A stretch of DNA of 64,000 nucleotides from Sulfitobacter pontiacus (GCF_040790665.1 NZ_CP160849.1:1947501-2011500); one strand, 5' to 3'. Shown: positions 1-64,000, counted from the first letter of the stretch. Notes: generated by a model not told the origin, from the letters alone. Program-made: numbers and translations.

Positions 1-723
1 CTGGCCTTGCAGGATACCGGCGTGGATCAGCAGGTTGCGCACGCCTTTGCGGGCGATCTGCGCGGTTTCAGGCGTGGCAGTGCCGCCGCCGCCCAATTCG
101 GTGGTGACGAATGTCTTGCCCATCGTCTCAGCCGCGTCGTCATACATGCCAAGCGCGTCGATCTCGCGCATCTCTACACTGAAAGGCGCGTTGAACGCAT
201 CGCGCGCGGCGCGGCAGCGGGCCTGCTGGTCCGCATCCTCGAGCGTGTGACAGGCGGCGAAGGGCAGAAAATCCAGCGTCTTGCCGCCCGAATGGAAATC
301 AAGCACGACATCCGCCAGCGGCAGCAGCACCCGTTGAAAGTAATCCGCGATCTTCTGGGTGGGGGTGCCATCGGGGCGGCCGGGAAAGCTGCGGTTCATG
401 TTCACCCCGTCCAGCGGAGACACCCGCGTCCCCGCCATAAAGGCGGGGTGGTTCATGAAGGGGAGGATGATCACGCGACCCGTGACATCCTTGGCCTCCA
501 AGGTCTGGGCGAGCTCGACCAAGGCCAGCGGCCCTTCGTATTCGTCGCCGTGGTTGCCGCCGGTCAGCAAGGCAGAGGGGCCGTCGCCGTTTTTCACGTG
601 GGTCACCGGAATCTGGATCGCCCCCCAAGCGCTGTCATTGCGGCTATAGGGCAGGCGCAGATAGCCATGCTGCACGCCGTCGCAGTCAAAATCGATGGTG
701 GCCGAGATAGGATTGTCCCGCAT
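1..723 (-). CDS. doeB: N-acetyl-L-2,4-diaminobutyrate deacetylase DoeB (3' end outside window)
   Basis: This is a zinc carboxypeptidase-like deacylase of the succinylglutamate desuccinylase/aspartoacylase family. It is expected to deacetylate N-alpha-acetyl-diaminobutyrate, the second step of ectoine breakdown in the cytoplasm. The first 241 residues are visible and start MRDNPISATIDFDC. The metal site reads GGNHGDEYEG (His and Glu ligands), followed by NMNRSFPG and DFHSGG, all typical of the family. The start codon lies 4 bases after the doeA stop on the same strand, so the two are almost certainly co-transcribed. The C-terminus runs off the left edge. The DoeB assignment over other aspartoacylase relatives rests on the doeA neighbour. 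Confidence 0.88.
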   Translation of the reverse strand, partial: MRDNPISATIDFDCDGVQHGYLRLPYSRNDSAWGAIQIPVTHVKNGDGPSALLTGGNHGDEYEGPLALVELAQTLEAKDVTGRVIILPFMNHPAFMAGTRVSPLDGVNMNRSFPGRPDGTPTQKIADYFQRVLLPLADVVLDFHSGGKTLDFLPFAACHTLEDADQQARCRAARDAFNAPFSVEMREIDALGMYDDAAETMGKTFVTTELGGGGTATPETAQIARKGVRNLLIHAGILQGQ

Positions 724-727
724 GGCG

Positions 728-1903
728 CTATTCCTTGATCACAAGCGCACGCGGGGTGGTGCACAGGCATTCGACACCGGTTTGCGTGATGACAATCGGC
801 TCTGTGATCTCGATCCCGCCGTCGTCAAGCCAAAGGGCGGGCATGAAGTGAAAGGTCATGCCGGGTTCCAGCACGGTGGTATCTCCTGCGCGGAACGACA
901 TGGTGCGTTCGCCCCAGTCCGGAGGGTAGGACAGGCCGATCGCATACCCGCAGCGGCTGTCCTTCTCGAACCCGCGGTTGCGCAGGGTGGTGTTGAAGGC
1001 GCGGGCGATGTCTTCGCAGCGGTTGCCGGGTTTGGCCTGCTCTAGCCCGGCATCAATCGCTTCGAGCACGGCATTCTCTGCATGAAGATACTTCTGCGGA
1101 GGCTTGCCCAAGAACAAGGTACGCGACTGCGGACATTGATAGCGTCGGTGCGCGCCCGCGATTTCAAAGAACGTGCCTTCGTTGTTGCGCAGGGGAGCAT
1201 CGTCCCATGTGATATGCGGCGCGGTGGCATCCAGACCCGAGGGCGTCATGGGCACGCAGGCGGGGTAGTCGCCCCAATGCCCTTCGGCCCCGCTGACCGA
1301 GGCGTGATAGATGTCCGCGATCAGGTCGTTCTTGCGCATCCCGACCTCGGCCTTTTCGCGGATCACCTCGTGCATCCGTTCAACGATCCGCGCGGCGCGG
1401 CGCATATATTCAAGCTCTGTCGGGGATTTCACCGCACGTTGCCAGTTCACCAGTGCCGTGGCGTTCTGGATATTGACGCCCGGCAGCCGCGTTTGCAGCG
1501 TCAGAAACGCCGAAGCGGTAAAGTAATAGTTGTCCAGCTCGAACCCGATGCGTGCATTCTCTAGACCGCGGTCCGCGATGAGACGGGCGAGTTCCTCCAT
1601 CGGGTGTTTGTCGGGGTTCTGGACGTAGGTGTCATCGTAGCCGACGATATTGTCATCATCCAGATAGGTGGTGCGCTGGGCACCGGCGCTGTCCATGGCG
1701 CGACCCCACCAGACGGGCTGGCCTTCGTGGGTCAGCAGCACGCCTTGATGCACGTAGAACGACCACCCGTCATAGCCCGCCAGCCACGCCATATTGGACG
1801 GATCGGTGACAAACAGCGCGTCCAGCCCGCGGTTGGCCATTTCGGCGCGTGTTTTCGCCAGACGTGCTGCATATTCGTGCTGTGTAAAAGAATGGTCGAT
1901 CAT
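728..1903 (-). CDS. doeA: Ectoine hydrolase DoeA
   Basis: A 391-residue protein of the M24 (creatinase/aminopeptidase P-like) fold. DoeA opens the ectoine ring to give N-acetyl-diaminobutyrate, which DoeB then deacetylates, letting the cell use the osmolyte as carbon and nitrogen. The N-terminal creatinase-like domain carries PSNMAWLAGYDGWSFYVHQG. The C-terminal pita-bread domain carries GHWGDYPACVPM and GYAIGLSYPPDWGE. An AGGAA ribosome site precedes the ATG. The gene diverges from the AsnC-type regulator at 2022, the arrangement known for ectoine-degradation clusters of marine proteobacteria. Size and motifs fit the family well. Confidence 0.9.
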   Translation of the reverse strand: MIDHSFTQHEYAARLAKTRAEMANRGLDALFVTDPSNMAWLAGYDGWSFYVHQGVLLTHEGQPVWWGRAMDSAGAQRTTYLDDDNIVGYDDTYVQNPDKHPMEELARLIADRGLENARIGFELDNYYFTASAFLTLQTRLPGVNIQNATALVNWQRAVKSPTELEYMRRAARIVERMHEVIREKAEVGMRKNDLIADIYHASVSGAEGHWGDYPACVPMTPSGLDATAPHITWDDAPLRNNEGTFFEIAGAHRRYQCPQSRTLFLGKPPQKYLHAENAVLEAIDAGLEQAKPGNRCEDIARAFNTTLRNRGFEKDSRCGYAIGLSYPPDWGERTMSFRAGDTTVLEPGMTFHFMPALWLDDGGIEITEPIVITQTGVECLCTTPRALVIKE

Positions 1904-2021
1904 GTGGGGATTCCTGCCAGGGTATTGTGCGAGTTTAGCTTTTTCGCGCTGTGCATTTATGCGAATAATGCGGCTACGCGGGTAAAAGCTGCAAACTTGT
2001 GTAAGATATGGGGAATTTAGG
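1904..2021. promoter_or_regulatory. Divergent promoter region doeA / AsnC regulator
   Basis: This 118-bp gap separates two divergent starts and must hold both promoters. It is A+T-rich for the locus and contains tttatgcgaataatgcgg and related AT tracts of the kind Lrp/AsnC proteins bind. No exact operator can be assigned by eye. Control of doeAB by the adjacent regulator is inferred from gene order and from known ectoine clusters. Confidence 0.5.
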
Positions 2022-2477
2022 ATGATTGACGCGATAGACCGGAAAATCCTGCATCACGTGCAACGCGACAATCTGCTCACCAGCGCGCGCCTTTCCGAAC
2101 TGGTCGGGCTGTCGCAAACCTCGGTCCAGCGGCGCCTTGCGCGGTTGCGAGCGACCAAGGCGATCGAGGCCGATATCGCCGTCGTCTCGCCCGAGGCCGT
2201 GGGCCGTCCCCTGACCATGCTCATCGCGGTGGAACTGGCGCGGGAACGGTCCGATATCATCGACCGTTTCAAGCGAGCGGTGCGGGAGCGGGCAGAAGTA
2301 ATGAGCGCCTACTACGTGACCGGAGAGACCGACTTTATGCTGATCGTCAGCGCCAAGGACATGCAGGATTACGAGGCGTTCACCCGCGATTTTTTCTACA
2401 ACAACCCCGATATCAAAGGGTTCAAAACCACCGTGGTGATGGACCGGATCAAGGCGTCATTCACCTTGCCGGTCTGA
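2022..2477 (+). CDS. AsnC/Lrp-family regulator of ectoine catabolism (DoeX/AsnR-like)
   Basis: A 151-residue Lrp/AsnC transcription factor. The N-terminal winged helix (residues about 3-60; DAIDRKILHHVQRDNLLTSARLSELVGLSQ) precedes an AsnC_trans_reg RAM domain ending near AFTRDFFYNNPDIKGFKT. Members of this family form octamers and sense small molecules through the RAM domain. The gene is divergent from doeA, as in characterised ectoine operons where the regulator responds to ectoine-derived intermediates (alpha-ADABA and DABA). The ATG is preceded by AGG only 1 to 3 bases upstream, so the ribosome site is weak. Confidence 0.85.
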   Translation: MIDAIDRKILHHVQRDNLLTSARLSELVGLSQTSVQRRLARLRATKAIEADIAVVSPEAVGRPLTMLIAVELARERSDIIDRFKRAVRERAEVMSAYYVTGETDFMLIVSAKDMQDYEAFTRDFFYNNPDIKGFKTTVVMDRIKASFTLPV

Positions 2478-2498
2478 TCACCACAATGGGTTGGTGGG

Positions 2499-2939
2499 CT
2501 AGGCGCTTTCCGCCTGCTTTTGCGACCACTCGGGTAGCGGAAAAAGCGTGTCGTAGATCAGGTTAAACACGTAGGAATAAACGAGGTAGAATGCCGCCAG
2601 TGCGATATCCAGCACGAAGGCATCCCACAGGCTGATCCCCAGATACCACGCGATGAAGGGCAACAGAACCATCAGCAGCCCCGCCTCGAACACCAGCGCG
2701 TGCAGCACCCGGACGATGCGCGATTTCAGGGTGGTTCCAGTCAGCCGTTGTAAGGCCAAGTCGAAAAGCACGTTATAGCCAAGGTTCCAAAGCGTCGCGA
2801 GCGTGGCGCTGACAATGCCCACGACACCAAAGTCATGTAGGGGCACGTCAAACAGGATCGCGCCTGCGGGGATCACAAGGATCAGCGCGATGATTTCAAA
2901 ACTGATGGCGTGGCGAAGACGGTCAAATGCAGAGCGCAT
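2499..2939 (-). CDS. PACE-family efflux transporter (paired bacterial transmembrane domain)
   Basis: A four-helix inner-membrane protein of the proteobacterial antimicrobial compound efflux family (AceI-like). It has two tandem BTP repeats: RLRHAISFEIIALILVIPAGAI with WNLGYNVLFDLALQR, then RVLHALVFEAGLLMVLLPF with LAAFYLVYSYVFNLIYDTLFP. The membrane-embedded glutamate in ISFE and the matching VFE are hallmarks. AceI relatives export chlorhexidine and short-chain diamines by proton antiport; the substrate here is unknown. MRSAF at 2939 aligns best with family starts; an in-frame ATG lies at 2951. It converges on the AsnC regulator, with 21 bases between their stops. Confidence 0.85.
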   Translation of the reverse strand: MRSAFDRLRHAISFEIIALILVIPAGAILFDVPLHDFGVVGIVSATLATLWNLGYNVLFDLALQRLTGTTLKSRIVRVLHALVFEAGLLMVLLPFIAWYLGISLWDAFVLDIALAAFYLVYSYVFNLIYDTLFPLPEWSQKQAESA

Positions 2940-2951
2940 GTTATACCTCAT

Positions 2952-3209
2952 TGAAGGGCCGGGTCGTCCCGACAGTTTTCCATTCAGGGGAGGTCGTCCT
3001 CACACTGCCATAGGTGGCAAAGCCGCGCGGGTTTTTCAAGAGCAATCGGGCCACCGCCCCTTTACCGAACAGTCCCGCGGGGCATCCGGCACTCTGGCGT
3101 TCTATCGATACAAATCGATTTGCTTGAATATTCATCATTGAGTAAAATACGGCGGATACATGGGCCCACTGCTGAAGTAAGGGCACCGTAAGAGTATGAT
3201 ACGAGTGGG
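2952..3209. other. Intergenic region upstream of the KaiC-like gene
   Basis: This gap of about 258 bp holds no convincing gene. It becomes A+T-rich near 3100-3180, which suits a promoter for the rightward kaiC-like operon or for the leftward PACE gene. No EcfG-type GGAAC/CGTT pair is seen. Confidence 0.35.
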
Positions 3210-3218
3210 GTGCAAGTA

Positions 3219-4736
3219 ATGGGCGATCGTACCACTGGGGCGGCGCAGACGCGGCTGTCGACAGGGACGTCTGGTTTGGATGATGTGCTGTGTGGCGGGT
3301 TGACCCCGCATCGGCTGTATCTTGTCGAGGGGACGCCGGGGTCCGGCAAAACAACGCTTGCGTTGAAGTTCCTCATGAATGGTCGCGAAAATGGTGAGCG
3401 CGGGCTTTATATCACGCTTTCCGAAACGGTAGACGAGCTCACCGCTGTCGCACAGTCCCACTCCTGGACGCTAGACGATATTGATCTGTACGAGCTGGTC
3501 GCGGAAGACGAGTACAGCTCTGATCGGGAGCAATCCTTGCTGCACCCAAGCGAAGTCGAACTTGGGGAGACCGTGCGTGGTATCATCAATCTGGTGGAAG
3601 AGAATAATCCGACCCGTGTCGTTCTCGACAGCCTGTCAGAGCTGCGCTTGCTGGCGCAGAACCCCCTGCGCTACCGTCGGCAAATCCTAGCGCTAAAGCA
3701 TTTCTTTGCGCGGCGTAATTGCACGGTCTTGATGCTGGACGACCGCACGGCTGAACCGGGGGATCTACAGCTTCACTCCATCGCGCATGGCGTCGTCTCG
3801 CTTGAACAACTGGCCAATGATTTCGGGTCGGAACGGCGCAGGTTGCGTGTGATCAAGATGCGCGGCCTGAAGTATCATGGCGGCTACCACGATTTTACCA
3901 TCGAAAAGGGCGGGTTGTGCGTCTACCCGCGCCTGATCGCGGCGGATCACGCGCGCGATTTTTCGGCTGATGCGGTGACAACGGGGCTGGACGAGCTCGA
4001 CGCTTTGCTGGGCGGGGGGCTTGTGCCCGGCACCAATGCGCTGCTGGCCGGTCCTGCTGGCGTGGGCAAGACAACGACGGCGGTGCGCTGCATGCTGGCC
4101 GCGCTGAACCGAGGCGAGAAAGCCGCGTATTTCCTGTTCGACGAGCGGCTGTCGACGTTGCTTACCCGCTCGCGGGCGCTTGGCATGGATGTGCAGCCGT
4201 TCATCGACAACGGGCAGTTGGAAATCCGGCAGATCGATCCGGCGGAACTGTCGCCCGGTGAATTCGCCAGCGCGGTGCGCACGACGGTCGAAAAGGACGG
4301 GGTAAGCGTTGTCGCGATCGACAGCCTCAACGCCTATTTGCACGCCATGCCAAGTGACAATTTCCTTGTGCTACAGATGCATGAACTGCTCAGCTATCTC
4401 GCGCAGCAGGGCGTGGTGTCGCTGATGATCCTTGGGCAACATGGTGTCACAGGGGAACTGCGGACCGACATCGATATCAGCTATCTTGCCGATACCGTCA
4501 TGATGCTGCGGTTTTTCGAGGCCGAAGGCGAGGTGCGCAAATCCATCGCGGTGATCAAGACCCGTACGTCTGACCATGAACGCAGCATCCGTGAATTCAA
4601 GATCGACGCGACTGGTATCGTGATCGGCGAACCTATCCGCAGTTTCTCGGGTGTGTTGTCGGGGACGCCGGTGTTCACGCAGCGCACAGACGCGCTTTTG
4701 CAGCTCGATCCTCAAACCAGCGACGGTGCAAAGTGA
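3219..4736 (+). CDS. KaiC-like double-domain RecA-superfamily ATPase
   Basis: A 505-residue cytoplasmic ATPase with two tandem KaiC domains. The first P-loop is GTPGSGKT (residues 38-45) and the second GPAGVGKT (about 278-285). Both domains have the KaiC acidic residue after the P-loop strand (ITLSET and LFDE). KaiC forms hexamers and runs the circadian clock in cyanobacteria; in other bacteria such proteins are linked to stress and light signalling. No kaiB or kaiA is in the window. The stop overlaps the start of the kinase gene downstream, implying a shared operon. An upstream in-frame GTG at 3210 is possible, but ATG 3219 is preferred. Confidence 0.88.
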   Translation: MGDRTTGAAQTRLSTGTSGLDDVLCGGLTPHRLYLVEGTPGSGKTTLALKFLMNGRENGERGLYITLSETVDELTAVAQSHSWTLDDIDLYELVAEDEYSSDREQSLLHPSEVELGETVRGIINLVEENNPTRVVLDSLSELRLLAQNPLRYRRQILALKHFFARRNCTVLMLDDRTAEPGDLQLHSIAHGVVSLEQLANDFGSERRRLRVIKMRGLKYHGGYHDFTIEKGGLCVYPRLIAADHARDFSADAVTTGLDELDALLGGGLVPGTNALLAGPAGVGKTTTAVRCMLAALNRGEKAAYFLFDERLSTLLTRSRALGMDVQPFIDNGQLEIRQIDPAELSPGEFASAVRTTVEKDGVSVVAIDSLNAYLHAMPSDNFLVLQMHELLSYLAQQGVVSLMILGQHGVTGELRTDIDISYLADTVMMLRFFEAEGEVRKSIAVIKTRTSDHERSIREFKIDATGIVIGEPIRSFSGVLSGTPVFTQRTDALLQLDPQTSDGAK

Positions 4737-6202
4737 CACCACAAATGGCATCGTCATCCGAGCCAGAGACCCCGGATGATGCGCTTTTGGTCTCTGTCGG
4801 TATTCTCGCGCCACGCGGACGGGATGCGGCTGTCGCCGGGCAGTTGCTCGACCAGCATGATATTGCATCGACATCCGTCGCCTCCCTTGGGGAGCTTGCA
4901 GGCCTCATCGGGCGGCAAATCGGCGCGATTTTGGTGACCGAAGAGGCGCTGGCAGGCGTCGGGGTCGATACCTTGCAAGAGGCGTTGGCCGCGCAGCCCC
5001 CTTGGTCGGATGTCCCGTTTATCGTGCTGGCCAATGGCACGTCCTCCAGCCGCAGCAACGACGCAGCGGCAAGGATTGACCAGCTGAGCAACGCGGTGCT
5101 CTTGTCGCGCCCTTTGCACGCAGAGGAGCTGGTACGCTCGGTGCGCTCCGCGCTCAAGGCGCGGCGGCGGCAGCATGAGGCGCGCAAACATCTGGAGCAG
5201 CTTGAACTGCGGGAACGTCAGCTGTTCGAGAGTGAGGCAAAGTTCCACGCGATTGCGAATTCGGTCGATCAGATGATCTGGTCCACTTTGCCGGACGGGT
5301 TTCACGATTATTACAACGACCGCTGGTATGAATTCACCGGTGTGCCCGAAGGATCGACCGACGGCGAGGGCTGGAACGGCATGTTCCATCCCGACGATCA
5401 GGAAAAAGCCTGGGCGCGTTGGGGTCACAGTCTTGAGACCGGCGAGCACTATGAAATCGAATATCGCCTGCGGCACCGCACGGGGCAGTATCGGTGGGTG
5501 CTGGGGCGTGCCCAGCCTGTGCGCGACGAGGCCGGCCGGATCACGCGCTGGTATGGCACCTGCACGGATATACACGAGATCAAGGTCGCCGAAGAACAGC
5601 GGCAGTTGATGCTGGGCGAGATGAACCATCGGGTGAAAAATACCCTTGCGATGGTCAATGTCATGGTGTCGCAGACGCTGCGCCAGTCCGAAAACCTGAA
5701 GGATGCACAGGTCGCTATCCAATCGCGGATTGGCATGATGGCGCAGGCGCATGACCGTTTGATCAAGGCCGCATGGGCACAGACGCGCATCCTCGAGGTG
5801 ATCGAGGCCGCGTTGGCCCCTCATCGGACGGGTGAGGGACGGTTCGCGATAGAGGGGCCGGACGTGCCCATCGGGTCCAAACAGGCGCTGGCCTTAACGA
5901 TGGCGTTGCACGAACTGTCGACCAACGCCACGAAATACGGCGCTTTGTCCGGTGACGGGGACAACGGCAAGATTGCGGTGCGGTGGAAGGTCGCTCGGGC
6001 AAGCGATGGGGCAGAGGTGTTTCACCTTAGCTGGACCGAAAGCGGGGGCCCATTGGTGACACCGCCAAGCCGCAAAGGCTTTGGCAGTCGGATGATAGAA
6101 CAAGCGCTCGCCGGATATTTTAACGGATCGGCGGAACTAAATTACGCGCCAGAGGGTTTGAGCTTTATGCTACAAGCTCCACTGGCAGGTTTGACGATCT
6201 AA
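4733..6202 (+). CDS. PAS/HWE-family sensor histidine kinase with degenerate receiver domain
   Basis: A 489-residue soluble kinase. Residues about 15-135 resemble a receiver domain, but the phosphoacceptor position reads ILVTEEAL and lacks the expected aspartate. A PAS/PAC domain follows (about 160-290; DYYNDRWYEFTGVPEGS ... WYGTCTDIHEIK). The H-box is LGEMNHRVKNTLA with His299, and the ATP lid region holds HELSTNATKYGALS. The H-box and short Bergerat domain define HWE/HisKA2 kinases, common in alphaproteobacterial stress and light responses. GTG 4733 overlaps the kaiC stop; ATG 4745 is an alternative start. It probably phosphorylates the response regulator at 6224. Confidence 0.88.
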   Translation: MTPQMASSSEPETPDDALLVSVGILAPRGRDAAVAGQLLDQHDIASTSVASLGELAGLIGRQIGAILVTEEALAGVGVDTLQEALAAQPPWSDVPFIVLANGTSSSRSNDAAARIDQLSNAVLLSRPLHAEELVRSVRSALKARRRQHEARKHLEQLELRERQLFESEAKFHAIANSVDQMIWSTLPDGFHDYYNDRWYEFTGVPEGSTDGEGWNGMFHPDDQEKAWARWGHSLETGEHYEIEYRLRHRTGQYRWVLGRAQPVRDEAGRITRWYGTCTDIHEIKVAEEQRQLMLGEMNHRVKNTLAMVNVMVSQTLRQSENLKDAQVAIQSRIGMMAQAHDRLIKAAWAQTRILEVIEAALAPHRTGEGRFAIEGPDVPIGSKQALALTMALHELSTNATKYGALSGDGDNGKIAVRWKVARASDGAEVFHLSWTESGGPLVTPPSRKGFGSRMIEQALAGYFNGSAELNYAPEGLSFMLQAPLAGLTI

Positions 6203-6223
6203 GAATGGTGCTCTGCAAGCCCA

Positions 6224-6631
6224 TTGATCATTAATGAAAGCTGTCCAAACGTGGATTATCAGAACCTACCCGCCGTGCTGATCGTAGAAGATGAACCGCT
6301 GATCCGTATGGGGGCCGTCGATATGATCGAAGAGGCCGGCTTTAAGACCTATGAAGCCGGATCGGCCGACGAAGCCATCGAAGTGATGCAGACGCATTCT
6401 GATATTGGCATCCTATTTACCGATATTGATATGCCCGGCACCATGAACGGGCTCAAACTGGCGGCCTATGTGCGCACAACCTGGCCTCCGGTGGTGATCA
6501 TGATTGCGTCGGGCGTGATCGAGCTTGACGAAGCGGACGTGCCAAGCGGGGCTGCCTTTGTGCCCAAGCCCTATGCCACGAACCATGTGACCAAGATGTT
6601 GCACGAAGCCACAGGGCAGGTGGGGGCCTGA
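6224..6631 (+). CDS. Single-domain response regulator
   Basis: A 135-residue stand-alone receiver protein. The acidic pair is VEDE (E22, D23), the phosphoacceptor is D67 in FTDIDMPG, and the conserved lysine lies in VPKPYAT. With no output domain it must act by protein contact or as a phosphate shuttle or sink. It follows the HWE kinase by 21 bases, and kinase plus stand-alone receiver is a standard pairing. The start is uncertain: TTG at 6224 gives 135 residues and GTG at 6251 removes nine. Weak start codons here may keep its level low. Confidence 0.85.
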   Translation: MIINESCPNVDYQNLPAVLIVEDEPLIRMGAVDMIEEAGFKTYEAGSADEAIEVMQTHSDIGILFTDIDMPGTMNGLKLAAYVRTTWPPVVIMIASGVIELDEADVPSGAAFVPKPYATNHVTKMLHEATGQVGA

Positions 6632-6759
6632 TCTTGCGGTCACAGGCGTCTGGCTGCACGAATTCCCCGGATCAAAACTGGTAGAATGCGATAGCTGCGC
6701 TAGCTCAGTCACAACCCCGACATGTCACGTGATTTCGTGACGCCGGAATGGAGAGTGAT

Positions 6760-8430
6760 TTGAGCAAACTACGATACCTCGCGGGTCTGATGGCCACCCT
6801 TCTGATTTTTGCGGCACCGCTTTGGGCGCAGGAGGAAGAGGAGGCCTGCGACACCGCCCGCTGGTATTGCGTCGAGGCATTGAACAGCGGTCTGCCCGCG
6901 GTCACGCCAGAAATCGACCGCGAAACACCCCGTGCGACGATGGAAAGCCTTGTGCGGGCCGTGCGCCGCGATGATTGGGTCGGTGCCGCGCATCTGCTTG
7001 ACCTGTCCGATATCCAGCAGGATCGCCAGCAGGACGTGGGGACATCGCTGATCCGACAGCTTGAAACCGTGATCAGCCGGAAAACTGTGATCAACTGGGA
7101 CAACCTGCTGGACCGGCCCGATGCGCTGGATGCGACATCCACCTCTGACAAGGCGATGGCGGGCACGCCGCGCAAATCGCTGTTGCTCTGGACGCTTGAT
7201 ATGGACGACTACCCCGCGTCCATCCGCCTGAACCGGATCAAGCCCGAAGGGGGCGACCCTGTCTGGGTGTTCTCGCGCCACACGGTGCAGAATATTCCGC
7301 GGCTCTACACCCGTTACGGGCCCGGCCGGCTTGAAACCATGCTGCCCGATGTGCTGACAGAAAACACGGTCGTTGACCTTGCGCTGTGGGAACTCATCGG
7401 CCTGCCGGTGCTGATCGCGCTGGCGATTTACGTGGCGCGACTGGTCTGGTTGCTGACAGGGTGGATCGCGGAGCGTGTGCCGTCGCAGCTGGCACGGCAG
7501 ATATTCCGATCGGTACGCGGGCCCGCCTGCGTGGGCGTGTCGACCCTGTTCGTCATGGTGGTCGAGGCCAAGATTTTCTCTTTCTCGGCAGAGCTTACGA
7601 CAGTGCTGGTGCCGACCGCATGGCTGGGGCTGATCGGGGCGGGGCTGTGGTTTGTGGTCAATTGCGTCGAGGTTATCCTGGATCACCTGACGCAGGTCGA
7701 GGAAACCGATCTGACCCTCAAGGAAGAGGTGCACAAACGTACCACCGCAACGCGGATCTCGGCGGCGCGTCGGGTCTTTGTTGTAGCTGTCGTGCTGGTC
7801 GGCGGCGGTATATTCCTGTCGCAGACCAATGTGTTCCAGAACCTCGGGCTGACGTTGCTGGGGACGGCTGGGGCGGTCACCCTTGTCTTGGGCTTTGCCG
7901 CGCGCAGCATATTAAGCAATATCATGTCGTCGTTGCAGATCGCCTTGAACGGGTCAGCCAAGATCGGCGACCGTATCGTGTTCAACGACGCGCTATGCCA
8001 CGTGGAGCGGATCCATTTCACCTATGTGCAACTGCGCGACTGGGATGGCACGCGGCTGGTCGTGCCGGTGACCGAATTCGTCTCTACCCCGTTCAAGAAC
8101 TGGACCATGCAGGAGCCGGAAATGTTGCGCATCGTTAAGATCAAACTGTCTCACACCGCAGATGTGGATGCATTGCGCGACGCTTTCGACAAGGTGATCG
8201 ACGCGCTGGACGAGAACTACGTGGGTAATCGAGATGATGTATGCGTGCGGGTCGCGGGGCAGGACGTACTGGGCAAGGACGTCTGGTTCCTCGTGCCCTG
8301 TGCCGACCCCAACACGTCGTGGGAGGCCGCCTGCGACGCGCGTGAAGGCATCATGGCAGAGATCCACAAGCTCGCCGAGAAAGAGGGGGTCGATTACTTC
8401 CCCCAAGCGACCGCGGCAGAGGCAAGCTGA
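6760..8430 (+). CDS. MscS-family mechanosensitive channel with signal peptide
   Basis: An inner-membrane protein of about 556 residues. An N-terminal signal peptide (YLAGLMATLLIFAAPLWA) is followed by a periplasmic domain of about 170 residues, five or so hydrophobic helices, and the MscS pore and beta domain. The pore helix region reads LTLLGTAGAVTLVLGFAAR, followed by NIMSSLQIALNGSAKIGDRI. MscS proteins open under membrane tension to release osmolytes, which suits an osmolyte-handling host. GGAGAG sits 5 bases before TTG 6760, so TTG is preferred over ATG 6748, which has no ribosome site. A strong terminator follows at 8468. Confidence 0.87.
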   Translation: MSKLRYLAGLMATLLIFAAPLWAQEEEEACDTARWYCVEALNSGLPAVTPEIDRETPRATMESLVRAVRRDDWVGAAHLLDLSDIQQDRQQDVGTSLIRQLETVISRKTVINWDNLLDRPDALDATSTSDKAMAGTPRKSLLLWTLDMDDYPASIRLNRIKPEGGDPVWVFSRHTVQNIPRLYTRYGPGRLETMLPDVLTENTVVDLALWELIGLPVLIALAIYVARLVWLLTGWIAERVPSQLARQIFRSVRGPACVGVSTLFVMVVEAKIFSFSAELTTVLVPTAWLGLIGAGLWFVVNCVEVILDHLTQVEETDLTLKEEVHKRTTATRISAARRVFVVAVVLVGGGIFLSQTNVFQNLGLTLLGTAGAVTLVLGFAARSILSNIMSSLQIALNGSAKIGDRIVFNDALCHVERIHFTYVQLRDWDGTRLVVPVTEFVSTPFKNWTMQEPEMLRIVKIKLSHTADVDALRDAFDKVIDALDENYVGNRDDVCVRVAGQDVLGKDVWFLVPCADPNTSWEAACDAREGIMAEIHKLAEKEGVDYFPQATAAEAS

Positions 8431-8467
8431 AGCCGCGACACGGTTTTTCGAGGTAGGCAGACATGAG

Positions 8468-8496
8468 AAAAGCCCCGCTGATCCAGCGGGGCTTTT
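8468..8496. terminator. Bidirectional rho-independent terminator
   Basis: A 13-bp perfect stem (AAAAGCCCCGCTG / CAGCGGGGCTTTT) with a 3-base loop. A and T runs flank it, so it can stop transcription from both sides: the mscS gene and the convergent DUF892 gene. Confidence 0.93.
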
Positions 8497-8534
8497 GCAT
8501 ATTGAGTGGGGGCTACGCCCCAACTGTCGCAAAC

Positions 8535-9029
8535 TTAGGCTGCGGCTTTGTTCACGCCACCTGTCGCGATGTCTGTCATGCGGCGGTCACCGTCATAGGT
8601 CTGGTCCAGACATTCCTGTAGGATGGCACCGTCTTCGTCTTTGCCCAGACGGTTGGCAAAGGCGACAAGGCAGCCGTATCCGGCCAGCGCGTAATGCACC
8701 ATGCGCTGATACTGTGTGATGATCATGGCGTCGCGTACGTCGTCGTCGCCATAGTCTTCTTCCAGCGCGTGGGCCTTCGCCTCGGCCACAAGCCCTTCCA
8801 TCCCTTTGCAATGTTCACCAGTAGGCGAAATACCGTGGGCGTTGCAGATCTCGGCAATCTTTTCCATGCCGTCGCTGATGCCGTTCGATCCGGCGATCAG
8901 GGCTTCGGAAAGCTCTTTATCCTTGGCGGCACGGCCTAGGGCGACGACCACATCCAGCGACTGTTTGTTCGCGCTGTACAGGTCTTGGAGTTGGTCATGG
9001 TACACGTCTTTAAGGCTGTTCATCGGCAT
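8535..9029 (-). CDS. DUF892 (YciE/YciF-like) ferritin-like stress protein
   Basis: A 164-residue all-helical protein of the YciE/YciF family, start MPMNSLKDVYHDQLQDLY. The family has a ferritin-like diiron fold and is induced by general stress in many bacteria, but its biochemical function is unknown. Expected metal ligands lie in the DQLQDLYSANKQ helix and later Glu/His residues (KMEGLVAEAKAHALEEDYGDDDV). A good AAGGAG ribosome site precedes ATG 9029; a longer in-frame start at 9095 has none. An EcfG-like promoter lies about 40 bases upstream. Confidence 0.88.
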   Translation of the reverse strand: MPMNSLKDVYHDQLQDLYSANKQSLDVVVALGRAAKDKELSEALIAGSNGISDGMEKIAEICNAHGISPTGEHCKGMEGLVAEAKAHALEEDYGDDDVRDAMIITQYQRMVHYALAGYGCLVAFANRLGKDEDGAILQECLDQTYDGDRRMTDIATGGVNKAAA

Positions 9030-9067
9030 GTCGATCTCCTTTGCGATGTGATTTGTATTCCCTGTCC

Positions 9068-9093
9068 AACGCGGCGATGCGCCAATGCGTTCC
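9068..9093 (-). promoter_or_regulatory. EcfG-type general-stress promoter for the DUF892 gene
   Basis: On the minus strand GGAAC and CGTT are separated by 17 bases, matching the alphaproteobacterial EcfG consensus (GGAAC, 16-17 bases, CGTT). The -10 element lies about 39 bases before the start codon at 9029, leaving a short leader. Seen directly; sigma-factor assignment is by consensus. Confidence 0.65.
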
Positions 9094-9194
9094 ACGCTGT
9101 CTGCGTGCGCGGCGACTTCGCGCGTGCCTTTATATGCACCCCAAAATCACACCTGTTCCGACGCGAGTTTTATCGCCCCCAACGTCGGAAGCGG

Positions 9195-9219
9195 GGAACG
9201 AAATTCAACTCTGACGGTT
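9195..9219 (+). promoter_or_regulatory. EcfG-type general-stress promoter for the small-peptide operon
   Basis: GGAAC (9195-9199) and GGTT (9216-9219) are 16 bases apart, close to the EcfG consensus. It points rightward into the 9262-11514 operon. With the divergent site at 9068-9093, both stress loci seem to share general-stress control. Confidence 0.6.
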
Positions 9220-9261
9220 GGGTCTTCAACAGCAGGAACGTGACAAAAAAGGAGAAATTGA

Positions 9262-9330
9262 ATGCATGGAATTTTCTACCTCATCGGCCTGATCGTGGTC
9301 GTTCTCGCCGTTCTCAACCTCATCGCCTAA
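9262..9330 (+). CDS. 22-residue single-pass membrane peptide
   Basis: A very short gene, MHGIFYLIGLIVVVLAVLNL plus IA. AAGGAG lies 7 bases before the ATG and TAA follows the last codon. The peptide is almost entirely one hydrophobic helix, so it should insert in the inner membrane. It starts an operon of membrane-associated stress proteins behind an EcfG-like promoter. Its function is unknown. The ribosome site, hydrophobic composition and the 15-base gap to the next gene argue that it is real. Confidence 0.7.
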   Translation: MHGIFYLIGLIVVVLAVLNLIA

Positions 9331-9345
9331 CAAAAGGAGCGCATC

Positions 9346-9906
9346 ATGACTGATACAAAAAATAGCAATCCTGCCGGCGCGCAGGACCTGAATGAAAAAG
9401 TAAAAGCCACCGCCGCTTCCGCTACGGATGAAGCCAAAGCGCGGGCGAAAGACGTGGCCGACACCGTTGCCTCCGATGCTGCGCGCTATGCAGACGAAGC
9501 CAAAGGTGCCGCTGCGAGCGAAGTCAAAGGCGTGGCCAGCGCATTGCGTACCGCCGCCGACGAATTGCGCAGCGGGTCGCCGCAAGAACGCACCTTTAGC
9601 CAGCTTGCAGACGGGCTTGCGGATGCTTCTGACTCCATGCGCGACAAGGATCTGGGCGAGATGGTCGACGCGGTAACTGACTTTGCCAAACGCAACCCCT
9701 TCGTGTTTCTGGGCGGTGCTGCCTTGGTCGGCTTTGCCGCAACACGGTTTGCCAAAGCGTCGAACACGGGCGCACGCGGCGAACGCTACGCCTACGAGGG
9801 CCGCGAGATGGAACGCCCCGTACCGGCAGAGCGCGCGCATAACCTTGATACAGGTGATGTCGCCAGCCCCGCCGTAAACACCACACCAAAAGGGAGCACA
9901 GTATGA
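9346..9906 (+). CDS. Alanine/lysine-rich protein with one membrane segment
   Basis: A 186-residue protein not assigned to a named family. The first 110 residues are low-complexity helix rich in Ala, Asp, Glu and Lys (LNEKVKATAASATDEAKARAKD), resembling stress or desiccation proteins. A hydrophobic stretch, FVFLGGAALVGFAATRFA, lies around residues 122-140, followed by a polar tail. AAAGGAG precedes the ATG. The stop overlaps the next gene, so translation is coupled. Neighbours and layout match the ElaB/YqjD-like clusters of small membrane stress proteins; that analogy is an inference. Confidence 0.82.
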   Translation: MTDTKNSNPAGAQDLNEKVKATAASATDEAKARAKDVADTVASDAARYADEAKGAAASEVKGVASALRTAADELRSGSPQERTFSQLADGLADASDSMRDKDLGEMVDAVTDFAKRNPFVFLGGAALVGFAATRFAKASNTGARGERYAYEGREMERPVPAERAHNLDTGDVASPAVNTTPKGSTV

Positions 9907-10301
9907 CCACCGATCCCAATAAATCCACCGGCAGCCTGCTGAGCGATGCGCTGACCCACGTCAGTTCGCTGGTCCGCAGCGAGGTCGATCTGGCCCGTGC
10001 CGAAGTAAACGAAAATCTGAAATCTGCGGGTGCGGCCATCGGTCTGATCGTCGGCGCTGTCGTCGTTGCCCTGACCGCATTGAACGTGCTGTCCGCGGCA
10101 TTGGTCGCAGCGCTCACCGAAGCAGGCATCTCTGCGGGGTGGTCGGCCCTGATCGTCGGCGTTGCCTTTGCACTGATCGCTTATGTGATGGTCAACAAAG
10201 GGACCAATGCGCTGAAGCTCAGCAGCTTGGCACCGACCCGCACCACCAAAAACGTAAAACGTGACGCGCAAGCCGTGAAGGAGGTTTACGATGACAAGTA
10301 A
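9903..10301 (+). CDS. Phage-holin-like membrane protein (DUF1469/YqjE type)
   Basis: A 132-residue protein with an amphipathic N-terminus (SLLSDALTHVSSLVRSEVDLARAEV) and two adjacent hydrophobic helices (IGLIVGAVVVALTALNVLSAALVAAL and WSALIVGVAFALIAYVMV). This is the Phage_holin_3_6/DUF1469 pattern, which in chromosomes occurs beside DUF3618 and ElaB-like genes and is not lytic. The start overlaps the previous stop and its stop overlaps the next start, forming a tight operon. Confidence 0.85.
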   Translation: MTTDPNKSTGSLLSDALTHVSSLVRSEVDLARAEVNENLKSAGAAIGLIVGAVVVALTALNVLSAALVAALTEAGISAGWSALIVGVAFALIAYVMVNKGTNALKLSSLAPTRTTKNVKRDAQAVKEVYDDK

Positions 10302-11514
10302 TAACCGCAGCCCCGAAGAAATCGAACGCGAGATCGAGCGCGAGCGCGCCGGATTGACCAGCACGCTGGATGATCTGCAAGACAAGTTTTCGGTCGAAAC
10401 CATCGCCCGCCAATTCTCGGATCAGTTCCGCGAGCACGGGGGCGACATTGGCCGCTCTGTCACGGATGCGGTAAAGCGCAATCCGATTGCGCTGGCGCTG
10501 ACCGGTGTTGGCCTCGCGTGGTTGATGGCCGGCGACAAGATGCCAAGCCGCGACCGCTATGTCTCGCGCGATGATCGCGATTATCGCGACACCCGCGGGC
10601 GTGCAAACTATTACGGTGTCCGCCACGACGACCACGACCTTCCGGTCAGCGCAGAACAGCATGGCGTTGTTCCCGTGGGCCAGCGTCGTGATTTGGGGCC
10701 ACAGCCCGGCGATCCGTCCAAGCCATATTACTCGGGCGATGTTGCGCGGACGGGTGATGTGCCCTCATGGGCGCTTACCGAAGATGATGATCAGCCCGGT
10801 ATCGCACAGCGTGCGGGCGACGCGGCATCGCGCGCCGGTGACCGTGTCTCGGGCGCGGCGTCCAGCGTAGCGGGGTCCGCCCAAAACGCAGGCTCTGCCG
10901 TGGCAGATAAAGCCAAGGGTGCAGCAGGTGCGGTGTCCGACGCTGGTCATTCCGTCGCATCGGGTGCCCGCGACTTTGCATCCTCCGCTTCCGAGCGCGC
11001 AGCGCAGTTGCGCCGCCGTCTGGCCGAGGGCACCGAAGACCTGTCAGAGCAAGCCCGCGAGCGCGTCATCGCCGCCCGTGAAAGCGCCGTTCGCGCCCGT
11101 GCGACAGCCGCCTCATATGGCCGCGAGGGTCGGGATCGTGCCGTTGATATGTATGAAGAGCAGCCGCTGATTGCCGGTGCGCTTGCGCTCGCCGTTGGGG
11201 CCGCTATCGGGGCCGCACTGCCCCGCAGCCGGACCGAGGACCGCTACATGGGGCAGCATAGCGACCAGCTGATGGCCGACGCTGAACGTATCTTCGCCGA
11301 AGAAAAGGCAAAGCTCGGCAAGGTTGCTCAGGCGGCCTCTGAAGAGGCGAAGAAGGTGTTGCGCGAAACCAAAGAGGACGCGGACGCCGCGGCCCCGGGT
11401 GATACAGCAGCAGATGCGATTGTTGAGAAGGCCAAAGCCTCTGGCCAACGTGTTGTCGACGCTGCCGAAGCCGAGGCGGATAAACAGGGTGTCGGAGAGG
11501 TCAAGAAGTCCTGA
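10291..11514 (+). CDS. DUF3618 domain protein with long Ala/Ser-rich helical region
   Basis: A 407-residue protein. Residues about 5-80 form a DUF3618 domain (SPEEIEREIERERAGLTSTLDDLQDKF ending in a hydrophobic ALALTGVGLAWLM segment). The middle holds repeats such as AGDAASRAGDRVSGAASSV and ASGARDFASSASERAAQLRRRL, like late-embryogenesis/apolipoprotein helices. A second hydrophobic stretch, PLIAGALALAVGAAIGAALP, lies near residue 290. It is likely membrane-attached and part of the stress-induced envelope operon. Function unknown. A terminator follows directly. Confidence 0.83.
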   Translation: MTSNNRSPEEIEREIERERAGLTSTLDDLQDKFSVETIARQFSDQFREHGGDIGRSVTDAVKRNPIALALTGVGLAWLMAGDKMPSRDRYVSRDDRDYRDTRGRANYYGVRHDDHDLPVSAEQHGVVPVGQRRDLGPQPGDPSKPYYSGDVARTGDVPSWALTEDDDQPGIAQRAGDAASRAGDRVSGAASSVAGSAQNAGSAVADKAKGAAGAVSDAGHSVASGARDFASSASERAAQLRRRLAEGTEDLSEQARERVIAARESAVRARATAASYGREGRDRAVDMYEEQPLIAGALALAVGAAIGAALPRSRTEDRYMGQHSDQLMADAERIFAEEKAKLGKVAQAASEEAKKVLRETKEDADAAAPGDTAADAIVEKAKASGQRVVDAAEAEADKQGVGEVKKS

Positions 11515-11533
11515 TACTGCCGATATAGCTGAT

Positions 11534-11563
11534 AAAAGCCCGCGCTTCATCGCGCGGGCTTTT
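11534..11563 (+). terminator. Rho-independent terminator of the stress operon
   Basis: A 12-bp stem AAAAGCCCGCGC / GCGCGGGCTTTT with a 6-base loop and a run of T residues, 20 bases after the DUF3618 stop. Confidence 0.92.
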
Positions 11564-11691
11564 TTGTGCCTTGTTGCTGGCGAAGGGGGCGGTAGGAACC
11601 GCAGATGCCCGACATGCTGAGATTGGTCGGTGCACAGTCCGCGGGTCTCTTTTCTTGCTGGGGCGGGTCCAGCCGTGATGCAGAAGCCCAC

Positions 11692-11725
11692 AAAAAAACC
11701 GGCGCAAGCTTCCGCCGCGCCGGTT
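11692..11725 (-). terminator. Rho-independent terminator of the molybdenum hydroxylase operon
   Basis: On the minus strand a 9-bp stem (AACCGGCGC / GCGCCGGTT) is followed by a run of T residues. It lies 23 bases past the stop of the large subunit at 11749. Confidence 0.88.
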
Positions 11726-11748
11726 GCTCTGTTTGCGGATGCCGCCGC

Positions 11749-13959
11749 TTACATCTCTGGCAGGTCCGACAGGATCTTGTCCATCGTCGCGGGCAGGTCA
11801 CGCACCCGCACACCGCAAGCGTCGTAGATCGCGTTGATGATGGATGCGCCTGCGCCGCAGATGCCCAGCTCTCCGATGCCTTTGGCCTGCATGGGGTTCG
11901 CCCAAGGGTCACGTTCCTGCACGAAGTTCACGGTCAGCTGTGGCACGTCAAGGTTTACCGGCACGTGGTATTCAGCCAGATCGTTGTTCACCAGATGGCC
12001 GTCGCGTTTGTCGAACATCAGCTCTTCGGTCAGCGCCATGCCGATGCCAAAGGTCATGCCGCCCAGACATTGCGAGCGCGCTGTCTTGGCGTTCAGGATG
12101 CGACCGGCGGCAAAGCTGCCGTGCATCCGGCGCACGCGCGTCTCGCCGGTGACGCTGTTGACACCGACCTCGGCAAAGAATGCACCGAAAGTGGCCTGGC
12201 GGCGGTCGGTCTGGGTGTCACCCTTCTTGATCGTGCCCCTGACCGTGAGCGGGCCATCCTTCGTGAATTCCGGCAGATCGGCGCGACGGTTGTTGGCGGT
12301 GGCGACACCATCTTGCAGGGTCAGGTCACATTCCTCTACGCCCATAGCCTTGGCGATCTTTTTGCGCAGGGCTTCGCAGGCGACAAAAACCGACCCGCCC
12401 GAGGATGCGGCCCCCCAGCTGCCACCGGATCCGGCGGCTTTGGGCAGGCTGCTGTCGCCCAAACGCACGGTCACACGGTCCGAGGGCACGCCCAGCATCT
12501 CGCCCGCAATCTGGGTGAGGATCGCATAGGTGCCCGTGCCGATGTCGGTCATATCGGTTTCAACGAGCAGGCTACCGTCCTGGTTCAGGGTCACGCGGGC
12601 GTGGCTTTCGCCCAGCATATTGACGCGAGTGGCAGAGGCCATGCCGTAGCCGATCAGCCATTCACCATCCGTCTTGCCGACCTCGCGGCTGTCCCAGCCA
12701 AAGGTCTTGGCCCCATCATCCAACGCCTCGGCCAGTTTGTGGGACGAGAATGCGCGCCCGTCTGACGGGTCGACATCCGGAATGTTGCGTTTGCGCAATT
12801 CGACAGGGTCGATGCCACTTGCGACCGCCAGTTCGTCCATCGCGATTTCAAGCGCGGTGATCCCAACCGCTTCCCCCGGCGCGCGGACAGAGCCTGCACA
12901 CATGCGGTTGATCCGCTTGATGTGCATCCCGATCTCGCGGTTCTCACCACGGTAAAGGAATGGCGTGGCCTGGGCTACCGGCTCTGCAAAGCTTTCGTCC
13001 ATCAGTTGTGACACGGTGGAATCGTGCCCGATGCCGGTCATGCGCCCGTCGGCATCCGCGGCGAGCTTGATGTGCTGCACGGTCTCGGATCGACGCATTG
13101 TCGCTTCTAGCACCTGCTGGCGCGTCAATACGACAGCCACCGGTGCCCCCAGCTCGCGCGCGGCGAGCGCCGCGGCCACGGCCTCGTGGCTGATCCCCAG
13201 TTTGGAACCGAAGCCCCCCCCCACGAACGGGGCCAGAATATGGACATTCTCTGGGTCGATCCCAAGGGCGTCGGCCAGTTCATTCACATTGTATTTGAGC
13301 ATCTGGTACGACCCGCGCAGGGTCAGCTTGTCGCCGTCCCATTGCGCGATCGCGGCGTGGGGTTCCATCGCCGACGAGCTATGCCCGCCGGTGCGATAGG
13401 TTTCGTCCACGGTATAGGCAGCCTGCGACAGGGCGGCGTCCAGATCACCTTGGGAGGATTGTTTTTCCTTCGGTGTCTCGATCTCTGCCGTTTCCAGGTC
13501 GGTGACCGCATCGTCGGGCGTGATCTGAAGCTCGACCATATGGGCCGCGTGGCGGGCCTGCTCGAACGTATCGGCGACCACCAAACCCACGGGCTGACCG
13601 ACATAGGAGATCTTGCCGTCTGGCTGCACCGGTGCTTCGTTCGCGGTGCCTTGGGCGGGATTACGCAGGAAGGTCTTGCCGTGGAACACACCGCGCACCC
13701 CATCCAGCTTGCGGATCGCCTCGGCGTTCAGGCCGGTGACCTGACCGCCCGCGACAGGGGCGCGGACCAAAACGCCTGTCATCATGCCTGTCGGCTGATC
13801 CTCATGCGCATAGGTGGCGCGGCCTGATACTTTCAGCGGGCCGTCAGGACGGTCCATGCCAGTGTGGATCAACCCCTGAACCGTGGCATCCAGCCGGTTG
13901 CGGTCATCGGGTTCATCCATCGTCAGTTCGGCGGTCGAAATATTGCTACCGTCGGTCAT
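11749..13959 (-). CDS. Molybdenum hydroxylase large subunit (PaoC/xanthine dehydrogenase family)
   Basis: A 736-residue catalytic subunit binding the molybdenum cofactor. The start [12 protein letters not shown] overlaps the stop of the FAD subunit. Seen are the hammerhead domain ([13 protein letters not shown]), the cofactor-binding [11 protein letters not shown] and [13 protein letters not shown] segments, and the catalytic glutamate near the C-terminus ([11 protein letters not shown], Glu697). The order 2Fe-2S, FAD, Mo subunit matches E. coli PaoABC (YagTSR), which oxidises aromatic aldehydes. The real substrate cannot be told from sequence. A longer reading frame reaching 14475 is only read-through of the neighbour's region. 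Confidence 0.88.
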
Positions 13960-14930
13960 TGCTGTACCCCCGTGAGTTCCTTGAGTGTGGCGATAAGCGT
14001 GCGTCGCGCCAGCGGCACCTTGAACGCATTGCCCTCTTTCGGTGCGGCCTCCGCGACCAGAATATCGGCGGCTTTGCCGAACACCTCGCGCGCGGGTTCT
14101 TGCCCGATCAACGCGTCCTCGACCGCCGGATCGCGCCATGGCATTGATCCGATACCACCGCAGGCAATCGCGGCTTGGGTGATCTTGCCATCCGTCACCT
14201 TGATCCGCGCCGCGACCGATACCATCGCAAAGGCGTAGGACGCGCGGTCGCGTACCTTGCGGTAGGTTTGGCGACCCTCGGCGGGGGCGGGGAGGATCAC
14301 GGCGGTGATCAACTCGCCCGGTTGCAAGACGGTTTCGACGGCGGGGTCGGTGGGGATCAGATAGAAGTCGGACAGCGGCACAGTGCGGGTCAAACCATCG
14401 GTGGTCTCGATCTCGACCTCGGCCCCTAACATCTGCATGGCCACCGCCATATCGCTGGGGTGGCTGGCAATACATTTGTCGGTCACACCAAGGATCGCGT
14501 GCAGACGGTTGGCCCCCTCCATCGCACTACAGCCGGAGCCGGGGTCGCGTTTGTTACAGGGCTGATCAGTGTCGTAAAAATAGTAGCAGCGGGTGCGTTG
14601 CAGCAGGTTGCCACCCGTGGTCGCCTTGTTGCGCAACTGGCCGGACGCGCCCGCCAGCAGAGCGGAGGAGAGTGCGGCATAATCCGACCGTACGGTCATA
14701 TCCGCCGCCAGATCAGAGTTGGTGACCAAGGCACCTATGCGCAGCCCGCCGTCGCGGGTTGGGGTGATCTGTTTGAGGGCCAAACGCGAGATATCGACCA
14801 GCCGGTCCGGGGTCATCACCTCTAGCTTCATAAGGTCCAGCAGATTGGTGCCCCCGGCGATGATCGTGGCATCTGGGGTGCCGGTGACATCGCTATTCGC
14901 ACCGGCGCGGATGTAATCGAACTGTTTCAT
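13956..14930 (-). CDS. Molybdenum hydroxylase FAD subunit with extra Fe-S motif (PaoB-like)
   Basis: A 324-residue FAD-binding subunit (CO dehydrogenase flavoprotein fold) carrying electrons between the Fe-S subunit and the final acceptor. The FAD pyrophosphate loop is TIIAGGTNL (22-30) and a second flavin contact is [12 protein letters not shown]. Cysteines 115, 125 and 134 ([18 protein letters not shown]) match the insertion that binds an additional 4Fe-4S cluster in PaoB and 4-hydroxybenzoyl-CoA reductase types. ATGA overlap with the large subunit shows coupled translation. Confidence 0.87.
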
Positions 14931-15433
14931 GACTGCCCCTTCGCCGTTTCGCGGATCGCATCGACAATGTTGGGGTAGGCGGCGCAGCGACAAATATTAC
15001 CGGACATCCGCTCTGATATCTCGTCGTCGGTCAGCTCGGGCGAGGCTGTCAGACTGCCGGATACGTTAGAGGGCCAGCCGGCTTTGAACTCTTCGAGCAT
15101 GGCGGTGGCTGAGCAGATCTGACCCGGTGTGCAATAGCCGCACTGGAAACCGTCGTGTTTGACAAAGTTCTGCTGCATGTCAGACAGGTTGCGTTCGTCG
15201 CCCAGACCCTCGATCGTGGTGATCTCGTCGCCGTCATGCATACAGGCGAGCGTCAGGCAGGAATTGATGCGGCGGCCGTTGACCATGACGGTGCAGGCAC
15301 CGCATTGGCCGTGGTCGCAGCCCTTTTTGGTGCCGGTGAGGTTCAGGTGGTTGCGCAGCGCATCCAGCAGCGACGTGCGGGTGTCGGCGTCAAGACTATG
15401 GTCTTCGCCGTTAACGGTCAGTGTCGTCTTCAT
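14927..15433 (-). CDS. Molybdenum hydroxylase 2Fe-2S subunit (PaoA-like)
   Basis: A 168-residue subunit holding two 2Fe-2S clusters. The plant-ferredoxin type ligands are C39, C44, C47 and C59 ([15 protein letters not shown]), and the C-terminal helical cluster uses C98, C101, C148 and C150 ([18 protein letters not shown]). E. coli PaoA has a Tat leader; this one starts [10 protein letters not shown] with none, so a cytoplasmic enzyme is expected. It is the first gene of the operon and overlaps the FAD subunit by 4 bases. Confidence 0.88.
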
Positions 15434-15488
15434 GAGGAGGGGGCCCTTTGTCTTGTGACATCTATGAAGAAGAACCCCCGCCAGCGGG

Positions 15489-16430
15489 TCAGGGTTCCGC
15501 TATGGGAAGGTTGCTTTCGTCGTTTGGACGTAGGGCGGCCTCTGCCACGTCGTCGCGGGCGCGGCCCAGTAGCCAATCGCGGACATGGGCGGCACCGCTT
15601 GGGGAGCCTTGCCGTGGGGACAAAAGGTAAAACCCGCTACCACCGCTCAATGCGCCTTCAATCGGTTGCACCAGCCGTTTCGCACGCAGATCACGCTGGA
15701 CAAGAAACCGGTTGGCAAGGGCGATCCCCTGACCGGCAAGCGCCGCATCAAGGCTAAGCGTCGTCTGGTTGAACCGCAGACCTCGCGCCGTCGGGACATC
15801 GCGCCCAAAGGCCGTTTTGATGAACTGCGGCCAAAGATCGTGCGTGTCATGCAGCAGTGTCGCCACTGCGATACCTGCCGCGTCCATCGGCGTGTTCAGC
15901 GCTTCTGCCAAATGGGGGGCGCAGACGGCGACGATCTGCTGCTCGAACAACAGATCAGCGCGCAGGCTCGCCCCGAACGGCGGATTGCCCTGCCGCACGG
16001 CAAGGTCGATACCATCCGCGTGAAAGCTGGACACTCTTTCGGTCGCGGTGATGCGCAGATCAATGCCGGGGTGCGCTTGGGTAAAGGCAGCCAGTCGGGG
16101 GATCAGCCATTTCGACGCAAAGGTCGGGGTGACACTGATCGTGACGTGGGACGGCGCGGTGCGCAGCGCATCTGTTGCATCGGCCATCTGGTCGAAGGCG
16201 CGGGAAATCGCGATGTGATAGGCGCGCCCCTCTTCGGTAAAGGCCAACCCGCGCGGCTCTCTGAGAAAGAGACGCAGGTTCAGGTGGTCTTCTAGCCCGC
16301 GCACCTGTTGGGCCACGGCACCTTGAGTCACGCCCAATTCATCAGCTGCGGCGCGAAAGGTAAGATGGCGGCCCGCCGCTGCAAAGGCGCGCAGCCCGTT
16401 CAGAGGGGGGAGGTCGTTCGAGGTCGGCAC
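15489..16430 (-). CDS. LysR-family transcriptional regulator (GcvA-like)
   Basis: A LysR regulator of about 313 residues. The N-terminal helix-turn-helix reads LPPLNGLRAFAAAGRHLTFRAAADELGVTQGAVAQQV, close to the GcvA branch, and is followed by a periplasmic-binding-like sensor domain. GTG at 16430 places the DNA-binding domain about eight residues from the start, as usual for the family; the frame stays open to 16529. It lies 55 bases upstream of the molybdenum hydroxylase operon on the same strand and diverges from the SDR gene, so either could be its target. Confidence 0.8.
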   Translation of the reverse strand: MPTSNDLPPLNGLRAFAAAGRHLTFRAAADELGVTQGAVAQQVRGLEDHLNLRLFLREPRGLAFTEEGRAYHIAISRAFDQMADATDALRTAPSHVTISVTPTFASKWLIPRLAAFTQAHPGIDLRITATERVSSFHADGIDLAVRQGNPPFGASLRADLLFEQQIVAVCAPHLAEALNTPMDAAGIAVATLLHDTHDLWPQFIKTAFGRDVPTARGLRFNQTTLSLDAALAGQGIALANRFLVQRDLRAKRLVQPIEGALSGGSGFYLLSPRQGSPSGAAHVRDWLLGRARDDVAEAALRPNDESNLPIAEP

Positions 16431-16547
16431 AGTAGAAATCCTATCGTCATGCAGCAGTATGTCTGGCTGGTCGAAGCATTGCAAAGCGCTTACCTGCTGT
16501 GAAGCAGACGCGCTAGCGCTGTCTAACACATATAGGAGGCAAACGTC

Positions 16548-17252
16548 ATGAGTGTAGAAAAAGTAGCGTTAATCACAGCGGGCGGCAGCGGCATGGGGGC
16601 AGGGGCTGCCAAAAAGCTTGCCGCCGATGGGTTCAAGGTCGCGATCCTGTCGTCCTCTGGCAAAGGCGAAGCACTGGCCAAAGAGCTTGGCGGCTTCGGT
16701 GTCACCGGCACCAACCAGTCGGTTGATGATCTGGCGCAATTGGTCGATGGCGCTATGGAGCGGTGGGGGCGCGTGGATGTGCTGGTGAACTCGGCCGGTC
16801 ACGGACCCAAGGGCGACATCTTGGAGATGACGGATGACGATTGGCATCAGGGCATGGACGTGTACCTGATGAACGTGATCCGACCCACGCGACTGGTGAC
16901 CCCGATCATGGCAGCACAGGGCGGCGGCGCGATCATCAACATCTCTACCTTCGCGGCGTTCGAGCCCGACCCGCTATTCCCCACATCAGGGATTTTCCGC
17001 GCGGGGCTTGCAGGGTTCGCCAAGCTTTACGCCGATCAATACGCAGACAAGAACATCCGCATGAACAATGTCTTGCCGGGGTTCATCGACAGCCTGCCCG
17101 AAACAGACGACCGCCGCGCGCGCATCCCCATGGGCCGGTATGGCACCGAGGCAGAGGTCTCCTCCCTCATCGGGTGGTTGGCGTCCGACCAAGGCGGCTA
17201 TGTCACCGGTCAGAACTGGCGCATCGACGGAGGGCTGACCCGTGCCGTCTGA
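16548..17252 (+). CDS. Divergent short-chain dehydrogenase/reductase lacking the catalytic Tyr-Lys pair
   Basis: A 234-residue Rossmann protein. The nucleotide loop GGSGMGAG and the NSAG motif are present, and the active-site Ser is in INISTFAAF. Where classical enzymes have YxxxK, this one reads SGIFRAGLAGF, so Tyr is Ser and Lys is Arg. It may bind NAD(P) without classical oxidoreductase chemistry, or use other residues. AGGAGG precedes the ATG. The small membrane gene at 17242 overlaps its 3' end. Confidence 0.83.
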   Translation: MSVEKVALITAGGSGMGAGAAKKLAADGFKVAILSSSGKGEALAKELGGFGVTGTNQSVDDLAQLVDGAMERWGRVDVLVNSAGHGPKGDILEMTDDDWHQGMDVYLMNVIRPTRLVTPIMAAQGGGAIINISTFAAFEPDPLFPTSGIFRAGLAGFAKLYADQYADKNIRMNNVLPGFIDSLPETDDRRARIPMGRYGTEAEVSSLIGWLASDQGGYVTGQNWRIDGGLTRAV

Positions 17253-17490
17253 TCTGATTGCCTTGCGCAGCAGCACCCGACTTGCGTTCTGGATCAAATG
17301 GGCCGCGTCGATCGTGCAGATCCTCGGATACGCCGCAACGGGATTCGGCTGGACGCCATGGAACCTCTATCTGTTCATCGTCGGCGTCATCGGTTGGTTC
17401 ATCGTGGGCACCCTGTGGAATGACAGGGCGATCATGCTGATCCACCTTGTCGCACTGGGGTCGATGATGGTTGGCATGGCCAGCCAATAG
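17242..17490 (+). CDS. Small membrane protein of unknown function
   Basis: An 82-residue protein with three hydrophobic stretches (IKWAASIVQILGYAATGF, LYLFIVGVIGWFIVGTLW, IMLIHLVALGSMMVGMA). It starts at GTG 17242 inside the end of the SDR gene, so it is translationally coupled. I do not recognise a named function; the pattern looks like a conserved small Rhodobacteraceae membrane protein. Confidence 0.72.
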   Translation: MPSDLIALRSSTRLAFWIKWAASIVQILGYAATGFGWTPWNLYLFIVGVIGWFIVGTLWNDRAIMLIHLVALGSMMVGMASQ

Positions 17491-17839
17491 CGCGTTTGGC
17501 ATCGCCCCTGCTGGCCGCATCGCCACCTGAGTATGTGAAGCCGTTGGGGCCATGCTAGCTACACAGACTTAAGACCCCTCCCCAAGGGTTCTTTATGCTG
17601 CCGCTCGGCCACCTTGGGTGGCTGGGTACGGCAGAGACTTCGAGGGGGGCGGGTGCCCCTGATCTCTTTCGGATGGTTTACCGCGACCAATGCCTATCTC
17701 CGGTAGCTCTCATCACCTCTGTCTCCCGTCGAGAACGAAGATTAGCCTGCTTGGGTATCGATCACGCTGGGGCGGAAACGGGGGCAATAATACCACCACC
17801 GGATGGGCCAAGTGCTTACGCTATTCATCTAAAGTGAAG
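17491..17839. other. Intergenic region with nested inverted repeats
   Basis: No convincing gene lies in these 349 bases. Three nested complementary segments are seen: CCCCTC 17575-17580 with GAGGGG 17642-17647, CTGCCG 17598-17603 with CGGCAG 17629-17634, and GCCACC 17608-17613 with GGTGGC 17617-17622 around a TTG loop. This could be a small structured RNA of about 75 bases or part of a longer one. No known family was recognised. Confidence 0.4.
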
Positions 17840-17914
17840 TGGCTGGGATGGTAGGATTCGAACCTACGGTACACTGTACCAAAAACAGTTGCCTTACCAC
17901 TTGGCTACATCCCA
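17840..17914 (-). tRNA. tRNA-Gln (anticodon TTG)
   Basis: The minus strand folds as a complete tRNA with encoded CCA. The acceptor begins TGGGATG. The anticodon loop TTTTGGT, between ACTGT and ACAGT, gives anticodon TTG. The T-arm contains GGTTCGAATCC. The TGGG start and UUG anticodon are typical of bacterial tRNA-Gln. Confidence 0.95.
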
Positions 17915-18209
17915 ACGTGTGGGCGTAATTAGTCCGGAGTGCGGGGGGGTGCAATACCTTTCTGGAGAAAAAGTGGGGAGAATCTCGGAATTTATTCTTG
18001 AGCCGTGTTTGGGGCAGAGCAGGCTGTGTTCTATTGGGGAGGATCAGCGGGGTCGCTCGGCCGCAGGGGGCCTATTGCCGCTGTATGTCTTGCTGCTGAT
18101 ATCGTGCATCCGAGCTAACACGTGATTGCGCGAAAGGGGGGACGTGGGGGCGCACCGCCGCCGTCCTCCCTCGCTTCAACGGGGCGGTATGTGTCGCGTG
18201 CTAGGGCTG
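17915..18209. other. Intergenic region upstream of tRNA-Gln
   Basis: About 295 bases between the tRNA and the broken oxidoreductase gene. The part next to 17915 should hold the tRNA promoter on the minus strand. A G-run is seen at 17943-17949. Short open frames here have no ribosome site and no family resemblance. Confidence 0.35.
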
Positions 18210-18726
18210 TCAGCCTTCGCAGTTGATCAAGATCGCACCGGCGCGGGCACCGGCTTCGACGGCTTCATGGGCTTTGACCGTGTCTGACAGCGCGAATGTC
18301 TGCTCGACCGGGCAGTGCAGCGCACCTTCGGCCAAGGCTTGATGGGTTTTCTTGATCGCGAGGGCACGTTCGGCCTCGGTCAGCAGGTAGACGAGGATGA
18401 TGTCGATGGTCACCGCCTTAAAGAGCAGGGGCAGGAAGGGGAGCGTCGGCTCCATCACCTTGGCAGAGCCATAGGCCGCGATGCGCCCGTTGGGTTTGAT
18501 CACTTCGGCATCCAGCGCGATATTGGCACCGAATTCGACCTCAATGATCTGGTCGATGGGGGCACCACCGTTGGCATTAAGCACCTGTTGCGCCAGATCT
18601 GGGGCGCTATAGTCCAGCACGACCTGCGCGCCTGCGGATTTTGCGCGCTCGACCCCGTTGGCTCCGGTGGTGGCGATAACGCGCGCCCCTGCCCAGGCGG
18701 CGAATTGCACGGCGAGATAGCCGACG
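18210..18726 (-). pseudogene. C-terminal half of quinone oxidoreductase split by the prophage
   Basis: The nucleotide-binding and C-terminal part of an MDR-superfamily NADPH:quinone reductase (VQFAAWAGARVIATTG; AIDDTVKAHEAVEAG-type end). It has no N-terminal catalytic domain and no ribosome site. The missing N-terminal half is at 57741-58218. Joining 58218-57741 to 18721-18210 gives 990 bases, an intact 329-codon frame reading GGAGTV-GYLAVQFA across the junction. The prophage therefore interrupts this gene, and precise excision would restore it. Confidence 0.9.
18722..18726. repeat. 5-bp target-site duplication, left copy (CGACG)
   Basis: CGACG directly flanks the left end of the element and recurs at 57741-57745. 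Five-base duplications are the Mu transposition signature. Confidence 0.9.
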
Positions 18727-18756
18727 TGTAGAGCGAAGGAAATGCTGGCAGAAACA
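18727..18756 (+). repeat. Left terminal inverted repeat of the prophage
   Basis: Begins TGTAGAGCGAAGGAAATGCT and continues to 18756. It matches the reverse complement of the right end (57711-57740) at 26 of 30 positions by hand count. The terminal TG is the cleaved end in Mu-type transposition. Confidence 0.88.
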
Positions 18757-19101
18757 GGGCTTTTAATCCGGAAGACCCAAGATGTGCCCGGAAGTTGCCG
18801 GATGACTATGCAGCCTTAAAAATATGGCGATTGAAGCGGGCGCGTTTAAAATCGTGAGATTGTCGCACTGCCAAATAAGCTTCGCACCCAAAGCGAAGAA
18901 GCAGATGGTGACAAAATGAGGTCCATAAAAATAAGGGATTCGCTGCATTAAGGTGGGACGGAGGTGGCGGTGGCACCTAGAAACGTCTCACCTTGTTCAA
19001 ACCCCTGTTAAACATCGCTTCAACAGCGATCGCCGCGCGGAGTGCTCATATTAAGGTGGGACGTTTTAGGAAGATCGTTCAGTGGTAAAAATTGCTGCTT
19101 C
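18727..19101. other. Left-end non-coding region with candidate transposase-binding repeats
   Basis: No convincing gene lies in these 375 bases. The 13-mer CAAATAAGCTTCG at 18872-18884 is repeated exactly near the right end (57698-57710). ATTAAGGTGGGACG occurs at 18947-18960 and 19050-19063, with an inverted near-copy (AAACGTCTCACCTT) at 18981-18994. These are candidate MuA end-binding sites or regulatory operators. Confidence 0.55.
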
Positions 19102-20031
19102 TCACCAGGGCAGGTTCGCCTGTCCATCAGCGATCGTGCCCTCGACGGATCCGACTGTCTTCAAGTAGGCCCGCGTCATCAGCTTAGGTGCTTCTGGATG
19201 ATCGCTGGCGTGAATAAGGTAAAATGATCTTTTCTTGCCTGTGTCTCTTTGGAAGATGGGAAACGCGTTGACGTGCTTGTATCCGAGTTCAAAGCTGAAG
19301 CGGGCAGCAACTTGGTCGACCATCCCGATCTGGGTCAGGTTCTTCAGCGAGGTCCACTCCGGTCCTCCCCACCATCTATCAATTTCTGCGATCCGATCAG
19401 GAGTTTTGGACTGGGTAAGTGATCGGTGCAGCCATGAAGCGCCGAGAAAATACATCAGTTCGATTTTTGTGCGACCGCCACGACCAGCCAATGCCTTGAC
19501 TGTCGACCAATGGCACTCAGTATTTCGTTGATCCAACAGAGCGAAGATCGCCGCCCTTGGCGTAAAGCGGTCGCTCTTGAGTATGTCGTGGACAATCTCA
19601 TTGAAATCACCTTCGTGGACAAAGACCCTTCTCGAACGCGGATCCCTATGATGCTGCGCCTTGAGAGTTCGAAGTTGCTTTATGCCTTCTGGATCAATGT
19701 CGCACAGCCAGAAATTTCTGATCCGCTTGGGTTCAATCTCCAATACGCGCCGCGCTGTCCAAGCCTCTTCGTGCCCACGGCTCTGTGGTGCGGCGAAGCC
19801 GTCGATGTACATGCCGCCGTTGGTCACTCTTTGGAAGTTGGACAAATACTCAGCGATTAGCTTGCTTTTCGAATTTGTCTGGCTGGGCGGCGGGCCAATG
19901 CCCCTCTCTGGAATCCTTCCCCCTTTGAAGACAAACACGCTCTTCGGGGCCTTCCCACCCAGTAGATCTATGGGGAAGAGTTCTGGCTGGTCTGAACTCA
20001 GGTCGCGACCCACTGTGGCAGTTGATCCCAT
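19102..20031 (-). CDS. tcmP: Three-Cys-motif partner protein TcmP
   Basis: A 309-residue protein of the TcmP family, whose genes regularly sit beside a protein with a three-cysteine motif. Seen are IDGFAAP (76-82), a Rossmann-like acidic FWLCDIDPEG (around 107-116), GDFNEI, and ALLDQRNTECHW, which corresponds to the family's LDPxG...W segment. The fold looks methyltransferase-like, but no activity is established. Its start lies inside the end of the DUF5131 gene (34-base overlap), so the two are made together. It is the left-most gene of the leftward cargo block, placed where Mu itself has no such genes. Confidence 0.82.
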   Translation of the reverse strand: MGSTATVGRDLSSDQPELFPIDLLGGKAPKSVFVFKGGRIPERGIGPPPSQTNSKSKLIAEYLSNFQRVTNGGMYIDGFAAPQSRGHEEAWTARRVLEIEPKRIRNFWLCDIDPEGIKQLRTLKAQHHRDPRSRRVFVHEGDFNEIVHDILKSDRFTPRAAIFALLDQRNTECHWSTVKALAGRGGRTKIELMYFLGASWLHRSLTQSKTPDRIAEIDRWWGGPEWTSLKNLTQIGMVDQVAARFSFELGYKHVNAFPIFQRDTGKKRSFYLIHASDHPEAPKLMTRAYLKTVGSVEGTIADGQANLPW

Positions 20032-20831
20032 TCCTGGCCATCCAATTTCCTGCCGGCAAGTTTTTTGCCGATGCGGATCATCTCTGTACCGTCAGCGGCC
20101 TTCGCCGTAGCCGTGCGTTTAGCGGTAAGCAGATTGATGCCATCACCAGGAGCCCAGTCGCCCCACTGCTTGAAGTGGAAAGCAACCTCTCGCTCCATGC
20201 ACTGGGCGTGGAGATCGCGGAACCACAGCGGTGAAGCTGGACGCGCCTTTGGGCCACTTTCACCGCCGGTGATGACCCAGTCGATTGTGGAACCAAGCCA
20301 TTTCTTCAGATTTAGCGGCCCTAGCAACGGCTCTGCCGAGATAAACCGAACCTTGGCAGGAATGCTCTCCAAGTACGGCAACAGCTCATCCGCGCGGGTC
20401 TGCAGCTCTACCGTTGTTCCAAGCCAGACGTTGTCGGGCCAGTTGTCCGTCCACCGCGCAAGGCGTGCGACATTCTGGGGACGCTTCGTGAGAAGAAGCC
20501 AGTCAAGATTGGGTGTTGCTTCGATCAGATCGAACAGCCGATCCCGTGTCTCAAGCAGTTCATCGCGGTCCTCGAACACATCCGCCATGGAGGCACAGAA
20601 CACGCGCGGGCGCTCGGCTGCACCTTCTGCATCCCGGTTCCATTTCAAGGGCTGTCGCCAGTGGTTGTCACTGAGAAATCGACGTTCTGGCTTCGGTCCC
20701 CAGACATTTTGACCAACGCGCTTGGCCCATGCCTCGGCATAACAATGCTTGCAAGCCTCTGAGACCTTCGTGCAACCCCACCAGGGATTAAACGTATGCG
20801 TGGTCCATTCGATCTTGGAATTCGCGCCCAT
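19998..20831 (-). CDS. DUF5131 (phage Gp37/Gp68) three-cysteine, radical-SAM-like protein
   Basis: A 277-residue protein starting MGANSKIEWTTHTFNPWWGC. Cysteines 20, 27 and 30 form the three-Cys motif (C-x6-C-x2-C), a variant of the radical SAM cluster motif. Later conserved parts are LLLTKRPQN, NVWLGTTVE, FISAEPLLGP and WVITGGESGP, all typical of DUF5131. Members are found in phages and mobile elements, usually with TcmP; the reaction is unknown. GAAAGGAG precedes ATG 20831, so the longer in-frame start at 20900 is not used. Confidence 0.87.
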   Translation of the reverse strand: MGANSKIEWTTHTFNPWWGCTKVSEACKHCYAEAWAKRVGQNVWGPKPERRFLSDNHWRQPLKWNRDAEGAAERPRVFCASMADVFEDRDELLETRDRLFDLIEATPNLDWLLLTKRPQNVARLARWTDNWPDNVWLGTTVELQTRADELLPYLESIPAKVRFISAEPLLGPLNLKKWLGSTIDWVITGGESGPKARPASPLWFRDLHAQCMEREVAFHFKQWGDWAPGDGINLLTAKRTATAKAADGTEMIRIGKKLAGRKLDGQEWDQLPQWVAT

Positions 20832-20914
20832 GGTGTTCTCCTTTGCGAAAGTTCTCGCATAGATATGCTTGCCTGGAAACCTTCGTTTGATCTGCAACAA
20901 ACGAGCGGTTCTGC

Positions 20915-21715
20915 CTATGCATTCTTAATTTTAAGACACCAGTCCTGCTTCGCAACGGAAGTCACTCCACACGAGCATTCAAACTCATCACCCTCTTTAA
21001 GCACTTTCGCAGGGAAACTGTTGGTCTTGCCGCAACTCGGGCAGACTGAGTTATGCACCGCAGGTTCTCTCCGCCAAACTTCCCCAGTTTTCTCTACAAG
21101 CCAAATTCGGCCACAGTTCCCGCATTCTATTTGTCCGGCGCACTGAAGAAGCTCGACCCTGCGCTTCATTGGGGCACCACATTCGCATGAGAAAGTGATA
21201 CCAACATTTAGGTTTATTGCATGGATGCTTGAGTCCAGAACCCGAGATATCTCGCCTGATATCTTGACCATTTTAATTCTAGCAGCTTCTGGGTCAAAGA
21301 AATTTTGGTCCCTGTGCTGGCGGACGGTCGGTTCGTGCAGGTAACTACCCAGTGCATTATAGCTTGCATTGAGCCACGAACCTTTGACCCGTTGGTCTAC
21401 TCCAAGCGAATGCATTTCTTTAGCGGGCTCGTCCTGATTTTCCTGCCAGCCAATGGAGATATGGTGATCGCTTTCGACACCGCGGTCAATTTCTTTGAGT
21501 TCTTTGATCAGTTTTCCTGGCTGCCAAGTCTCCATACGCTCTTTGATCACATCTTCTTCAAAGGATTGGAGAATTTCGTATGCAATGCATTCAAGCGCCA
21601 TTCGCAGCTTGAGTGCAGCAAAAAGAAGCAAATCGTCCTCATCTTTATCCATCAGCTCGAGCGCTGCCTTATGCTGCGCTTTCGCCCGCTTTCGAAATTC
21701 TACCTTCTTGTTCAT
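20915..21715 (-). CDS. Hypothetical helical protein with C-terminal zinc ribbons
   Basis: A 266-residue protein without a recognised family. The N-terminal 170 residues are helical; FAALKLRMALECIAYEILQSF resembles DUF4145/HEPN-type helices, and RAKAQH near residue 10 fits Rx4H but lies outside the expected helix. The C-terminal 90 residues hold three or four Cys pairs (CECGAPM, CGNCG, CPSCG, CSCG), so about two zinc ribbons. The gene is noticeably A+T-rich. It is in the cargo operon between the YbjQ-like gene and DUF5131, so a role in the same system is possible but unproven. Confidence 0.75.
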   Translation of the reverse strand: MNKKVEFRKRAKAQHKAALELMDKDEDDLLLFAALKLRMALECIAYEILQSFEEDVIKERMETWQPGKLIKELKEIDRGVESDHHISIGWQENQDEPAKEMHSLGVDQRVKGSWLNASYNALGSYLHEPTVRQHRDQNFFDPEAARIKMVKISGEISRVLDSSIHAINLNVGITFSCECGAPMKRRVELLQCAGQIECGNCGRIWLVEKTGEVWRREPAVHNSVCPSCGKTNSFPAKVLKEGDEFECSCGVTSVAKQDWCLKIKNA

Positions 21716-21743
21716 TTTTCTTGGTCCCCACTGAAGACAAGAC

Positions 21744-22262
21744 TTAGGCGGCGGCTGGTTTCTCGATCTTAACGGCCGTTCCAGACGCTACCAGCATAAC
21801 CATGCTCCAACCGCCGTCGCCGATCTGCACATAGTCCAGGTCAACGGCCACGACTGCATCTGCACCAAGCAGGGACGCTTCCTGCTTCAGCTCATAGAGC
21901 ACAGTCTCCCGCGCATCTCGCATGGTCTGCTGGATGGCCTTTGAGCGGCCACCAACGATGTTTCGAATGCCCGCAAAAACGTCCTTGAAGACATTCATGC
22001 CGTAGGCACATTCGGCGGTTACGATCCCAAGCCGAGCTGAAATGCCAATGTCTGGGTGGGTCTCAGTCGTGACCATGATCGCTTCGATCGAGGCTTTACG
22101 TTCTTTCTCAATGGCCTCTTCTTCTGAAATCTGTGGCTTGATAGCCGCTACGCGGTTGGGGTCTCTGTTCTCAAATTCAACCTTCGCGCAAGGGTAACAC
22201 CTCTCTGCGGTCGATTTGTTCAGAAGTGTAAGTTTGGTGCCGCAATCAACGCAATTTGCCAT
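21744..22262 (-). CDS. YbjQ/UPF0145-like protein with N-terminal zinc ribbon
   Basis: A 172-residue protein starting MANCVDCGTKLTLLNKS. The first 35 residues form a zinc ribbon (CVDCG ... CYPC). Residues about 65-168 match the YbjQ fold (TTETHPDI, GIVTAECAYGMNVFKDVFAGIRNIVGGRS, ARETVLYELKQEASLLGADAVVAVDLDY). YbjQ proteins form pentamers of unclear role. The frame can also start at 22277, inside the repressor gene. It is the first cargo gene downstream of the repressor and may be expressed in the lysogen from the repressor promoter. Confidence 0.82.
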   Translation of the reverse strand: MANCVDCGTKLTLLNKSTAERCYPCAKVEFENRDPNRVAAIKPQISEEEAIEKERKASIEAIMVTTETHPDIGISARLGIVTAECAYGMNVFKDVFAGIRNIVGGRSKAIQQTMRDARETVLYELKQEASLLGADAVVAVDLDYVQIGDGGWSMVMLVASGTAVKIEKPAAA

Positions 22263-22267
22263 CGTGA

Positions 22268-23017
22268 TTAAATCCATTCATGCTTCATTGTGCGTCTTCG
22301 AGGAGTCTGACGGCTCGGGGTTTGACGGGATGTATCATAGCTGTGGCCAGACCAAGCCAAGGAACCGATGATCCGCACGCGGTTGGCGTCATCTCCGTGC
22401 CTCAGTTCAGTGCGGCAATCGGGGTTTTCTGATCTCAGCAACAACCCATCGTCGATCAGCTCAATCCTTTTGATCCTGGTATCGCCTTCGATATCAACGA
22501 CGCCATAAATCTGCCCATCTCGGACATCCGTTTGCCGTCTGTCTAAGAGAACCAGATCCCCATCAAAAAGCATGGGTTCCATGCTGTTCCCCCGTACACT
22601 GCAAACAACGCATTTTTCGGCAACCAGTCCTCTTTCTATCATCCAGTCGCGTCTGAAGGCCACCGGGGCAAGCTGCTGGGCGTTTTCCCCGCTGGTACCC
22701 GGACCAGCTGAGAGACTGACATCAAAACGCTCAACAAATGCGAAGTCTTGAAAGAGTTCGACTTTCCGATGGCTGCTAATGTGGTCTGGCTCATTACTTG
22801 ACCGTGGGGGGCCGATATACAGCTCCAATCCAAGGGCTTCACAAATTTTTAAAGCTTTATCTATCCGTGGCAGGGATCTCTTGCTGTCAGGACGGATCAC
22901 ACTTCGGATGGCGTCCTTGGTCAAGTTTGCAGATTGCTCGACCGCAAAGGCGTTCGTGCCAAGCTCTTCAAGCCTGTCAGCAATAATCTTCTCAAAGGAT
23001 TTTTTCTCGAAGTCCAT
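22268..23017 (-). CDS. Prophage repressor, LexA/S24 type
   Basis: A 249-residue repressor. Residues about 8-70 form the DNA-binding domain (VEQSANLTKDAIRSVIR), and residues 100-230 the S24 peptidase domain with Ser145 (RGNSMEPMLFDGD) and Lys183 (DTRIKRIEL). A candidate self-cleavage site is Ala104-Gly105 in SLSAGPGTSG. Such repressors hold the lytic promoter off and can cut themselves after RecA activation, so SOS induction is plausible; Mu's own c repressor is not of this type. It diverges from the early operon across an operator-rich gap. Upstream frame extension to 23101 would cover the operators and is not preferred. Confidence 0.88.
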   Translation of the reverse strand: MDFEKKSFEKIIADRLEELGTNAFAVEQSANLTKDAIRSVIRPDSKRSLPRIDKALKICEALGLELYIGPPRSSNEPDHISSHRKVELFQDFAFVERFDVSLSAGPGTSGENAQQLAPVAFRRDWMIERGLVAEKCVVCSVRGNSMEPMLFDGDLVLLDRRQTDVRDGQIYGVVDIEGDTRIKRIELIDDGLLLRSENPDCRTELRHGDDANRVRIIGSLAWSGHSYDTSRQTPSRQTPRRRTMKHEWI

Positions 23018-23112
23018 ATTCGGGAAAATGCCCGATAAATTTATGTTTGACAATCGGGTAATCATCCGAATATAAATTCGGAAGAAAGCCCGAACAATCA
23101 AGAGGCGAGAGC
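23018..23112. promoter_or_regulatory. Divergent immunity region with candidate operators
   Basis: The 95-bp gap between the repressor and the first early gene carries a perfect palindrome TCCGAAT-ATAA-ATTCGGA (23065-23082), plus half-sites TCGGG/CCCGA at 23020-23024 and 23031-23035, AATCGGG around 23052, and CCCGA near 23088. The repeated TTCGG/CCGAA core suggests one binding protein with several sites, most likely the repressor, controlling both directions. Seen in sequence; the binding partner is inferred. Confidence 0.65.
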
Positions 23113-23355
23113 ATGAACACCGATACCCTCAATAGTCTTGCAAAAGCCTACGCAGCTCACAGCGGTCTCACTTTGGCGACCGTATCCACTTACGCCGCAA
23201 ACGATGGAAAGTTCTTTCGGCGATTGGATGAGGGCGCAGGCTGCACGCTCAAGACTGCCGAGCGAGTTGTCGAATGGTTCAGCGAAAACTGGCCAGCAGA
23301 CCTTGAATGGCCTGCTGATATTCCCCGCCCCCGCAAAAAGAAGGACGCCGCATGA
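23113..23355 (+). CDS. Small helix-turn-helix-like early protein (Cro/Ner position)
   Basis: An 80-residue protein, first of the early operon. LTLATVSTYAANDGKFFRRL and GCTLKTAERVVEWFSENWP look like a compact helical DNA-binding domain, followed by a basic tail (PRPRKKKDAA). GAGGCGAG precedes the ATG. By position it corresponds to Ner or Cro, shutting down the repressor or early promoter after induction; this is inference. Confidence 0.68.
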   Translation: MNTDTLNSLAKAYAAHSGLTLATVSTYAANDGKFFRRLDEGAGCTLKTAERVVEWFSENWPADLEWPADIPRPRKKKDAA

Positions 23356-23582
23356 TGCGCGATCATCCTCCACTTCCGCTGGACGGGGTCGAAGTCGCCC
23401 GTGCAGCGCTTGGTCAGTTGACCGAGGCTCAGCGCCTTGCCCTGGCCATCGAAATTACCATCGGCGCGTCAGACCCGGCGTCGACCTTTCATCTGGTTCG
23501 TCTCGAACGGACAGCCGCAACCGCCGCCCAAGATCTGACCCGTGTTCAGTTCGTCAACGAGGAGATGCGCAAATGCCTGTGA
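23352..23582 (+). CDS. Hypothetical early phage protein
   Basis: A 76-residue helical protein (VARAALGQLTEAQRLALAIEITIG) with no recognised family. Its ATG overlaps the previous stop and its 3' end overlaps the next start, so it belongs to the early operon. Confidence 0.6.
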   Translation: MMRDHPPLPLDGVEVARAALGQLTEAQRLALAIEITIGASDPASTFHLVRLERTAATAAQDLTRVQFVNEEMRKCL

Positions 23583-24094
23583 CCCGTGAAGAAGCCACAG
23601 AGATGCAAAATCAGATCAAGAAGGCTTACGCCGAGTTGCGCGCCTTCGGCTGGTTGAGAGAGGATTTTGGCCCGCTGCCACATCTCGCGCCTCAGGAACA
23701 GAAGGCGAAAGCCGTCTTGGCGCAGTTCGATCTTTATTATCTGCCCGGTGTCAGCAGCTTGACCGAAGGAATGAATATGGAGCCGTCGGAGCAGCCCCGT
23801 CCGTACCAAGCTGTGCGCCGTCATCGTGATGATGGTGAACGGGCTTGCCAGCGCATTGCACAGCTTGAAAAGCGCGTTGCGGGGATTGAGGTCGACCTAG
23901 TCAGTTTGCTCCGTGACCTCGCCACCAGCGGTGGTTACGAAGACAGGGGCGAGAAGATTGGAGAGATGCACCGCCAGTTCGAGATCCCTGGTGCCTTGAA
24001 CGAGCGGCAGGCGCGCGTATTGCGCGCACTCCTTGCTGATTTCACGCAAGTCTACGACCTGCTCGTTTCCCAGTTTCAAGAGGAGGCTTCCTAA
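23573..24094 (+). CDS. Hypothetical early phage protein with coiled-coil segment
   Basis: A 173-residue protein starting MPVTREEATEMQNQIKKAYAEL. The C-terminal half is charged helix (IAQLEKRVAGIEVDLVSLLRDL; LNERQARVLRALLADFTQVYDLL). No family is recognised. It overlaps the upstream gene by 10 bases. The last 198 bases face an opposing open frame (23897-24157) that also looks protein-like, so the exact gene structure is uncertain. Confidence 0.55.
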   Translation: MPVTREEATEMQNQIKKAYAELRAFGWLREDFGPLPHLAPQEQKAKAVLAQFDLYYLPGVSSLTEGMNMEPSEQPRPYQAVRRHRDDGERACQRIAQLEKRVAGIEVDLVSLLRDLATSGGYEDRGEKIGEMHRQFEIPGALNERQARVLRALLADFTQVYDLLVSQFQEEAS

Positions 24095-24157
24095 GATGAC
24101 CTCCAAAGCTTTTATCCTCGCATGCAGTTCCGCGATTTCTGGGGGGTCGTCGTTCAT
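23897..24157 (-). CDS. Possible opposing small gene in the early region
   Basis: An 86-residue open frame on the minus strand. The protein begins MNDDPPEIAELHARIKAL and continues as regular amphipathic helix. GGAGAG lies 7 bases before the ATG. It overlaps the end of the rightward gene at 23573. Either the two are true antisense partners or one is chance coding. An inverted repeat lies just upstream (24167-24193). Confidence 0.38.
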   Translation of the reverse strand: MNDDPPEIAELHARIKALEVILGSLLLKLGNEQVVDLREISKECAQYARLPLVQGTRDLELAVHLSNLLAPVFVTTAGGEVTEQTD

Positions 24158-24166
24158 AGTTTCTCT

Positions 24167-24193
24167 CCGTCGGTTGGTTTGCGTCTCCGACGG
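24167..24193. repeat. Inverted repeat CCGTCGG / CCGACGG
   Basis: Two 7-base arms (24167-24173, 24187-24193) around a 13-base spacer, between the start of the possible minus-strand gene and the membrane-peptide gene. It could be an operator or an RNA hairpin. Confidence 0.45.
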
Positions 24194-24219
24194 TAGGGGA
24201 GCGTCCGATGCGGTGCCAA

Positions 24220-24347
24220 TGAAATCGGCACCGCGTCGTGACAGCTTCAAGTTGCCTCCGACGATTGTCGAAGATGCCATCGCAGGCATCGCGTTCGTCG
24301 TCATCTGCGTGGCGGGATACTTTCTTGCCTGGGGAGGTCTGACATGA
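24220..24347 (+). CDS. Possible small membrane protein
   Basis: A 42-residue frame, MKSAPRRDSFKLPPTIVEDA followed by a single hydrophobic helix (IAGIAFVVICVAGYFLAWGG). The stop overlaps the next start, as elsewhere in this operon. In the same frame, ATG 24096 with AGGAGG 9 bases upstream gives 83 residues, but that extension is poor in protein character. Start uncertain. Confidence 0.45.
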
Positions 24348-24580
24348 GCCGCTCCCCGGTACAATCCTTTGCGGCGCTCAAGGATGCGCTGGCCCAGATG
24401 GTGTCGCTGAATGATGCGATGGATGATGACACGCTCGGCCAAGAGGTGGGGCTGATCAACAAGTGGGACGATCAGGCCAATCTCGCCATGGCGTCGTTTT
24501 CAGAGCTGGTTCAGCACGAGGATGCCTTGCGCGATATCGAAGCGCTGTTGGCGGCAACCTATGACGGGGTGCCCAGCTGA
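24344..24580 (+). CDS. Hypothetical early phage protein
   Basis: A 78-residue acidic helical protein (SFAALKDALAQMVSLNDAMDDDTLGQEVGLINKW). No family is recognised. It overlaps both neighbours by 1-4 bases, which supports it as part of the early operon. Confidence 0.62.
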   Translation: MSRSPVQSFAALKDALAQMVSLNDAMDDDTLGQEVGLINKWDDQANLAMASFSELVQHEDALRDIEALLAATYDGVPS

Positions 24581-24849
24581 TGCATGCCGCCACGATGTCC
24601 TCGGATCGATTGCGCCGGGTCAACAAGCTGTTGTCTGATCGCAAGCCGCATTCGACGCGAGAAATCACGCGCCGCGCCCATGTTTGCGCGATCAACAGCT
24701 GCGTGGCCGAGCTTCGCCAGCTTGGGGCCGAGATCGTCTGTGAGCGCCAGCATATCAACGGCAAGTTCATCTTCTTTTACACGATGCTCACCCCACCGGA
24801 TGACGCCCCCGAGAACGACCAAACCCTAGATTTTACGGATGACGTATGA
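24580..24849 (+). CDS. Winged-helix-like early phage protein
   Basis: An 89-residue protein. SSDRLRRVNKLLSDRKPHSTREITRRAHVCAINSCVAELRQLGAEIVCER reads as a helix-turn-helix with wing (IVCERQHINGKFIFFYTM), as in small phage DNA-binding proteins. It overlaps the ParB-like gene by ATGA. Role unknown, perhaps early gene control. Confidence 0.65.
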   Translation: MHAATMSSDRLRRVNKLLSDRKPHSTREITRRAHVCAINSCVAELRQLGAEIVCERQHINGKFIFFYTMLTPPDDAPENDQTLDFTDDV

Positions 24850-25733
24850 CTGAGACACCCGAAAACCAGAATACCGACCAGCTTCGGAATATCGCGTTGG
24901 CGCCTGCGCAAATTGAAGTCGGGGACCGGCTTCGGCGGGCAAAATCGTCCCGTGTTGAGGCATTGGCCGCGGACATGCAGGTCCAAGGCCAATTGCAGCC
25001 AATCTTGGTTGTTGAGTCGGAGAAGCCAGGGAAGTTTCTTCTGATTGATGGTGGCCAAAGGCTCGCCGCGCTGCTGGTCTGCAAAGCTGCATTCGTAGAC
25101 GCTGTCGTGTTGCCAAGCACTCACGGCCCAGAGCTTCGCAAGTACGCAGAGATTATGGCGAACGTAAATCGGCAGGAGCTCACTAAGCTTGAGCGAGCGG
25201 AATACCTGTGTGAATTGCGCGACGTTTGGCAGAAAATGAACCCTACGGCAAAACACGGAGGTGACCGTCGGAGTGCCCAGGTCAGAGCCGTTAAAGAGCT
25301 TAGATCTGAGGCAGAAAACAAGAGTCCCATTTTGGGACTTTCAGCGCAGGTCGCTGAAGAAGTTGGTCTTTCCCGCAGCGCTTTCTTCCGCGCAATCGAG
25401 ATCGCCAACGGCCTTTTCCCCAAGACCAAAGACCGTATCCGCGATACGTGGATTGCCGACCATCAGGCGGGTTTGCAGGCGCTGGCCAAGGTTGCAGCGG
25501 ATGTGCAGGAGCGCGCTTGCGATGCTCTTTTATCGGATCCGCCCCAAGCGACCAGTGTCGCCGACGCTCTACTGCTGGCCGAGGGCCGCGCCCTGCCGCG
25601 TAACGACGACAAGCATTATCACCGCGTCACGGCTACCTGGTCGCGCCTGTCCACCAAGAGCCGTCGCGCCTTCATTGATGAGCATAAGCGCGAGATCCTC
25701 GAGCATGCACGCGCACAGGGGTGGAGCCTCTGA
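24846..25733 (+). CDS. ParB/Spo0J-like protein upstream of the transposase
   Basis: A 295-residue protein. Residues about 15-110 form a ParB N-terminal domain (RVEALAADMQVQGQLQPILVV, IDGGQRLAALL with the GxRR-like box as GGQR). A helix-turn-helix follows (LGLSAQVAEEVGLSRSAFFRAIEI), then a helical C-terminus. ParB proteins bind DNA sites and CTP. In Mu-like phages this position normally leads straight into gene A, and its stop overlaps the transposase start, so a role in transposition or end recognition is worth considering. Confidence 0.82.
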   Translation: MTETPENQNTDQLRNIALAPAQIEVGDRLRRAKSSRVEALAADMQVQGQLQPILVVESEKPGKFLLIDGGQRLAALLVCKAAFVDAVVLPSTHGPELRKYAEIMANVNRQELTKLERAEYLCELRDVWQKMNPTAKHGGDRRSAQVRAVKELRSEAENKSPILGLSAQVAEEVGLSRSAFFRAIEIANGLFPKTKDRIRDTWIADHQAGLQALAKVAADVQERACDALLSDPPQATSVADALLLAEGRALPRNDDKHYHRVTATWSRLSTKSRRAFIDEHKREILEHARAQGWSL

Positions 25734-27874
25734 TGCTTTGGGTTTCGGCACAGCAGATTGCGGACGCGGCGGCGGCGGGGCTCATGCCCGGTCTGCCGAC
25801 GTCCAAGCGGCGGGTGAATGCGCTCGCCGCGCGCGACCGCTGGGCTGAAACCGGACTTGCACGGGTCCGCGAAGGCCGCGAGGGCGGTGGCGGGCTTGAG
25901 TATCACGTCGATGCCCTGCCAGCCCCCGCACGGGCCGCTTGGCTGGCCAGCCATCTGACCCTCGAAGCGCGGGATCTTCGCCCCGTCGTTGCGGATGCCC
26001 CGATGGATCAGTCAGCGGATGCCCGCGCCCTGATACTCAGCTTGGTTCACAAGTTTCAGGCAGACAACGCTCTGCCGCAAACCGCTGCCGACGCGATGTT
26101 TGCAGAAATGTTTACGGGCGGTTCAATAGAACTTCCAACCTGGATTAAAACCGCTGTTCCGAGTGTGTCAGCGCGCTCTATCGCCCGCTGGCGCAAGGCG
26201 GCGCACGAAGGCACGGCGACATCCCGTAGGGGCCGTCCCAAAGGGTCAGGCGTGCTGGATGTGGCACATGACGGGCAGGTTCGCGCAATGATGCTGGCCG
26301 CAATCGCCAAGCAGCCGTTCCTTTCCGCCAAGCATCTGCGGATCCTGGTGAAGGACAAGTTCGGCAAGACGCTGGACGTCACCTGCGCCAAGACCGGTGA
26401 AATCAAGACAGCGCCGCTGCCCACCATCCGCATGTTCCAGACCGTCATCACGCGCTGGAAGACCGAGTATCGCAACGAGCTCATGCGCCTGACCAACCCG
26501 GATGGATACCGTTCCCATGTCCGCTTCGCCGCGACTGGAAGCCAGCGTGCGCAGCGCCTGAACGAGGTCTGGCAGGTAGATGCGTCGCCTGCAGATGTCA
26601 TGCTCAAGGGCGGACGGCACTCGATCTACATGGCCGTCGATGTCTACTCCCGGCGCGCCATCGTGCTTGTGAGTAAGACACCGCGCGCCTCTGCCGTTGG
26701 CCTGTTGGTTCGCAAGTGCATTATGGCTTGGGGTGTGCCCGAGAAAATCCACACCGACAATGGATCGGATTTCGTCGCAAAGCAGACGAAGCGCCTGTTT
26801 GCAGCCTTGGAAATCGAGGTGGAGCTCAGCATCGCTTATGAGCCTACCGACAAGGGGATCGTCGAGCGCACGATTGGAACCTACCAGCGCGATATCGCGG
26901 TCTGCCCTGGCTTCATTGGCCACTCGGTCGCTGATCGCAAGATCATTGAGCAGCGCAAGGCATTCGACAAGCGCCTCGGTGCCACGGATGAGGCGCTCTA
27001 CGACGTCGATATGGATTTCGCCGAGTTTCAGGAGTGGAGCGACATCTGGGCCCAGGACATGTACGGGCGGGATCAGCATTCTGCACTCAAGAAGCGAACC
27101 CCCTTCGAGGTTGCTGCGGCCTATGCAGGCCCGATCCGCAAGATTGAGCATGAGGCCGCGCTGGATGTGCTGCTCGCGCCGATCGCGTCCAACGGCGGCA
27201 TGCGGACGGTAACCAAGCAAGGCGTGCGGGTCGATGGTGCATATTACCTGCCCATGTCCGCGATGCCAGGGGATGAAGTTCTCGTTCGGATGGATCCCGC
27301 AGATATGGGCCGGGTCATGCTCTTTGATCCGGAAACGGAGGCCTATCTCGGCGAGGCGTTGAATGCTGATCTTGCGGGTCTGAACCCTGCGGAAGTTATC
27401 GCCAAGGCCAAGGCAATGCAGCGCGCTTTCGAGGACGAAAAGCTTACGGATATCCGCCGCGCGAGCCGCAAGATCGGCAAGCGTGATGTCGCAGATGCGA
27501 TGCGCCGTGATGCCGCCGAAAAGGCTGGCGTGATGGTCGCCTTCCCCAGGGCGCGCGAAGTCTACACCACACCGGCGTTGGAAGCTGCCAGAGACGCATC
27601 GGTTTTGGCACCTAAGGAAGCCTCCAAGAGCCGTGTGTCTGATGATCGTTTGGCGACGATGCGCGCCGAACATGAGCGCACAGCCGAGGTGGTGATCAAG
27701 CCGGAGACACCCAAGGAAAGGTTCCGTCGGTTCCTTGTCCTGGAGCAGCGGATCAAGGCGGGTGAGCCTGTCTTGCCCGAAGAGCAGAAGGCGCTCGCGG
27801 CCTATCAGCGCCAGCCTGAGTACATCGGGCACATGAAGATTTTTGAGGATTTCAGCTGGGCAATGTTCGGCTGA
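25733..27874 (+). CDS. Mu-like transposase A (DDE recombinase)
   Basis: A 713-residue transposase that cuts the phage ends and joins them to target DNA for integration and replication. The N-terminal Mu DNA-binding domain (LWVSAQQIADAAAAGLMPGLPTSKR) is followed by further DNA-binding helices. The catalytic core has Asp283 (WQVDAS), Asp342 (HTDNGSDF) and Glu378 (GIVERT), an exact DD35E spacing. The C-terminal beta-barrel and MuB-interaction region follow (MSAMPGDEVLVRMDP). The size is close to MuA (663 residues). All catalytic residues are present. Confidence 0.95.
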   Translation: MLWVSAQQIADAAAAGLMPGLPTSKRRVNALAARDRWAETGLARVREGREGGGGLEYHVDALPAPARAAWLASHLTLEARDLRPVVADAPMDQSADARALILSLVHKFQADNALPQTAADAMFAEMFTGGSIELPTWIKTAVPSVSARSIARWRKAAHEGTATSRRGRPKGSGVLDVAHDGQVRAMMLAAIAKQPFLSAKHLRILVKDKFGKTLDVTCAKTGEIKTAPLPTIRMFQTVITRWKTEYRNELMRLTNPDGYRSHVRFAATGSQRAQRLNEVWQVDASPADVMLKGGRHSIYMAVDVYSRRAIVLVSKTPRASAVGLLVRKCIMAWGVPEKIHTDNGSDFVAKQTKRLFAALEIEVELSIAYEPTDKGIVERTIGTYQRDIAVCPGFIGHSVADRKIIEQRKAFDKRLGATDEALYDVDMDFAEFQEWSDIWAQDMYGRDQHSALKKRTPFEVAAAYAGPIRKIEHEAALDVLLAPIASNGGMRTVTKQGVRVDGAYYLPMSAMPGDEVLVRMDPADMGRVMLFDPETEAYLGEALNADLAGLNPAEVIAKAKAMQRAFEDEKLTDIRRASRKIGKRDVADAMRRDAAEKAGVMVAFPRAREVYTTPALEAARDASVLAPKEASKSRVSDDRLATMRAEHERTAEVVIKPETPKERFRRFLVLEQRIKAGEPVLPEEQKALAAYQRQPEYIGHMKIFEDFSWAMFG

Positions 27875-27933
27875 TTTAGGTGCCCCCGGCAACGTTGCAG
27901 GCTGACCGGGGGCGATAACGAAGTGAGGATAGA

Positions 27934-28677
27934 ATGACAGAAGAATTCAGGCATAACAACTCTGTTGCACCGCTGCGCAATGTCGTGGCTTTGGTGGAAC
28001 TTATCGAGCGGGTCAATCAGCGTGGTCCGGGGCTTCCGGGGCTGGGCGTCTTCTACGGATGGTCCGGATACGGCAAGACGACAGCGGCAGTGTATGCGGC
28101 GAACAAGTTTCGGGCGTATCAGGTCGAAGTCAAATCGGTCTGGACCAAGAAGAAGCTTTGCACCGAGATCCTGCGCGACATGGGCGTACTGCCCGCCAAG
28201 ACCATCTCGGATATGGTTGACCAGATCGCCCAGGAGCTCGCCCGCAACAGCCGGCCGCTGCTGATCGACGAAATCGATCACCTGGTCGACCGCAACATGA
28301 TCGAGATCGTGCGTGACATTCATGAAAGCTCCGGCGCCACGATCATCCTGATCGGTGAAGAGAAGCTGCCGCGCAAGCTGATGGCTTGGGAACGGGTGCA
28401 CGGGCGTATCCTTGACTGGGTCGCTGCTGAAGAAGGTCAGATCGACGATGTCGGCTATCTCGCGGCGATCTATTGCCCCGGTGTGTCGCTGGAAGAGGAT
28501 CTGAAGCTCCAGGTGCTTGAGGAATCACATCGGTCAATCCGGCGTATTTCCATCAACCTCGAGCGGGTCAAGGAATTCGCCCAGACCCGGAACCTCAAGT
28601 CCGTCGGACGGAAGGATTGGGACAATCGTCCCTTCTTCACTGGCGAAGCACCCACGCCGCGGAGGGCTCCGAAATGA
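27934..28677 (+). CDS. MuB-like AAA+ target-capture ATPase
   Basis: A 247-residue ATPase that coats target DNA, delivers it to the transposase and gives target immunity. Walker A is GWSGYGKT (42-49) and Walker B is LLIDEID (109-115). A short N-terminus replaces the longer HTH domain of MuB, as in B3/D3112-like phages. GAGGATAG precedes the ATG. A 59-base gap separates it from the transposase gene. Confidence 0.92.
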   Translation: MTEEFRHNNSVAPLRNVVALVELIERVNQRGPGLPGLGVFYGWSGYGKTTAAVYAANKFRAYQVEVKSVWTKKKLCTEILRDMGVLPAKTISDMVDQIAQELARNSRPLLIDEIDHLVDRNMIEIVRDIHESSGATIILIGEEKLPRKLMAWERVHGRILDWVAAEEGQIDDVGYLAAIYCPGVSLEEDLKLQVLEESHRSIRRISINLERVKEFAQTRNLKSVGRKDWDNRPFFTGEAPTPRRAPK

Positions 28678-29285
28678 GCAGGATTTCAGCAACCGAAGCG
28701 GCCACGTCCCGTGAGCCACAAGGCCGTCAGCCGCTCTGGGATGAGATGGTGAAGTTCAAGGGTGCACCGTTCACGATCACCGATATCTTCGATCAAACAT
28801 ATATCAATCGCCACACAATCCGCAGCTATCTCAAGTCCCTGGCGCTGGCGAAGTATGTCGAGCGCATCGAACCTGAAGAAGGCGCTATCCGCGAGGACGC
28901 CGCGATCAAGTTCCGGATTATCGCGGATCCTGTCCCGTATCACGCTCCGCGCCTGAACCGGGACGGCAAGCCGGTCTCGCAGGGCGGTGGCGTCGAAAAC
29001 ATGTGGCGGACTATGCGCATGATCGGACAGTTCACACCCCGTGATATCGCAGCACATGCCACGACCGACATCGTGAGCGTGACAGACAACACGGCGAAGG
29101 CCTATTGCACCAAGCTGCTCAAGGCAGGCTTCCTGAAAGTCGTCAGCAAGGCCCAACCCCCGGCGAAACAGGCAGTGTATCGCCTGATCCGGAATACGGG
29201 GCCACAACCACCGATGATCCAGCGGACCCAGCAGGTGTTCGATCCCAACACGCGCAAAGCCTATCCGGTGGGAGGGCAATCATGA
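28674..29285 (+). CDS. Winged-helix early phage protein
   Basis: A 203-residue protein with two helix-turn-helix-like units: FTITDIFDQTYINRHTIRSYLKSLALAKYVERI (about residues 30-70) and FTPRDIAAHATTDIVSVTDNTAKAYCTKLLKAGFLKVV (about 115-155). The paired wings suggest a DNA-binding regulator. ATG overlaps the MuB stop. No named family assigned. Confidence 0.72.
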   Translation: MSRISATEAATSREPQGRQPLWDEMVKFKGAPFTITDIFDQTYINRHTIRSYLKSLALAKYVERIEPEEGAIREDAAIKFRIIADPVPYHAPRLNRDGKPVSQGGGVENMWRTMRMIGQFTPRDIAAHATTDIVSVTDNTAKAYCTKLLKAGFLKVVSKAQPPAKQAVYRLIRNTGPQPPMIQRTQQVFDPNTRKAYPVGGQS

Positions 29286-29653
29286 ACGGACCCGTCGATA
29301 TCGCAAGAGACGCCTGGGGCGATGACTTGCCGGACTGGGTGCTCGCTTTGGCCCAGGCGTGCGCCCTTACCAGCCAGAACCGCGTAGCCGAGGATCTCGG
29401 GAGATCAGCTTCCTTGGTCAGCACGGTGCTGCGCAAGAAATATCCAGGCAACATGGAGGCCATCGAAGAGCGGGTGCGCGGCGTCTTCATGTCGGCTGTC
29501 ATCTCATGCCCGGTTCTCGGCGATCTGCCGACGGATGTCTGCCAGATGTGGCGACAGCGGGCCAATCGTTTGCAGACGCACAACACACACCGGGTGCGGA
29601 TGTTTCGCGCCTGCAGAAAGTGTCCCCGCTACATCGGAGAGGAGCAGTCATGA
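29282..29653 (+). CDS. Helix-turn-helix protein of Mu-like phage early region
   Basis: A 123-residue protein. LTSQNRVAEDLGRSASLVSTVLRKKYPGNMEAIEERVRGVF forms a helix-turn-helix typical of small regulators in Rhodobacteraceae Mu-like phages. A C-terminal CRKCPRY motif plus an earlier Cys (SCPVLGDLP) may bind metal. The start overlaps the previous stop. Confidence 0.72.
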   Translation: MNGPVDIARDAWGDDLPDWVLALAQACALTSQNRVAEDLGRSASLVSTVLRKKYPGNMEAIEERVRGVFMSAVISCPVLGDLPTDVCQMWRQRANRLQTHNTHRVRMFRACRKCPRYIGEEQS

Positions 29654-30003
29654 CCAACCGAGCCGCTGAAATCGTTTCGCTGGCATTGCAGCGCGTACCG
29701 CCAAAGGTCATTGCTCAGCGCCTCTGCGTGCATCCCAACACTGTCTACCAGCGGATCAGGGAAGCGCGTCAAGCCGGGGAGGTTATTCCCACGTTCAAGG
29801 CATCGTCAAAGGGGGCTGCTGGCGGATCTGAACATGTGGAAAGGTCTCAGAAGACCGAGGCGTCACCATCAACCAAGCAGATCGTGGTTCCGGTCCGTCT
29901 TTACTCCTTGCTGGCGTCTGATGCGGCACGCCGCGGCTTGACCCCAACAGAAGCGGCACAGCGGCTGCTGGAGAAGGCCCTTTTGGGCACGGTGGTGACA
30001 TGA
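29650..30003 (+). CDS. Small helix-turn-helix phage protein
   Basis: A 117-residue protein. The N-terminus (VPPKVIAQRLCVHPNTVYQRIREARQAGE) is a clear helix-turn-helix. After a Ser/Lys-rich linker, the C-terminus (VPVRLYSLLASDAARRGLTPTEAAQRLLEKAL) resembles a ribbon-helix-helix segment. GGAGCAG precedes the ATG; overlaps both neighbours. Confidence 0.7.
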   Translation: MTNRAAEIVSLALQRVPPKVIAQRLCVHPNTVYQRIREARQAGEVIPTFKASSKGAAGGSEHVERSQKTEASPSTKQIVVPVRLYSLLASDAARRGLTPTEAAQRLLEKALLGTVVT

Positions 30004-30224
30004 CGGATCAGGTCGAACGGTTTTCAGGAGCCGAGATGGTCCGGCTTGCGGCCAGCGGCGTTGCCAAGGTGGATCTGCTGGGCCCGCGCGGAACGACCCT
30101 CTGCACAATGGATGAAATCGAGGCGATGGCTGCCATGATCGTGGCAGCAGGCGTTTTACCAGGGCATCCGTCCGATCCGGCACGCCAACCCTACTTTGTC
30201 GAAGTCGAAGGGAGCATCCGATGA
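30000..30224 (+). CDS. Hypothetical early phage protein
   Basis: A 74-residue protein (FSGAEMVRLAASGVAKVDLLGPRG) without a recognised family, overlapping the genes on both sides in the early operon. Confidence 0.58.
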   Translation: MTDQVERFSGAEMVRLAASGVAKVDLLGPRGTTLCTMDEIEAMAAMIVAAGVLPGHPSDPARQPYFVEVEGSIR

Positions 30225-30400
30225 TCGACCCAACGCATTTCGCCGAAGGGCGACACGTGAAATTTCTGGCCGAGAACGGGGTCGTATTCGAGATCTGCAC
30301 TGCTGACCCCAATCTCCCTTTTCCAGAGATTGTGGCTGCGACGATCGCAGACGCCCTCAACGCAAAATCCAAACAGGAGACATTCCATGACGAAGTTTGA
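30221..30400 (+). CDS. Hypothetical 59-residue phage protein
   Basis: A small gene, MIDPTHFAEGRHVKFLAENG and on, ending FHDEV. Its ATG overlaps the previous stop and its end overlaps the DUF3164 start by 14 bases. The compact overlap pattern and AAGGGAG ribosome site support it; the function is unknown. Confidence 0.58.
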   Translation: MIDPTHFAEGRHVKFLAENGVVFEICTADPNLPFPEIVAATIADALNAKSKQETFHDEV

Positions 30401-31037
30401 ACCGGCAGCACTTACCGATGGCCGCAAGGAGATCGACGGCAATGTCTTCATGCGTGATGGCAAAGGCGGTCTGCAGCCGATCGAGAATATCGCCGCGCGT
30501 GATTTGCTTCAGGATGAAACCACTCGCAAAATCATAGGCCACGCCATTCCGCTGTCTGACCAGGTGGCGCGGTTCAAGGAGCATACCTTTGATGACATCG
30601 GTGCTTTCGAGGCAATCCTTGCACAAGAATACGGCGCGACCTTCGGCGGCAAGAAGGGCAACAAGACACTGATGACCGTGGATCAACTCTACAAGGTTGA
30701 GGTCCGGATTGCGGATCAGATCAACTTCGGGCCTGAACTGCAGATTGCCAAGCAGCTGGTCGATGAGTGCCTCAATGAATGGTCCGCCGAGAGCCGTCCG
30801 GAGATCCGCTCGATCGTGACCCGTGCGTTCAACACGGACAAGGCCGGTCAGATCAATCGCGCCGAGATCTTCATGCTGCTGCGTCTCGAAATCACGGATG
30901 CCCGCTGGCAGGAAGCGATGCGCGCCATCAAGGATGCTATTCGCATTGTTGGGTCCAAAACCTATGTGCGCTGTTCCAAGCGTGACAGCCACGACGCGCC
31001 TTGGCAGGCAATCACGATCGATCTGGCCAAGGCTTGA
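30387..31037 (+). CDS. DUF3164 family phage protein
   Basis: A 216-residue protein of the DUF3164 family, found in the early region of Mu-like phages. Seen are a charged N-terminus, the central DDIGAFEAILAQEYGATFGGKKGNKTL, and the conserved end RWQEAMRAIKDAIRIVGSKTYVRCSKRD. No biochemical role is known to me. Its location between early regulators and Gp16 matches other transposable phages. Confidence 0.85.
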   Translation: MTKFEPAALTDGRKEIDGNVFMRDGKGGLQPIENIAARDLLQDETTRKIIGHAIPLSDQVARFKEHTFDDIGAFEAILAQEYGATFGGKKGNKTLMTVDQLYKVEVRIADQINFGPELQIAKQLVDECLNEWSAESRPEIRSIVTRAFNTDKAGQINRAEIFMLLRLEITDARWQEAMRAIKDAIRIVGSKTYVRCSKRDSHDAPWQAITIDLAKA

Positions 31038-31041
31038 AGCG

Positions 31042-31443
31042 ATGTTTTACGAGCGATCATCACCCCCTCGGGACGTCCAGATACGGGACATCCGGTCCCA
31101 CGTGGCCAAACATTTCGGAGTAACCGAGGAAGAACTGCTGGCACGATCGCGTAAGAGCGAGTTCGTGAACCGCAGGGCCATCTGCTACCAGCTGTGTCGG
31201 GAAATGTCGGATGCCAGCCTGGCACGGATCGGCAGGTACATGGCCAATCGCGATCACACGACAATCATTGCAGGTCTGAAGCGCAAGCTGCCGTTGGAAA
31301 TGCAGGTCGCAAAAAACCATATCCGCTTTGCATTGGAGCAAGGATCACCACACTCACTTACGTTCGTGCGTGCTGCGCCGTTTCAAACCCGGCGGACCAA
31401 GTCAGAGCCTGTGTTCCGGTCCAGAAGAGGCACCACAGAATGA
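31042..31443 (+). CDS. DnaA domain IV-like DNA-binding protein
   Basis: A 133-residue protein consisting of a DnaA C-terminal domain: VAKHFGVTEEELLARSRKSEFVNRRAICYQL, then the signature RDHTTII (70-76) in the helix that contacts DnaA boxes. No AAA+ ATPase domain is present, so it cannot open origins itself. It may compete with or recruit host DnaA, or act as a regulator using DnaA-box-like sites. A basic tail follows (RTKSEPVFRSRRG). The 4-base gap from DUF3164 and overlap with Gp16 place it in the operon. Confidence 0.85.
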   Translation: MFYERSSPPRDVQIRDIRSHVAKHFGVTEEELLARSRKSEFVNRRAICYQLCREMSDASLARIGRYMANRDHTTIIAGLKRKLPLEMQVAKNHIRFALEQGSPHSLTFVRAAPFQTRRTKSEPVFRSRRGTTE

Positions 31444-31892
31444 GCCGGGCGTTGCAGAGAACCATCCATGTCGCTTGCCGGGAACTCGGTATCGAGAGCG
31501 ATGACCGGCGCGCACTTCAGCTTGAGGTATGCGGTAAAACATCCATGTCGGACATGACCGCCGCCGATCTGAAAAAGGTTCTCGAGCGTCTCAAGAAGGA
31601 CGGGTTCAAGGGGGCTTCAACCAGCCCAAAAAAACGCCCTGCGGCGTCCCGGGCGGATCTGCGACTGATCCATGTGCTCTGGGGAAAGCTTGGAGCTGCA
31701 GGCGTTCTGGACAGGCCCGGCCGAGATGGTCTGAACGCCTTTATCCGAGCACGTTTCGGGGAAACATGGGAAATGGTGCCTGCTGACGTGGACATGTTGC
31801 GGGATCATTCGCAGATCGATGCAGTGATCTCGGCTTTGAAGGACTGGGGCAAACGCGCCAATATCGAATTTGACTGGAGCGGACGGAAATGA
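31440..31892 (+). CDS. Mu Gp16-like protein (DUF1018)
   Basis: A 150-residue protein of the Gp16/DUF1018 family (LQRTIHVACRELGIESDDRRALQLEVCGKTSMSDMTAADLKKVLERLK ... LIHVLWGKLGAAGVL, ALNAFIRARFG-type segment). The family sits just before the Mor-type activator in Mu-like phages and is thought to be regulatory. Overlaps both neighbours by ATGA. Confidence 0.85.
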   Translation: MSRALQRTIHVACRELGIESDDRRALQLEVCGKTSMSDMTAADLKKVLERLKKDGFKGASTSPKKRPAASRADLRLIHVLWGKLGAAGVLDRPGRDGLNAFIRARFGETWEMVPADVDMLRDHSQIDAVISALKDWGKRANIEFDWSGRK

Positions 31893-32143
31893 GCCGCCGC
31901 TCTGACATCGTCACTGATCACGCGGTGGTCCGTTATCTTGAGCGGGTATACGGCGTGGACGTGAAGTCCCTGAAGCGCCGGATCGAGCTGGTGACGCGAG
32001 AAGGCCGCGACCAGGGCGCGAATGCGGTCAACAGCGGCGGCGTCCATTATGTTTTGAGCAAGAGTGGCAAAGTCACCACGCTCTATGGCTGCAATGACAC
32101 CGTCTCAAGACGCGGTCAGCGGTGGAGGGCGCGCCACAAATGA
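31889..32143 (+). CDS. Hypothetical phage protein
   Basis: An 84-residue protein (MSRRSDIVTDHAVVRYLERV; RRGQRWRARHK). The pattern TDHAVVRYLERVYGVDV is frequent in small Rhodobacterales phage proteins of unknown role. Overlaps Gp16 and the Mor-like gene by 4 bases each. Confidence 0.68.
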   Translation: MSRRSDIVTDHAVVRYLERVYGVDVKSLKRRIELVTREGRDQGANAVNSGGVHYVLSKSGKVTTLYGCNDTVSRRGQRWRARHK

Positions 32144-32511
32144 CAAAGGCCCCCAAGACCCCTGCAAACGTCCAGGTCTACGAAGACATTCTCGGCACGG
32201 ATGGCGCAGTCGAGTTCCTCCTGACCTTTGGCGGCGCGGAGCTCTACATGCCCACCGATCCAAAGGGTGGATCGAAGGTTGCTCAGCTGGTCGGTATCGA
32301 AAAGGCCCGCGCATTGGCCGATGCATCGCACGCCATGAAGGCCCGCATTCCGACCGCGAAAAGGTGGATCGCTCAGGTCCTTAAATCAAAAGGCTTGCCC
32401 GTTGCAGAAATTGCACGCAAATTGCACATGACCGATGTGACCGTGCGAAAGTATCTCGCGGACGAGTTCACATCGGAAGAGACCTTTTCCAAACAAATGA
32501 AGCTGTTCTGA
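32140..32511 (+). CDS. Mor-like middle/late transcription activator
   Basis: A 123-residue protein fitting the Mor/C family. The N-terminal half is the dimerisation part (VEFLLTFGGAELYMPTDPKGG, cf. the Mor strand), and the C-terminus is a helix-turn-helix (GLPVAEIARKLHMTDVTVRKYL). In Mu, Mor turns on the middle promoter and C the late ones; here a single protein may do both. It ends the early operon, 5 bases before a palindrome (32519-32534) that recurs at 42107, a candidate target. Confidence 0.8.
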   Translation: MTKAPKTPANVQVYEDILGTDGAVEFLLTFGGAELYMPTDPKGGSKVAQLVGIEKARALADASHAMKARIPTAKRWIAQVLKSKGLPVAEIARKLHMTDVTVRKYLADEFTSEETFSKQMKLF

Positions 32512-32516
32512 CGCCG

Positions 32517-32543
32517 CCCCGCAAGCGCTTGCGGATGTTTTGA
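32517..32543. promoter_or_regulatory. 27-bp repeat with palindrome, copy 1
   Basis: The 16-base perfect palindrome CCGCAAGCGCTTGCGG (32519-32534) is followed by ATGTTTTGA. The same 27 bases recur at 42105-42131. Here it separates the activator gene from the lysis and head operon. It could be an activator site or a hairpin terminator (6-bp stem, GCGC loop, then a T-rich stretch). Confidence 0.6.
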
Positions 32544-32613
32544 ACCCGCATCAAACGCCATTTTAGACCCCACAAGGTAGCGCGCCGCCCGTGCTTCGCG
32601 ATTGGGGTCCACA

Positions 32614-33480
32614 ATGAAATTCAAAAATCATATTGCCCAAGGCATCCCGTTTGATCGCGCACAGAACATTGGCGGCGTGATCACACCAACCATCGTCGTT
32701 TTGCATGACGCTGCCGGGCGCTTGGAACATGGCAACTCTGCCAATTACCTGCGGACTGCCCCGCGTGGCGTGTCGGTTCACTTCATCCTCGAGCGTGATG
32801 GCTCAATCTCTCAGCAGGTACCCACCAACCGCCGTGCCGGGCACGCCGGGACATCGCATTACCACGGGCGAGATGGTGTCAACGATTTCTCTATCGGTAT
32901 CGAGATCGTCAATCCTGGTCGGATGACGGATGCGGGCAACGGGAAAGCCCGTGCGTGGTACAAGCAGGAATTCGACATCTCTGAGTTCGGCATCCAGGCT
33001 GTCACCACTCCTGAGCATGGCAGCGGGCTTTGGATGGATTATACCGAGGCGCAAATTGAGGCAGGCGAAGCGCTTTTGAATGGCCTGTTCGGATACATCC
33101 CCACACTGACCGACATCACCAGCCACTGGTACATCTCCCCAGGTCGCAAGGTCGACACCAATCCGCTGTTTCCCTTGGCGCAGATGCGTGCGCGGGTCTT
33201 GGGGCGTGACGATGTTCAGTCGGCGGAGGCGGATGAGGCGTCCGCGCCAGCACACCAGGAAGATGAAATGGTTGCGATCAACGTGCCCGGGAGCACGCTG
33301 AATATGCGCCGCTGGCCATCGTTTAATCCAAATGTGATCTCGACCATCGCTGACGACGTGGTCGTGCCCGTCATTCGCGAAGGAACCTTCGACGGTCGTG
33401 CCTGGCTGAAGGTCCGTCACGGCGGACTTGAGGGCTGGATCGTCAGATCTCACGCCGACCCGATCACCCAATCCAACTGA
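32614..33480 (+). CDS. Endolysin: N-acetylmuramoyl-L-alanine amidase with SH3 domain
   Basis: A 288-residue lytic enzyme cutting the amide bond between muramic acid and the peptide. The Amidase_2 domain (residues 25-190) has the zinc ligand His31 (VVLHDAAG), a second His in SVHFILERDG, and ITSHWYISPGRKVDTNP. A C-terminal bacterial SH3 domain (GSTLNMRRWPSFNPNVIST ... GWIVRSHAD) probably binds the wall. No signal peptide is seen, so release depends on the holin-like genes downstream. ATG 32614 is preferred over TTG 32602. Confidence 0.9.
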   Translation: MKFKNHIAQGIPFDRAQNIGGVITPTIVVLHDAAGRLEHGNSANYLRTAPRGVSVHFILERDGSISQQVPTNRRAGHAGTSHYHGRDGVNDFSIGIEIVNPGRMTDAGNGKARAWYKQEFDISEFGIQAVTTPEHGSGLWMDYTEAQIEAGEALLNGLFGYIPTLTDITSHWYISPGRKVDTNPLFPLAQMRARVLGRDDVQSAEADEASAPAHQEDEMVAINVPGSTLNMRRWPSFNPNVISTIADDVVVPVIREGTFDGRAWLKVRHGGLEGWIVRSHADPITQSN

Positions 33481-33498
33481 AACTCTGAGGAACTCGAC

Positions 33499-33717
33499 AT
33501 GTTTAAAGAAACGAAATCCCCCTTCCTGTCTCTGGGCGTCCTTGGCGGCGGCGGTGCCATCATCACCGGTCTTGCCCAAATCGCAGGCTACGCTGTCACA
33601 CCCGCTGATGCCGCTGATCTTAGCACGGCCGTGACAGGTCTGATCACATCCGCTGCGGGTCTGATCGCCGTGATTGGCCGGATCCGTGCGACCAAGCGCG
33701 TTTCGCTGCTGGGCTAA
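33499..33717 (+). CDS. Holin-like small membrane protein
   Basis: A 72-residue protein with two hydrophobic helices (GVLGGGGAIITGLAQIAGYAV; TAVTGLITSAAGLIAVIGRI) and a basic end. Position right after the amidase and this topology suggest a holin letting the endolysin cross the membrane. Confidence 0.72.
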   Translation: MFKETKSPFLSLGVLGGGGAIITGLAQIAGYAVTPADAADLSTAVTGLITSAAGLIAVIGRIRATKRVSLLG

Positions 33718-33723
33718 GCTTCA

Positions 33724-34134
33724 ATGAGCCTGGAATGGTCCGCCATCACGCTTGCAAGTCACGCGAGCCTTGTGCTTGCCACCGTGTTTGCGTTTCTCAA
33801 CGCAATTACGGTGCGCAGGTTCTGGGTTGCACAGCCTTCACTTGCAGTTTTTGAACGCCTGGAAAGTCCGATCTTTGCAATCGCCGCCGCTTTGATGGTT
33901 GAGCGCAGCTACTACGTTTGCGCCAGACTGTTCGTAAAGACGGACCTCAATCTCTGGGAGGCACATCCGGCACCGGAGGTCCTTGCGTTCATGCTGGCGG
34001 CAAGCATGTTCTGGCTGGCAATCTCAATCCGCACGATGGGCGAGATCGGCGGCCTCGGCGCAAAGCGTGCCTTGATCGTTCAATCTGGCACGATGGTGGC
34101 GTTGTTCACGCTGCTCTCCTGGGGGCTTTGGTAA
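33724..34134 (+). CDS. Membrane protein of the lysis module
   Basis: A 136-residue protein with about four hydrophobic helices (ITLASHASLVLATVFAFLNAI; SPIFAIAAALMVERSYYV; VLAFMLAASMFWLAISI; IVQSGTMVALFTLLSWGLW). It may be a second holin or a spanin-related factor; no family is recognised. Its stop overlaps the next start. Confidence 0.68.
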   Translation: MSLEWSAITLASHASLVLATVFAFLNAITVRRFWVAQPSLAVFERLESPIFAIAAALMVERSYYVCARLFVKTDLNLWEAHPAPEVLAFMLAASMFWLAISIRTMGEIGGLGAKRALIVQSGTMVALFTLLSWGLW

Positions 34135-34529
34135 TGGACTGGTTGTCGTGGCTCTCGGAGGGCCAAAAGCTCCTCGGCTTTGTCGTGCTGGTCGTCACCT
34201 CTCTGGCGGCCTTGGGGCGCTGGTTCTGGGGCCGTGTCTCGACACGCGTCAATGATGGCATGTCGGGTCTGCAGGTGGGTCATCAGAGCATCGAAAAGCG
34301 CTTGGTCGCCGTCGAAGGCAGTCTGGGAAAAGTGAACGATGATCTTGGCCGAGTTCGTGTTCGCATGTCGACGATCGAGTCCCGGATCGATCTGCTGGCT
34401 ACAGCCCGAGAACAACATGATCTCGCCATTCTGGTCGCACGCATAGGCGCAAGTCAGGAAGCCCAGGGCAACATGGTCCGCATGCTTTATGAGGCGGCAC
34501 AGCGCGCGGGCAAAGGCGGAGACAAGTGA
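34134..34529 (+). CDS. DUF2730-like membrane-anchored coiled-coil protein
   Basis: A 131-residue protein with one N-terminal membrane helix (LLGFVVLVVTSLAALGRWFWG) and a long coiled coil (KRLVAVEGSLGKVNDDLGRVRVRMSTIESRIDLLA). This is the Mu gp25/DUF2730 pattern found between the lysis and terminase genes; it may be a spanin-like part of the lysis apparatus. Confidence 0.75.
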   Translation: MDWLSWLSEGQKLLGFVVLVVTSLAALGRWFWGRVSTRVNDGMSGLQVGHQSIEKRLVAVEGSLGKVNDDLGRVRVRMSTIESRIDLLATAREQHDLAILVARIGASQEAQGNMVRMLYEAAQRAGKGGDK

Positions 34530-34831
34530 TGTTCAAGGCCTGGCCAATCGAAACCGTCGAGACCGAATTCCGGCGCCTGAAGGTGCTTCAGTATCTGGCG
34601 GGCATTCCCGGCTATGAGGCCGCGGCATCGGTCATGCGTTTACACTGCGGTCGCATCGGTGTGCCGACCAACGCCGACCAGGCAGTCGCGGCAATCGCGT
34701 GGCTTGACGAAATGGAGCTGGTCACGACCCGCGACTATCAAGGCGAGCCCATCGCACGCCTGACCAACAAGGGCCGTGAGGTCGCGACCGGCGCGACCAG
34801 TATGCCCGGCGTAATCCGTCCCGACCCATAA
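34529..34831 (+). CDS. VpaChn25_0724-family phage protein (paralog 1)
   Basis: A 100-residue protein with the winged-helix-like family pattern: RLKVLQYLAGIPGYEAAASVMRLHCGRIG, then VAAIAWLDEMELVTTRDYQG and a final REVATGATSMPGVIRPDP. It occupies the Mu gp26 place. The next gene is a related copy, so this family has been duplicated in tandem. Role unknown. Confidence 0.82.
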   Translation: MFKAWPIETVETEFRRLKVLQYLAGIPGYEAAASVMRLHCGRIGVPTNADQAVAAIAWLDEMELVTTRDYQGEPIARLTNKGREVATGATSMPGVIRPDP

Positions 34832-34851
34832 CCTTCTTTGGAGCCTGACCC

Positions 34852-35145
34852 ATGGCAGACAGCACCGAGACCGAACACCGTCGCCTCGCGATCCTCAAGC
34901 ATCTTGAGCGATCTTCCGAGTTCACATCCAATGCGTCAATCCTGATCGATGTCGTGCGCGGCGTCGGCATCGCCTCTTCGGACGCGCAGATCCGGGGAGC
35001 ATTGGCGTGGCTGGACGAACAGGAACTGATCGAGATGACCGATCACGGTCATGTTGTGATCGCGACAGCAACCGTGCGGGGCGCAGAGGTTGCGCGCGGC
35101 CTTGTCCAACATCCAGGCGTCAAGCGTCCAACGGCACGGCGCTGA
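34852..35145 (+). CDS. VpaChn25_0724-family phage protein (paralog 2)
   Basis: A 97-residue relative of the preceding protein: RLAILKHLERSSEFTSNASILIDVVRGVG, IRGALAWLDEQELIEMTDHG, EVARGLVQHPGVKRPTARR. The shared frame and the WLDE.EL motif show common descent. A TTGGAGC ribosome site precedes it. Confidence 0.82.
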   Translation: MADSTETEHRRLAILKHLERSSEFTSNASILIDVVRGVGIASSDAQIRGALAWLDEQELIEMTDHGHVVIATATVRGAEVARGLVQHPGVKRPTARR

Positions 35146-35146
35146 C

Positions 35147-35719
35147 ATGCCGCCGCCCCGCAAGATCGACCTCATTCCGCAGGAGATCAGACTGCGCCTT
35201 CAGGACCTGCTGAAGGAGCGCGGCTTCTCTGACTATGTCGCGGTAACCGAAGATCTGAACTTCTGGCTTGAAGAGGCCGGTCTCGAAATGCGCGTGGGCA
35301 AATCGGCGGTCCATTCCTTTGGCCAGGAATATGAACAGATGGCCCGCGCCCAAGAAGAGGCATCCGCTTGGGCCGTGAGCTGGATGGAGGGCAATGGTCT
35401 CGAGGAAGAGGCCAAGCGCCACAATGTGTTGTTCCAGATGATCACCACGCTCGCCTTCAAGGTCATGAAGTCAGCGATGCTGAAGGAAGGTGATGAGATC
35501 GATCCGAAAGAGCTGCACTTCCTGGGCAAGATGCTCAAGGACGTGATGAGCAGCTCCGGCATTCGCGAAAAGCTGACCGCTGATGAGCGTTTGCGAATTG
35601 CCAAGGAAGAACGCGCCAATGCCGCAGAGACGGCAGTCAAGGCAGCGCGCCAGGCGGGCATGTCCTCAGAGACGGCCGAGAAGATCAAAGCCGATATCTT
35701 GGGGGTTTCAAATGGGTGA
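35147..35719 (+). CDS. Mu gp27-like protein (DUF3486), putative small terminase subunit
   Basis: A 190-residue helical protein of the DUF3486 family. The N-terminus PPPRKIDLIPQEIRLRLQDLL resembles the DNA-binding helix-turn-helix of the family; the rest is helical with LHFLGKMLKDVMSSSGIREKL and an Ala-rich tail. In Mu this gene precedes the large terminase and is regarded as the small subunit. ATG follows the previous stop by one base. Confidence 0.87.
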   Translation: MPPPRKIDLIPQEIRLRLQDLLKERGFSDYVAVTEDLNFWLEEAGLEMRVGKSAVHSFGQEYEQMARAQEEASAWAVSWMEGNGLEEEAKRHNVLFQMITTLAFKVMKSAMLKEGDEIDPKELHFLGKMLKDVMSSSGIREKLTADERLRIAKEERANAAETAVKAARQAGMSSETAEKIKADILGVSNG

Positions 35720-36035
35720 TCTGAAGGCGGCAAAAGCCAGTGGTTCATTGCGCGCAATCAACATAGTTGATTTTGATGCATTCAAGAAGCACCGGCATCC
35801 CGGAAGCTACCATGTTGTTCCCGGAGAGACGCGTGGAGAATGGTTCTTCTGGTATTGCTGCCCCTGTGGCTGCGGCTTGATCGCACCCATCACTGTCGGC
35901 GCAAACTTCAAACCACCACAAAGCCCCAGTTGGAACTGGAACGTCTCCACGACTGAACCGACGCTGACGCCTTCGGTCCATCACAAGGGGCATTGGCATG
36001 GCTGGTTGACCGATGGCTACTGGAGGTCGGTATGA
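35712..36035 (+). CDS. DUF6527-like Cys-rich phage protein
   Basis: A 107-residue protein with WFFWYCCPCGCGLIAP, a probable zinc-binding knuckle, then SWNWNVSTTEPTLTPSVHHKGHWHGWLTDGYW rich in Trp and His. This matches small DUF6527 phage proteins of unknown role. Overlaps gp27 by 8 bases. Confidence 0.75.
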   Translation: MGDLKAAKASGSLRAINIVDFDAFKKHRHPGSYHVVPGETRGEWFFWYCCPCGCGLIAPITVGANFKPPQSPSWNWNVSTTEPTLTPSVHHKGHWHGWLTDGYWRSV

Positions 36036-36352
36036 CATTGCCCCGCTTCAAGAGCGATGAAATCCGAGGTTTCAAGGTTCATGTCGATAGTCTGCTTGGG
36101 GTTCTGAGTGTCTCGCATGATGGTTTGATCACCTGGGACGATCTGCAGTACATCAAGAACATGGTCTGGGGTGATCTGATCCGGGCGATCGAGGTCTACC
36201 CGGCGCAGGCCGATGTCGTGAATTCGTGCAACATGCGTCATCTGTGGCGGCTCGGGGCACATGATTTCTGTCCGGACCTGCTGGGAAATGACGATGGCAG
36301 CGACAGCCTTCAGGGGCGACATGCCGTTGCCTGGGCGGAGGCACGCGGCTGA
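36032..36352 (+). CDS. Hypothetical phage protein (DUF7694-like)
   Basis: A 106-residue protein. HDGLITWDDLQYIKNMVWGDLIRAIEVYPAQADVVNSCNMRHLWRLG resembles DUF7694 phage proteins. TGGAGG precedes ATG 36032, which is preferred over the in-frame start at 35993. Confidence 0.68.
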   Translation: MTLPRFKSDEIRGFKVHVDSLLGVLSVSHDGLITWDDLQYIKNMVWGDLIRAIEVYPAQADVVNSCNMRHLWRLGAHDFCPDLLGNDDGSDSLQGRHAVAWAEARG

Positions 36353-36627
36353 TGGCAACTCCAGCTGAAATTGCCAATGACATGGCGGCACATGCCGACT
36401 ACTGGCAGAAACGCGACCGCAAGACCTTTGAGACCTGCAACGACGCCGCACGGGTCATCCGGATGTTTCTTGGTGGGCAGAATGTTGATGGGCGCACATA
36501 TTACGGACTGCATCGACGGCTGCTTGATCTGACTTCCAGGTACTCTGCCGGCAGGGTTGCTGGAGCACCGAACTTCGATCGCGCGTTGCGGATTTTGCAT
36601 CAGCTGCGCGCGGAGGCCACCAAATGA
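36352..36627 (+). CDS. Hypothetical phage protein
   Basis: A 91-residue helical protein (EIANDMAAHADYWQKRDRKTFETCNDAARVIRMFLGGQ) of unknown family. It overlaps the previous stop by one base and the terminase start by four. Confidence 0.62.
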   Translation: MATPAEIANDMAAHADYWQKRDRKTFETCNDAARVIRMFLGGQNVDGRTYYGLHRRLLDLTSRYSAGRVAGAPNFDRALRILHQLRAEATK

Positions 36628-38321
36628 CCGCACCCATTTCCAAAGCCGACTGGGAACGCCAGCGACGCGAGGCGACTGATGTTATGCCTCAGCTGGTGGG
36701 TAGCGTTGGTTTGCCAAAGGTTCTTCTGCCATATCAGGCCAAGACGGTCGGCCTGCTCGACACGGTATCGACGAAGGTGCTGTTCGTCGAGAAGTCGCGC
36801 CGGATCGGGCTGACATGGGCCCTGGCAGCCTATGCTGTGCTCAGGTCGGCACGGGCGAAGTCAGCACGCGGCATGGACGCGATGTATATCTCCTACTCTC
36901 AAGAGATGACCCGCGAATTCGTGGATGCCTGCGCGATGTGGGCCCGCGCGTTCAACATCGCTGCTTCAGCCATCGAGGACGGATTGTTCGAAGAAGGCGA
37001 TGACGAAGGAGACAAGTCGATCCAGACGTTCCGCATCCGCTTTGCCTCCGGCTACCAGATCAAAGCGCTCAGCTCGGCTCCCCGTGGCTTGCGCGGCAAA
37101 GAGGGTGTGATCATCATCGATGAGGCCGCTTTCGTCGATAGCCTGGGCGAATTGATCAAGGCGGCAATGGCGTTTCTGATCTGGGGCGGTCAGGTCATCG
37201 TCTGCTCGACGCATGATGGCGCGGACAATCCCTTCAATGAAAACATCCAGGACATTCTTGGCGGCCGGCTGCCCTATGAGCACCTGCACATCGATCTGGA
37301 TGAAGCGTTGACCGATGGGCTTTATGAACGGATCTGCCTTGTAGGCGGCAATGACTGGTCGCCAGAGAGCGAAGCTCAATGGCGACAGGATCTGATCGAC
37401 TTCTATGGGGATGGTGCCGACGAAGAACTGTTCTGCATTCCGTCCCTCAGCTCTGGTGCCTGGTTGCCCGCCCCGCTGATCGAGGCGCGCATGACTGCCA
37501 CAGCTCCGGTCCTGCGCCTGGAACTGCCCGGTGACTATCTGCACATGAACGATCTGCAGCAAAAGGCGCTCATGGCCCCATTCCTCGAAAAGCTCGAGGA
37601 CGTGCTTGGGCAGATCGACATGGATTTGCGTTACGCGGCCGGGTTCGACTTTGCGCGCGTCGCGGATCTGAGCGTTATGCCCGTGCTGGCGATCGAGCAG
37701 AACCTGAAGCGGCGTGAAGTGTTCTCGATCGAGATGCGCAATGTGCCTGGGGACGAGCAGAAGCTGGTCGTTGGTATGGTGCTGGAAAAGCTACGAGAAC
37801 GGCTACTGGGCGCTGCCTTTGACGCCACCGGCATGGGTTGGACCGTGGCTGAAGACATGGGCCGCAAGTTCGGCCTGCGTGAGGCAGAGGACGGATCAGG
37901 TCTCATCTGGGCGATCAAGTTCACAGAGGACTGGTACCGGATCAATATGCCGCCGCTTAAAACGGCCTTTGAAGACGACATGATCGCGATAGGTGCCGAC
38001 GAGGATCACCTGAGCGATATGCGCTCGGTCAAGCTTGTGCGGGGCATTCCTCGTGTCCCGGCGATCCGGACCAACGAAAAGGGCGAAGCAAAGGACAAGA
38101 AGGGCAAGAAGCGGCACGGCGACTATGCCATCGGACTGGCGTTGGCACATTTTGCTGCCCGCATGCGGTGGGTCGAATACGGCTACCGGGCGGCTAGTTC
38201 GGGTTTGCGCCACCAACGTGCTGAAGGCCGCATGCGCGATACGCCCAGCAACGACGATGGGTTGGGCCGCCGGAACGCTTTTGATGGCCCACTTGGGGCA
38301 AGACTGAGGGGAAGTGTCTGA
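36624..38321 (+). CDS. Large terminase subunit (Mu gp28-like)
   Basis: A 565-residue DNA-packaging motor and nuclease. The Walker A variant is SRRIGLTW (58-65) and Walker B is VIIIDEA (162-168), typical of the Mu gp28/Terminase_6 group. The C-terminal RNase-H-like nuclease starts with AGFDFARVADLSV, whose Asp should bind metal, and ends with a basic linker (DKKGKKRHGDYAIG) containing another acidic ligand. It packages phage DNA from integrated copies with flanking host DNA in Mu-type phages. Confidence 0.92.
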   Translation: MTAPISKADWERQRREATDVMPQLVGSVGLPKVLLPYQAKTVGLLDTVSTKVLFVEKSRRIGLTWALAAYAVLRSARAKSARGMDAMYISYSQEMTREFVDACAMWARAFNIAASAIEDGLFEEGDDEGDKSIQTFRIRFASGYQIKALSSAPRGLRGKEGVIIIDEAAFVDSLGELIKAAMAFLIWGGQVIVCSTHDGADNPFNENIQDILGGRLPYEHLHIDLDEALTDGLYERICLVGGNDWSPESEAQWRQDLIDFYGDGADEELFCIPSLSSGAWLPAPLIEARMTATAPVLRLELPGDYLHMNDLQQKALMAPFLEKLEDVLGQIDMDLRYAAGFDFARVADLSVMPVLAIEQNLKRREVFSIEMRNVPGDEQKLVVGMVLEKLRERLLGAAFDATGMGWTVAEDMGRKFGLREAEDGSGLIWAIKFTEDWYRINMPPLKTAFEDDMIAIGADEDHLSDMRSVKLVRGIPRVPAIRTNEKGEAKDKKGKKRHGDYAIGLALAHFAARMRWVEYGYRAASSGLRHQRAEGRMRDTPSNDDGLGRRNAFDGPLGARLRGSV

Positions 38322-38560
38322 TGGGTACACGTAGCAAACGCATAGTCCGAAATCGAAAAGCATGGGATGGACCCTACGTGGCAAGGTTCGGTGACGGCTG
38401 GGTCGCATTCCGGATTGGAAAAACCCTCCATTCCGCTTCGCGCCAAGTGACCCTTTACCATAGATCTCGTCGGTGGCGGCGCTCTCACGAATTTACTGGA
38501 ATTCTCGGAAGAACACCTTTCGAAGCCCTCAGTCGGTACCGACAGCAGGAAGCGAGATAG
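38321..38560 (+). CDS. Hypothetical basic phage protein
   Basis: A 79-residue, very basic protein (MGTRSKRIVRNRKAWDGPYV; YHRSRRWRRSHEF). No family is recognised. Its stop lies within a 17-base tandem duplication (38551-38584). Confidence 0.6.
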   Translation: MGTRSKRIVRNRKAWDGPYVARFGDGWVAFRIGKTLHSASRQVTLYHRSRRWRRSHEFTGILGRTPFEALSRYRQQEAR

Positions 38561-38584
38561 CAATGGGAGCGAGATAGCAATGGG
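38551..38584 (+). repeat. 17-bp tandem duplication
   Basis: AGCGAGATAGCAATGGG occurs twice in direct succession (38551-38567, 38568-38584). It spans the stop of the basic protein gene. The first copy creates ATG GGA GCG AGA TAG, a four-codon frame, just before the real start of the next gene. Confidence 0.85.
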
Positions 38585-38732
38585 AGCGATCTTCATCGGG
38601 ATTATCATAATGCTTGTCGGCGGCATCATTATGGCAAACGCAGCTTTCTCTGATCGTTCGCAGAACGGCTTTCTAGTTTGCCTCGCTGGTCTCGGATTGC
38701 TGATCGGTGGCATCATCGAATTGATCTTTTAG
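38580..38732 (+). CDS. 50-residue two-helix membrane protein
   Basis: A small gene, MGAIFIGIIIMLVGGIIMAN plus a second hydrophobic stretch (GFLVCLAGLGLLIGGIIELIF). It lies between the terminase and portal genes. It may be a second holin or superinfection factor; no family is assigned. Confidence 0.65.
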   Translation: MGAIFIGIIIMLVGGIIMANAAFSDRSQNGFLVCLAGLGLLIGGIIELIF

Positions 38733-38753
38733 GATCTGAGAAGGAGCCTTTAA

Positions 38754-40397
38754 ATGGCAAATAAGCCTGTTTTACTCGACCGCTGGGGCCAGCCCGTCAA
38801 GCGCGCCGCCCTGACCGAAGAAGTTGCCGCAGCCACTCTCGGCGGCGTGCGGTCGCCGCTATCCGGTCACCCGGGCGACGGGCTGAACCCCATTCGCCTG
38901 GCAAACATCCTGCGCGAAGCTGACCAGGGCGACCCGGTGCGCTATCTGGAGCTCGCAGAGGTGATCGAGGAGCGCGACCCTCATTACCTTGGCGTGCTCG
39001 GGACGCGCCGCCGGTCGGTCAGCCAGATCGAGATCACGGTCGAAGCGGCATCGGATGAAGCGTTCGACGTTGAGATGGCCAACATGGTGCGCGAATGGCT
39101 GGATCGTGACGAGCTGAGCGACGAGCTCTTCGATATTCTGGACAGCATCGGCAAAGGCTATTCGTTCACTGAAATCATCTGGGACACGTCAGAGGGCCAG
39201 TGGCAGCCTGCGCGCCTGGAATGGCGAGACCCGCGCTGGTTCCGGTTCGATCGCGTCAATCTGGCCACGCCCATGAAGCTCGATGACCACGGCCAGGAGG
39301 TTCCTCTCGAGGCGTTCAAGTTCATCTATGCCAATGTGAAGGCCAAGTCCGGTCTTGCGCTCCGGTCGGGTTTGGCGCGGGTCGCCATGTGGGGCTGGAT
39401 GTTCAAGGCCTTCACACAGCGCGACTGGGCCATCTTCAGCCAGACCTATGGTCAGCCCCTACGGTTGGGCAAATGGGGGGCTGGCGCCAGCGAAGCGGAC
39501 AAGAACACGCTTTTTGATGCCGTCGCGAATATCGCAGGGGATTGCGCGGCGATTATCCCCGAGAGCATGTCGATCGACTTTGTGGAAACCAGCAATGTCG
39601 GGGCCTCGGCCGACCTCTATGAAAAGCGCGCCGACTGGCTGGACAAGCAAATCTCGAAGGCGGTGTTGGGTCAGACGGCAACGACCGATGCCGTCACGGG
39701 TGGCCTTGGCTCAGGCAAGGAGCATCGTCAGGTCCAGGAGGACATCGAGCGCGCGGATGCCAACGCATTGGCAGCGATCCTCAACCGGGATCTCATCCGC
39801 CCGTGGATCCAACTCGAGCACGGGCCTCAGAAGCGGTATCCGCGGCTGAAGATCGGGCGTCCGGAACCAGAGGATCTGAAGCAGATCGCAGACGCGCTCG
39901 GCGTGCTTGTGCCAATCGGCTTGCAGGTCAGCGAGAGCGAGATCCGCGCCAAGTTCGGATTTGCGGATCCAAAGCCGGGTGACCGGATCCTGATGGCGTC
40001 CAAGCCAGATATCACGCCACCAGCCGCATCGGTCGGGACCGCTGGGACCGAAACCGCCCCTCAGAGCAAATTTGAATACCGTTTGAATACCCTTCCGCCT
40101 AAATCCGGCGTCCTTGCCCCTCAGGCGGAGCAATCGCCCTCAGAGGCGATTTCTGGCGCTGAGCCGGTTGACGCGCTGACGGCCCAGCTTCAGGAGGCAG
40201 CAAAGCCCGCTGTTGCAGCGATGATTGCGCAGGTCGAAATCATGCTCGAGAGTGCGGGCTCGATCGAGGAACTGCGCGAGATGTTCTTCGCGGCATATCC
40301 CAATCTGGACGCCAGCGCTATTGGTCGTGCGATTGCCGATGCTATGGAGGCCGCAGACGCAGGTGGGCGGGCACTGGCGGAGACCACAAGTGGCTGA
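38754..40397 (+). CDS. Portal protein (Mu gp29-like, DUF935)
   Basis: A 547-residue portal protein forming the ring through which DNA enters the head. The DUF935 pattern is clear: LRRRRS-type VLGTRRRSVSQIEITVE, GYSFTEIIWDTSEGQWQPARLEWRDPRWFRFD, TYGQPLRLGKWG, and VLGQTATTDAVTGGLGSGKEHRQVQ. A Pro/Ala-rich C-terminal extension follows. AAGGAG precedes ATG 38754. The stop overlaps the head morphogenesis gene. Confidence 0.92.
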   Translation: MANKPVLLDRWGQPVKRAALTEEVAAATLGGVRSPLSGHPGDGLNPIRLANILREADQGDPVRYLELAEVIEERDPHYLGVLGTRRRSVSQIEITVEAASDEAFDVEMANMVREWLDRDELSDELFDILDSIGKGYSFTEIIWDTSEGQWQPARLEWRDPRWFRFDRVNLATPMKLDDHGQEVPLEAFKFIYANVKAKSGLALRSGLARVAMWGWMFKAFTQRDWAIFSQTYGQPLRLGKWGAGASEADKNTLFDAVANIAGDCAAIIPESMSIDFVETSNVGASADLYEKRADWLDKQISKAVLGQTATTDAVTGGLGSGKEHRQVQEDIERADANALAAILNRDLIRPWIQLEHGPQKRYPRLKIGRPEPEDLKQIADALGVLVPIGLQVSESEIRAKFGFADPKPGDRILMASKPDITPPAASVGTAGTETAPQSKFEYRLNTLPPKSGVLAPQAEQSPSEAISGAEPVDALTAQLQEAAKPAVAAMIAQVEIMLESAGSIEELREMFFAAYPNLDASAIGRAIADAMEAADAGGRALAETTSG

Positions 40398-41544
40398 CAC
40401 GGTCCGCGCCACCTTTCGCCAACCGTTCAAGGAGCAGGTCGCAGCCTTTCGGCTGAGGTTGGGTGATCTCGTTCCGACATCGAGATGGGATGACATCTCC
40501 AAGGCCCAGCACGATCGTGCCTTCATGGTTGCGGGCGCGGTAAAAGCCGATCTGCTGGCTGACCTTGGTGCCGCTGTCGACAAGGCGATTTCGCAAGGGA
40601 CCGGACTGGAAGAGTTCCGGCGCGACTTTCGCCAGATCGTGGAGCGTAGGGGATGGCATGGGTGGACGGGTGAAGGTAGCCTCAAGGGAGAGGCCTGGAG
40701 AACGAAGATCATCTACAGAACGAACATATTGACGACGATGGCAGCTGCGCGTCATGCCCAGCACATCGACGGCAATTTTAAATTCTGGGTCTACGAGCAC
40801 AGTGGCGCAGCGCATCCGCGTCTCGATCACTTGTCCTGGAACGGGCTGATACTGCCTTCAGATCATCCTTTCTGGGCCACGCACTATCCCCCAAACGGCT
40901 GGGGCTGCGGTTGTAGGGTGCGTGGTGCCCGCACCTTGGCTGGTGCGATCCGCGTGGGCGGCGATCCTTCGAAAACATTGCCCGACGATTGGGAGGCAAT
41001 TGACCCACGCACAGGCGCTCCGACAGGGATCGACAGCGGTTGGGATTACGCTCCAGGCGCGACCGTTAGCGACGTCGTACTTGCGATGAAGAACAAGGTG
41101 TCAGATCTGCCCAGACAGCCCTCCATCGATATGATCCAAGACTGGCTCTCCGGCAGTGGCTTTGAAAGCTGGGCCGCCGAACCGGTAAACTCTTGGCCAC
41201 TCGCCCGGCTAACCACCAAAGACGCTGATCGGTTCGACCTGGTCAATCCGGTCGCGTGGCTGTCGGCGGAAACGATCGCGCGCCAGGGCCGACGCTACCG
41301 TGACCTCACGCCACGCGATTATCAACTGGCGCAGACCGTCATCGACAGGGCGAGCCAGAATGTTGCAAAGCGTGGCAACACGCTGATCTTCCTGCAGCCC
41401 GATCCAAGCCAACCCGGATATGTTCTGGTTCTCACGGCGACGGTCCGAAACGGTGAACTTTACCTGACCAGTTTTCGCCGCCTGACCGAAGCTCAAGTCA
41501 AAGCAAACCGGCGCTTAGCCCCGTTGCTCAGACAGGAGGGGTGA
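40390..41544 (+). CDS. Head morphogenesis protein (Mu gp30 / SPP1 gp7 family)
   Basis: A 384-residue minor head protein. The gp7 domain contains YRTNILTTMAAARHAQHIDG, HPRLDHLSWNGLILPSDHPFWATHYPPNGWGCGCRVRG, the conserved Cys-containing end of the Mu F family. The C-terminal 150 residues (about 235-384) include a phage Barnase/EndoU-like segment (RYRDLTPRDYQLAQTVIDRA). The start is GTG 40390, overlapping the portal stop. Confidence 0.9.
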   Translation: MADTVRATFRQPFKEQVAAFRLRLGDLVPTSRWDDISKAQHDRAFMVAGAVKADLLADLGAAVDKAISQGTGLEEFRRDFRQIVERRGWHGWTGEGSLKGEAWRTKIIYRTNILTTMAAARHAQHIDGNFKFWVYEHSGAAHPRLDHLSWNGLILPSDHPFWATHYPPNGWGCGCRVRGARTLAGAIRVGGDPSKTLPDDWEAIDPRTGAPTGIDSGWDYAPGATVSDVVLAMKNKVSDLPRQPSIDMIQDWLSGSGFESWAAEPVNSWPLARLTTKDADRFDLVNPVAWLSAETIARQGRRYRDLTPRDYQLAQTVIDRASQNVAKRGNTLIFLQPDPSQPGYVLVLTATVRNGELYLTSFRRLTEAQVKANRRLAPLLRQEG

Positions 41545-41548
41545 TACG

Positions 41549-42049
41549 ATGATCACCGTAGAGCTGGAAGACGCAGACGTAGAGCGGATCCTTGCCAGAC
41601 TTTCTGCCAGCCTGTCTGACATGTCCGAGGTCATGAATGAAATCGGTGAGCAGCTCGAGTTCGAAACCGTAAAGCGCTTTGAAGATGGGGTCGCTCCGGA
41701 CGGCACATCGTGGGCCCCGAAATCCCCGACCACGATCGCGGCCTATGAACGCCGGGGGCAGACTGTCGATGTACGGCCGCTTTTTGGTCCCAATGTTGAT
41801 GGGCAACCTCTGCGCTCGAGCTTCTTTCGTGACTATGGTCCTGACTTTGTCGAATTGGGCACCAACAAGATCTACTCGGCAGTCATGCAGTTTGGTGCTG
41901 CCAAAGGTGCATTCGGAACGGATGCGCGTGGTGGCTCAATCCCTTGGGGAAACATCCCCGCGCGTCCCTTCCTCGGGATCTCTGATCAAGACCGTCTCAA
42001 CATCGCCGCGATCGTCGAGGAATGGCTCGAGGACATCGTAGAGGATTGA
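41549..42049 (+). CDS. Virion morphogenesis protein (Mu gpG family)
   Basis: A 166-residue protein of the Phage_tail_S/virion morphogenesis family. Seen are MITVELEDADVERILARLSA, RFEDGVAPDGTSWAPKSPTT, LRSSFFRDYGPDFVELGTNKIYSAVMQFG, and the end IPARPFLGISDQD. GpG helps complete heads or join tails. GGAGGG precedes the ATG, 4 bases after the previous gene. Confidence 0.9.
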   Translation: MITVELEDADVERILARLSASLSDMSEVMNEIGEQLEFETVKRFEDGVAPDGTSWAPKSPTTIAAYERRGQTVDVRPLFGPNVDGQPLRSSFFRDYGPDFVELGTNKIYSAVMQFGAAKGAFGTDARGGSIPWGNIPARPFLGISDQDRLNIAAIVEEWLEDIVED

Positions 42050-42104
42050 CCGAAGCCGCCCGTCGCGCCTAGTCTGCCCTCAATTCCCGACAACATCTGA
42101 ACCA

Positions 42105-42131
42105 CCCCGCAAGCGCTTGCGGATGTTTTGA
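42105..42131. promoter_or_regulatory. 27-bp repeat with palindrome, copy 2
   Basis: Identical to 32517-32543, with CCGCAAGCGCTTGCGG at 42107-42122. It lies 56 bases after the gpG gene and about 30 bases before the protease start, again at an operon boundary. Confidence 0.6.
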
Positions 42132-42160
42132 CGTGTCCTCCTGCGGCAAATATCGCTGCA

Positions 42161-43239
42161 TGAATGTAGCCCCTCAATTCACAGCGCTTATGAGCGCCCA
42201 GGCTCTGCCCGATGTCGCAGTTCTTGGCGGTGCGCCCGAATGGATCCACCTGCTTCCTGCGGGCCTGATCCAGACGGGCGACAAGCGCGGTCCCTATCTC
42301 GCTGCGAATTTCGAACAGATCATTTCCGAGAGCTTCCTCCACACCCCCAAACTCCCCATCGACATCAATCACGCCATCCACCTGCGCGCGCCAAAAGGCG
42401 AAGAAGCCCCGGCGTTCGGCTGGATCGTGGCCATGCAGGCGCGTGAAGACGGTCTGTGGGGCAAGGCGGAGTGGACAACGGCTGGCGCTGAGCTGGTCAC
42501 ATCACGGGCCTACCGCGGCATCAGCCCCGTTATCCGGCACAGGGCAGACAAGACGGTCACGTCGATCGAATGCGTCAGCCTGGTCAATAAACCCAACCTG
42601 CGCGGTCTGACTGCGCTTCATCAACAACAGGACATTCCCCCAATGGATTGGACGAAATTTCTGGCCGACATGCTCGGCCTGCCGGAGACGGCAACCGATG
42701 AGGAAATCAAAAAGGCGCTGAAGGGCAAGATGTCCGGTGGCGAAGACAAGCCCGCGCTGCAGTCGCAGATGTCGGAAATCGGGGTAGCACTTGGCCTCAG
42801 CGCAGACAGTGCGCCAGCCGACATTCTGATTGCGGCGCAGAGTGCATCGAGTGACCAGGGCGCGGACGAAACCATCGTCGCACTGCAGGCCGAAATCACC
42901 ACGTTGGCAACCTCGCTGAATGAACTTCGCGATACCGGTGCCAAGACCGCAGCCACGGCTTTTGTCGATGACGCGATCAAAGCAGGCCGCGTGGGCGTCA
43001 AGCCAATGCGCGATCGCTACATCTCCATGCACATGAAGGATGCGTCTGGGACCGAAGAGCTGATCGGCGCGATGCCCGTGCTCAGCAGCTCTGGCACCTC
43101 GATCATCGCACCTGCCCGCAAGGATGGTGAGCTCTCGCTGAACTCCGAGCAGCTGAGCATTGCCAAGATGCTGGGGCAGGATCCCAAAGACTATGCCGCC
43201 ACGCTCGCTGAAGAGCAGGCCAACTTGGAGGACAACTGA
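42161..43239 (+). CDS. Phage protease/scaffold (Mu gpI-like)
   Basis: A 359-residue protein. The N-terminal part is a Mu-I type serine protease (WIHLLPAGLIQTGDKRGPYLAANFEQIISESFLHTPKLPIDINHAIHLRAPKGEEAPAFGWI ... VSLVNKPNLRGLTAL), needed for capsid maturation. The C-terminal half is acidic helix, the scaffold part. As in Mu I/Z, an internal ATG at 42643 (MDWTKFLADMLGLPETATDE) could give a free scaffold of about 199 residues. The start is uncertain: ATG 42161, ATG 42190 or GTG 42133; none has a strong ribosome site. Confidence 0.87.
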
Positions 43240-43676
43240 TGACCGCACTGACCGCAGGGCGCAACACGCCCCAGATCGCCGGTGATATCCGCAACGGTCT
43301 TCTGGCCGCTTCGACCACCGTTTTTGCGGGGTCGCTTCTGATGCGCAACGCTGCCGGATTTGTCGTCAAAGGTGCGACTGCCACAGGCCTCGTGGGCATT
43401 GGTCGCGCAGAAGACGCTGGTGACAATTCCACGGGCAGCGCCGGAGACGCAGCGGTGCTCTACCGCCCCGGTGTCTTCCGCTTTGCGAACTCCGCTGGAG
43501 CGGACGAGATCACCGTCGCCGAAATCGGCGATGTGGTCTTCGCGGTTGATGATCAGACCGTCGCCAAAACCGATGCAACGGCATCGCGCTCTCCGGCCGG
43601 GTTTGTCGACGATGTCGATGCCCTGGGCGTCTGGGTGCGCTTTGACGAAGTCCTCACCAAAATCGCTACGGCGTAA
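43239..43676 (+). CDS. Capsid decoration/stabilisation protein (DUF2190-like)
   Basis: A 145-residue small beta-rich protein: TAGRNTPQIAGDIRNGLLAASTTVFAGSLLMRNAAGFVVKG, then VGIGRAEDAGDN and a charged end. The position between protease and major capsid is that of capsid-decorating proteins. ATGA overlap with the protease. Confidence 0.82.
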   Translation: MTALTAGRNTPQIAGDIRNGLLAASTTVFAGSLLMRNAAGFVVKGATATGLVGIGRAEDAGDNSTGSAGDAAVLYRPGVFRFANSAGADEITVAEIGDVVFAVDDQTVAKTDATASRSPAGFVDDVDALGVWVRFDEVLTKIATA

Positions 43677-43688
43677 GGAGACCATTCA

Positions 43689-44582
43689 ATGCTCATCAAT
43701 ACTCCAAATCTAGAAGCCATCCGTGTCGGCTTCAACACCGCTTACAAGCGGGGTCTTGGACAGGCCGAGACGCAGTACACGCGGATCGCGACTGTGGTCC
43801 CCTCGTCGACGCGCGAAAGCCGCTACGGCTGGCTCGGCAAAATGCCAAACATGCGCGAATGGCTTGGCCCCCGCCTGATCCAAGGTCTTGCCGAGCATGA
43901 CTACGCGATCAAGAACAAGGATTTCGAACTGACCATCGGCGTTGATCGCAATGACATCAAAGACGACAACCTCGGGATCTACGAGCCCATGTTCGTCGAG
44001 ATGGGCGAAAGCACGGCTGCTCACCCTGATCTGCTGACCTTCGGTGCGCTGGCAGGTGGCTTCGCAACCGAATGCTACGATGGCCAGTATTTCTTCGACA
44101 CCGATCACCCCGTGATCAACGAAGATGGCTCGATGGGTACGGTCGCAAACACCGACGGCGGTTCCGGCGCGCCCTGGTTCCTGCTCTCAACCAACCGGTC
44201 GCTGAAGCCGATGATCTTCCAGGATCGTGAAAAACCCATGTTCGTGGCCAAGGATAACCCGAAAGACCACAACGTCTTCATGAACAAGGAATTCGTCTAC
44301 GGCACCGATGCCCGCTACAATGTCGGGTACGGCTTCTGGCAGATGGCATGGGGATCCAAGCAGACCCTGAACGCCACACGCTACGCCGCCGCTCGCGCCG
44401 CGTTGCGGGGCATGAAGGGCGACCATGGGCGTCCCTTGGGTATCAAACCAAACCTGCTGGTTGTGCCGCCCTCGATGGAGCAGGCAGCGCTCGAGCTGCT
44501 GAATGCCGAGCGCGATGCCGCCGGTGCCACAAACGTCTGGAAAGGCACTGCGGAGCTGCTCATCGTTCCGTGGCTGGCATAA
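43689..44582 (+). CDS. Major capsid protein (Mu gpT family)
   Basis: A 297-residue HK97-fold capsid protein of the Mu gpT family. It begins MLINTPNLEAIRVGFNTAYK and includes VPSSTRESRYGWLGKMPNMREWLGPRLIQGLAEHDY and FFDTDHPVINEDGSMGTVANTD, both signature segments. The end carries HGRPLGIKPNLLVVPPSMEQAALELLNAERD. Several hundred copies build the head. Confidence 0.94.
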   Translation: MLINTPNLEAIRVGFNTAYKRGLGQAETQYTRIATVVPSSTRESRYGWLGKMPNMREWLGPRLIQGLAEHDYAIKNKDFELTIGVDRNDIKDDNLGIYEPMFVEMGESTAAHPDLLTFGALAGGFATECYDGQYFFDTDHPVINEDGSMGTVANTDGGSGAPWFLLSTNRSLKPMIFQDREKPMFVAKDNPKDHNVFMNKEFVYGTDARYNVGYGFWQMAWGSKQTLNATRYAAARAALRGMKGDHGRPLGIKPNLLVVPPSMEQAALELLNAERDAAGATNVWKGTAELLIVPWLA

Positions 44583-44594
44583 GGAGCTGAACGG

Positions 44595-45149
44595 ATGGCA
44601 CGTACCAAAAAAGCACCCGCCAGCAAGGCCAGCGACACCAAAGGCACCGGGGCGGAAAACCAAGCGGCTCCGGTGGTGGAAAACGCCCCTGAACCCTCGC
44701 AGCCCACGCCTGAAAACGGCGCGGATGAGACCAAGGGAGCCGAAGCCCCCAAGCCTCTGTCTCTTGCGGCAGACCAAGCGTCTGAAGTCGCGCAGTCCGT
44801 TGCCGGAAATGGCGCGGATGAGAGCAAGGCAGCCGAGGTCCCAAACGTGTCTGGCACTGATCTGGAAGGCCTCTCTGCAGCCCTGACGTCCGACGCAAAG
44901 CCTTCCCCTCCGGCGGAGACCCGTGCCGAAGCGGTAGGCTCCCTGGCGGCAGCGTTGCAGCCGCGGGATGAGGAAGATCTGATCGTAGTGGTCATCGGAC
45001 CAAAGGGTGGTTTCTGGCGGGCCGGTCGGCACTTCACACCCGAACCGACACGCATCATGGCGTCAGAGCTCAGCGATGAAGAGGCCGCCATGCTGCGCGA
45101 TGAGCCCAAGCTCGCGATCAGCCTGATGAAAGCTGACGCCGCCGAGTAA
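44595..45149 (+). CDS. Acidic phage protein of unknown role (Mu gp35-like)
   Basis: A 184-residue protein. The first 120 residues are Ala/Pro/Glu-rich low complexity with near-repeats (ENGADETKGAEAPK; GNGADESKAAEVPN). The C-terminus (DEEDLIVVVIGPKGGFWRAGRHFTPEPTRIMASELSDEEAAMLRDEPKLAIS) resembles the HI1506/Mu gp35 family. Confidence 0.78.
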   Translation: MARTKKAPASKASDTKGTGAENQAAPVVENAPEPSQPTPENGADETKGAEAPKPLSLAADQASEVAQSVAGNGADESKAAEVPNVSGTDLEGLSAALTSDAKPSPPAETRAEAVGSLAAALQPRDEEDLIVVVIGPKGGFWRAGRHFTPEPTRIMASELSDEEAAMLRDEPKLAISLMKADAAE

Positions 45150-45230
45150 GGCGGCAATCGCCCAACCTTTGACCGGCGGCGGGTTTGTCGCCGCCGGTTG
45201 TTCACATTCAACCCGGATGGTGCCTTCCCC

Positions 45231-45659
45231 GTGTCTTACACATCTCTTGCAAAACTGACTGCGAAGTTTGGCGAACACATGCTGATCTCACTGACAGATC
45301 GGGGCGATGTGGCAACTGACGCTATTGATACGGACGTGATTGACCAGGCGTTGTCCGACGCGGATGCGATGATCGATGGTTACGTGGGGGTCCGTTACGC
45401 GCTCCCTATGGAGACCACGCCGCCCCTGATCGGAAGCCTTGCGCTCGCAATCACGATCTACAACCTCCACGTGGCCAGCCCGGATCCCAAGATCGAAGAA
45501 GACTACAAGGCCGCCTTACGCACCTTGCGGGATATTTCCAGCGGTGGTGTCCGCTTGCCCATCGCGGGGGCTGATGCGCCCGGTACCGGAAGCTCCGGGG
45601 CACGGCTGACTGATCGAGAGCGTCCCCTCACGCAAGCCAGCATGAAGGGCTTCATCTGA
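45231..45659 (+). CDS. DUF1320 head-tail connector (Mu gp36-like)
   Basis: A 142-residue protein of the DUF1320 family: SYTSLAKLTAKFGEHMLISLTDR, ALSDADAMIDGYVGVRYALPMETTPPLIGSLALAITIYNLH. GTG 45231 matches family N-termini; TTG 45198 would add 11 residues. Gp36-type proteins act as head completion adaptors. Confidence 0.87.
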   Translation: MSYTSLAKLTAKFGEHMLISLTDRGDVATDAIDTDVIDQALSDADAMIDGYVGVRYALPMETTPPLIGSLALAITIYNLHVASPDPKIEEDYKAALRTLRDISSGGVRLPIAGADAPGTGSSGARLTDRERPLTQASMKGFI

Positions 45660-46087
45660 TGATCGAGAGCATCATCTCCCGTCTCTCATCGGAGGTCGCC
45701 ATCCTCGAGCATCGCGTAGAAGGCGCAGGCAATTTCGCCGATCTGATGCAGCGCAATGCTTTGCCCCAGCACACTCCCGCAGCGCATGTGCTGCCTCTGG
45801 GATTGATCGGTCGTCAAGCTGACGCAGGTGCCGGTGCCTTTACCCAAGGGATCGAAGAGGCCATCGCGGTTATCCTGACCATCCGCAATCACACGCCCGC
45901 GGGCCAAAAGGCCTTGGCAGAATTGCGCGATGTGATCTTTGCGATCGTCAACGCCATCGCCGGATGGGCCCCGTCTGATGAGATCGGCGTGTTTCGTCTG
46001 ACCCGTGGCTCCATTTTGAACGCCTCCAAGGGCACCGTCGTCTACCAGATCGACTTTGCCATCACTGATCAGCTGAGGATCCTCTGA
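45659..46087 (+). CDS. Mu gp37-like tail terminator/completion protein
   Basis: A 142-residue protein of the Gp37 (DUF1834) family: MIESIISRLSSEVAILEHRVEG, PAGQKALAELRDVIFAIVNAIAGWAP, LTRGSILNASKGTVVYQIDFAI. It likely caps the tail tube or completes the joint. It overlaps the gp36 stop and the following small gene. Confidence 0.85.
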   Translation: MIESIISRLSSEVAILEHRVEGAGNFADLMQRNALPQHTPAAHVLPLGLIGRQADAGAGAFTQGIEEAIAVILTIRNHTPAGQKALAELRDVIFAIVNAIAGWAPSDEIGVFRLTRGSILNASKGTVVYQIDFAITDQLRIL

Positions 46088-46233
46088 TGAAAGCACCAAT
46101 CCTTCCGTCCCGTGGGGGCAGCTACACCCGCAGCAAGAATGGCAAGCTGACCCGTAAGGAGGGACCGGTCACCCCGGACCCCGAAGAAGTGGTTGCTGAG
46201 CCTGCTGAAGAAACATCGGAAAAGGAGGCTTAA
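46087..46233 (+). CDS. 48-residue acidic-tailed phage protein
   Basis: A small gene: MKAPILPSRGGSYTRSKNGK, then an acidic C-terminus (PDPEEVVAEPAEETSEKEA). Its start overlaps the gp37 stop and its TAA directly abuts the tail tube ATG. Small proteins with this layout occur in siphovirus-tailed Mu-like phages. It also carries the AAAGGAGG site for the tail tube gene. Confidence 0.72.
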   Translation: MKAPILPSRGGSYTRSKNGKLTRKEGPVTPDPEEVVAEPAEETSEKEA

Positions 46234-47166
46234 ATGGCCCTTAAATGGAAATCCAAAATCCTGCTGGCAAAGCTGGAGACAACGTACAACACCGACGCTG
46301 AACCAACCGCGGCGGCAAATGGCATCCTCGCCACGGAAATCACCCTGACACCGATGGAAGGCAGCGACGTCAGCCGCAATCTGGAAATCCCCACTTTGGG
46401 CGCTCAGGGGTCGGTGCCGATCGATGTCCATGCCAAGCTGACCTTTAACGTGGAACTCGCCGGGTCCGGTATCGCCGGTACCGCGCCCGCCTGGGGGCCG
46501 CTGATGCGTGGTTGCGCCGTGGCCGAGACCATCACGGCCGACACGTCGGTCACCTATAATCCTGTAAGTGATGATCACGAGAGCCTGTCGGTTTATTTTC
46601 TGATCGAGGGCACGCAGTTCGTCCTGACCGGCGCGCGCGGCAATTGCACGATCGACTTCACGACCTCGGCCATCCCCTACCTCAAGTTCGAATATTGGGG
46701 ACTGTTCAATCAACCGAGCGAAGAGACGCGGGTGAACCCCACGCTGACGGCGTTCAAAAAGCCACTGGCTGTGACCAAGGCCAACACGCCGACATTCACG
46801 CTGGCCGGTGTGCCGCTCGTGATGCGGTCCCTGATGCTTAATCTCGGCAATGCGGTCGAACCACGGTTTCTGGTCGGGTCGGAAGGCATTCTGATCACCG
46901 ACAAGGAAGAGAGCGTCGAGACGAAGGTGGAGGCTGTCCCACTCGGTACACTCAACCCGTTCACGATGGCGGCTGATCAGACAGACGTTGCAATCAACCT
47001 TGTGCACGGACTGACCGCTGGGAACATCGCAACCCTCGCGATCGCCAAAGCGCAGATGCAACGGCCTCAGGGTCTCGAGAATGCTCAGAACATCGTGGAG
47101 TGGCCGCTCCGCCTGGTCCCGATCCCGACGGTTGGCAACGACCAGTGGTCTCTCACTCTCACGTAA
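46234..47166 (+). CDS. Tail tube protein (siphovirus type)
   Basis: A 310-residue protein matching tail tube proteins of B3/RcapMu-like transposable siphoviruses: KSKILLAKLETTYNTDAEPTAAANGILATEITLTPMEGSDVSRNLE, VELAGSGIAGTAPAWGPLMRGCAVAETIT, then a beta-rich C-terminus. There is no tail sheath gene nearby, so the tail is non-contractile. Confidence 0.87.
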   Translation: MALKWKSKILLAKLETTYNTDAEPTAAANGILATEITLTPMEGSDVSRNLEIPTLGAQGSVPIDVHAKLTFNVELAGSGIAGTAPAWGPLMRGCAVAETITADTSVTYNPVSDDHESLSVYFLIEGTQFVLTGARGNCTIDFTTSAIPYLKFEYWGLFNQPSEETRVNPTLTAFKKPLAVTKANTPTFTLAGVPLVMRSLMLNLGNAVEPRFLVGSEGILITDKEESVETKVEAVPLGTLNPFTMAADQTDVAINLVHGLTAGNIATLAIAKAQMQRPQGLENAQNIVEWPLRLVPIPTVGNDQWSLTLT

Positions 47167-47185
47167 TTCGAAAGGAACTCTTCCC

Positions 47186-47515
47186 ATGTTCAAGATCAAT
47201 CAGGCCCCGACATTCACCCGCGATGTGTCGATCCAGATCCCCGACGGTGAAGGCTTCACCGAAGCGGAGCTGAAGACCACGTTCCGCGCTATGCCGATCT
47301 CGGAAGCCGACGGGTTCGACCTCAGCACAGGTTCGGGCACGCTCGACTTTCTGAAGGCCGTCGTCGTGAGTTTCGACAATCTGGTCGATGACGATGACAA
47401 CCCCGTGCCGTCGACACCCGAACAGATCAGCCAGGAACTGGACAAGGCCTATATTCGGCTCGGTCTGGTCAGTGGATATTTCAAAGGGCTGCACAAGGGC
47501 ACGCTGGGAAACTGA
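47186..47515 (+). CDS. Tail assembly chaperone, short product (gpG-like)
   Basis: A 109-residue protein (MFKINQAPTFTRDVSIQIPD) located between the tail tube and tape measure genes, where lambda has G. AAAGGAA precedes the ATG. It ends ...GTLGN at a TGA placed immediately after GGGAAAC (47506-47512), a canonical -1 slippery heptamer in the correct phase (CTG GGA AAC TGA). Confidence 0.87.
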   Translation: MFKINQAPTFTRDVSIQIPDGEGFTEAELKTTFRAMPISEADGFDLSTGSGTLDFLKAVVVSFDNLVDDDDNPVPSTPEQISQELDKAYIRLGLVSGYFKGLHKGTLGN

Positions 47516-47868
47516 AGGCCGCGGGGGCTGCATGGGCAAAAGGATCGCCCAATGAGACCCCGCGGCAAGACGATGCGAGTTCGGATGCAGCACAGCTTGG
47601 GATCGATCTCGGACAGTACCAGGACAGCACCGGCACCGAAGAGCTCGAGCTGTGGCCCTGGCATCTTGAGGCGCTCGAAGCCTTCTTCAGCATCTGCTCG
47701 CAATGGCGGGTCGTTGCCGTCGGTGCCCGGATCATGCCCATCGGTCTCGACTACACTGCCGCCCAGTCCGGGCTGCAGCTGGCAGGCCTCACCGTCGACG
47801 CAGAGATGTGGGGCGACATCAGAACCATCGAGCAAGGTGCTTTGGCTGAAATTCGGAGAATGATGTGA
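47186..47868 (+). CDS. Tail assembly chaperone frameshift fusion (gpGT-like), join 47186-47512 and 47512-47868
   Basis: A -1 shift at GGGAAAC continues translation for 118 more residues, giving a 227-residue fusion. The extension has good protein character (ELWPWHLEALEAFFSICSQW; GLDYTAAQSGLQLAGL) and resembles DUF1799-type chaperone C-termini. It has no start codon or ribosome site of its own that would fit. In lambda and relatives the G:GT ratio set by this shift is needed to load the tape measure protein. The last codons overlap the tape measure start (GTG 47865). Confidence 0.82.
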
Positions 47869-50639
47869 GCGGCTTCAAGACCAGTCTTTATGTCGGAGGT
47901 GATGCGACCGGGGCCAAGAAAGCCCTGGCCGAAACCACGTCCGCATTGGCCGGTACCCAGAAGGCCACAGACAGTCTGAACAAGAGCACCGCCGCGCTGG
48001 ATCAATCGACCAGATCCGCCGCGAACGAAAACAGCAACTTTGCGACCGGCGAGAAAGCGGTTCAGCAGGCCGTCACGAGATCCAACACCGCCGTCCAGCA
48101 GCGCATCGAGCGCCTGACCGGCTACGGTGCCGCGACCAACAGTGCGCGCCAAAGTGCGGCAGCATTTGGCGGCACGATTGATCAGAACAAAGCCAGCTTC
48201 GATGCGACGCGCATGTCGATCGATCCGGTCTATCGCGCTTCCAGGCAGTACGAAGCCGTCGTTGACGAAACCCGTCGCTCAGTCGCCGCCGGTGCTGCAA
48301 CTCAAGCCGAAGCGAACCGTGTCCTTGCGCTGGCTGAAGCCCAGTATCTGGCGACCGGTCAAAGCGCCCAGGTCATGGGGCGCTCAAACAATGCGGCAGC
48401 GGGCCAGATGGGTAACCTGGTTGCGCAGTTCAACGACATCGGCGTGATGATGGCTGCGGGGCAGAACCCGCTGACCCTCGCGCTCCAGCAAGGTACCCAG
48501 ATCAGCCAGGTCATCGGCCCTATGGGTGCCGCCGGTGCGGTGAAGGCGCTGGGCGGTGCGTTCTTGGGCATGCTGAACCCGGTCAGCTTGATCACGATCG
48601 GGTCGATCGCTGCGGGTGCGGCCGTCACCAGCTGGCTGACATCCTCAAAGGGCGACACCAATGAGCTTGAAGAGGCCTTGGAAGAGCTGACCAATCAGGT
48701 CGACAGCTTTGTCGCATCTGCCAAAGAAGCGAACTCAAGCACTTCCGATCTCGAGGAACGCTTCGGCAAAGGTGCTGAAGCAGCAAGGAAGTATCTTCTC
48801 CTCTTGGCGCAGATTAGCGAACGAGAGGCAAAGAACGCGACGCGCAGCGCGGCTTTGTCGCTTACTGATGATATCGACACGAGCCGTCCAAACACTGCGA
48901 ACAGACGCAAGCTGGCAAACGAATTCGACCTCTCGCTCTACGGTGCTGCTAGATCTCAAAACCGCCAGCTGATTGCCGAAGTAGAGAGATCCTATGTTCT
49001 TCTTGAGACTTCGGTCAATGGTTCAATCGAGAGGCAGATTTCTGCACTGGAACGTGTGCAAGCTGCCTATTTGGCAGCTGCAGAAGCGTCTGGAGGCGTT
49101 AATGCAGAAGAGAATGATCGACTTCGAATAATCACTGAGCAATTGGTCCTTCTACAGGAGGTCGCTCAAGCCAATGAGCAGCTGAACGATACGGCTGAGA
49201 ACTCCGCTACGATTGAACAGCGTAAATTGCTGGCAATTCAGAACTTCCGCACTGAGAGGGCCATTCTCGCGCGCGATGCTGCAAGCGAAGCCTGGGTGGA
49301 GATCGCGCAGCTCACCGAGCAAGCCGATCTTCAGGCCTTGATTGCACAACATGGCGAAGACAGCCGCCAAGTAACAGAGGCACGCGCAGAGGCTGAACGG
49401 AATGCCTTTATCCAACAGGTCAACAGCCGAGATATTTCAGAGGAACTAAAGGAAGAATTGATCGCCGCCTGGGACGCGGCCAATGCTCTCTCGCTGGTAG
49501 ATATCGCAGCAGGCATTTCCCCGGCGGTGGCACAGGCTGCAGCTCTTGCCCAGAACCTCGGCATTGCGCTGAACGAGGCACTGTCGCTGCAAAACATGCA
49601 GGCCGGTGCTGTCTACAGTGGGCGTGGCGATGGCATGGCCGAGGTGCGTGCGCGTAGAGGCGAGACCAATAAGACCGACGGCCGCTTCGTTTATACCGGT
49701 CCCCGCCTGGACGCGAACAACAACCCCATCATCAACAAAACGCGTTCGGGTGGCGGCGGAGGCGGAAGCGCAGCCAACGCTCTCAAGAAAGAGCGCGAAG
49801 CCGTCACGGATCTGATCAGCGGTCTGGAAGACGAACTGGCGATCCTGCGCGAGAGCGACCCGGTTCAACAGGAGATGCTGCGCCACCGCGAAAAACTTGC
49901 CGGCGCAACTGAAGCCGAGCGGGCCAAGATCAGCGAATTGATCGCAACCCGCAACCGCGAGAAGACCGCTGTCGAAGAGCAGAAGGCTGCTTGGGACAGC
50001 TACCGCGACATCGCCCATGGCACCTTTGAGGATCTCCGGCGCAGTGGAGGCGACCTTGGAGGCGTGCTGGATACTTTGTCGGACAAGATCCAGGACATGG
50101 CGTTTCAGGCGCTCCTCTTGGGAGAAGGGCCTCTCGCGCAGATCTTGGGCACCTCAGGCGGCGGTGGCCTGATTGATCTGGCCTTGGGGGCCATTTTTCC
50201 CGGCCAGAAGCCCGCCGGTCAAAAGCTTGCTGTTGGCGGCATGGTCTATGGTCGCGGCGGCGGAAAGTCGGATCAGGTGCCGCTCTGGGGGTCGCCGGGC
50301 GAGTACATGGTTAACGCCAAAGCGACGGCAAAAAACCGGACGCTTCTGGAAATGATCAATGCCGGGGCTGACATTCCCGGCTTTGCAAACGGCGGCCAGA
50401 TCGGCGGCGCATCTGGCGGGCTTGGTGGCATCGACATGCGCCCCCAAATCACCATCGAGAATCATTCAAGCTCCCCGATCACCCAGACCCGCCAAGACAG
50501 CGTTGACGGCCAAGGTCGGCGTAGCACCAAGCTTGTCCTGGCGGACGCCGTCGGCGACGCGATGACCCAGTCCGGTGGCGGGGCAAAGCGGGTGCTGAGC
50601 AACCGCTACGGTCTGCGGCAGAAGGGAGCGCTGAGATGA
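47865..50639 (+). CDS. Tail length tape measure protein
   Basis: A 924-residue protein setting tail length. The N-terminal part is long coiled coil (TTSALAGTQKATDSLNKST), followed by FNDIGVMMAAGQNPLTLALQQGTQISQVIGPMG, a signature of tape measure proteins, and hydrophobic helices (MLNPVSLITIGSIAAGAAVTSWL). The middle is charged helix and visibly richer in A+T. A Gly-rich linker near residue 625 leads to a C-terminal domain ending in GGMVYGRGGGKSDQVPLWGSPGEYMVNAKAT. GTG start overlaps the chaperone stop. Confidence 0.92.
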   Translation: MSGFKTSLYVGGDATGAKKALAETTSALAGTQKATDSLNKSTAALDQSTRSAANENSNFATGEKAVQQAVTRSNTAVQQRIERLTGYGAATNSARQSAAAFGGTIDQNKASFDATRMSIDPVYRASRQYEAVVDETRRSVAAGAATQAEANRVLALAEAQYLATGQSAQVMGRSNNAAAGQMGNLVAQFNDIGVMMAAGQNPLTLALQQGTQISQVIGPMGAAGAVKALGGAFLGMLNPVSLITIGSIAAGAAVTSWLTSSKGDTNELEEALEELTNQVDSFVASAKEANSSTSDLEERFGKGAEAARKYLLLLAQISEREAKNATRSAALSLTDDIDTSRPNTANRRKLANEFDLSLYGAARSQNRQLIAEVERSYVLLETSVNGSIERQISALERVQAAYLAAAEASGGVNAEENDRLRIITEQLVLLQEVAQANEQLNDTAENSATIEQRKLLAIQNFRTERAILARDAASEAWVEIAQLTEQADLQALIAQHGEDSRQVTEARAEAERNAFIQQVNSRDISEELKEELIAAWDAANALSLVDIAAGISPAVAQAAALAQNLGIALNEALSLQNMQAGAVYSGRGDGMAEVRARRGETNKTDGRFVYTGPRLDANNNPIINKTRSGGGGGGSAANALKKEREAVTDLISGLEDELAILRESDPVQQEMLRHREKLAGATEAERAKISELIATRNREKTAVEEQKAAWDSYRDIAHGTFEDLRRSGGDLGGVLDTLSDKIQDMAFQALLLGEGPLAQILGTSGGGGLIDLALGAIFPGQKPAGQKLAVGGMVYGRGGGKSDQVPLWGSPGEYMVNAKATAKNRTLLEMINAGADIPGFANGGQIGGASGGLGGIDMRPQITIENHSSSPITQTRQDSVDGQGRRSTKLVLADAVGDAMTQSGGGAKRVLSNRYGLRQKGALR

Positions 50640-51058
50640 GCGTTCCGACATGGCCAACAGATCTGCCCAAACCCCAGCGGGAGGACCTTCAGGTCCAGAT
50701 CAATGATCCCCGTCTGCGCAAGCCAACCGAGACAGGCCCCCCAGGCTATCGGCGGCGCTGGTCCAGTGTCGCGCGCACGGTCACCTTGTCGATCGATGTG
50801 CCGCGCAGCCTGAAAGCCGTCTTCGACGGGTTCTATGAGTACGAGACCAAGTTCGGTAGCTTGCCCTTCTGGATGCCCGATCCGATGACCGACGGCTGGC
50901 CGCTGCTGGACGCGTCAGGCGCGCATCTGCTGACCAACGACGGCTCCCCAATCTTACTCTCCGCGCAGTGGCTCTGCCTGTTCGGAGAAGAGACACCGGT
51001 GCAAAGCATACGGGGCATCCGGTTCGTCATCGCCTTTTCCGTGACGGTGATGCCATGA
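50636..51058 (+). CDS. Minor tail protein
   Basis: A 140-residue protein (MSVPTWPTDLPKPQREDLQV; RRRWSSVARTVTLSIDVPRSLKAVFDGFYEYETKFGSLPFWMPDP). The pattern of N-terminal WP.LP and later FW.pdp resembles distal-tail-associated proteins of siphoviral Mu-like phages. Overlaps both neighbours by 4 bases. Confidence 0.78.
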   Translation: MSVPTWPTDLPKPQREDLQVQINDPRLRKPTETGPPGYRRRWSSVARTVTLSIDVPRSLKAVFDGFYEYETKFGSLPFWMPDPMTDGWPLLDASGAHLLTNDGSPILLSAQWLCLFGEETPVQSIRGIRFVIAFSVTVMP

Positions 51059-51579
51059 GACGGGTCTCCCTGAACGCGCGCACGGCCTTTGATGCGCCTA
51101 CCACGGCCGAGATCGAGATCGCGCTGATCATGATCGAGCATCCTGAGCTGGATACCCCTGTGCGTCTCTCTACGGATCCGACCGAACGACTATGGGTTGA
51201 CCCTTTGATGTACGGGACGCGCTCAACTTGGATGGACAGCGACCCAGCCACCGAACCCTTTTTGTTCATTCTCGCGTCAACGGATATTCCTAGTGATCTG
51301 GAAGATGCACCTGCGGCCGCCAATATCGTCGTCGAGAATGTGGACAGCGACATCGCCGCTCTGCTTCGGTCTTTCACCGATCGTCCAACAGTTCACATGG
51401 CTGTCGTGCTCGCGGGATCACCGGATCTCGTTGAGGTGGAGTTTCGCGGGATGGTGATGGTTGCGGCTGATGGCAACGCAGGCTCGATCAGCCTTCAGGT
51501 CAGCCGCGCACCGGTCGAGGAAGAAAGCGTTCCCATGGACCGTTTCACCAAAGACCGCTTTCCGGGGCTGTTTCGATGA
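51055..51579 (+). CDS. DUF1833 tail protein
   Basis: A 174-residue protein of the DUF1833 family (FDAPTTAEIEIALIMIEHPELDTPVRLSTDPTERL; ANIVVENVDSDIAALLRSF; GSISLQVSRAP). The family lies just before the NlpC/P60 gene in B3-like tails and is probably part of the tail tip. Confidence 0.83.
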   Translation: MRRVSLNARTAFDAPTTAEIEIALIMIEHPELDTPVRLSTDPTERLWVDPLMYGTRSTWMDSDPATEPFLFILASTDIPSDLEDAPAAANIVVENVDSDIAALLRSFTDRPTVHMAVVLAGSPDLVEVEFRGMVMVAADGNAGSISLQVSRAPVEEESVPMDRFTKDRFPGLFR

Positions 51580-51992
51580 GCTGGTCAAACACATATGTCG
51601 GCATCCCTTACAAGGACCTCGGCCGGTCGGTCACCGGATGCGATTGCTGGGGACTGGCCAAGGTCGTTTATCAGGCCGAACTTGGTCTGACTCTGCCCGA
51701 CTATCGCGATGGATACGTGAGCGCCGAGGAACAGGCCGAGGTCGCATCCCTGATTGGTAAGGAGACCGCGACATCGATCTGGGCGTTGGTCGAAGCGCCC
51801 AAAGAATTCGACATCCTTCTGTTTCGGCACGGCCGTCTTGAAAGCCACGTAGGGATCTATGTGCAGCACGGCGTGATGCTGCACATGGCAACCGAAGATC
51901 AAGCCAAGCATGAGGACTATCTCTCGCCCCGCTGGCACCGTCGTCTTGCAGGGATATTCCGGTTTACAGCCGGTTTGAAGGAGGCTTCATGA
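51576..51992 (+). CDS. NlpC/P60-type tail peptidoglycan hydrolase
   Basis: A 138-residue cysteine peptidase. The nucleophile is Cys24 in GCDCWGL and the histidine lies in SHVGIYVQHG. It probably opens the cell wall during DNA entry as part of the tail tip (lambda K-like). Overlaps both neighbours. Confidence 0.88.
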   Translation: MSWSNTYVGIPYKDLGRSVTGCDCWGLAKVVYQAELGLTLPDYRDGYVSAEEQAEVASLIGKETATSIWALVEAPKEFDILLFRHGRLESHVGIYVQHGVMLHMATEDQAKHEDYLSPRWHRRLAGIFRFTAGLKEAS

Positions 51993-54900
51993 GCGCTTCA
52001 AACGTCTCGGTGATGGCGGCCCCGCTCTTCGATCCCGGTATGGCGCGGGTCTCGCTCGACGTGCCACCTGGTCTGACCATCGACGAGATCGTTACGCGGG
52101 CCTTGCCGCATGCCCGTCCGGCATTCGGACTGTTGCGCGTCATCTTGGTCAACGACCGCGGCGCGTCTGTTGCAGAGGAGAAATACTGGTCGCGGCTGAG
52201 ACCAACGGCGGGCACGCAGGTGGTGATCCGTGCCATTCCAGGCAAGAACGCGCTCCGCTCTGTGCTCTTGGCGGTTGTCTCGGTTGCTGCTCTGGCCTTT
52301 GCCCCCGCTGTTGCAGGCTTTCTTGGTGTCACCAGCAAGATCGGAATTGCACTTGTCGGGGCCGGTCTGAGCATCGTGGGACAGCTGCTGGTCAACGCCC
52401 TCATTCCGGTCCAGACGCCGGATGCGCTCGAGAAAAAGAACGTTTACCGGATTGAAGGATGGCGCAACGAGCTGCGCCCCGGTTCGCCCATTCCCTTTGC
52501 CGTGGGCAAACATCGCTATGCACCGCCGTTCGCGGCTCAGACCTACACCGAAGTGGTCGGAGATGATCAGTATGTCCGCGCGCTGTTCTGTTTCGGGTAC
52601 GGCCCGTTGCGGATCTCCGATCTGCGGATTGGCGAAACATCGATCGAGGATTTCGAGGACATCGATATCGAGATCCGCGAAGGCCGCGACGGCGACGGCC
52701 CGCTGACACTCTATCCGGAGCAGGTGCTTCAGGAGAACGATGGTGCCGAATTGGTCCGACCGTTGCCGCGCGGTGTGGATGGTGAGGTTGTAGCAGGCCC
52801 CAGCATAGAAACTCCGGTCATTCGGTTCACCTCGACCAATGCCGCACGCGCTTCGGTCATTCTCGGTTTTCCAGGCGGGCTGTTTTCAATCGACGATAAA
52901 GGGCGGTTGAACGGCTATAGCGTCTCCGTTCGGATCAGGGCGCGGCTCAACGGTGTCGGTGTCTGGACTGATGTCGTGACATTGAACCTGAACGCTGCAA
53001 AGCAGGAGAGTTTCCTGCGCCAGCACACTTGGACTTTGCCGACGCGTGGTCGCTGGCAGATTGAAGTGACCCGCCTTTCGGAAGACAACCTCAGCACGCA
53101 GGTATCTGACAAGGTCGTATTGTCTGCAGTCCAGTCGATCCGGCCCGAATATCCGATCAACCTTGATAAGCCGGTTGCCTTTGCAGCGATCCGCGTGCGC
53201 GCAACCTATCAGCTGAGCGGACCTCTCAATGCGTTCAACGCGCTGATCGAGCGGGAAGCTCAGGTGCGGGTCGATCAACAATGGGCGCTGGGCTATGGCA
53301 GAACACCGGCGACAGCCTATCTGGCAGCCCTCACGGGCCCACAGAACCCATATCCGGCATCGAACACCGAAATCGATATGGATCAGATCGCCGACTGGCA
53401 CGACTGGTGTGTCTCGAAAGGGCTGAAATACGACCGTGTTCATGACACTCAGGAAGCCTTGGGCGAGATGCTCAACGCGATCTGTGCTGCTGGCCGCGCG
53501 ACGCCCCGCCATGATGGCATCAAATGGGGTGTCGTGATCGACCGGCCAGAGACGTTGGTCATCGACCACATCAACCCGCGCAACAGCGACCAGTTCGAAT
53601 GGTCACGATCCTACTTCGATGCACCCGATGGCATGCGGATCACTTTCCTGGACGAAACCAACGACTATGTGCAGGCCGAGCGCATTGTGCCGTGGCCAGG
53701 TCACGACGGTCCGGTCAACCTGACAGAAGCGATCGAGCTGCCCGGCAAGACCGATCCTAATGAGATCTGGGTTGAAGCACGTCGCCGGATGTATGAGCTG
53801 CAGTATCGCGCAGACAGCTTCTCGGCCATGCAGTCCGGCCGTGCCCGCGTCGTCACGCGCGGGGATCTGGTGATGGGCAGCTTTGACGTGCTCAGCCGGA
53901 CACTCGTAGCGGCGCGTGTCACCCACGTCTCCGGCAATTTGGTCGAGATCGATGAGGAGGTCAGCGTGGGCGAAAACTTTGGTGTTCGGTTCAGAGCCTT
54001 TGCTGATCGGGAGGATGTCATCGGGGCTTCAACCGTGCGAGCGATTGCTGCGGCGTCGGAGCCATCCCGAGCATTGCTGCTGACGGGCACCGGTCCACTA
54101 CCGAGTGTTGGTGAGGCCGTCCACATCGGGCCAATCGCGACGGAAAGTCTCGCCTTGAGGGTGAGAGGCATCGAGGCCGCAGAAGACTTCCAGGCGCGCA
54201 TTCTCATGGTCGCAGCGGCTCCAGAAATCGATACGCTGACCGATGCTGAAGAGCCACCCACATGGGACGGCCGTGTGGGTGCGGAGGTTGATCTGGCAGC
54301 TGCGGTTCCGGCGGTTCCAGTATTTGTCTCGATCGCCAGTGGCGTTGCCGGGACGGGCGATCCGGACGGCCTCGAAGTTATCCTACGTCCCGGAACCGGC
54401 TCGACAGCTGGCGTCACGGAGTTTGAGCTTGATCACCGTCTTCAGGGGGCCAGCACCTGGGCAACGGTCATCATTCCGGCAGCTTCAGCTGGCGCGTCCT
54501 TGGACGTCTATTCAGCCACCGATCAGGTTGAGCTTCGCGCGCGGGCCTTGGCCTCTACCACGCCAGGAGACTACACCGACATCGCGCCGATCACAGTGGG
54601 TGGCAACGATCCTGCGATCCCACCCGCCCTGGCTAGCGATGCCGTCACCGTGATGGGCGTGCTTGGTTACGCAACGCTTACAATATCTGTGCCGACTGCG
54701 GGTGCACCATCCCAAATTCAGATTTACCGCGTCCCAGCTGGCAATCCACTGGACCGTGAGGCCCATGCAGTTGGATTGCCAATCCTCGTCGCCGCTGGAT
54801 CGACAGTTTCCTACATTGATGGCGACGGCACACGTACCAACCTGATCACTGACAGCGCGTTCAATTCAGGTTCGGCTTGGACGCCAGGAGATGGCTGGAC

Positions 54901-55297
54901 AATCGCAGGCGGCGTAGCGACCCACGTGCCTGGCACCGCTGGGACGCTGTCTCAGGCGCTGGGCATGGACGCAGGCAAGACATATCGAACGGCCTTCACC
55001 GTCACAGATTTCGTTGCCGGTACAGTCACCCCGCGCCTGACCGGTGGAACTGATGTGAGTGGCGTTGCCGTCGGCTCGGCCGAGTTGGTCCTAGACCGTT
55101 TGACGGCAGTAAGTGGCAACACTGCATTCGCAATCGACGCGGCCTCAGCCTTCGACGGCGCGATCGATGACCTGATTGTATTTCTTGAAACAGCCACATG
55201 CGTTGATGCTGGCGCTTGGGACTACTGGGTTGAGCCCCAGAATGACGAAAACATCGCAGGTCCGGTCTCCGGTCCTTTCGAAACAACCATTTTCTAG
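51989..55297 (+). CDS. Tail tip/host-specificity protein (TipJ family)
   Basis: A 1102-residue tail tip protein. N-terminal residues 1-85 are a beta domain; residues about 88-135 are hydrophobic (VLLAVVSVAALAFAPAVAGFLGVTSKIGIALVGAG), as in TipJ and lambda I/J-region proteins. The central part holds FGYGPLRISDLRIGETSIEDFEDIDIEIREG and the J-like RDLFNCRRR-type domains. The C-terminal 300 residues are fibronectin-like and carbohydrate-binding-like beta domains, the likely variable contact region. It should touch the host receptor. Confidence 0.87.
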   Translation: MSASNVSVMAAPLFDPGMARVSLDVPPGLTIDEIVTRALPHARPAFGLLRVILVNDRGASVAEEKYWSRLRPTAGTQVVIRAIPGKNALRSVLLAVVSVAALAFAPAVAGFLGVTSKIGIALVGAGLSIVGQLLVNALIPVQTPDALEKKNVYRIEGWRNELRPGSPIPFAVGKHRYAPPFAAQTYTEVVGDDQYVRALFCFGYGPLRISDLRIGETSIEDFEDIDIEIREGRDGDGPLTLYPEQVLQENDGAELVRPLPRGVDGEVVAGPSIETPVIRFTSTNAARASVILGFPGGLFSIDDKGRLNGYSVSVRIRARLNGVGVWTDVVTLNLNAAKQESFLRQHTWTLPTRGRWQIEVTRLSEDNLSTQVSDKVVLSAVQSIRPEYPINLDKPVAFAAIRVRATYQLSGPLNAFNALIEREAQVRVDQQWALGYGRTPATAYLAALTGPQNPYPASNTEIDMDQIADWHDWCVSKGLKYDRVHDTQEALGEMLNAICAAGRATPRHDGIKWGVVIDRPETLVIDHINPRNSDQFEWSRSYFDAPDGMRITFLDETNDYVQAERIVPWPGHDGPVNLTEAIELPGKTDPNEIWVEARRRMYELQYRADSFSAMQSGRARVVTRGDLVMGSFDVLSRTLVAARVTHVSGNLVEIDEEVSVGENFGVRFRAFADREDVIGASTVRAIAAASEPSRALLLTGTGPLPSVGEAVHIGPIATESLALRVRGIEAAEDFQARILMVAAAPEIDTLTDAEEPPTWDGRVGAEVDLAAAVPAVPVFVSIASGVAGTGDPDGLEVILRPGTGSTAGVTEFELDHRLQGASTWATVIIPAASAGASLDVYSATDQVELRARALASTTPGDYTDIAPITVGGNDPAIPPALASDAVTVMGVLGYATLTISVPTAGAPSQIQIYRVPAGNPLDREAHAVGLPILVAAGSTVSYIDGDGTRTNLITDSAFNSGSAWTPGDGWTIAGGVATHVPGTAGTLSQALGMDAGKTYRTAFTVTDFVAGTVTPRLTGGTDVSGVAVGSAELVLDRLTAVSGNTAFAIDAASAFDGAIDDLIVFLETATCVDAGAWDYWVEPQNDENIAGPVSGPFETTIF

Positions 55298-55306
55298 GAG
55301 ACAGCC

Positions 55307-57655
55307 ATGGCAGAAAACGGCGTCAAAACCACATTGTTGGATCGTGCATCAGCAATTGATAGTGTCATCGGAAACAAAGACGGAAGCACGTCTATTGTGC
55401 CGTTCTTTGACTTCGCAAGGCAACTGTCTGGCTTGGGACTGGAAGGGACTGATGAGTGGCTGCTTGCACAAAAATTTGCAGAGAACCCCGAGGACGACCC
55501 AGTGCTGGAGGGGCAATTTTCTGCGCGACATTATTCCAAGAAATCAGAAGCATTTAGCCTAACTTCCCAAGGAGCGGCCAACAATGCTGCCGACAACGCC
55601 GATGAGGCAAATACGGCTGCATCCGAATCTCAGGCTGCACGTGTTGCGTCGATCCTCGCAGCAAGCGTGTCTGGACCATCCGCTATACACAACACCAAGG
55701 CTCAGGCCGTCGCCGCTGTAGGGGGTCTGATCGCAGGAAGTATCGTTGATGTGGTGAATGATGAGAGCCGCAACGGCGGATGGTCGCGCTACGAAGTGGT
55801 CGCGGGGGCGTTTGTGTTCCGACGTGACATGACGAGCCTAAGCATTGTGACGCCGGAGATGTTTGGCATCGTCGGCGCGGGTGCAAACGACAATGCCCTC
55901 TTTATTGCGGCTGAGGCGACAGGCATGCCGGTATATGCGTTTGGGCCGCTCTATAGGCTGGCGGGGGTTGTCTTTGATGATGTGACACGATCCACGCACA
56001 TCATTTTCAGTTTGTTAACGGAAGTGCGAAACGTCCAGACGAGTGGAACAAAGGTTCCTGCGATTACCGTGAAGGGAAATAAAAGCGCGACGATTTACCA
56101 GATCAACTCCTTCGAGAAGTATACCAAAACAAACCCGCCAACTTACGGGCCGACGCTTACTGATATCAGCAATTCTCAGGCTTTGTCTCTGACCGTCAAT
56201 CTGGAAACGGCACCGTCTGATGTGGAGGCAGGCGACCGGGTGGAGATTTACGAGGACAATGGCCTCACGCTTGAGACGCGATTTGGCACGACATCAGCAG
56301 AGATGTCCGACCAAAATTACCGTCAATTCCTGACTGTCGATTCAGTATCCGGTACTCAAGTGTTCTTCAGGGAGTTTCTTGTCTACCCGTTCAAGCCAAC
56401 AGGAAGCGGCAACATCCTGCGGATGCGCAAGATTAACTTCAAGGAAAGTCCGGTTGTTCTTGGCGGGATGTACACGGGCGGTGTCCCGGCTGGCGGGGGC
56501 GTGGCCTTAGAGCTCTGTCACAAAGGGGTCGTCGGTGATTGCAAGGGTCGTGGCAATGCGGTTGATGATCAGCTTTGGGGCGCTCCGGTGTATATGAAGG
56601 AGTGTTGGGAAACAGAGCGCAAGCCAACATATGCTGAAAATTGTCTTTTTGCTGCACATACAGTGAAAAATCAGGAATGTCGATTTGGCGCAGCTGGGGG
56701 CAAGTCCACAAGCAATGGCGGTCATGTCACTACTGGCGACCACATGTCTCACTACGATGAGATTGTGCTGTCATCGCCCGGTATCTTTTCAGGCGACGCC
56801 ATGAGCATCGGATCGGGTTTTCGTCGGAATACAGTGGCCAGTTTGATCACGGCGGCGGGCAATTGCTATGGGGTTTGGTTACGCCAATCGAGCGATGACA
56901 ACGTCTTCTTGTCGGTGCAGTCTTATAACATGATCACGACGATCATTCAGGATTTCGGCAACAGGAACCAGTGGAAGGTAAAGTCTCGCGGCCATCCAGC
57001 AGGCGGCGTTGTTGTGGCTGGCGATGATACCGTCATGGACTTGGATATCGAGTGCTTGGGTTTGGCGGTTCAGGTTCGCGGCGGTGTTAAGAGACCGCGT
57101 ATTCGTGGCCGCGCAGTTTCGACTGGCACAGACTTTACCAGCTTTGATCTGCAGCTTGGCGCTGGCATTGAAGATCCGATCATTGACCTGATGGGTGGAC
57201 CACGCGGGGTGCAGTTTATTTCGGGGTACACTGCTCCAATCCATGCGGATATCCAGCTGCGCGGGGAAAACCCATTCTCCCTAAGAACTTTCAAAAATGT
57301 CGTCGGAGGGTCCGGCGGCCGGAGCATCTCTGGCGTTACAAACACTCCGCAAACGCTGATGATCCCCGGTTACACAGGTGGTGCGCCTGCGCTGGTTCCT
57401 TTGCCAGTAATCGCTGGTGATGCGGCTCGAGTATACAACATCGAGCTGCATGCGTCGGTTGGTTTGACAGGCACTCAAACGGCAGGATCCTCTTACCGCG
57501 TCCACACCCGCCAAAACACATGGTATGTGCAGACACTATACGAGGGCACCCATCCATTTGCGCCGCGCCTGACTGTCGATGGCACAGAGCTGAAAATTGC
57601 CCTGGCAGGGAGCAGTACTCAGACTGTCTATCAGTACATTCAAAGGCTGGCATAG
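55307..57655 (+). CDS. Tail spike/fibre protein with beta-helix
   Basis: A 782-residue protein. An N-terminal adaptor helix (ARHYSKKSEAFSLTSQGAANNAADNADEANTAASESQAA) is followed by a pectate-lyase-like entry (VVNDESRNGGWSRYEVVAGAFVFRRDMTSLSIVTPEMFGIVGAGANDN) and a long right-handed beta-helix, then a C-terminal jelly-roll-like part. Such spikes often bind or degrade surface polysaccharide. A+T content rises compared with the rest of the late genes, suggesting exchange between phages. GGAG precedes the ATG. Confidence 0.85.
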   Translation: MAENGVKTTLLDRASAIDSVIGNKDGSTSIVPFFDFARQLSGLGLEGTDEWLLAQKFAENPEDDPVLEGQFSARHYSKKSEAFSLTSQGAANNAADNADEANTAASESQAARVASILAASVSGPSAIHNTKAQAVAAVGGLIAGSIVDVVNDESRNGGWSRYEVVAGAFVFRRDMTSLSIVTPEMFGIVGAGANDNALFIAAEATGMPVYAFGPLYRLAGVVFDDVTRSTHIIFSLLTEVRNVQTSGTKVPAITVKGNKSATIYQINSFEKYTKTNPPTYGPTLTDISNSQALSLTVNLETAPSDVEAGDRVEIYEDNGLTLETRFGTTSAEMSDQNYRQFLTVDSVSGTQVFFREFLVYPFKPTGSGNILRMRKINFKESPVVLGGMYTGGVPAGGGVALELCHKGVVGDCKGRGNAVDDQLWGAPVYMKECWETERKPTYAENCLFAAHTVKNQECRFGAAGGKSTSNGGHVTTGDHMSHYDEIVLSSPGIFSGDAMSIGSGFRRNTVASLITAAGNCYGVWLRQSSDDNVFLSVQSYNMITTIIQDFGNRNQWKVKSRGHPAGGVVVAGDDTVMDLDIECLGLAVQVRGGVKRPRIRGRAVSTGTDFTSFDLQLGAGIEDPIIDLMGGPRGVQFISGYTAPIHADIQLRGENPFSLRTFKNVVGGSGGRSISGVTNTPQTLMIPGYTGGAPALVPLPVIAGDAARVYNIELHASVGLTGTQTAGSSYRVHTRQNTWYVQTLYEGTHPFAPRLTVDGTELKIALAGSSTQTVYQYIQRLA

Positions 57656-57740
57656 AGGGCCAGACCGAGCGACAAGGGGCATCGAAGAAAGCGCTGACAA
57701 ATAAGCTTCGTTTTTCTGCCAACATTTTCTTCGCGCTACA
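57656..57740. other. Right end of the prophage (non-coding)
   Basis: These 85 bases hold the 13-mer CAAATAAGCTTCG (57698-57710), also in the left end, and the right inverted repeat. No gene or mom-like cargo lies here. Confidence 0.75.
57711..57740 (-). repeat. Right terminal inverted repeat of the prophage
   Basis: Read on the minus strand it starts TGTAGCGCGAAGAAAATGTT, matching the left end with four differences in 30 bases. Confidence 0.88.
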
Positions 57741-57745
57741 CGACG
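57741..57745. repeat. 5-bp target-site duplication, right copy (CGACG)
   Basis: Direct copy of 18722-18726, immediately outside the right inverted repeat. Confidence 0.9.
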
Positions 57746-58218
57746 GTGCCCGCGCCCCCCTGGATCAGCAGCGTTTGCCCCGCGACATCACCGCCGTTGA
57801 ACACGGCGTGGGCCGCGGTCAGCCCGGGGATGCCAAGGCTGGCGGCAGTGTCAAAGCTCACGTCATCGGGCAGCGGGACGGCCTGCGCTTGCGGCAGGGC
57901 GATATGGGTCGCGGCAGTGCCGAAGGGGCGCTGCCATTGCCCGTTCCAGATCCAGACGCGCTGGCCCACGCGGGCGTGGTCCACACCGTCGCCCACGGCC
58001 TCGATCACGCCGGCACCATCGCTATGTGGGATCACTGTCTCGAAGGGGGGATGGGTCATGCCGGGGCGCCCGCGTCGGGATTTCACATCGGACGGGTTGA
58101 CGCCCGACACCGCCAGACGCACCAGCACCTCGCCCGCAGCGGGGGCAGGGGTTGGCATCTCGGTCAGGGTCAGCACGTCGCGTGCTTCGCCAAGGGTGGA
58201 ATAGGTGACTGCGCGCAT
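57741..58218 (-). pseudogene. N-terminal half of quinone oxidoreductase split by the prophage
   Basis: Start MRAVTYSTLGEARDVLTL. It holds the catalytic domain of a zinc-free MDR quinone reductase (SGVNPSDVKSRRG, PHSDGAGVIEAVGDGV, GIPGLTAAHAVF) and ends in the nucleotide loop LIQGGAGTV, where the phage begins. In the lysogen, two foreign codon positions and a stop end it at 57736. The rest is at 18210-18721, now 39 kb away. The truncated product lacks the NADPH-binding domain and should be inactive. Confidence 0.9.
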
Positions 58219-58288
58219 GAGAGCTCCTGATCATGGGGACGGTGTTGTGCCACCTAAGCCCAAGACCGTGGCATGTGCAATTGCGCGG

Positions 58289-58795
58289 TCAGTCGCGTAG
58301 CTCTTTCGGGCCCACACCCCAGAGCCGCGCTTTGGGGGCCCAGCCTTTATAGCCGCCGACCCGCAGGAAACACCATTCAAGGTCGCAGGCCCCGAGCCGC
58401 GCGATCACGCCCAGTTCAAGCTCTGCTTCGACGGGGGCTTTGGGGTCGGGGCGGACAAGCAGCTGCAGACGGTCCTGTTCCACCAGAACGGTGCGCGTGC
58501 CCGACAAAAGCGAATAATGCACCCAGCCGCCCATACCGTCGCGGTCTTCGACGCGGCGCCAATGGCCATGCTCTGCCGTGATGCGCAGGGGGAGGTCGCG
58601 ATGTTTGAACACCCAATCGATCCGGTGCGTCAGTGACGGCCCGCGCCGCACGTTCCCCTCGCTCGCTTTCATGGACACGAAACGGGGCACCGGCAGGTTG
58701 GTCACCTGGCCGACTTCTTGTGCGAAAACCGGGGTGGTGCACAGGTGAACGGCTGCAAGGGCGCCCAAAAGGACGGAACGTAACATCGGTTTCAT
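58289..58795 (-). CDS. Exported SH3-domain protein
   Basis: A 168-residue protein with an N-terminal signal peptide (MKPMLRSVLLGALAAVHLCT, cleavage near VFA-QE). Two bacterial SH3-like units follow (RFVSMKASEGNVRRGPSLTHRIDWVFKHRDLPLRI; LQLLVRPDPKAPVEAELELGVIARLGACD). These are known in alphaproteobacteria as SH3 domain periplasmic proteins, perhaps wall-associated. ATG 58795 is chosen because it starts the signal peptide; the frame is open to 58888. Confidence 0.86.
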   Translation of the reverse strand: MKPMLRSVLLGALAAVHLCTTPVFAQEVGQVTNLPVPRFVSMKASEGNVRRGPSLTHRIDWVFKHRDLPLRITAEHGHWRRVEDRDGMGGWVHYSLLSGTRTVLVEQDRLQLLVRPDPKAPVEAELELGVIARLGACDLEWCFLRVGGYKGWAPKARLWGVGPKELRD

Positions 58796-58921
58796 GACTG
58801 CCTGTCTGGTCTGTTGCCGTTGATTTAATGCAGTTTTGCCCTGCGAGGTTCTTGTGCCTCGTCTCTGCTTGGGACACCATGCCACCAAGCACAGTGCAAA
58901 GCCATATTTGGGAGGCCCACA

Positions 58922-59908
58922 ATGTCAAAGCAACCGCTAAGTGTTGTAGTCACGCGACGGTTGCCGGAAGTCGTCGAAAAGCGATTGACGGAACTGTTTC
59001 ATGTGACGTTGCGCGCGGATGACACGCCGATGACCCGCTCTGAACTGGGCGAGGCGATGAAAACTGCGGATATTCTGGTGCCCACCGTGACCGATGAAAT
59101 CGACGCGGCACTGATCGGGCAGGCGGGGGACCGGCTGAAACTGATCGCGAACTACGGGGCGGGGGTCGATCATATTGATGTGATGACAGCGCGGCAACGC
59201 GGGATTCTGGTGTCCAATACCCCCGGTGTGCTGACGGAAGACACCGCCGATATGACCATGGCGCTGATTCTCGCGGTCACACGGCGCATGTCCGAAGGCA
59301 TGGCGCAGATGCAAAAAGGCGATTGGCAGGGCTGGGCCCCGACTGCGCTGCTTGGCGGGCGCGTCAGCGGCCGCCGTTTGGGTATTCTGGGGATGGGCCG
59401 CATTGGTCAGGCCGTCGCACGGCGCGCGGCTGCCTTTGGCATGCAGGTCCACTACCACAACCGCCGCCGTCTGCGCCCCGAGATCGAAGAGAGCCTTGGC
59501 GCGACCTATTGGGAAAGCCTGGACCAGATGGTGGCCCGCATGGACGTGATGAGCATCAACTGCCCGCACACCCCGAGCACCTTCCATCTGATGAACGCCC
59601 GCCGCCTGAAGCTGATGAAGCCCGACGCGGTGATCGTAAACACCTCCCGGGGGGAGGTGATCGACGAAAACGCGCTGACGCGGATGCTGCGCGCGGGCGA
59701 GCTGCAAGGCGCAGGGCTGGACGTGTATGAACACGGCACCGACATCAACCCGCGCTTGCGCGAACTGACCAATGTCGTGCTCTTGCCGCATATGGGGTCT
59801 GCGACGCTCGAAGGGCGGGTAGAGATGGGCGAGAAGGTCATCATCAACATCAAGACCTTCGAAGACGGGCACCGTCCGCCGGATCAGGTCGTGCCCTCGA
59901 TGCTTTAG
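58922..59908 (+). CDS. D-2-hydroxyacid dehydrogenase (glyoxylate/hydroxypyruvate reductase-like)
   Basis: A 328-residue cytoplasmic NAD(P)-dependent enzyme. The Rossmann loop is GILGMGRIGQAVARR, and the catalytic residues are Arg in NTSRGEVIDE, Glu in LDVYEHG and His in LLPHMGSAT. ANYGAGVDHID and TPGVLTEDTADMTMALILAV are close to GyaR/GRHPR-type glyoxylate reductases. It likely reduces glyoxylate or hydroxypyruvate. GGGAGG precedes the ATG. Confidence 0.89.
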   Translation: MSKQPLSVVVTRRLPEVVEKRLTELFHVTLRADDTPMTRSELGEAMKTADILVPTVTDEIDAALIGQAGDRLKLIANYGAGVDHIDVMTARQRGILVSNTPGVLTEDTADMTMALILAVTRRMSEGMAQMQKGDWQGWAPTALLGGRVSGRRLGILGMGRIGQAVARRAAAFGMQVHYHNRRRLRPEIEESLGATYWESLDQMVARMDVMSINCPHTPSTFHLMNARRLKLMKPDAVIVNTSRGEVIDENALTRMLRAGELQGAGLDVYEHGTDINPRLRELTNVVLLPHMGSATLEGRVEMGEKVIINIKTFEDGHRPPDQVVPSML

Positions 59909-59989
59909 GCGCAGCGCCTGTGCGGTTCAATTTGCGCTGGCGCTAAAAACAAGTAGGTTGACCCCGAGCACCGGAACGGGGAGGGGACC

Positions 59990-60058
59990 ATGCTTGCACA
60001 GCACATTGTGAAACACATCGGGCGGACCTGCGCAGCCATCGCCATAGGTGGTTGTCTA
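59990..60058 (+). pseudogene. 5' fragment of gamma-glutamyltranspeptidase (signal peptide) cut by IS110
   Basis: A strong GGGGAGGGG site precedes ATG 59990. The 23 codons read MLAQHIVKHIGRTCAAIAIG, then GCL, and stop at the IS boundary. Joined to 61543 they give GGCLSGAAFAQQ, a normal signal peptide and cleavage site, in frame with the enzyme body. Confidence 0.83.
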
Positions 60059-60384
60059 ATCGCAAGGCCGCAGTCAAGCCTTGATGCAAAAGCACGGCCT
60101 ATCGAAATGCCTTTAGAGCATTTCGGCCTCCGGTTCTTGCTCAGTTCGCTCTCAGCACGTTTATGTTATCGAGGTCATGCGTGTGTCCGGGGCATGGTTG
60201 TCTCCGCGGTCAGCACTTGGCTGCCGCATTTTGGGTTCCGCAGGTGAAGCCTTCCATTGTTTTGCACGCAGTCTGTAATAGCTGCTGCCACGTCTTTCGG
60301 ATTGGCCTGACCTCCGTCCACGACAGGGACGCCTCCTCGCATCAAGTTATGATGCGCTGAGCTCGGTGTGCGAGGGACAATGCA
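60059..60384 (-). ncRNA. Candidate bridge RNA region of the IS110 element
   Basis: These 326 non-coding bases lie between the element end and the transposase stop. They contain an 8-bp hairpin, CGAAATGC (60103-60110) with GCATTTCG (60118-60125) around a 7-base loop, and further GC-rich arms. IS110-family elements encode a bridge RNA guiding target and donor recognition, in the 3' region for IS1111-type members. Assignment is by position and structure only; the exact ends are unknown. Confidence 0.45.
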
Positions 60385-61416
60385 TTAGGCGAGTTCCTCG
60401 CGCGTTGGAATAAAGGTTTGACCGGTCTTCAGCATGGAATGCATGATGACGGCGAGTTTGCGAGCAACGGCGACCGCCGCCCGCTTGAAGCCAAGGCGTT
60501 CGCGCAATTGAAGCCCCCAGGTTTTTAGATCACTGACCGTTTCGGCTCGTGTCCTCGTAAGCAACGAGGTCGCAGCCTCGTAGAGGAGCCCACGCAATCG
60601 TTGATCCCCCCTTCGAGAGATGTGGCCGTTAAAATCCATCTCTCCCGATTGGTATCGGCGTGTAGTGAGGCCAAGCCATGCGCCGACAGATCGGGACTTC
60701 GGAAAGTTCTTCGGGTCTTCGATAGCGGCCACATAGGAAACTGCTGTGATCGCCCCAACGCCTGGTATCGTCATGAGCAAACGCGTGCTTTGGCACTGTC
60801 GCGCCGCCAACAAGAGCTGGCGGCTGAGCGTAGACGCCCGCTCCCTGACAGCTTGCCAAGCTTCAAGCAGCGGATAGATGATCCCTTTCAACTCGACGTG
60901 TCCGTCCAGTAGATCGTTAACCTTTTCTATGAACACCCGGCCTTTGCTCTTGGGCACGACAAGACCGAAAGTCTTCATCAAACCACGGATCTGATTGGTC
61001 AATTGTGTCGTGATGGCCAAGAGTTGGGTGCGGGCTGCAACCAATGACCGGATCAGCATCGCTTCGAACGACTTGACCCTGACAGCCTTATAGAAGCCGG
61101 TTTCGGCAAGTTTGGCCAATCCCTCAGCATCGTTTGCATCGGTCTTGTTCAGCGTCTCACCCAGAATTTTCTGAGCATGCCGCGCCTCAATGCAGATCGC
61201 CCGGAGTCCTTCCCCCGTTAAGGCATGAAAGAACCAAGTGGCGAGTGGGCCAGTTTCGAAAACGACGCTCAGGGGGTCGTCCGCATGCTTCCGAACCGCC
61301 TGCGCAATAATTCCCGGGTCGGAGGGACATTTCCCGCGCCATATTCTTTTGCCGTCTTCTCGGATTGAGATCGCGGTATCCTTCAACGAAACGTCAAGCC
61401 CTATGTACTGGCCCAT
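60385..61416 (-). CDS. IS110-family transposase (DEDD recombinase)
   Basis: A 343-residue recombinase. The RuvC-like domain starts MGQYIGLDVSLKDTAISI (Asp8), has VVFETGPLATWF and KTDANDAEGLA. The C-terminal Transposase_20 domain has IPGVGAITAVSYVAAIEDPKNF and GHISRRGDQRLR, the latter with the likely catalytic serine. ATG 61416 fits family N-termini; the open frame to 61932 runs antisense into the interrupted gene and is not coding. The gene looks intact, so the element may be active. Confidence 0.92.
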   Translation of the reverse strand: MGQYIGLDVSLKDTAISIREDGKRIWRGKCPSDPGIIAQAVRKHADDPLSVVFETGPLATWFFHALTGEGLRAICIEARHAQKILGETLNKTDANDAEGLAKLAETGFYKAVRVKSFEAMLIRSLVAARTQLLAITTQLTNQIRGLMKTFGLVVPKSKGRVFIEKVNDLLDGHVELKGIIYPLLEAWQAVRERASTLSRQLLLAARQCQSTRLLMTIPGVGAITAVSYVAAIEDPKNFPKSRSVGAWLGLTTRRYQSGEMDFNGHISRRGDQRLRGLLYEAATSLLTRTRAETVSDLKTWGLQLRERLGFKRAAVAVARKLAVIMHSMLKTGQTFIPTREELA

Positions 61417-61542
61417 GCTCAATCTCCATCTGTTGCTTCGAACAAGACCCTTTCGGATCACGCTCTGGATCATACCGGAGAAAAAACATTTCGATGCCAT
61501 GACGAAACGCGGAGTGACAGAGCGATTACCCCATGTTTTGTA

Positions 61543-63282
61543 AGCGGGGCCGCTTTCGCGCAACAGGCCGCCGATAGTGTCGCGCCCGAAGGTGCCAGCC
61601 AAGGCAGCTTTACCGGCATGTCGCCGCGGATCACCGCCGCCTTCGAGGCTAAGGATGCTGGCAAACCCGTCATCGCCCAGAACTGGATGGTCGCCGCCGC
61701 CAACCCTCATGCGGTTCAGGCGGGGGCGGATGTGCTGGCACGGGGGGGCACCGCTGCCGATGCGCTGGTCGCCGTCCAAGCGATGCTGGGGCTGGTGGAG
61801 CCGCAAAGCTCTGGCCTGGGCGGCGGGGCGTTTCTGGTCTGGTATGACGCCGCATCGGGCAGGCTGACCACGCTGGACGGGCGCGAAACCGCGCCGCTGG
61901 CGGTCACGCCGCAATTGTTTCAGGACGACCAAGGTGTGCCGCTAGGGTTCTTTGACGCCGTCGTTGGCGGGCGGTCGGTCGGTACGCCGGGCACCCCTGC
62001 ATTGATGGCCGCAGCGCATGAGAAATGGGGCAACCAGCCCTGGGCCGAGCTGCTGGCCCCCTCTGTCGCCTTGGCCGAGAAGGGCTTTGCCGTGTCCCCA
62101 CGTCTTGCGGGGCTGGTGGCTGATGACGCCGAACGGCTGGCAACGTCGGAAACGACAGCATCCTATTTCATGCCGAACGGCACGCCGGTTCAGGCGGGCG
62201 ATACGCTCAAGAATCCCGATTATGCCCGCACGGTCGCGGCGATGGCTGAACGCGGGGTGGAGGCTTTCTATACCGGCGACATTGCGCGCGACATCGTGGG
62301 GGCTGTCCAAGGGGCTAACAACCCCGGTGTGCTGTCAGAGGTCGATCTGTCGATCTATCGGGTCAAGGAACGCGACGCCCTTTGCGCGCCCTATCACGGG
62401 CATGAGGTCTGCGGCATGGGGCCGCCGTCCTCTGGCGCGCTGGCCGTTGGGCAAATACTGGGGCTGCTGGAAAACGCGGACCTGAGCGCCGGACCGGCGG
62501 ACGCAGATGTGCTGCGGCTGATCGGCGATGCCTCGCGGCTCGCCTTTGCGGATCGGGGGCGCTATGTGGCCGATACCGATTATGTGCCCGTGCCGGTGAC
62601 CGGTATGCTCGACCCATCCTATCTGGCGGAACGCGCCAAGCTGTTGCAGGGCGACGATGCGCTGCCGGAAGTCACCGCGGGCGCGCCCGCTTTCGACCAT
62701 GCCCTAAACTTTGCCGATGATATCTCTATCGAGCTGCCATCGACCTCGCATGTGTCGATCGTGGACAGCATGGGCAATGTCGCGAGCATGACCACCACCA
62801 TCGAAAACGGCTTTGGGAGCCGACTGATGGTGCGCGGGTTTTTGTTGAACAACGAGCTGACGGATTTCTCTTTCCGGTCGCATACCGATGGCGTGCCGAT
62901 TGCCAATCGGGTCGAGCTGGGAAAACGCCCGCGCTCGTCGATGGCACCGACGATTGTGATGAAGGATGGCGCGCCGGTTCTGGCCGTGGGCAGCCCCGGT
63001 GGCAGCCGCATCATCGGCTATGTCGCGGGCGCGATCATTGCGCATCTGGATTGGGGGATGGATGTGCAACAGGCCGCCGCACTGCCCCATGCGATCAACC
63101 GGTTCGGCCCCTACGACCTTGAGGAAGGCACCGACGCCGCCGCGATGGCCGATGCGCTGATGGGGCTTGGCTATGAGGTGAACACCCGCGCGCTGACCTC
63201 GGGGTTGCATATGATTTCGATTGGCGATGACCTGCGCGGCGGGGCTGACCCGCGCCGCGAAGGCATTGCCCTTGGCGAGTGA
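61543..63282 (+). pseudogene. ggt: Gamma-glutamyltranspeptidase body, separated from its start by IS110
   Basis: About 579 codons of a gamma-glutamyl hydrolase/transferase of glutathione metabolism. The sequence begins at the signal-peptide end (SGAAFAQQAADS). The self-processing site with the N-terminal Thr of the small subunit is in PSTSHVSIVDSMGNVASMTTTIENGFG; the rest is complete through GSPGGSRIIGYVAGAIIAHLDWGMD. The IS removed the promoter side, the ribosome site and most of the signal peptide. ATG 61618 could start a cytoplasmic form if a promoter reads in; export seems lost. Confidence 0.85.
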
Positions 63283-63312
63283 TCGCCCATTCTGAACCAA
63301 AGGAAAGACCAT

Positions 63313-64000
63313 ATGGCACAGGCCACCGACATGCCCCGCAACGAGACCGGGATCGACACCGCTTTGGGTATCCTCAAGCAGCAATTCGGCGAACGCTTCC
63401 AGACGGGCGAAGCGATCCGCGAACAGCACGGGCATACGACGACCTGGATCAGAAATCAGGCCCCCGATGCCGTGATCTTTGCCCGTTCGACCGACGATGT
63501 CGCGGCTGTGGTCAAGGTCTGCGCCGCGCATAAGGTGCCGGTCATCGCCTTCGGCACCGGCACCTCGCTTGAAGGGCATGTGAATGCGCCCGCGGGGGGC
63601 GTGTCGATTGACGTCACGCAGATGGACGCGGTGGTCGAGGTCAACGCCGGCGATCTGGATTGCCGCGTGCAACCCGGCGTCACCCGCGAGGCGCTGAACA
63701 CCCATTTGCGGGATCAGGGCCTGTTCTTTCCCATTGATCCCGGGGCCAATGCCTCGCTTGGCGGGATGACGGCGACGCGGGCCTCGGGCACCAACGCGGT
63801 ACGCTATGGCACGATGAAGGACAACGTGCTGGCGGTCGAGGCGGTGATGGCCGATGGCACGGTGATCCGCACCGGGGCACGGGCCCGCAAATCATCTGCG
63901 GGTTACGATCTGACGCGTCTGATGGTGGGCTCTGAAGGGACATTGGGCGTGATCACCGAAATCACGTTGAAGCTACAAGGCATCCCCGAGGCGATCAGCT
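63313..64000 (+). CDS. GlcD-like FAD-linked 2-hydroxyacid (D-lactate) dehydrogenase, 5' part
   Basis: The first 229 residues of an FAD-binding PCMH-type oxidoreductase. The FAD-binding segments are [24 protein letters not shown] and [36 protein letters not shown], then [28 protein letters not shown]. This is the pattern of D-lactate dehydrogenase (cytochrome) and GlcD. AAAGGAAAG precedes the ATG. It follows ggt by 30 bases. The 3' end is outside the window. Confidence 0.88.

Follow-up and report, generated by a model that had tools for sequence, protein, structure and literature searches.

The prophage and its late region

The window considered here, a 64,000-nucleotide stretch of the Sulfitobacter pontiacus genome, contains a Mu-like prophage with a MuA-type transposase, an AAA ATPase at the position of MuB, GemA, a DUF3164 protein and a Mu I-like protease. 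It matches the phages RC1, RS1 and ThpS-P1, the hosts of which are Rhodobacter, Rhodovulum and Thiobacimonas. Read by eye only, the product of 22268-23101 resembles a repressor of the CI/LexA type. The features that concern us are the following.

32140..32511, + strand: gene for a Mor/C-like late activator of 123 amino acids (PHROG 836), the last of the early/middle operon (PHROG profile, identity to the RC1 protein, profile-profile comparison)
32389..32460, + strand: helix-turn-helix (HTH) of the activator, residues 84-107, the presumed DNA reader (weak Pfam HTH matches, AF2 helices, covariation with the site)
32494..32508, + strand: QMKLF, a motif of the beta-clamp-binding type, residues 119-123 of the activator (sequence pattern)
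32517..32543, + strand: copy 1 of the repeat, putative activator site 32519-32534 plus ATGTTTTGA (window match, paired-site comparison, 28-phage anatomy)
32559..32564, + strand: predicted -10 element CATTTT of the lysis/packaging promoter, with the start predicted near 32571 (AnnnT register, 28/28 phages)
32614..33480, + strand: endolysin (amidase), the first late-operon gene behind copy 1 (PF01510, E=1.6e-19)
42105..42131, + strand: copy 2 of the repeat, putative activator site 42107-42122 plus ATGTTTTGA (window match, paired-site comparison, 28-phage anatomy)
42148..42153, + strand: predicted -10 element AAATAT of the protease/capsid promoter (AnnnT register, 27/28 phages)
42160..43239, + strand: Mu I-like protease, its ATG at 42160 coinciding with the predicted transcription start (PF10123, E=1.1e-43)

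The initial annotation had reported a 27-bp repeat with a perfect 16-bp palindrome at two operon boundaries, and both the positions and the full identity of the copies are confirmed exactly. The 27-nt sequence, CCCCGCAAGCGCTTGCGGATGTTTTGA, occurs at 32517-32543 and 42105-42131 and at no third place in the 64-kb window, in which the palindromes at 32519-32534 and 42107-42122 are also the only perfect ones of at least 16 bp. Each consists of 5-bp arms around a 6-bp spacer (CCGCA-AGCGCT-TGCGG) and is flanked by ATGTTTTGA. Copy 1 starts 6 nt past the stop codon of the 123-residue gene, and copy 2 sits in the gap between the gene at 41549-42049 and the protease gene, with only 28 nt from its end to the protease ATG. 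When both strands of the window are scored with a matrix built from relatives, this window having been left out, each copy reaches 32.3 bits; the next-best score, 13.2, is the reverse strand of copy 2.

The bare 16-mer occurs once more in the 3.55-Mb host genome, in an apparent coding region and without the TTTTGA tail, and it is also found in many unrelated viral contigs. As a diagnostic mark it was rejected, the exact matches in unrelated contigs being mostly coincidental and some of them terminator-like; in three such contigs (L100, L105 and L118) the identical palindrome lies between A and T runs and has the look of a terminator. The repeat is nonetheless non-random, because it is duplicated together with the flanking ATGTTTTGA and at a fixed distance from the -10 element.

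A paired site across related phages

It had been proposed that the palindrome be looked for in related phages. Activator homologues were gathered from genomes of the same family, viral contigs and phage records, each with at most 19 kb of downstream DNA. Degenerate scans with a single protein gave few relatives and an alignment of the whole family was too diverse; an alignment of eight sequences worked. In 46 non-redundant loci with both an activator homologue and a protease, the region 3' of the activator was compared with that 5' of the protease. The mean of the best 20-nt match was 17.5 for the two regions of one phage, 14.3 for regions from different phages and 13.3 for shuffled sequence, and when phage labels were permuted among these 46 distinct Mu-like (pro)phages, 0 of 100,000 permutations reached the observed sum. 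Most of the 46 phages therefore own a phage-specific version of the site at both places; in 6 of the 46, the paired match is only 13-14 of 20, no more than shuffled sequence gives.

A quite different repeat, CCCGAAACTGCNTCCCCGGGC, stands at the equivalent two places in PeaS-P1, the activator of which is too divergent for tblastn. In that locus (L039) this unrelated repeat lies at both operon heads, at reverse-complement positions 12124 and 20059, and a divergent Mor-like protein with the end DAQLSLPFQND is present. A second copy was looked for in the Sinorhizobium phages Aussie and StopSmel and was not found; the head module differs there.

The identity of the copies within many phages is what would be expected of repeats kept alike by recombination, through recent duplication or gene conversion, and having no regulatory role. 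Such an origin is scarcely credible, as dozens of divergent phages carry duplicates at these two positions, in differing sequences, the identity of the duplicates is limited to the site, and a -10 element at a fixed distance is kept in otherwise different flanks.

Anatomy of the predicted promoters

Spacing was assessed in the 28 phages in which the dyad centre was found automatically; 11 further centres, which had been moved manually into the register of the family, in part with the ATG as a guide, are excluded from these figures. The five arm positions of the dyad are paired in 27, 27, 21, 24 and 26 of the 28 phages, and the inner positions less often (6, 7 and 20). A hexamer follows the dyad centre by 32-38 nt, its AnnnT core at 33-37 nt (register -1 to +2), in all 28 first copies and in 27 of the 28 second copies, compared with chance means of 2.2 (copy 1) and 3.2 (copy 2) at thirty shifted offsets. 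If +1 is placed 7 nt beyond the 3' end of the hexamer, the dyad centre lies at -44.5 in copy 1 and at -45.5 in copy 2 relative to the predicted start. The layout is thus that of a promoter of the Mor/C type, with a 16-bp dyad of 5-6-5 form, a -10 element and no consensus -35 element.

A conserved GTTTT adjoins the dyad and falls within the spacer of the predicted promoter. A T stretch is present in the spacer of some Mu late promoters (PMC4461284), and a similar element here would explain the non-palindromic part of the repeat with no need for a terminator.

In 27/28 phages the protease ATG follows the centre of copy 2 by 44 or 45 nt, which is the predicted +1, and an ATG 40-49 nt past the centre of copy 1 is found in only 3/39 phages. 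The protease mRNA is therefore predicted to be leaderless, both here and in most of the relatives. The protease probably starts at ATG 42160, the GTG at 42133 in the mechanical list of open reading frames (ORFs) probably being wrong.

The initial annotation had also considered a duplicated hairpin terminator or attenuator. On this reading, each copy would form a GC-rich stem-loop with TTTT behind it, stopping transcription where the middle operon ends in one case and ahead of the protease operon in the other. Both copies do pass a mechanical terminator scan, a stem of 5 bp or more precedes T4 in both copies in this phage and in 5 of the other 38, and in some unrelated contigs the 16-mer is placed between A and T runs, as in genuine terminators. 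Against this, RNA folding of the two copies is no better than that of shuffled sequence (z -0.4 and -0.7), 3 nt separate the stem from the T-run, and the end of copy 2 is just 28 nt from the protease ATG. Across the family, hairpin and T4 are found in both copies in 6/39 phages and in neither copy in 24/39, whereas the dyad, the -10 element and their spacing persist. Nor would terminators, which need no common reader, be expected to be identical within a phage and to change between phages. Because the hairpin and T-run are not conserved, termination is not the general explanation of the repeat, and we consider it improbable as its function, although a minor role of this kind may exist in this one phage.

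The activator

The preferred reading, in which the repeat is a site for the phage's own activator, turns on the protein encoded directly upstream of copy 1. It matches the PHROG 836 profile, 'late transcriptional activator', over residues 3-123 (E=9.9e-23), as do 32/32 aligned members of the family, and it is 47% identical to the RC1 protein of that name. When the family profile was compared by hhalign with a Mor/C profile that includes Mu Mor and C, the probability was 90.9 (E=1.1e-6), and the alignment runs through the GGxxxYxP segment (GGAELYMP / GGGQVYIP), the HTH and the Q..L[FL] tail. We call the protein 'Mor/C-like', and not a member of Pfam Mor (PF08765), because its match to that family (E=0.053) scores 14.0 bits, below the gathering cut-off of 24.9. 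A crystal structure of Mor was reported in 2004. Foldseek with the AF2 model of the activator (pLDDT 74.8) returned no significant PDB match and did not list Mor, and a sequence search of the PDB with the activator gave no match to Mor.

The AF2 model places helices at residues 74-83, 88-95 and 99-107, and this region is presumed to read the site. Between phages, the distance between sites correlates with the distance between HTH sequences (r 0.60), and a partial r of 0.43 is left when the N-terminal domain is taken into account (1/5000 permutations). Shared ancestry also contributes to this covariation and confounds the test, because the N-terminal domain itself keeps a partial r of 0.29. In phages with CCGCA/TGCGG arms, the recognition helix mostly reads (S/T)DVxVR. 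Where the helix departs from the DVxVR pattern (loci L005, L068, L075, L194 and L207, with VAVSKYL, VAIWKYL, MPTVARW, HKTVSKW and ESTARLY), the CCGCA/TGCGG arms are gone too and other arms are found.

These observations also bear on whether the two copies could be operators of some other phage regulator (a repressor, a Ner-like or another DNA-binding protein) or of a host factor. Many dimeric regulators recognise perfect palindromes, and the prophage region encodes further HTH proteins in addition to the CI/LexA-like product noted above. However, the sequence of the site follows the Mor-like HTH, its centre-to-start distance is that of Mor at Pm, and it is confined to the heads of the two late operons; a host factor would, moreover, leave the phage-by-phage differences between sites unexplained. 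Such a regulator seems to us, if anything, a shade less probable than termination.

The C-terminal tail

The activator ends in ...SKQMKLF, behind a stretch (residues 111-117) with a pLDDT under 50 in the AF2 model. Its phage relatives end in QLSLF, QLDLF, QPSLF, QMSLL, QLPLI and similar motifs, following a variable linker. The bacterial clamp-binding consensus is QL(S/D)LF (PMC9690074); several relatives have exactly QLSLF or QLDLF, and the family thus carries, as a sequence pattern, a clamp-type consensus in a flexible C-terminal tail. With the tail defined as Q..[LM][FLI] or Q[LMPF].[LF].[LF] within the last 16 residues, it is present in 50/55 activators that adjoin phage structural genes as against 2/23 homologues without them (Fisher p 2.6e-12, uncorrected for ancestry). 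The background frequency is 22/1831 ORF ends (1.2%), the ORFs being those of the fetched loci and not of whole genomes.

Similar motifs end the classical proteins. Mu Mor ends in YQPSLL (QPSLL) and Mu C in RRHQPDLFSPETPK (HQPDLF plus a few residues), and 11 other Mor/C proteins, from Pasteurella, Pseudoalteromonas, Shewanella, Vibrio, Pseudomonas and enterobacterial phages, have QRDLF, QRRLF, QPDLF, QPNLF, QPELF, QFDMF, QMPLL, QGDLF or QGKLF at their C-terminus or close to it. The Q of the tail is invariant in an alignment of 17 Mor/C sequences in which the mean column identity is 37%. Mu Mor and C, with their C-terminal QxxL[FL], are in locus L131, and further cases are in L244-L255.

Some further observations may be recorded. 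In classical Mor/C proteins (P0002, L245, L247, L234 and L237), the N-terminus carries another QxxL[FL]-like motif (QHDLF, QSELF, QLDLL, QNDLF), which was not seen in the alphaproteobacterial group. Tail-less Mor-like genes without recognised phage structural genes nearby are found in genomes of the same family (L055, L058-L061, L063, L065-L067, L070, L073, L076, L077, L080, L082, L085 and L088), with several copies in one genome, G386; in L085 and L088, a tRNA-like sequence can be read on the opposite strand, directly 3' of the gene.

In Mu prophages that are defective in replication, the middle and late promoters are generally regarded as silent. In our literature search, from which subscription papers were mostly out of reach, there was no statement that Mor or C binds a sliding clamp and none on the replication dependence of Mu late promoters. 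The clamp-type tail suggests that late transcription is coupled to replication. In its general form, the proposal is that the Mor/C superfamily docks on the host beta clamp by means of the C-terminal QxxLF, so that late promoters would be efficient only on DNA undergoing replicative transposition; this would be a T4-like coupling of independent origin, employing a sequence-specific activator. We regard this proposal as evenly poised between right and wrong. The clamp would be an enhancer in vivo that is not needed for basal activation, because Mor activates Pm in vitro with RNA polymerase (PMC4287176). Other partners for the tail, such as RNA polymerase or the activator itself through self-association, are possible.

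A proposed late-promoter switch

We consider it probable, at approximately 0.88, that both copies serve as operators, each of a late promoter under the control of the Mor/C-like activator that the phage itself encodes. In the late phase of the lytic cycle, this protein, as a dimer, would bind the 16-bp dyad CCGCA-N6-TGCGG, which would stand in for a -35 element, and would recruit host RNA polymerase of the sigma-70 type to the -10 element downstream. Copy 1 would thereby start the lysis/packaging operon, as the counterpart of Mu Plys, and copy 2 the protease/capsid operon, as the counterpart of PI. Where Mu has a two-step relay (Mor to Pm, then C to the late promoters), a single activator whose gene closes the early operon would act on both late promoters directly. 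Less firmly, we propose that QMKLF anchors this protein on the beta clamp of the host, by which late transcription would be linked to replicative transposition. Binding, activation and the transcription start points are what we infer from the sequences.

The suggestion of the initial annotation that the repeat may be the site of the Mor-like activator, replacing the separate C protein of Mu, is in keeping with a geometry that agrees with that of Pm within 1-2 bp and with positions equivalent to those of Plys and PI. Shared control of the two operons by this protein is likewise favoured, from comparison of sequences, by the variation of the site with the activator HTH across phages and by the conserved -10 element.

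If this is correct, there would be a late-gene promoter code for a large group of transposable phages of the Rhodobacteraceae, such that, once the activator gene is known, both late promoters could be located in raw sequence. Activator and putative operator are seen to change together. A clamp-type motif ending Mor, C and their relatives would, if true, physically link replication with late transcription, and this link could be tested by changing a few residues in phage Mu, the classic laboratory phage.

Comparison with known systems

At Pm of Mu, Mor binds as a dimer to a 16-bp element that replaces the -35 element and has its centre at -43.5; two inverted repeats of 5 bp flank a G/C-rich spacer of 6 bp (PMC4390567). 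The present sites have the same 16-bp, 5-6-5 form, a similar centre, no -35 element and a recognisable -10 element, and the activator gene lies, like that of Mor, shortly behind gemA and encodes a C-terminal QxxL[FL]. They differ in their sequence and in that they head two late operons directly. Mor activates Pm alone and the Mu late promoters need C, which recognises a related dyad at each of Plys, PI, PP and Pmom (PMC4287176). The operon heads are equivalent to those served by Plys and PI (lysis; the gene I protease), and the dyad upstream of the -10 element and the T stretch in the spacer are shared as well. Unlike the C gene, however, the sole Mor/C-like gene here is the last of the early operon and is followed at once by the lysis genes, and in contrast to PI the protease mRNA is predicted to be leaderless.

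The activator of RC1 and RS1, also of PHROG 836, resembles the present one in sequence and in its QMRLF tail, and a site lies both behind its gene and before the head maturation protease; the arms of the site have diverged (CTCCACA...). The paper on ThpS-P1 and PeaS-P1 (PMC5488378) makes no mention of a promoter, palindrome or terminator. What appears to be new here is the predicted use of a single activator for both late operons, of phage-specific operators and of a leaderless head operon.

T4 late transcription provides the remaining comparison. T4 uses its own specificity factor, co-activator and clamp, whereas the present system would combine a sequence-specific DNA-binding activator with the host beta clamp, binding to which is a prediction. 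The resemblance lies in late-gene factors that carry, on a flexible tail, a C-terminal motif of the clamp-binding type; gp33 and gp55 of T4 bind the sliding clamp gp45 in this way (PMC9690074, PMC7892883).
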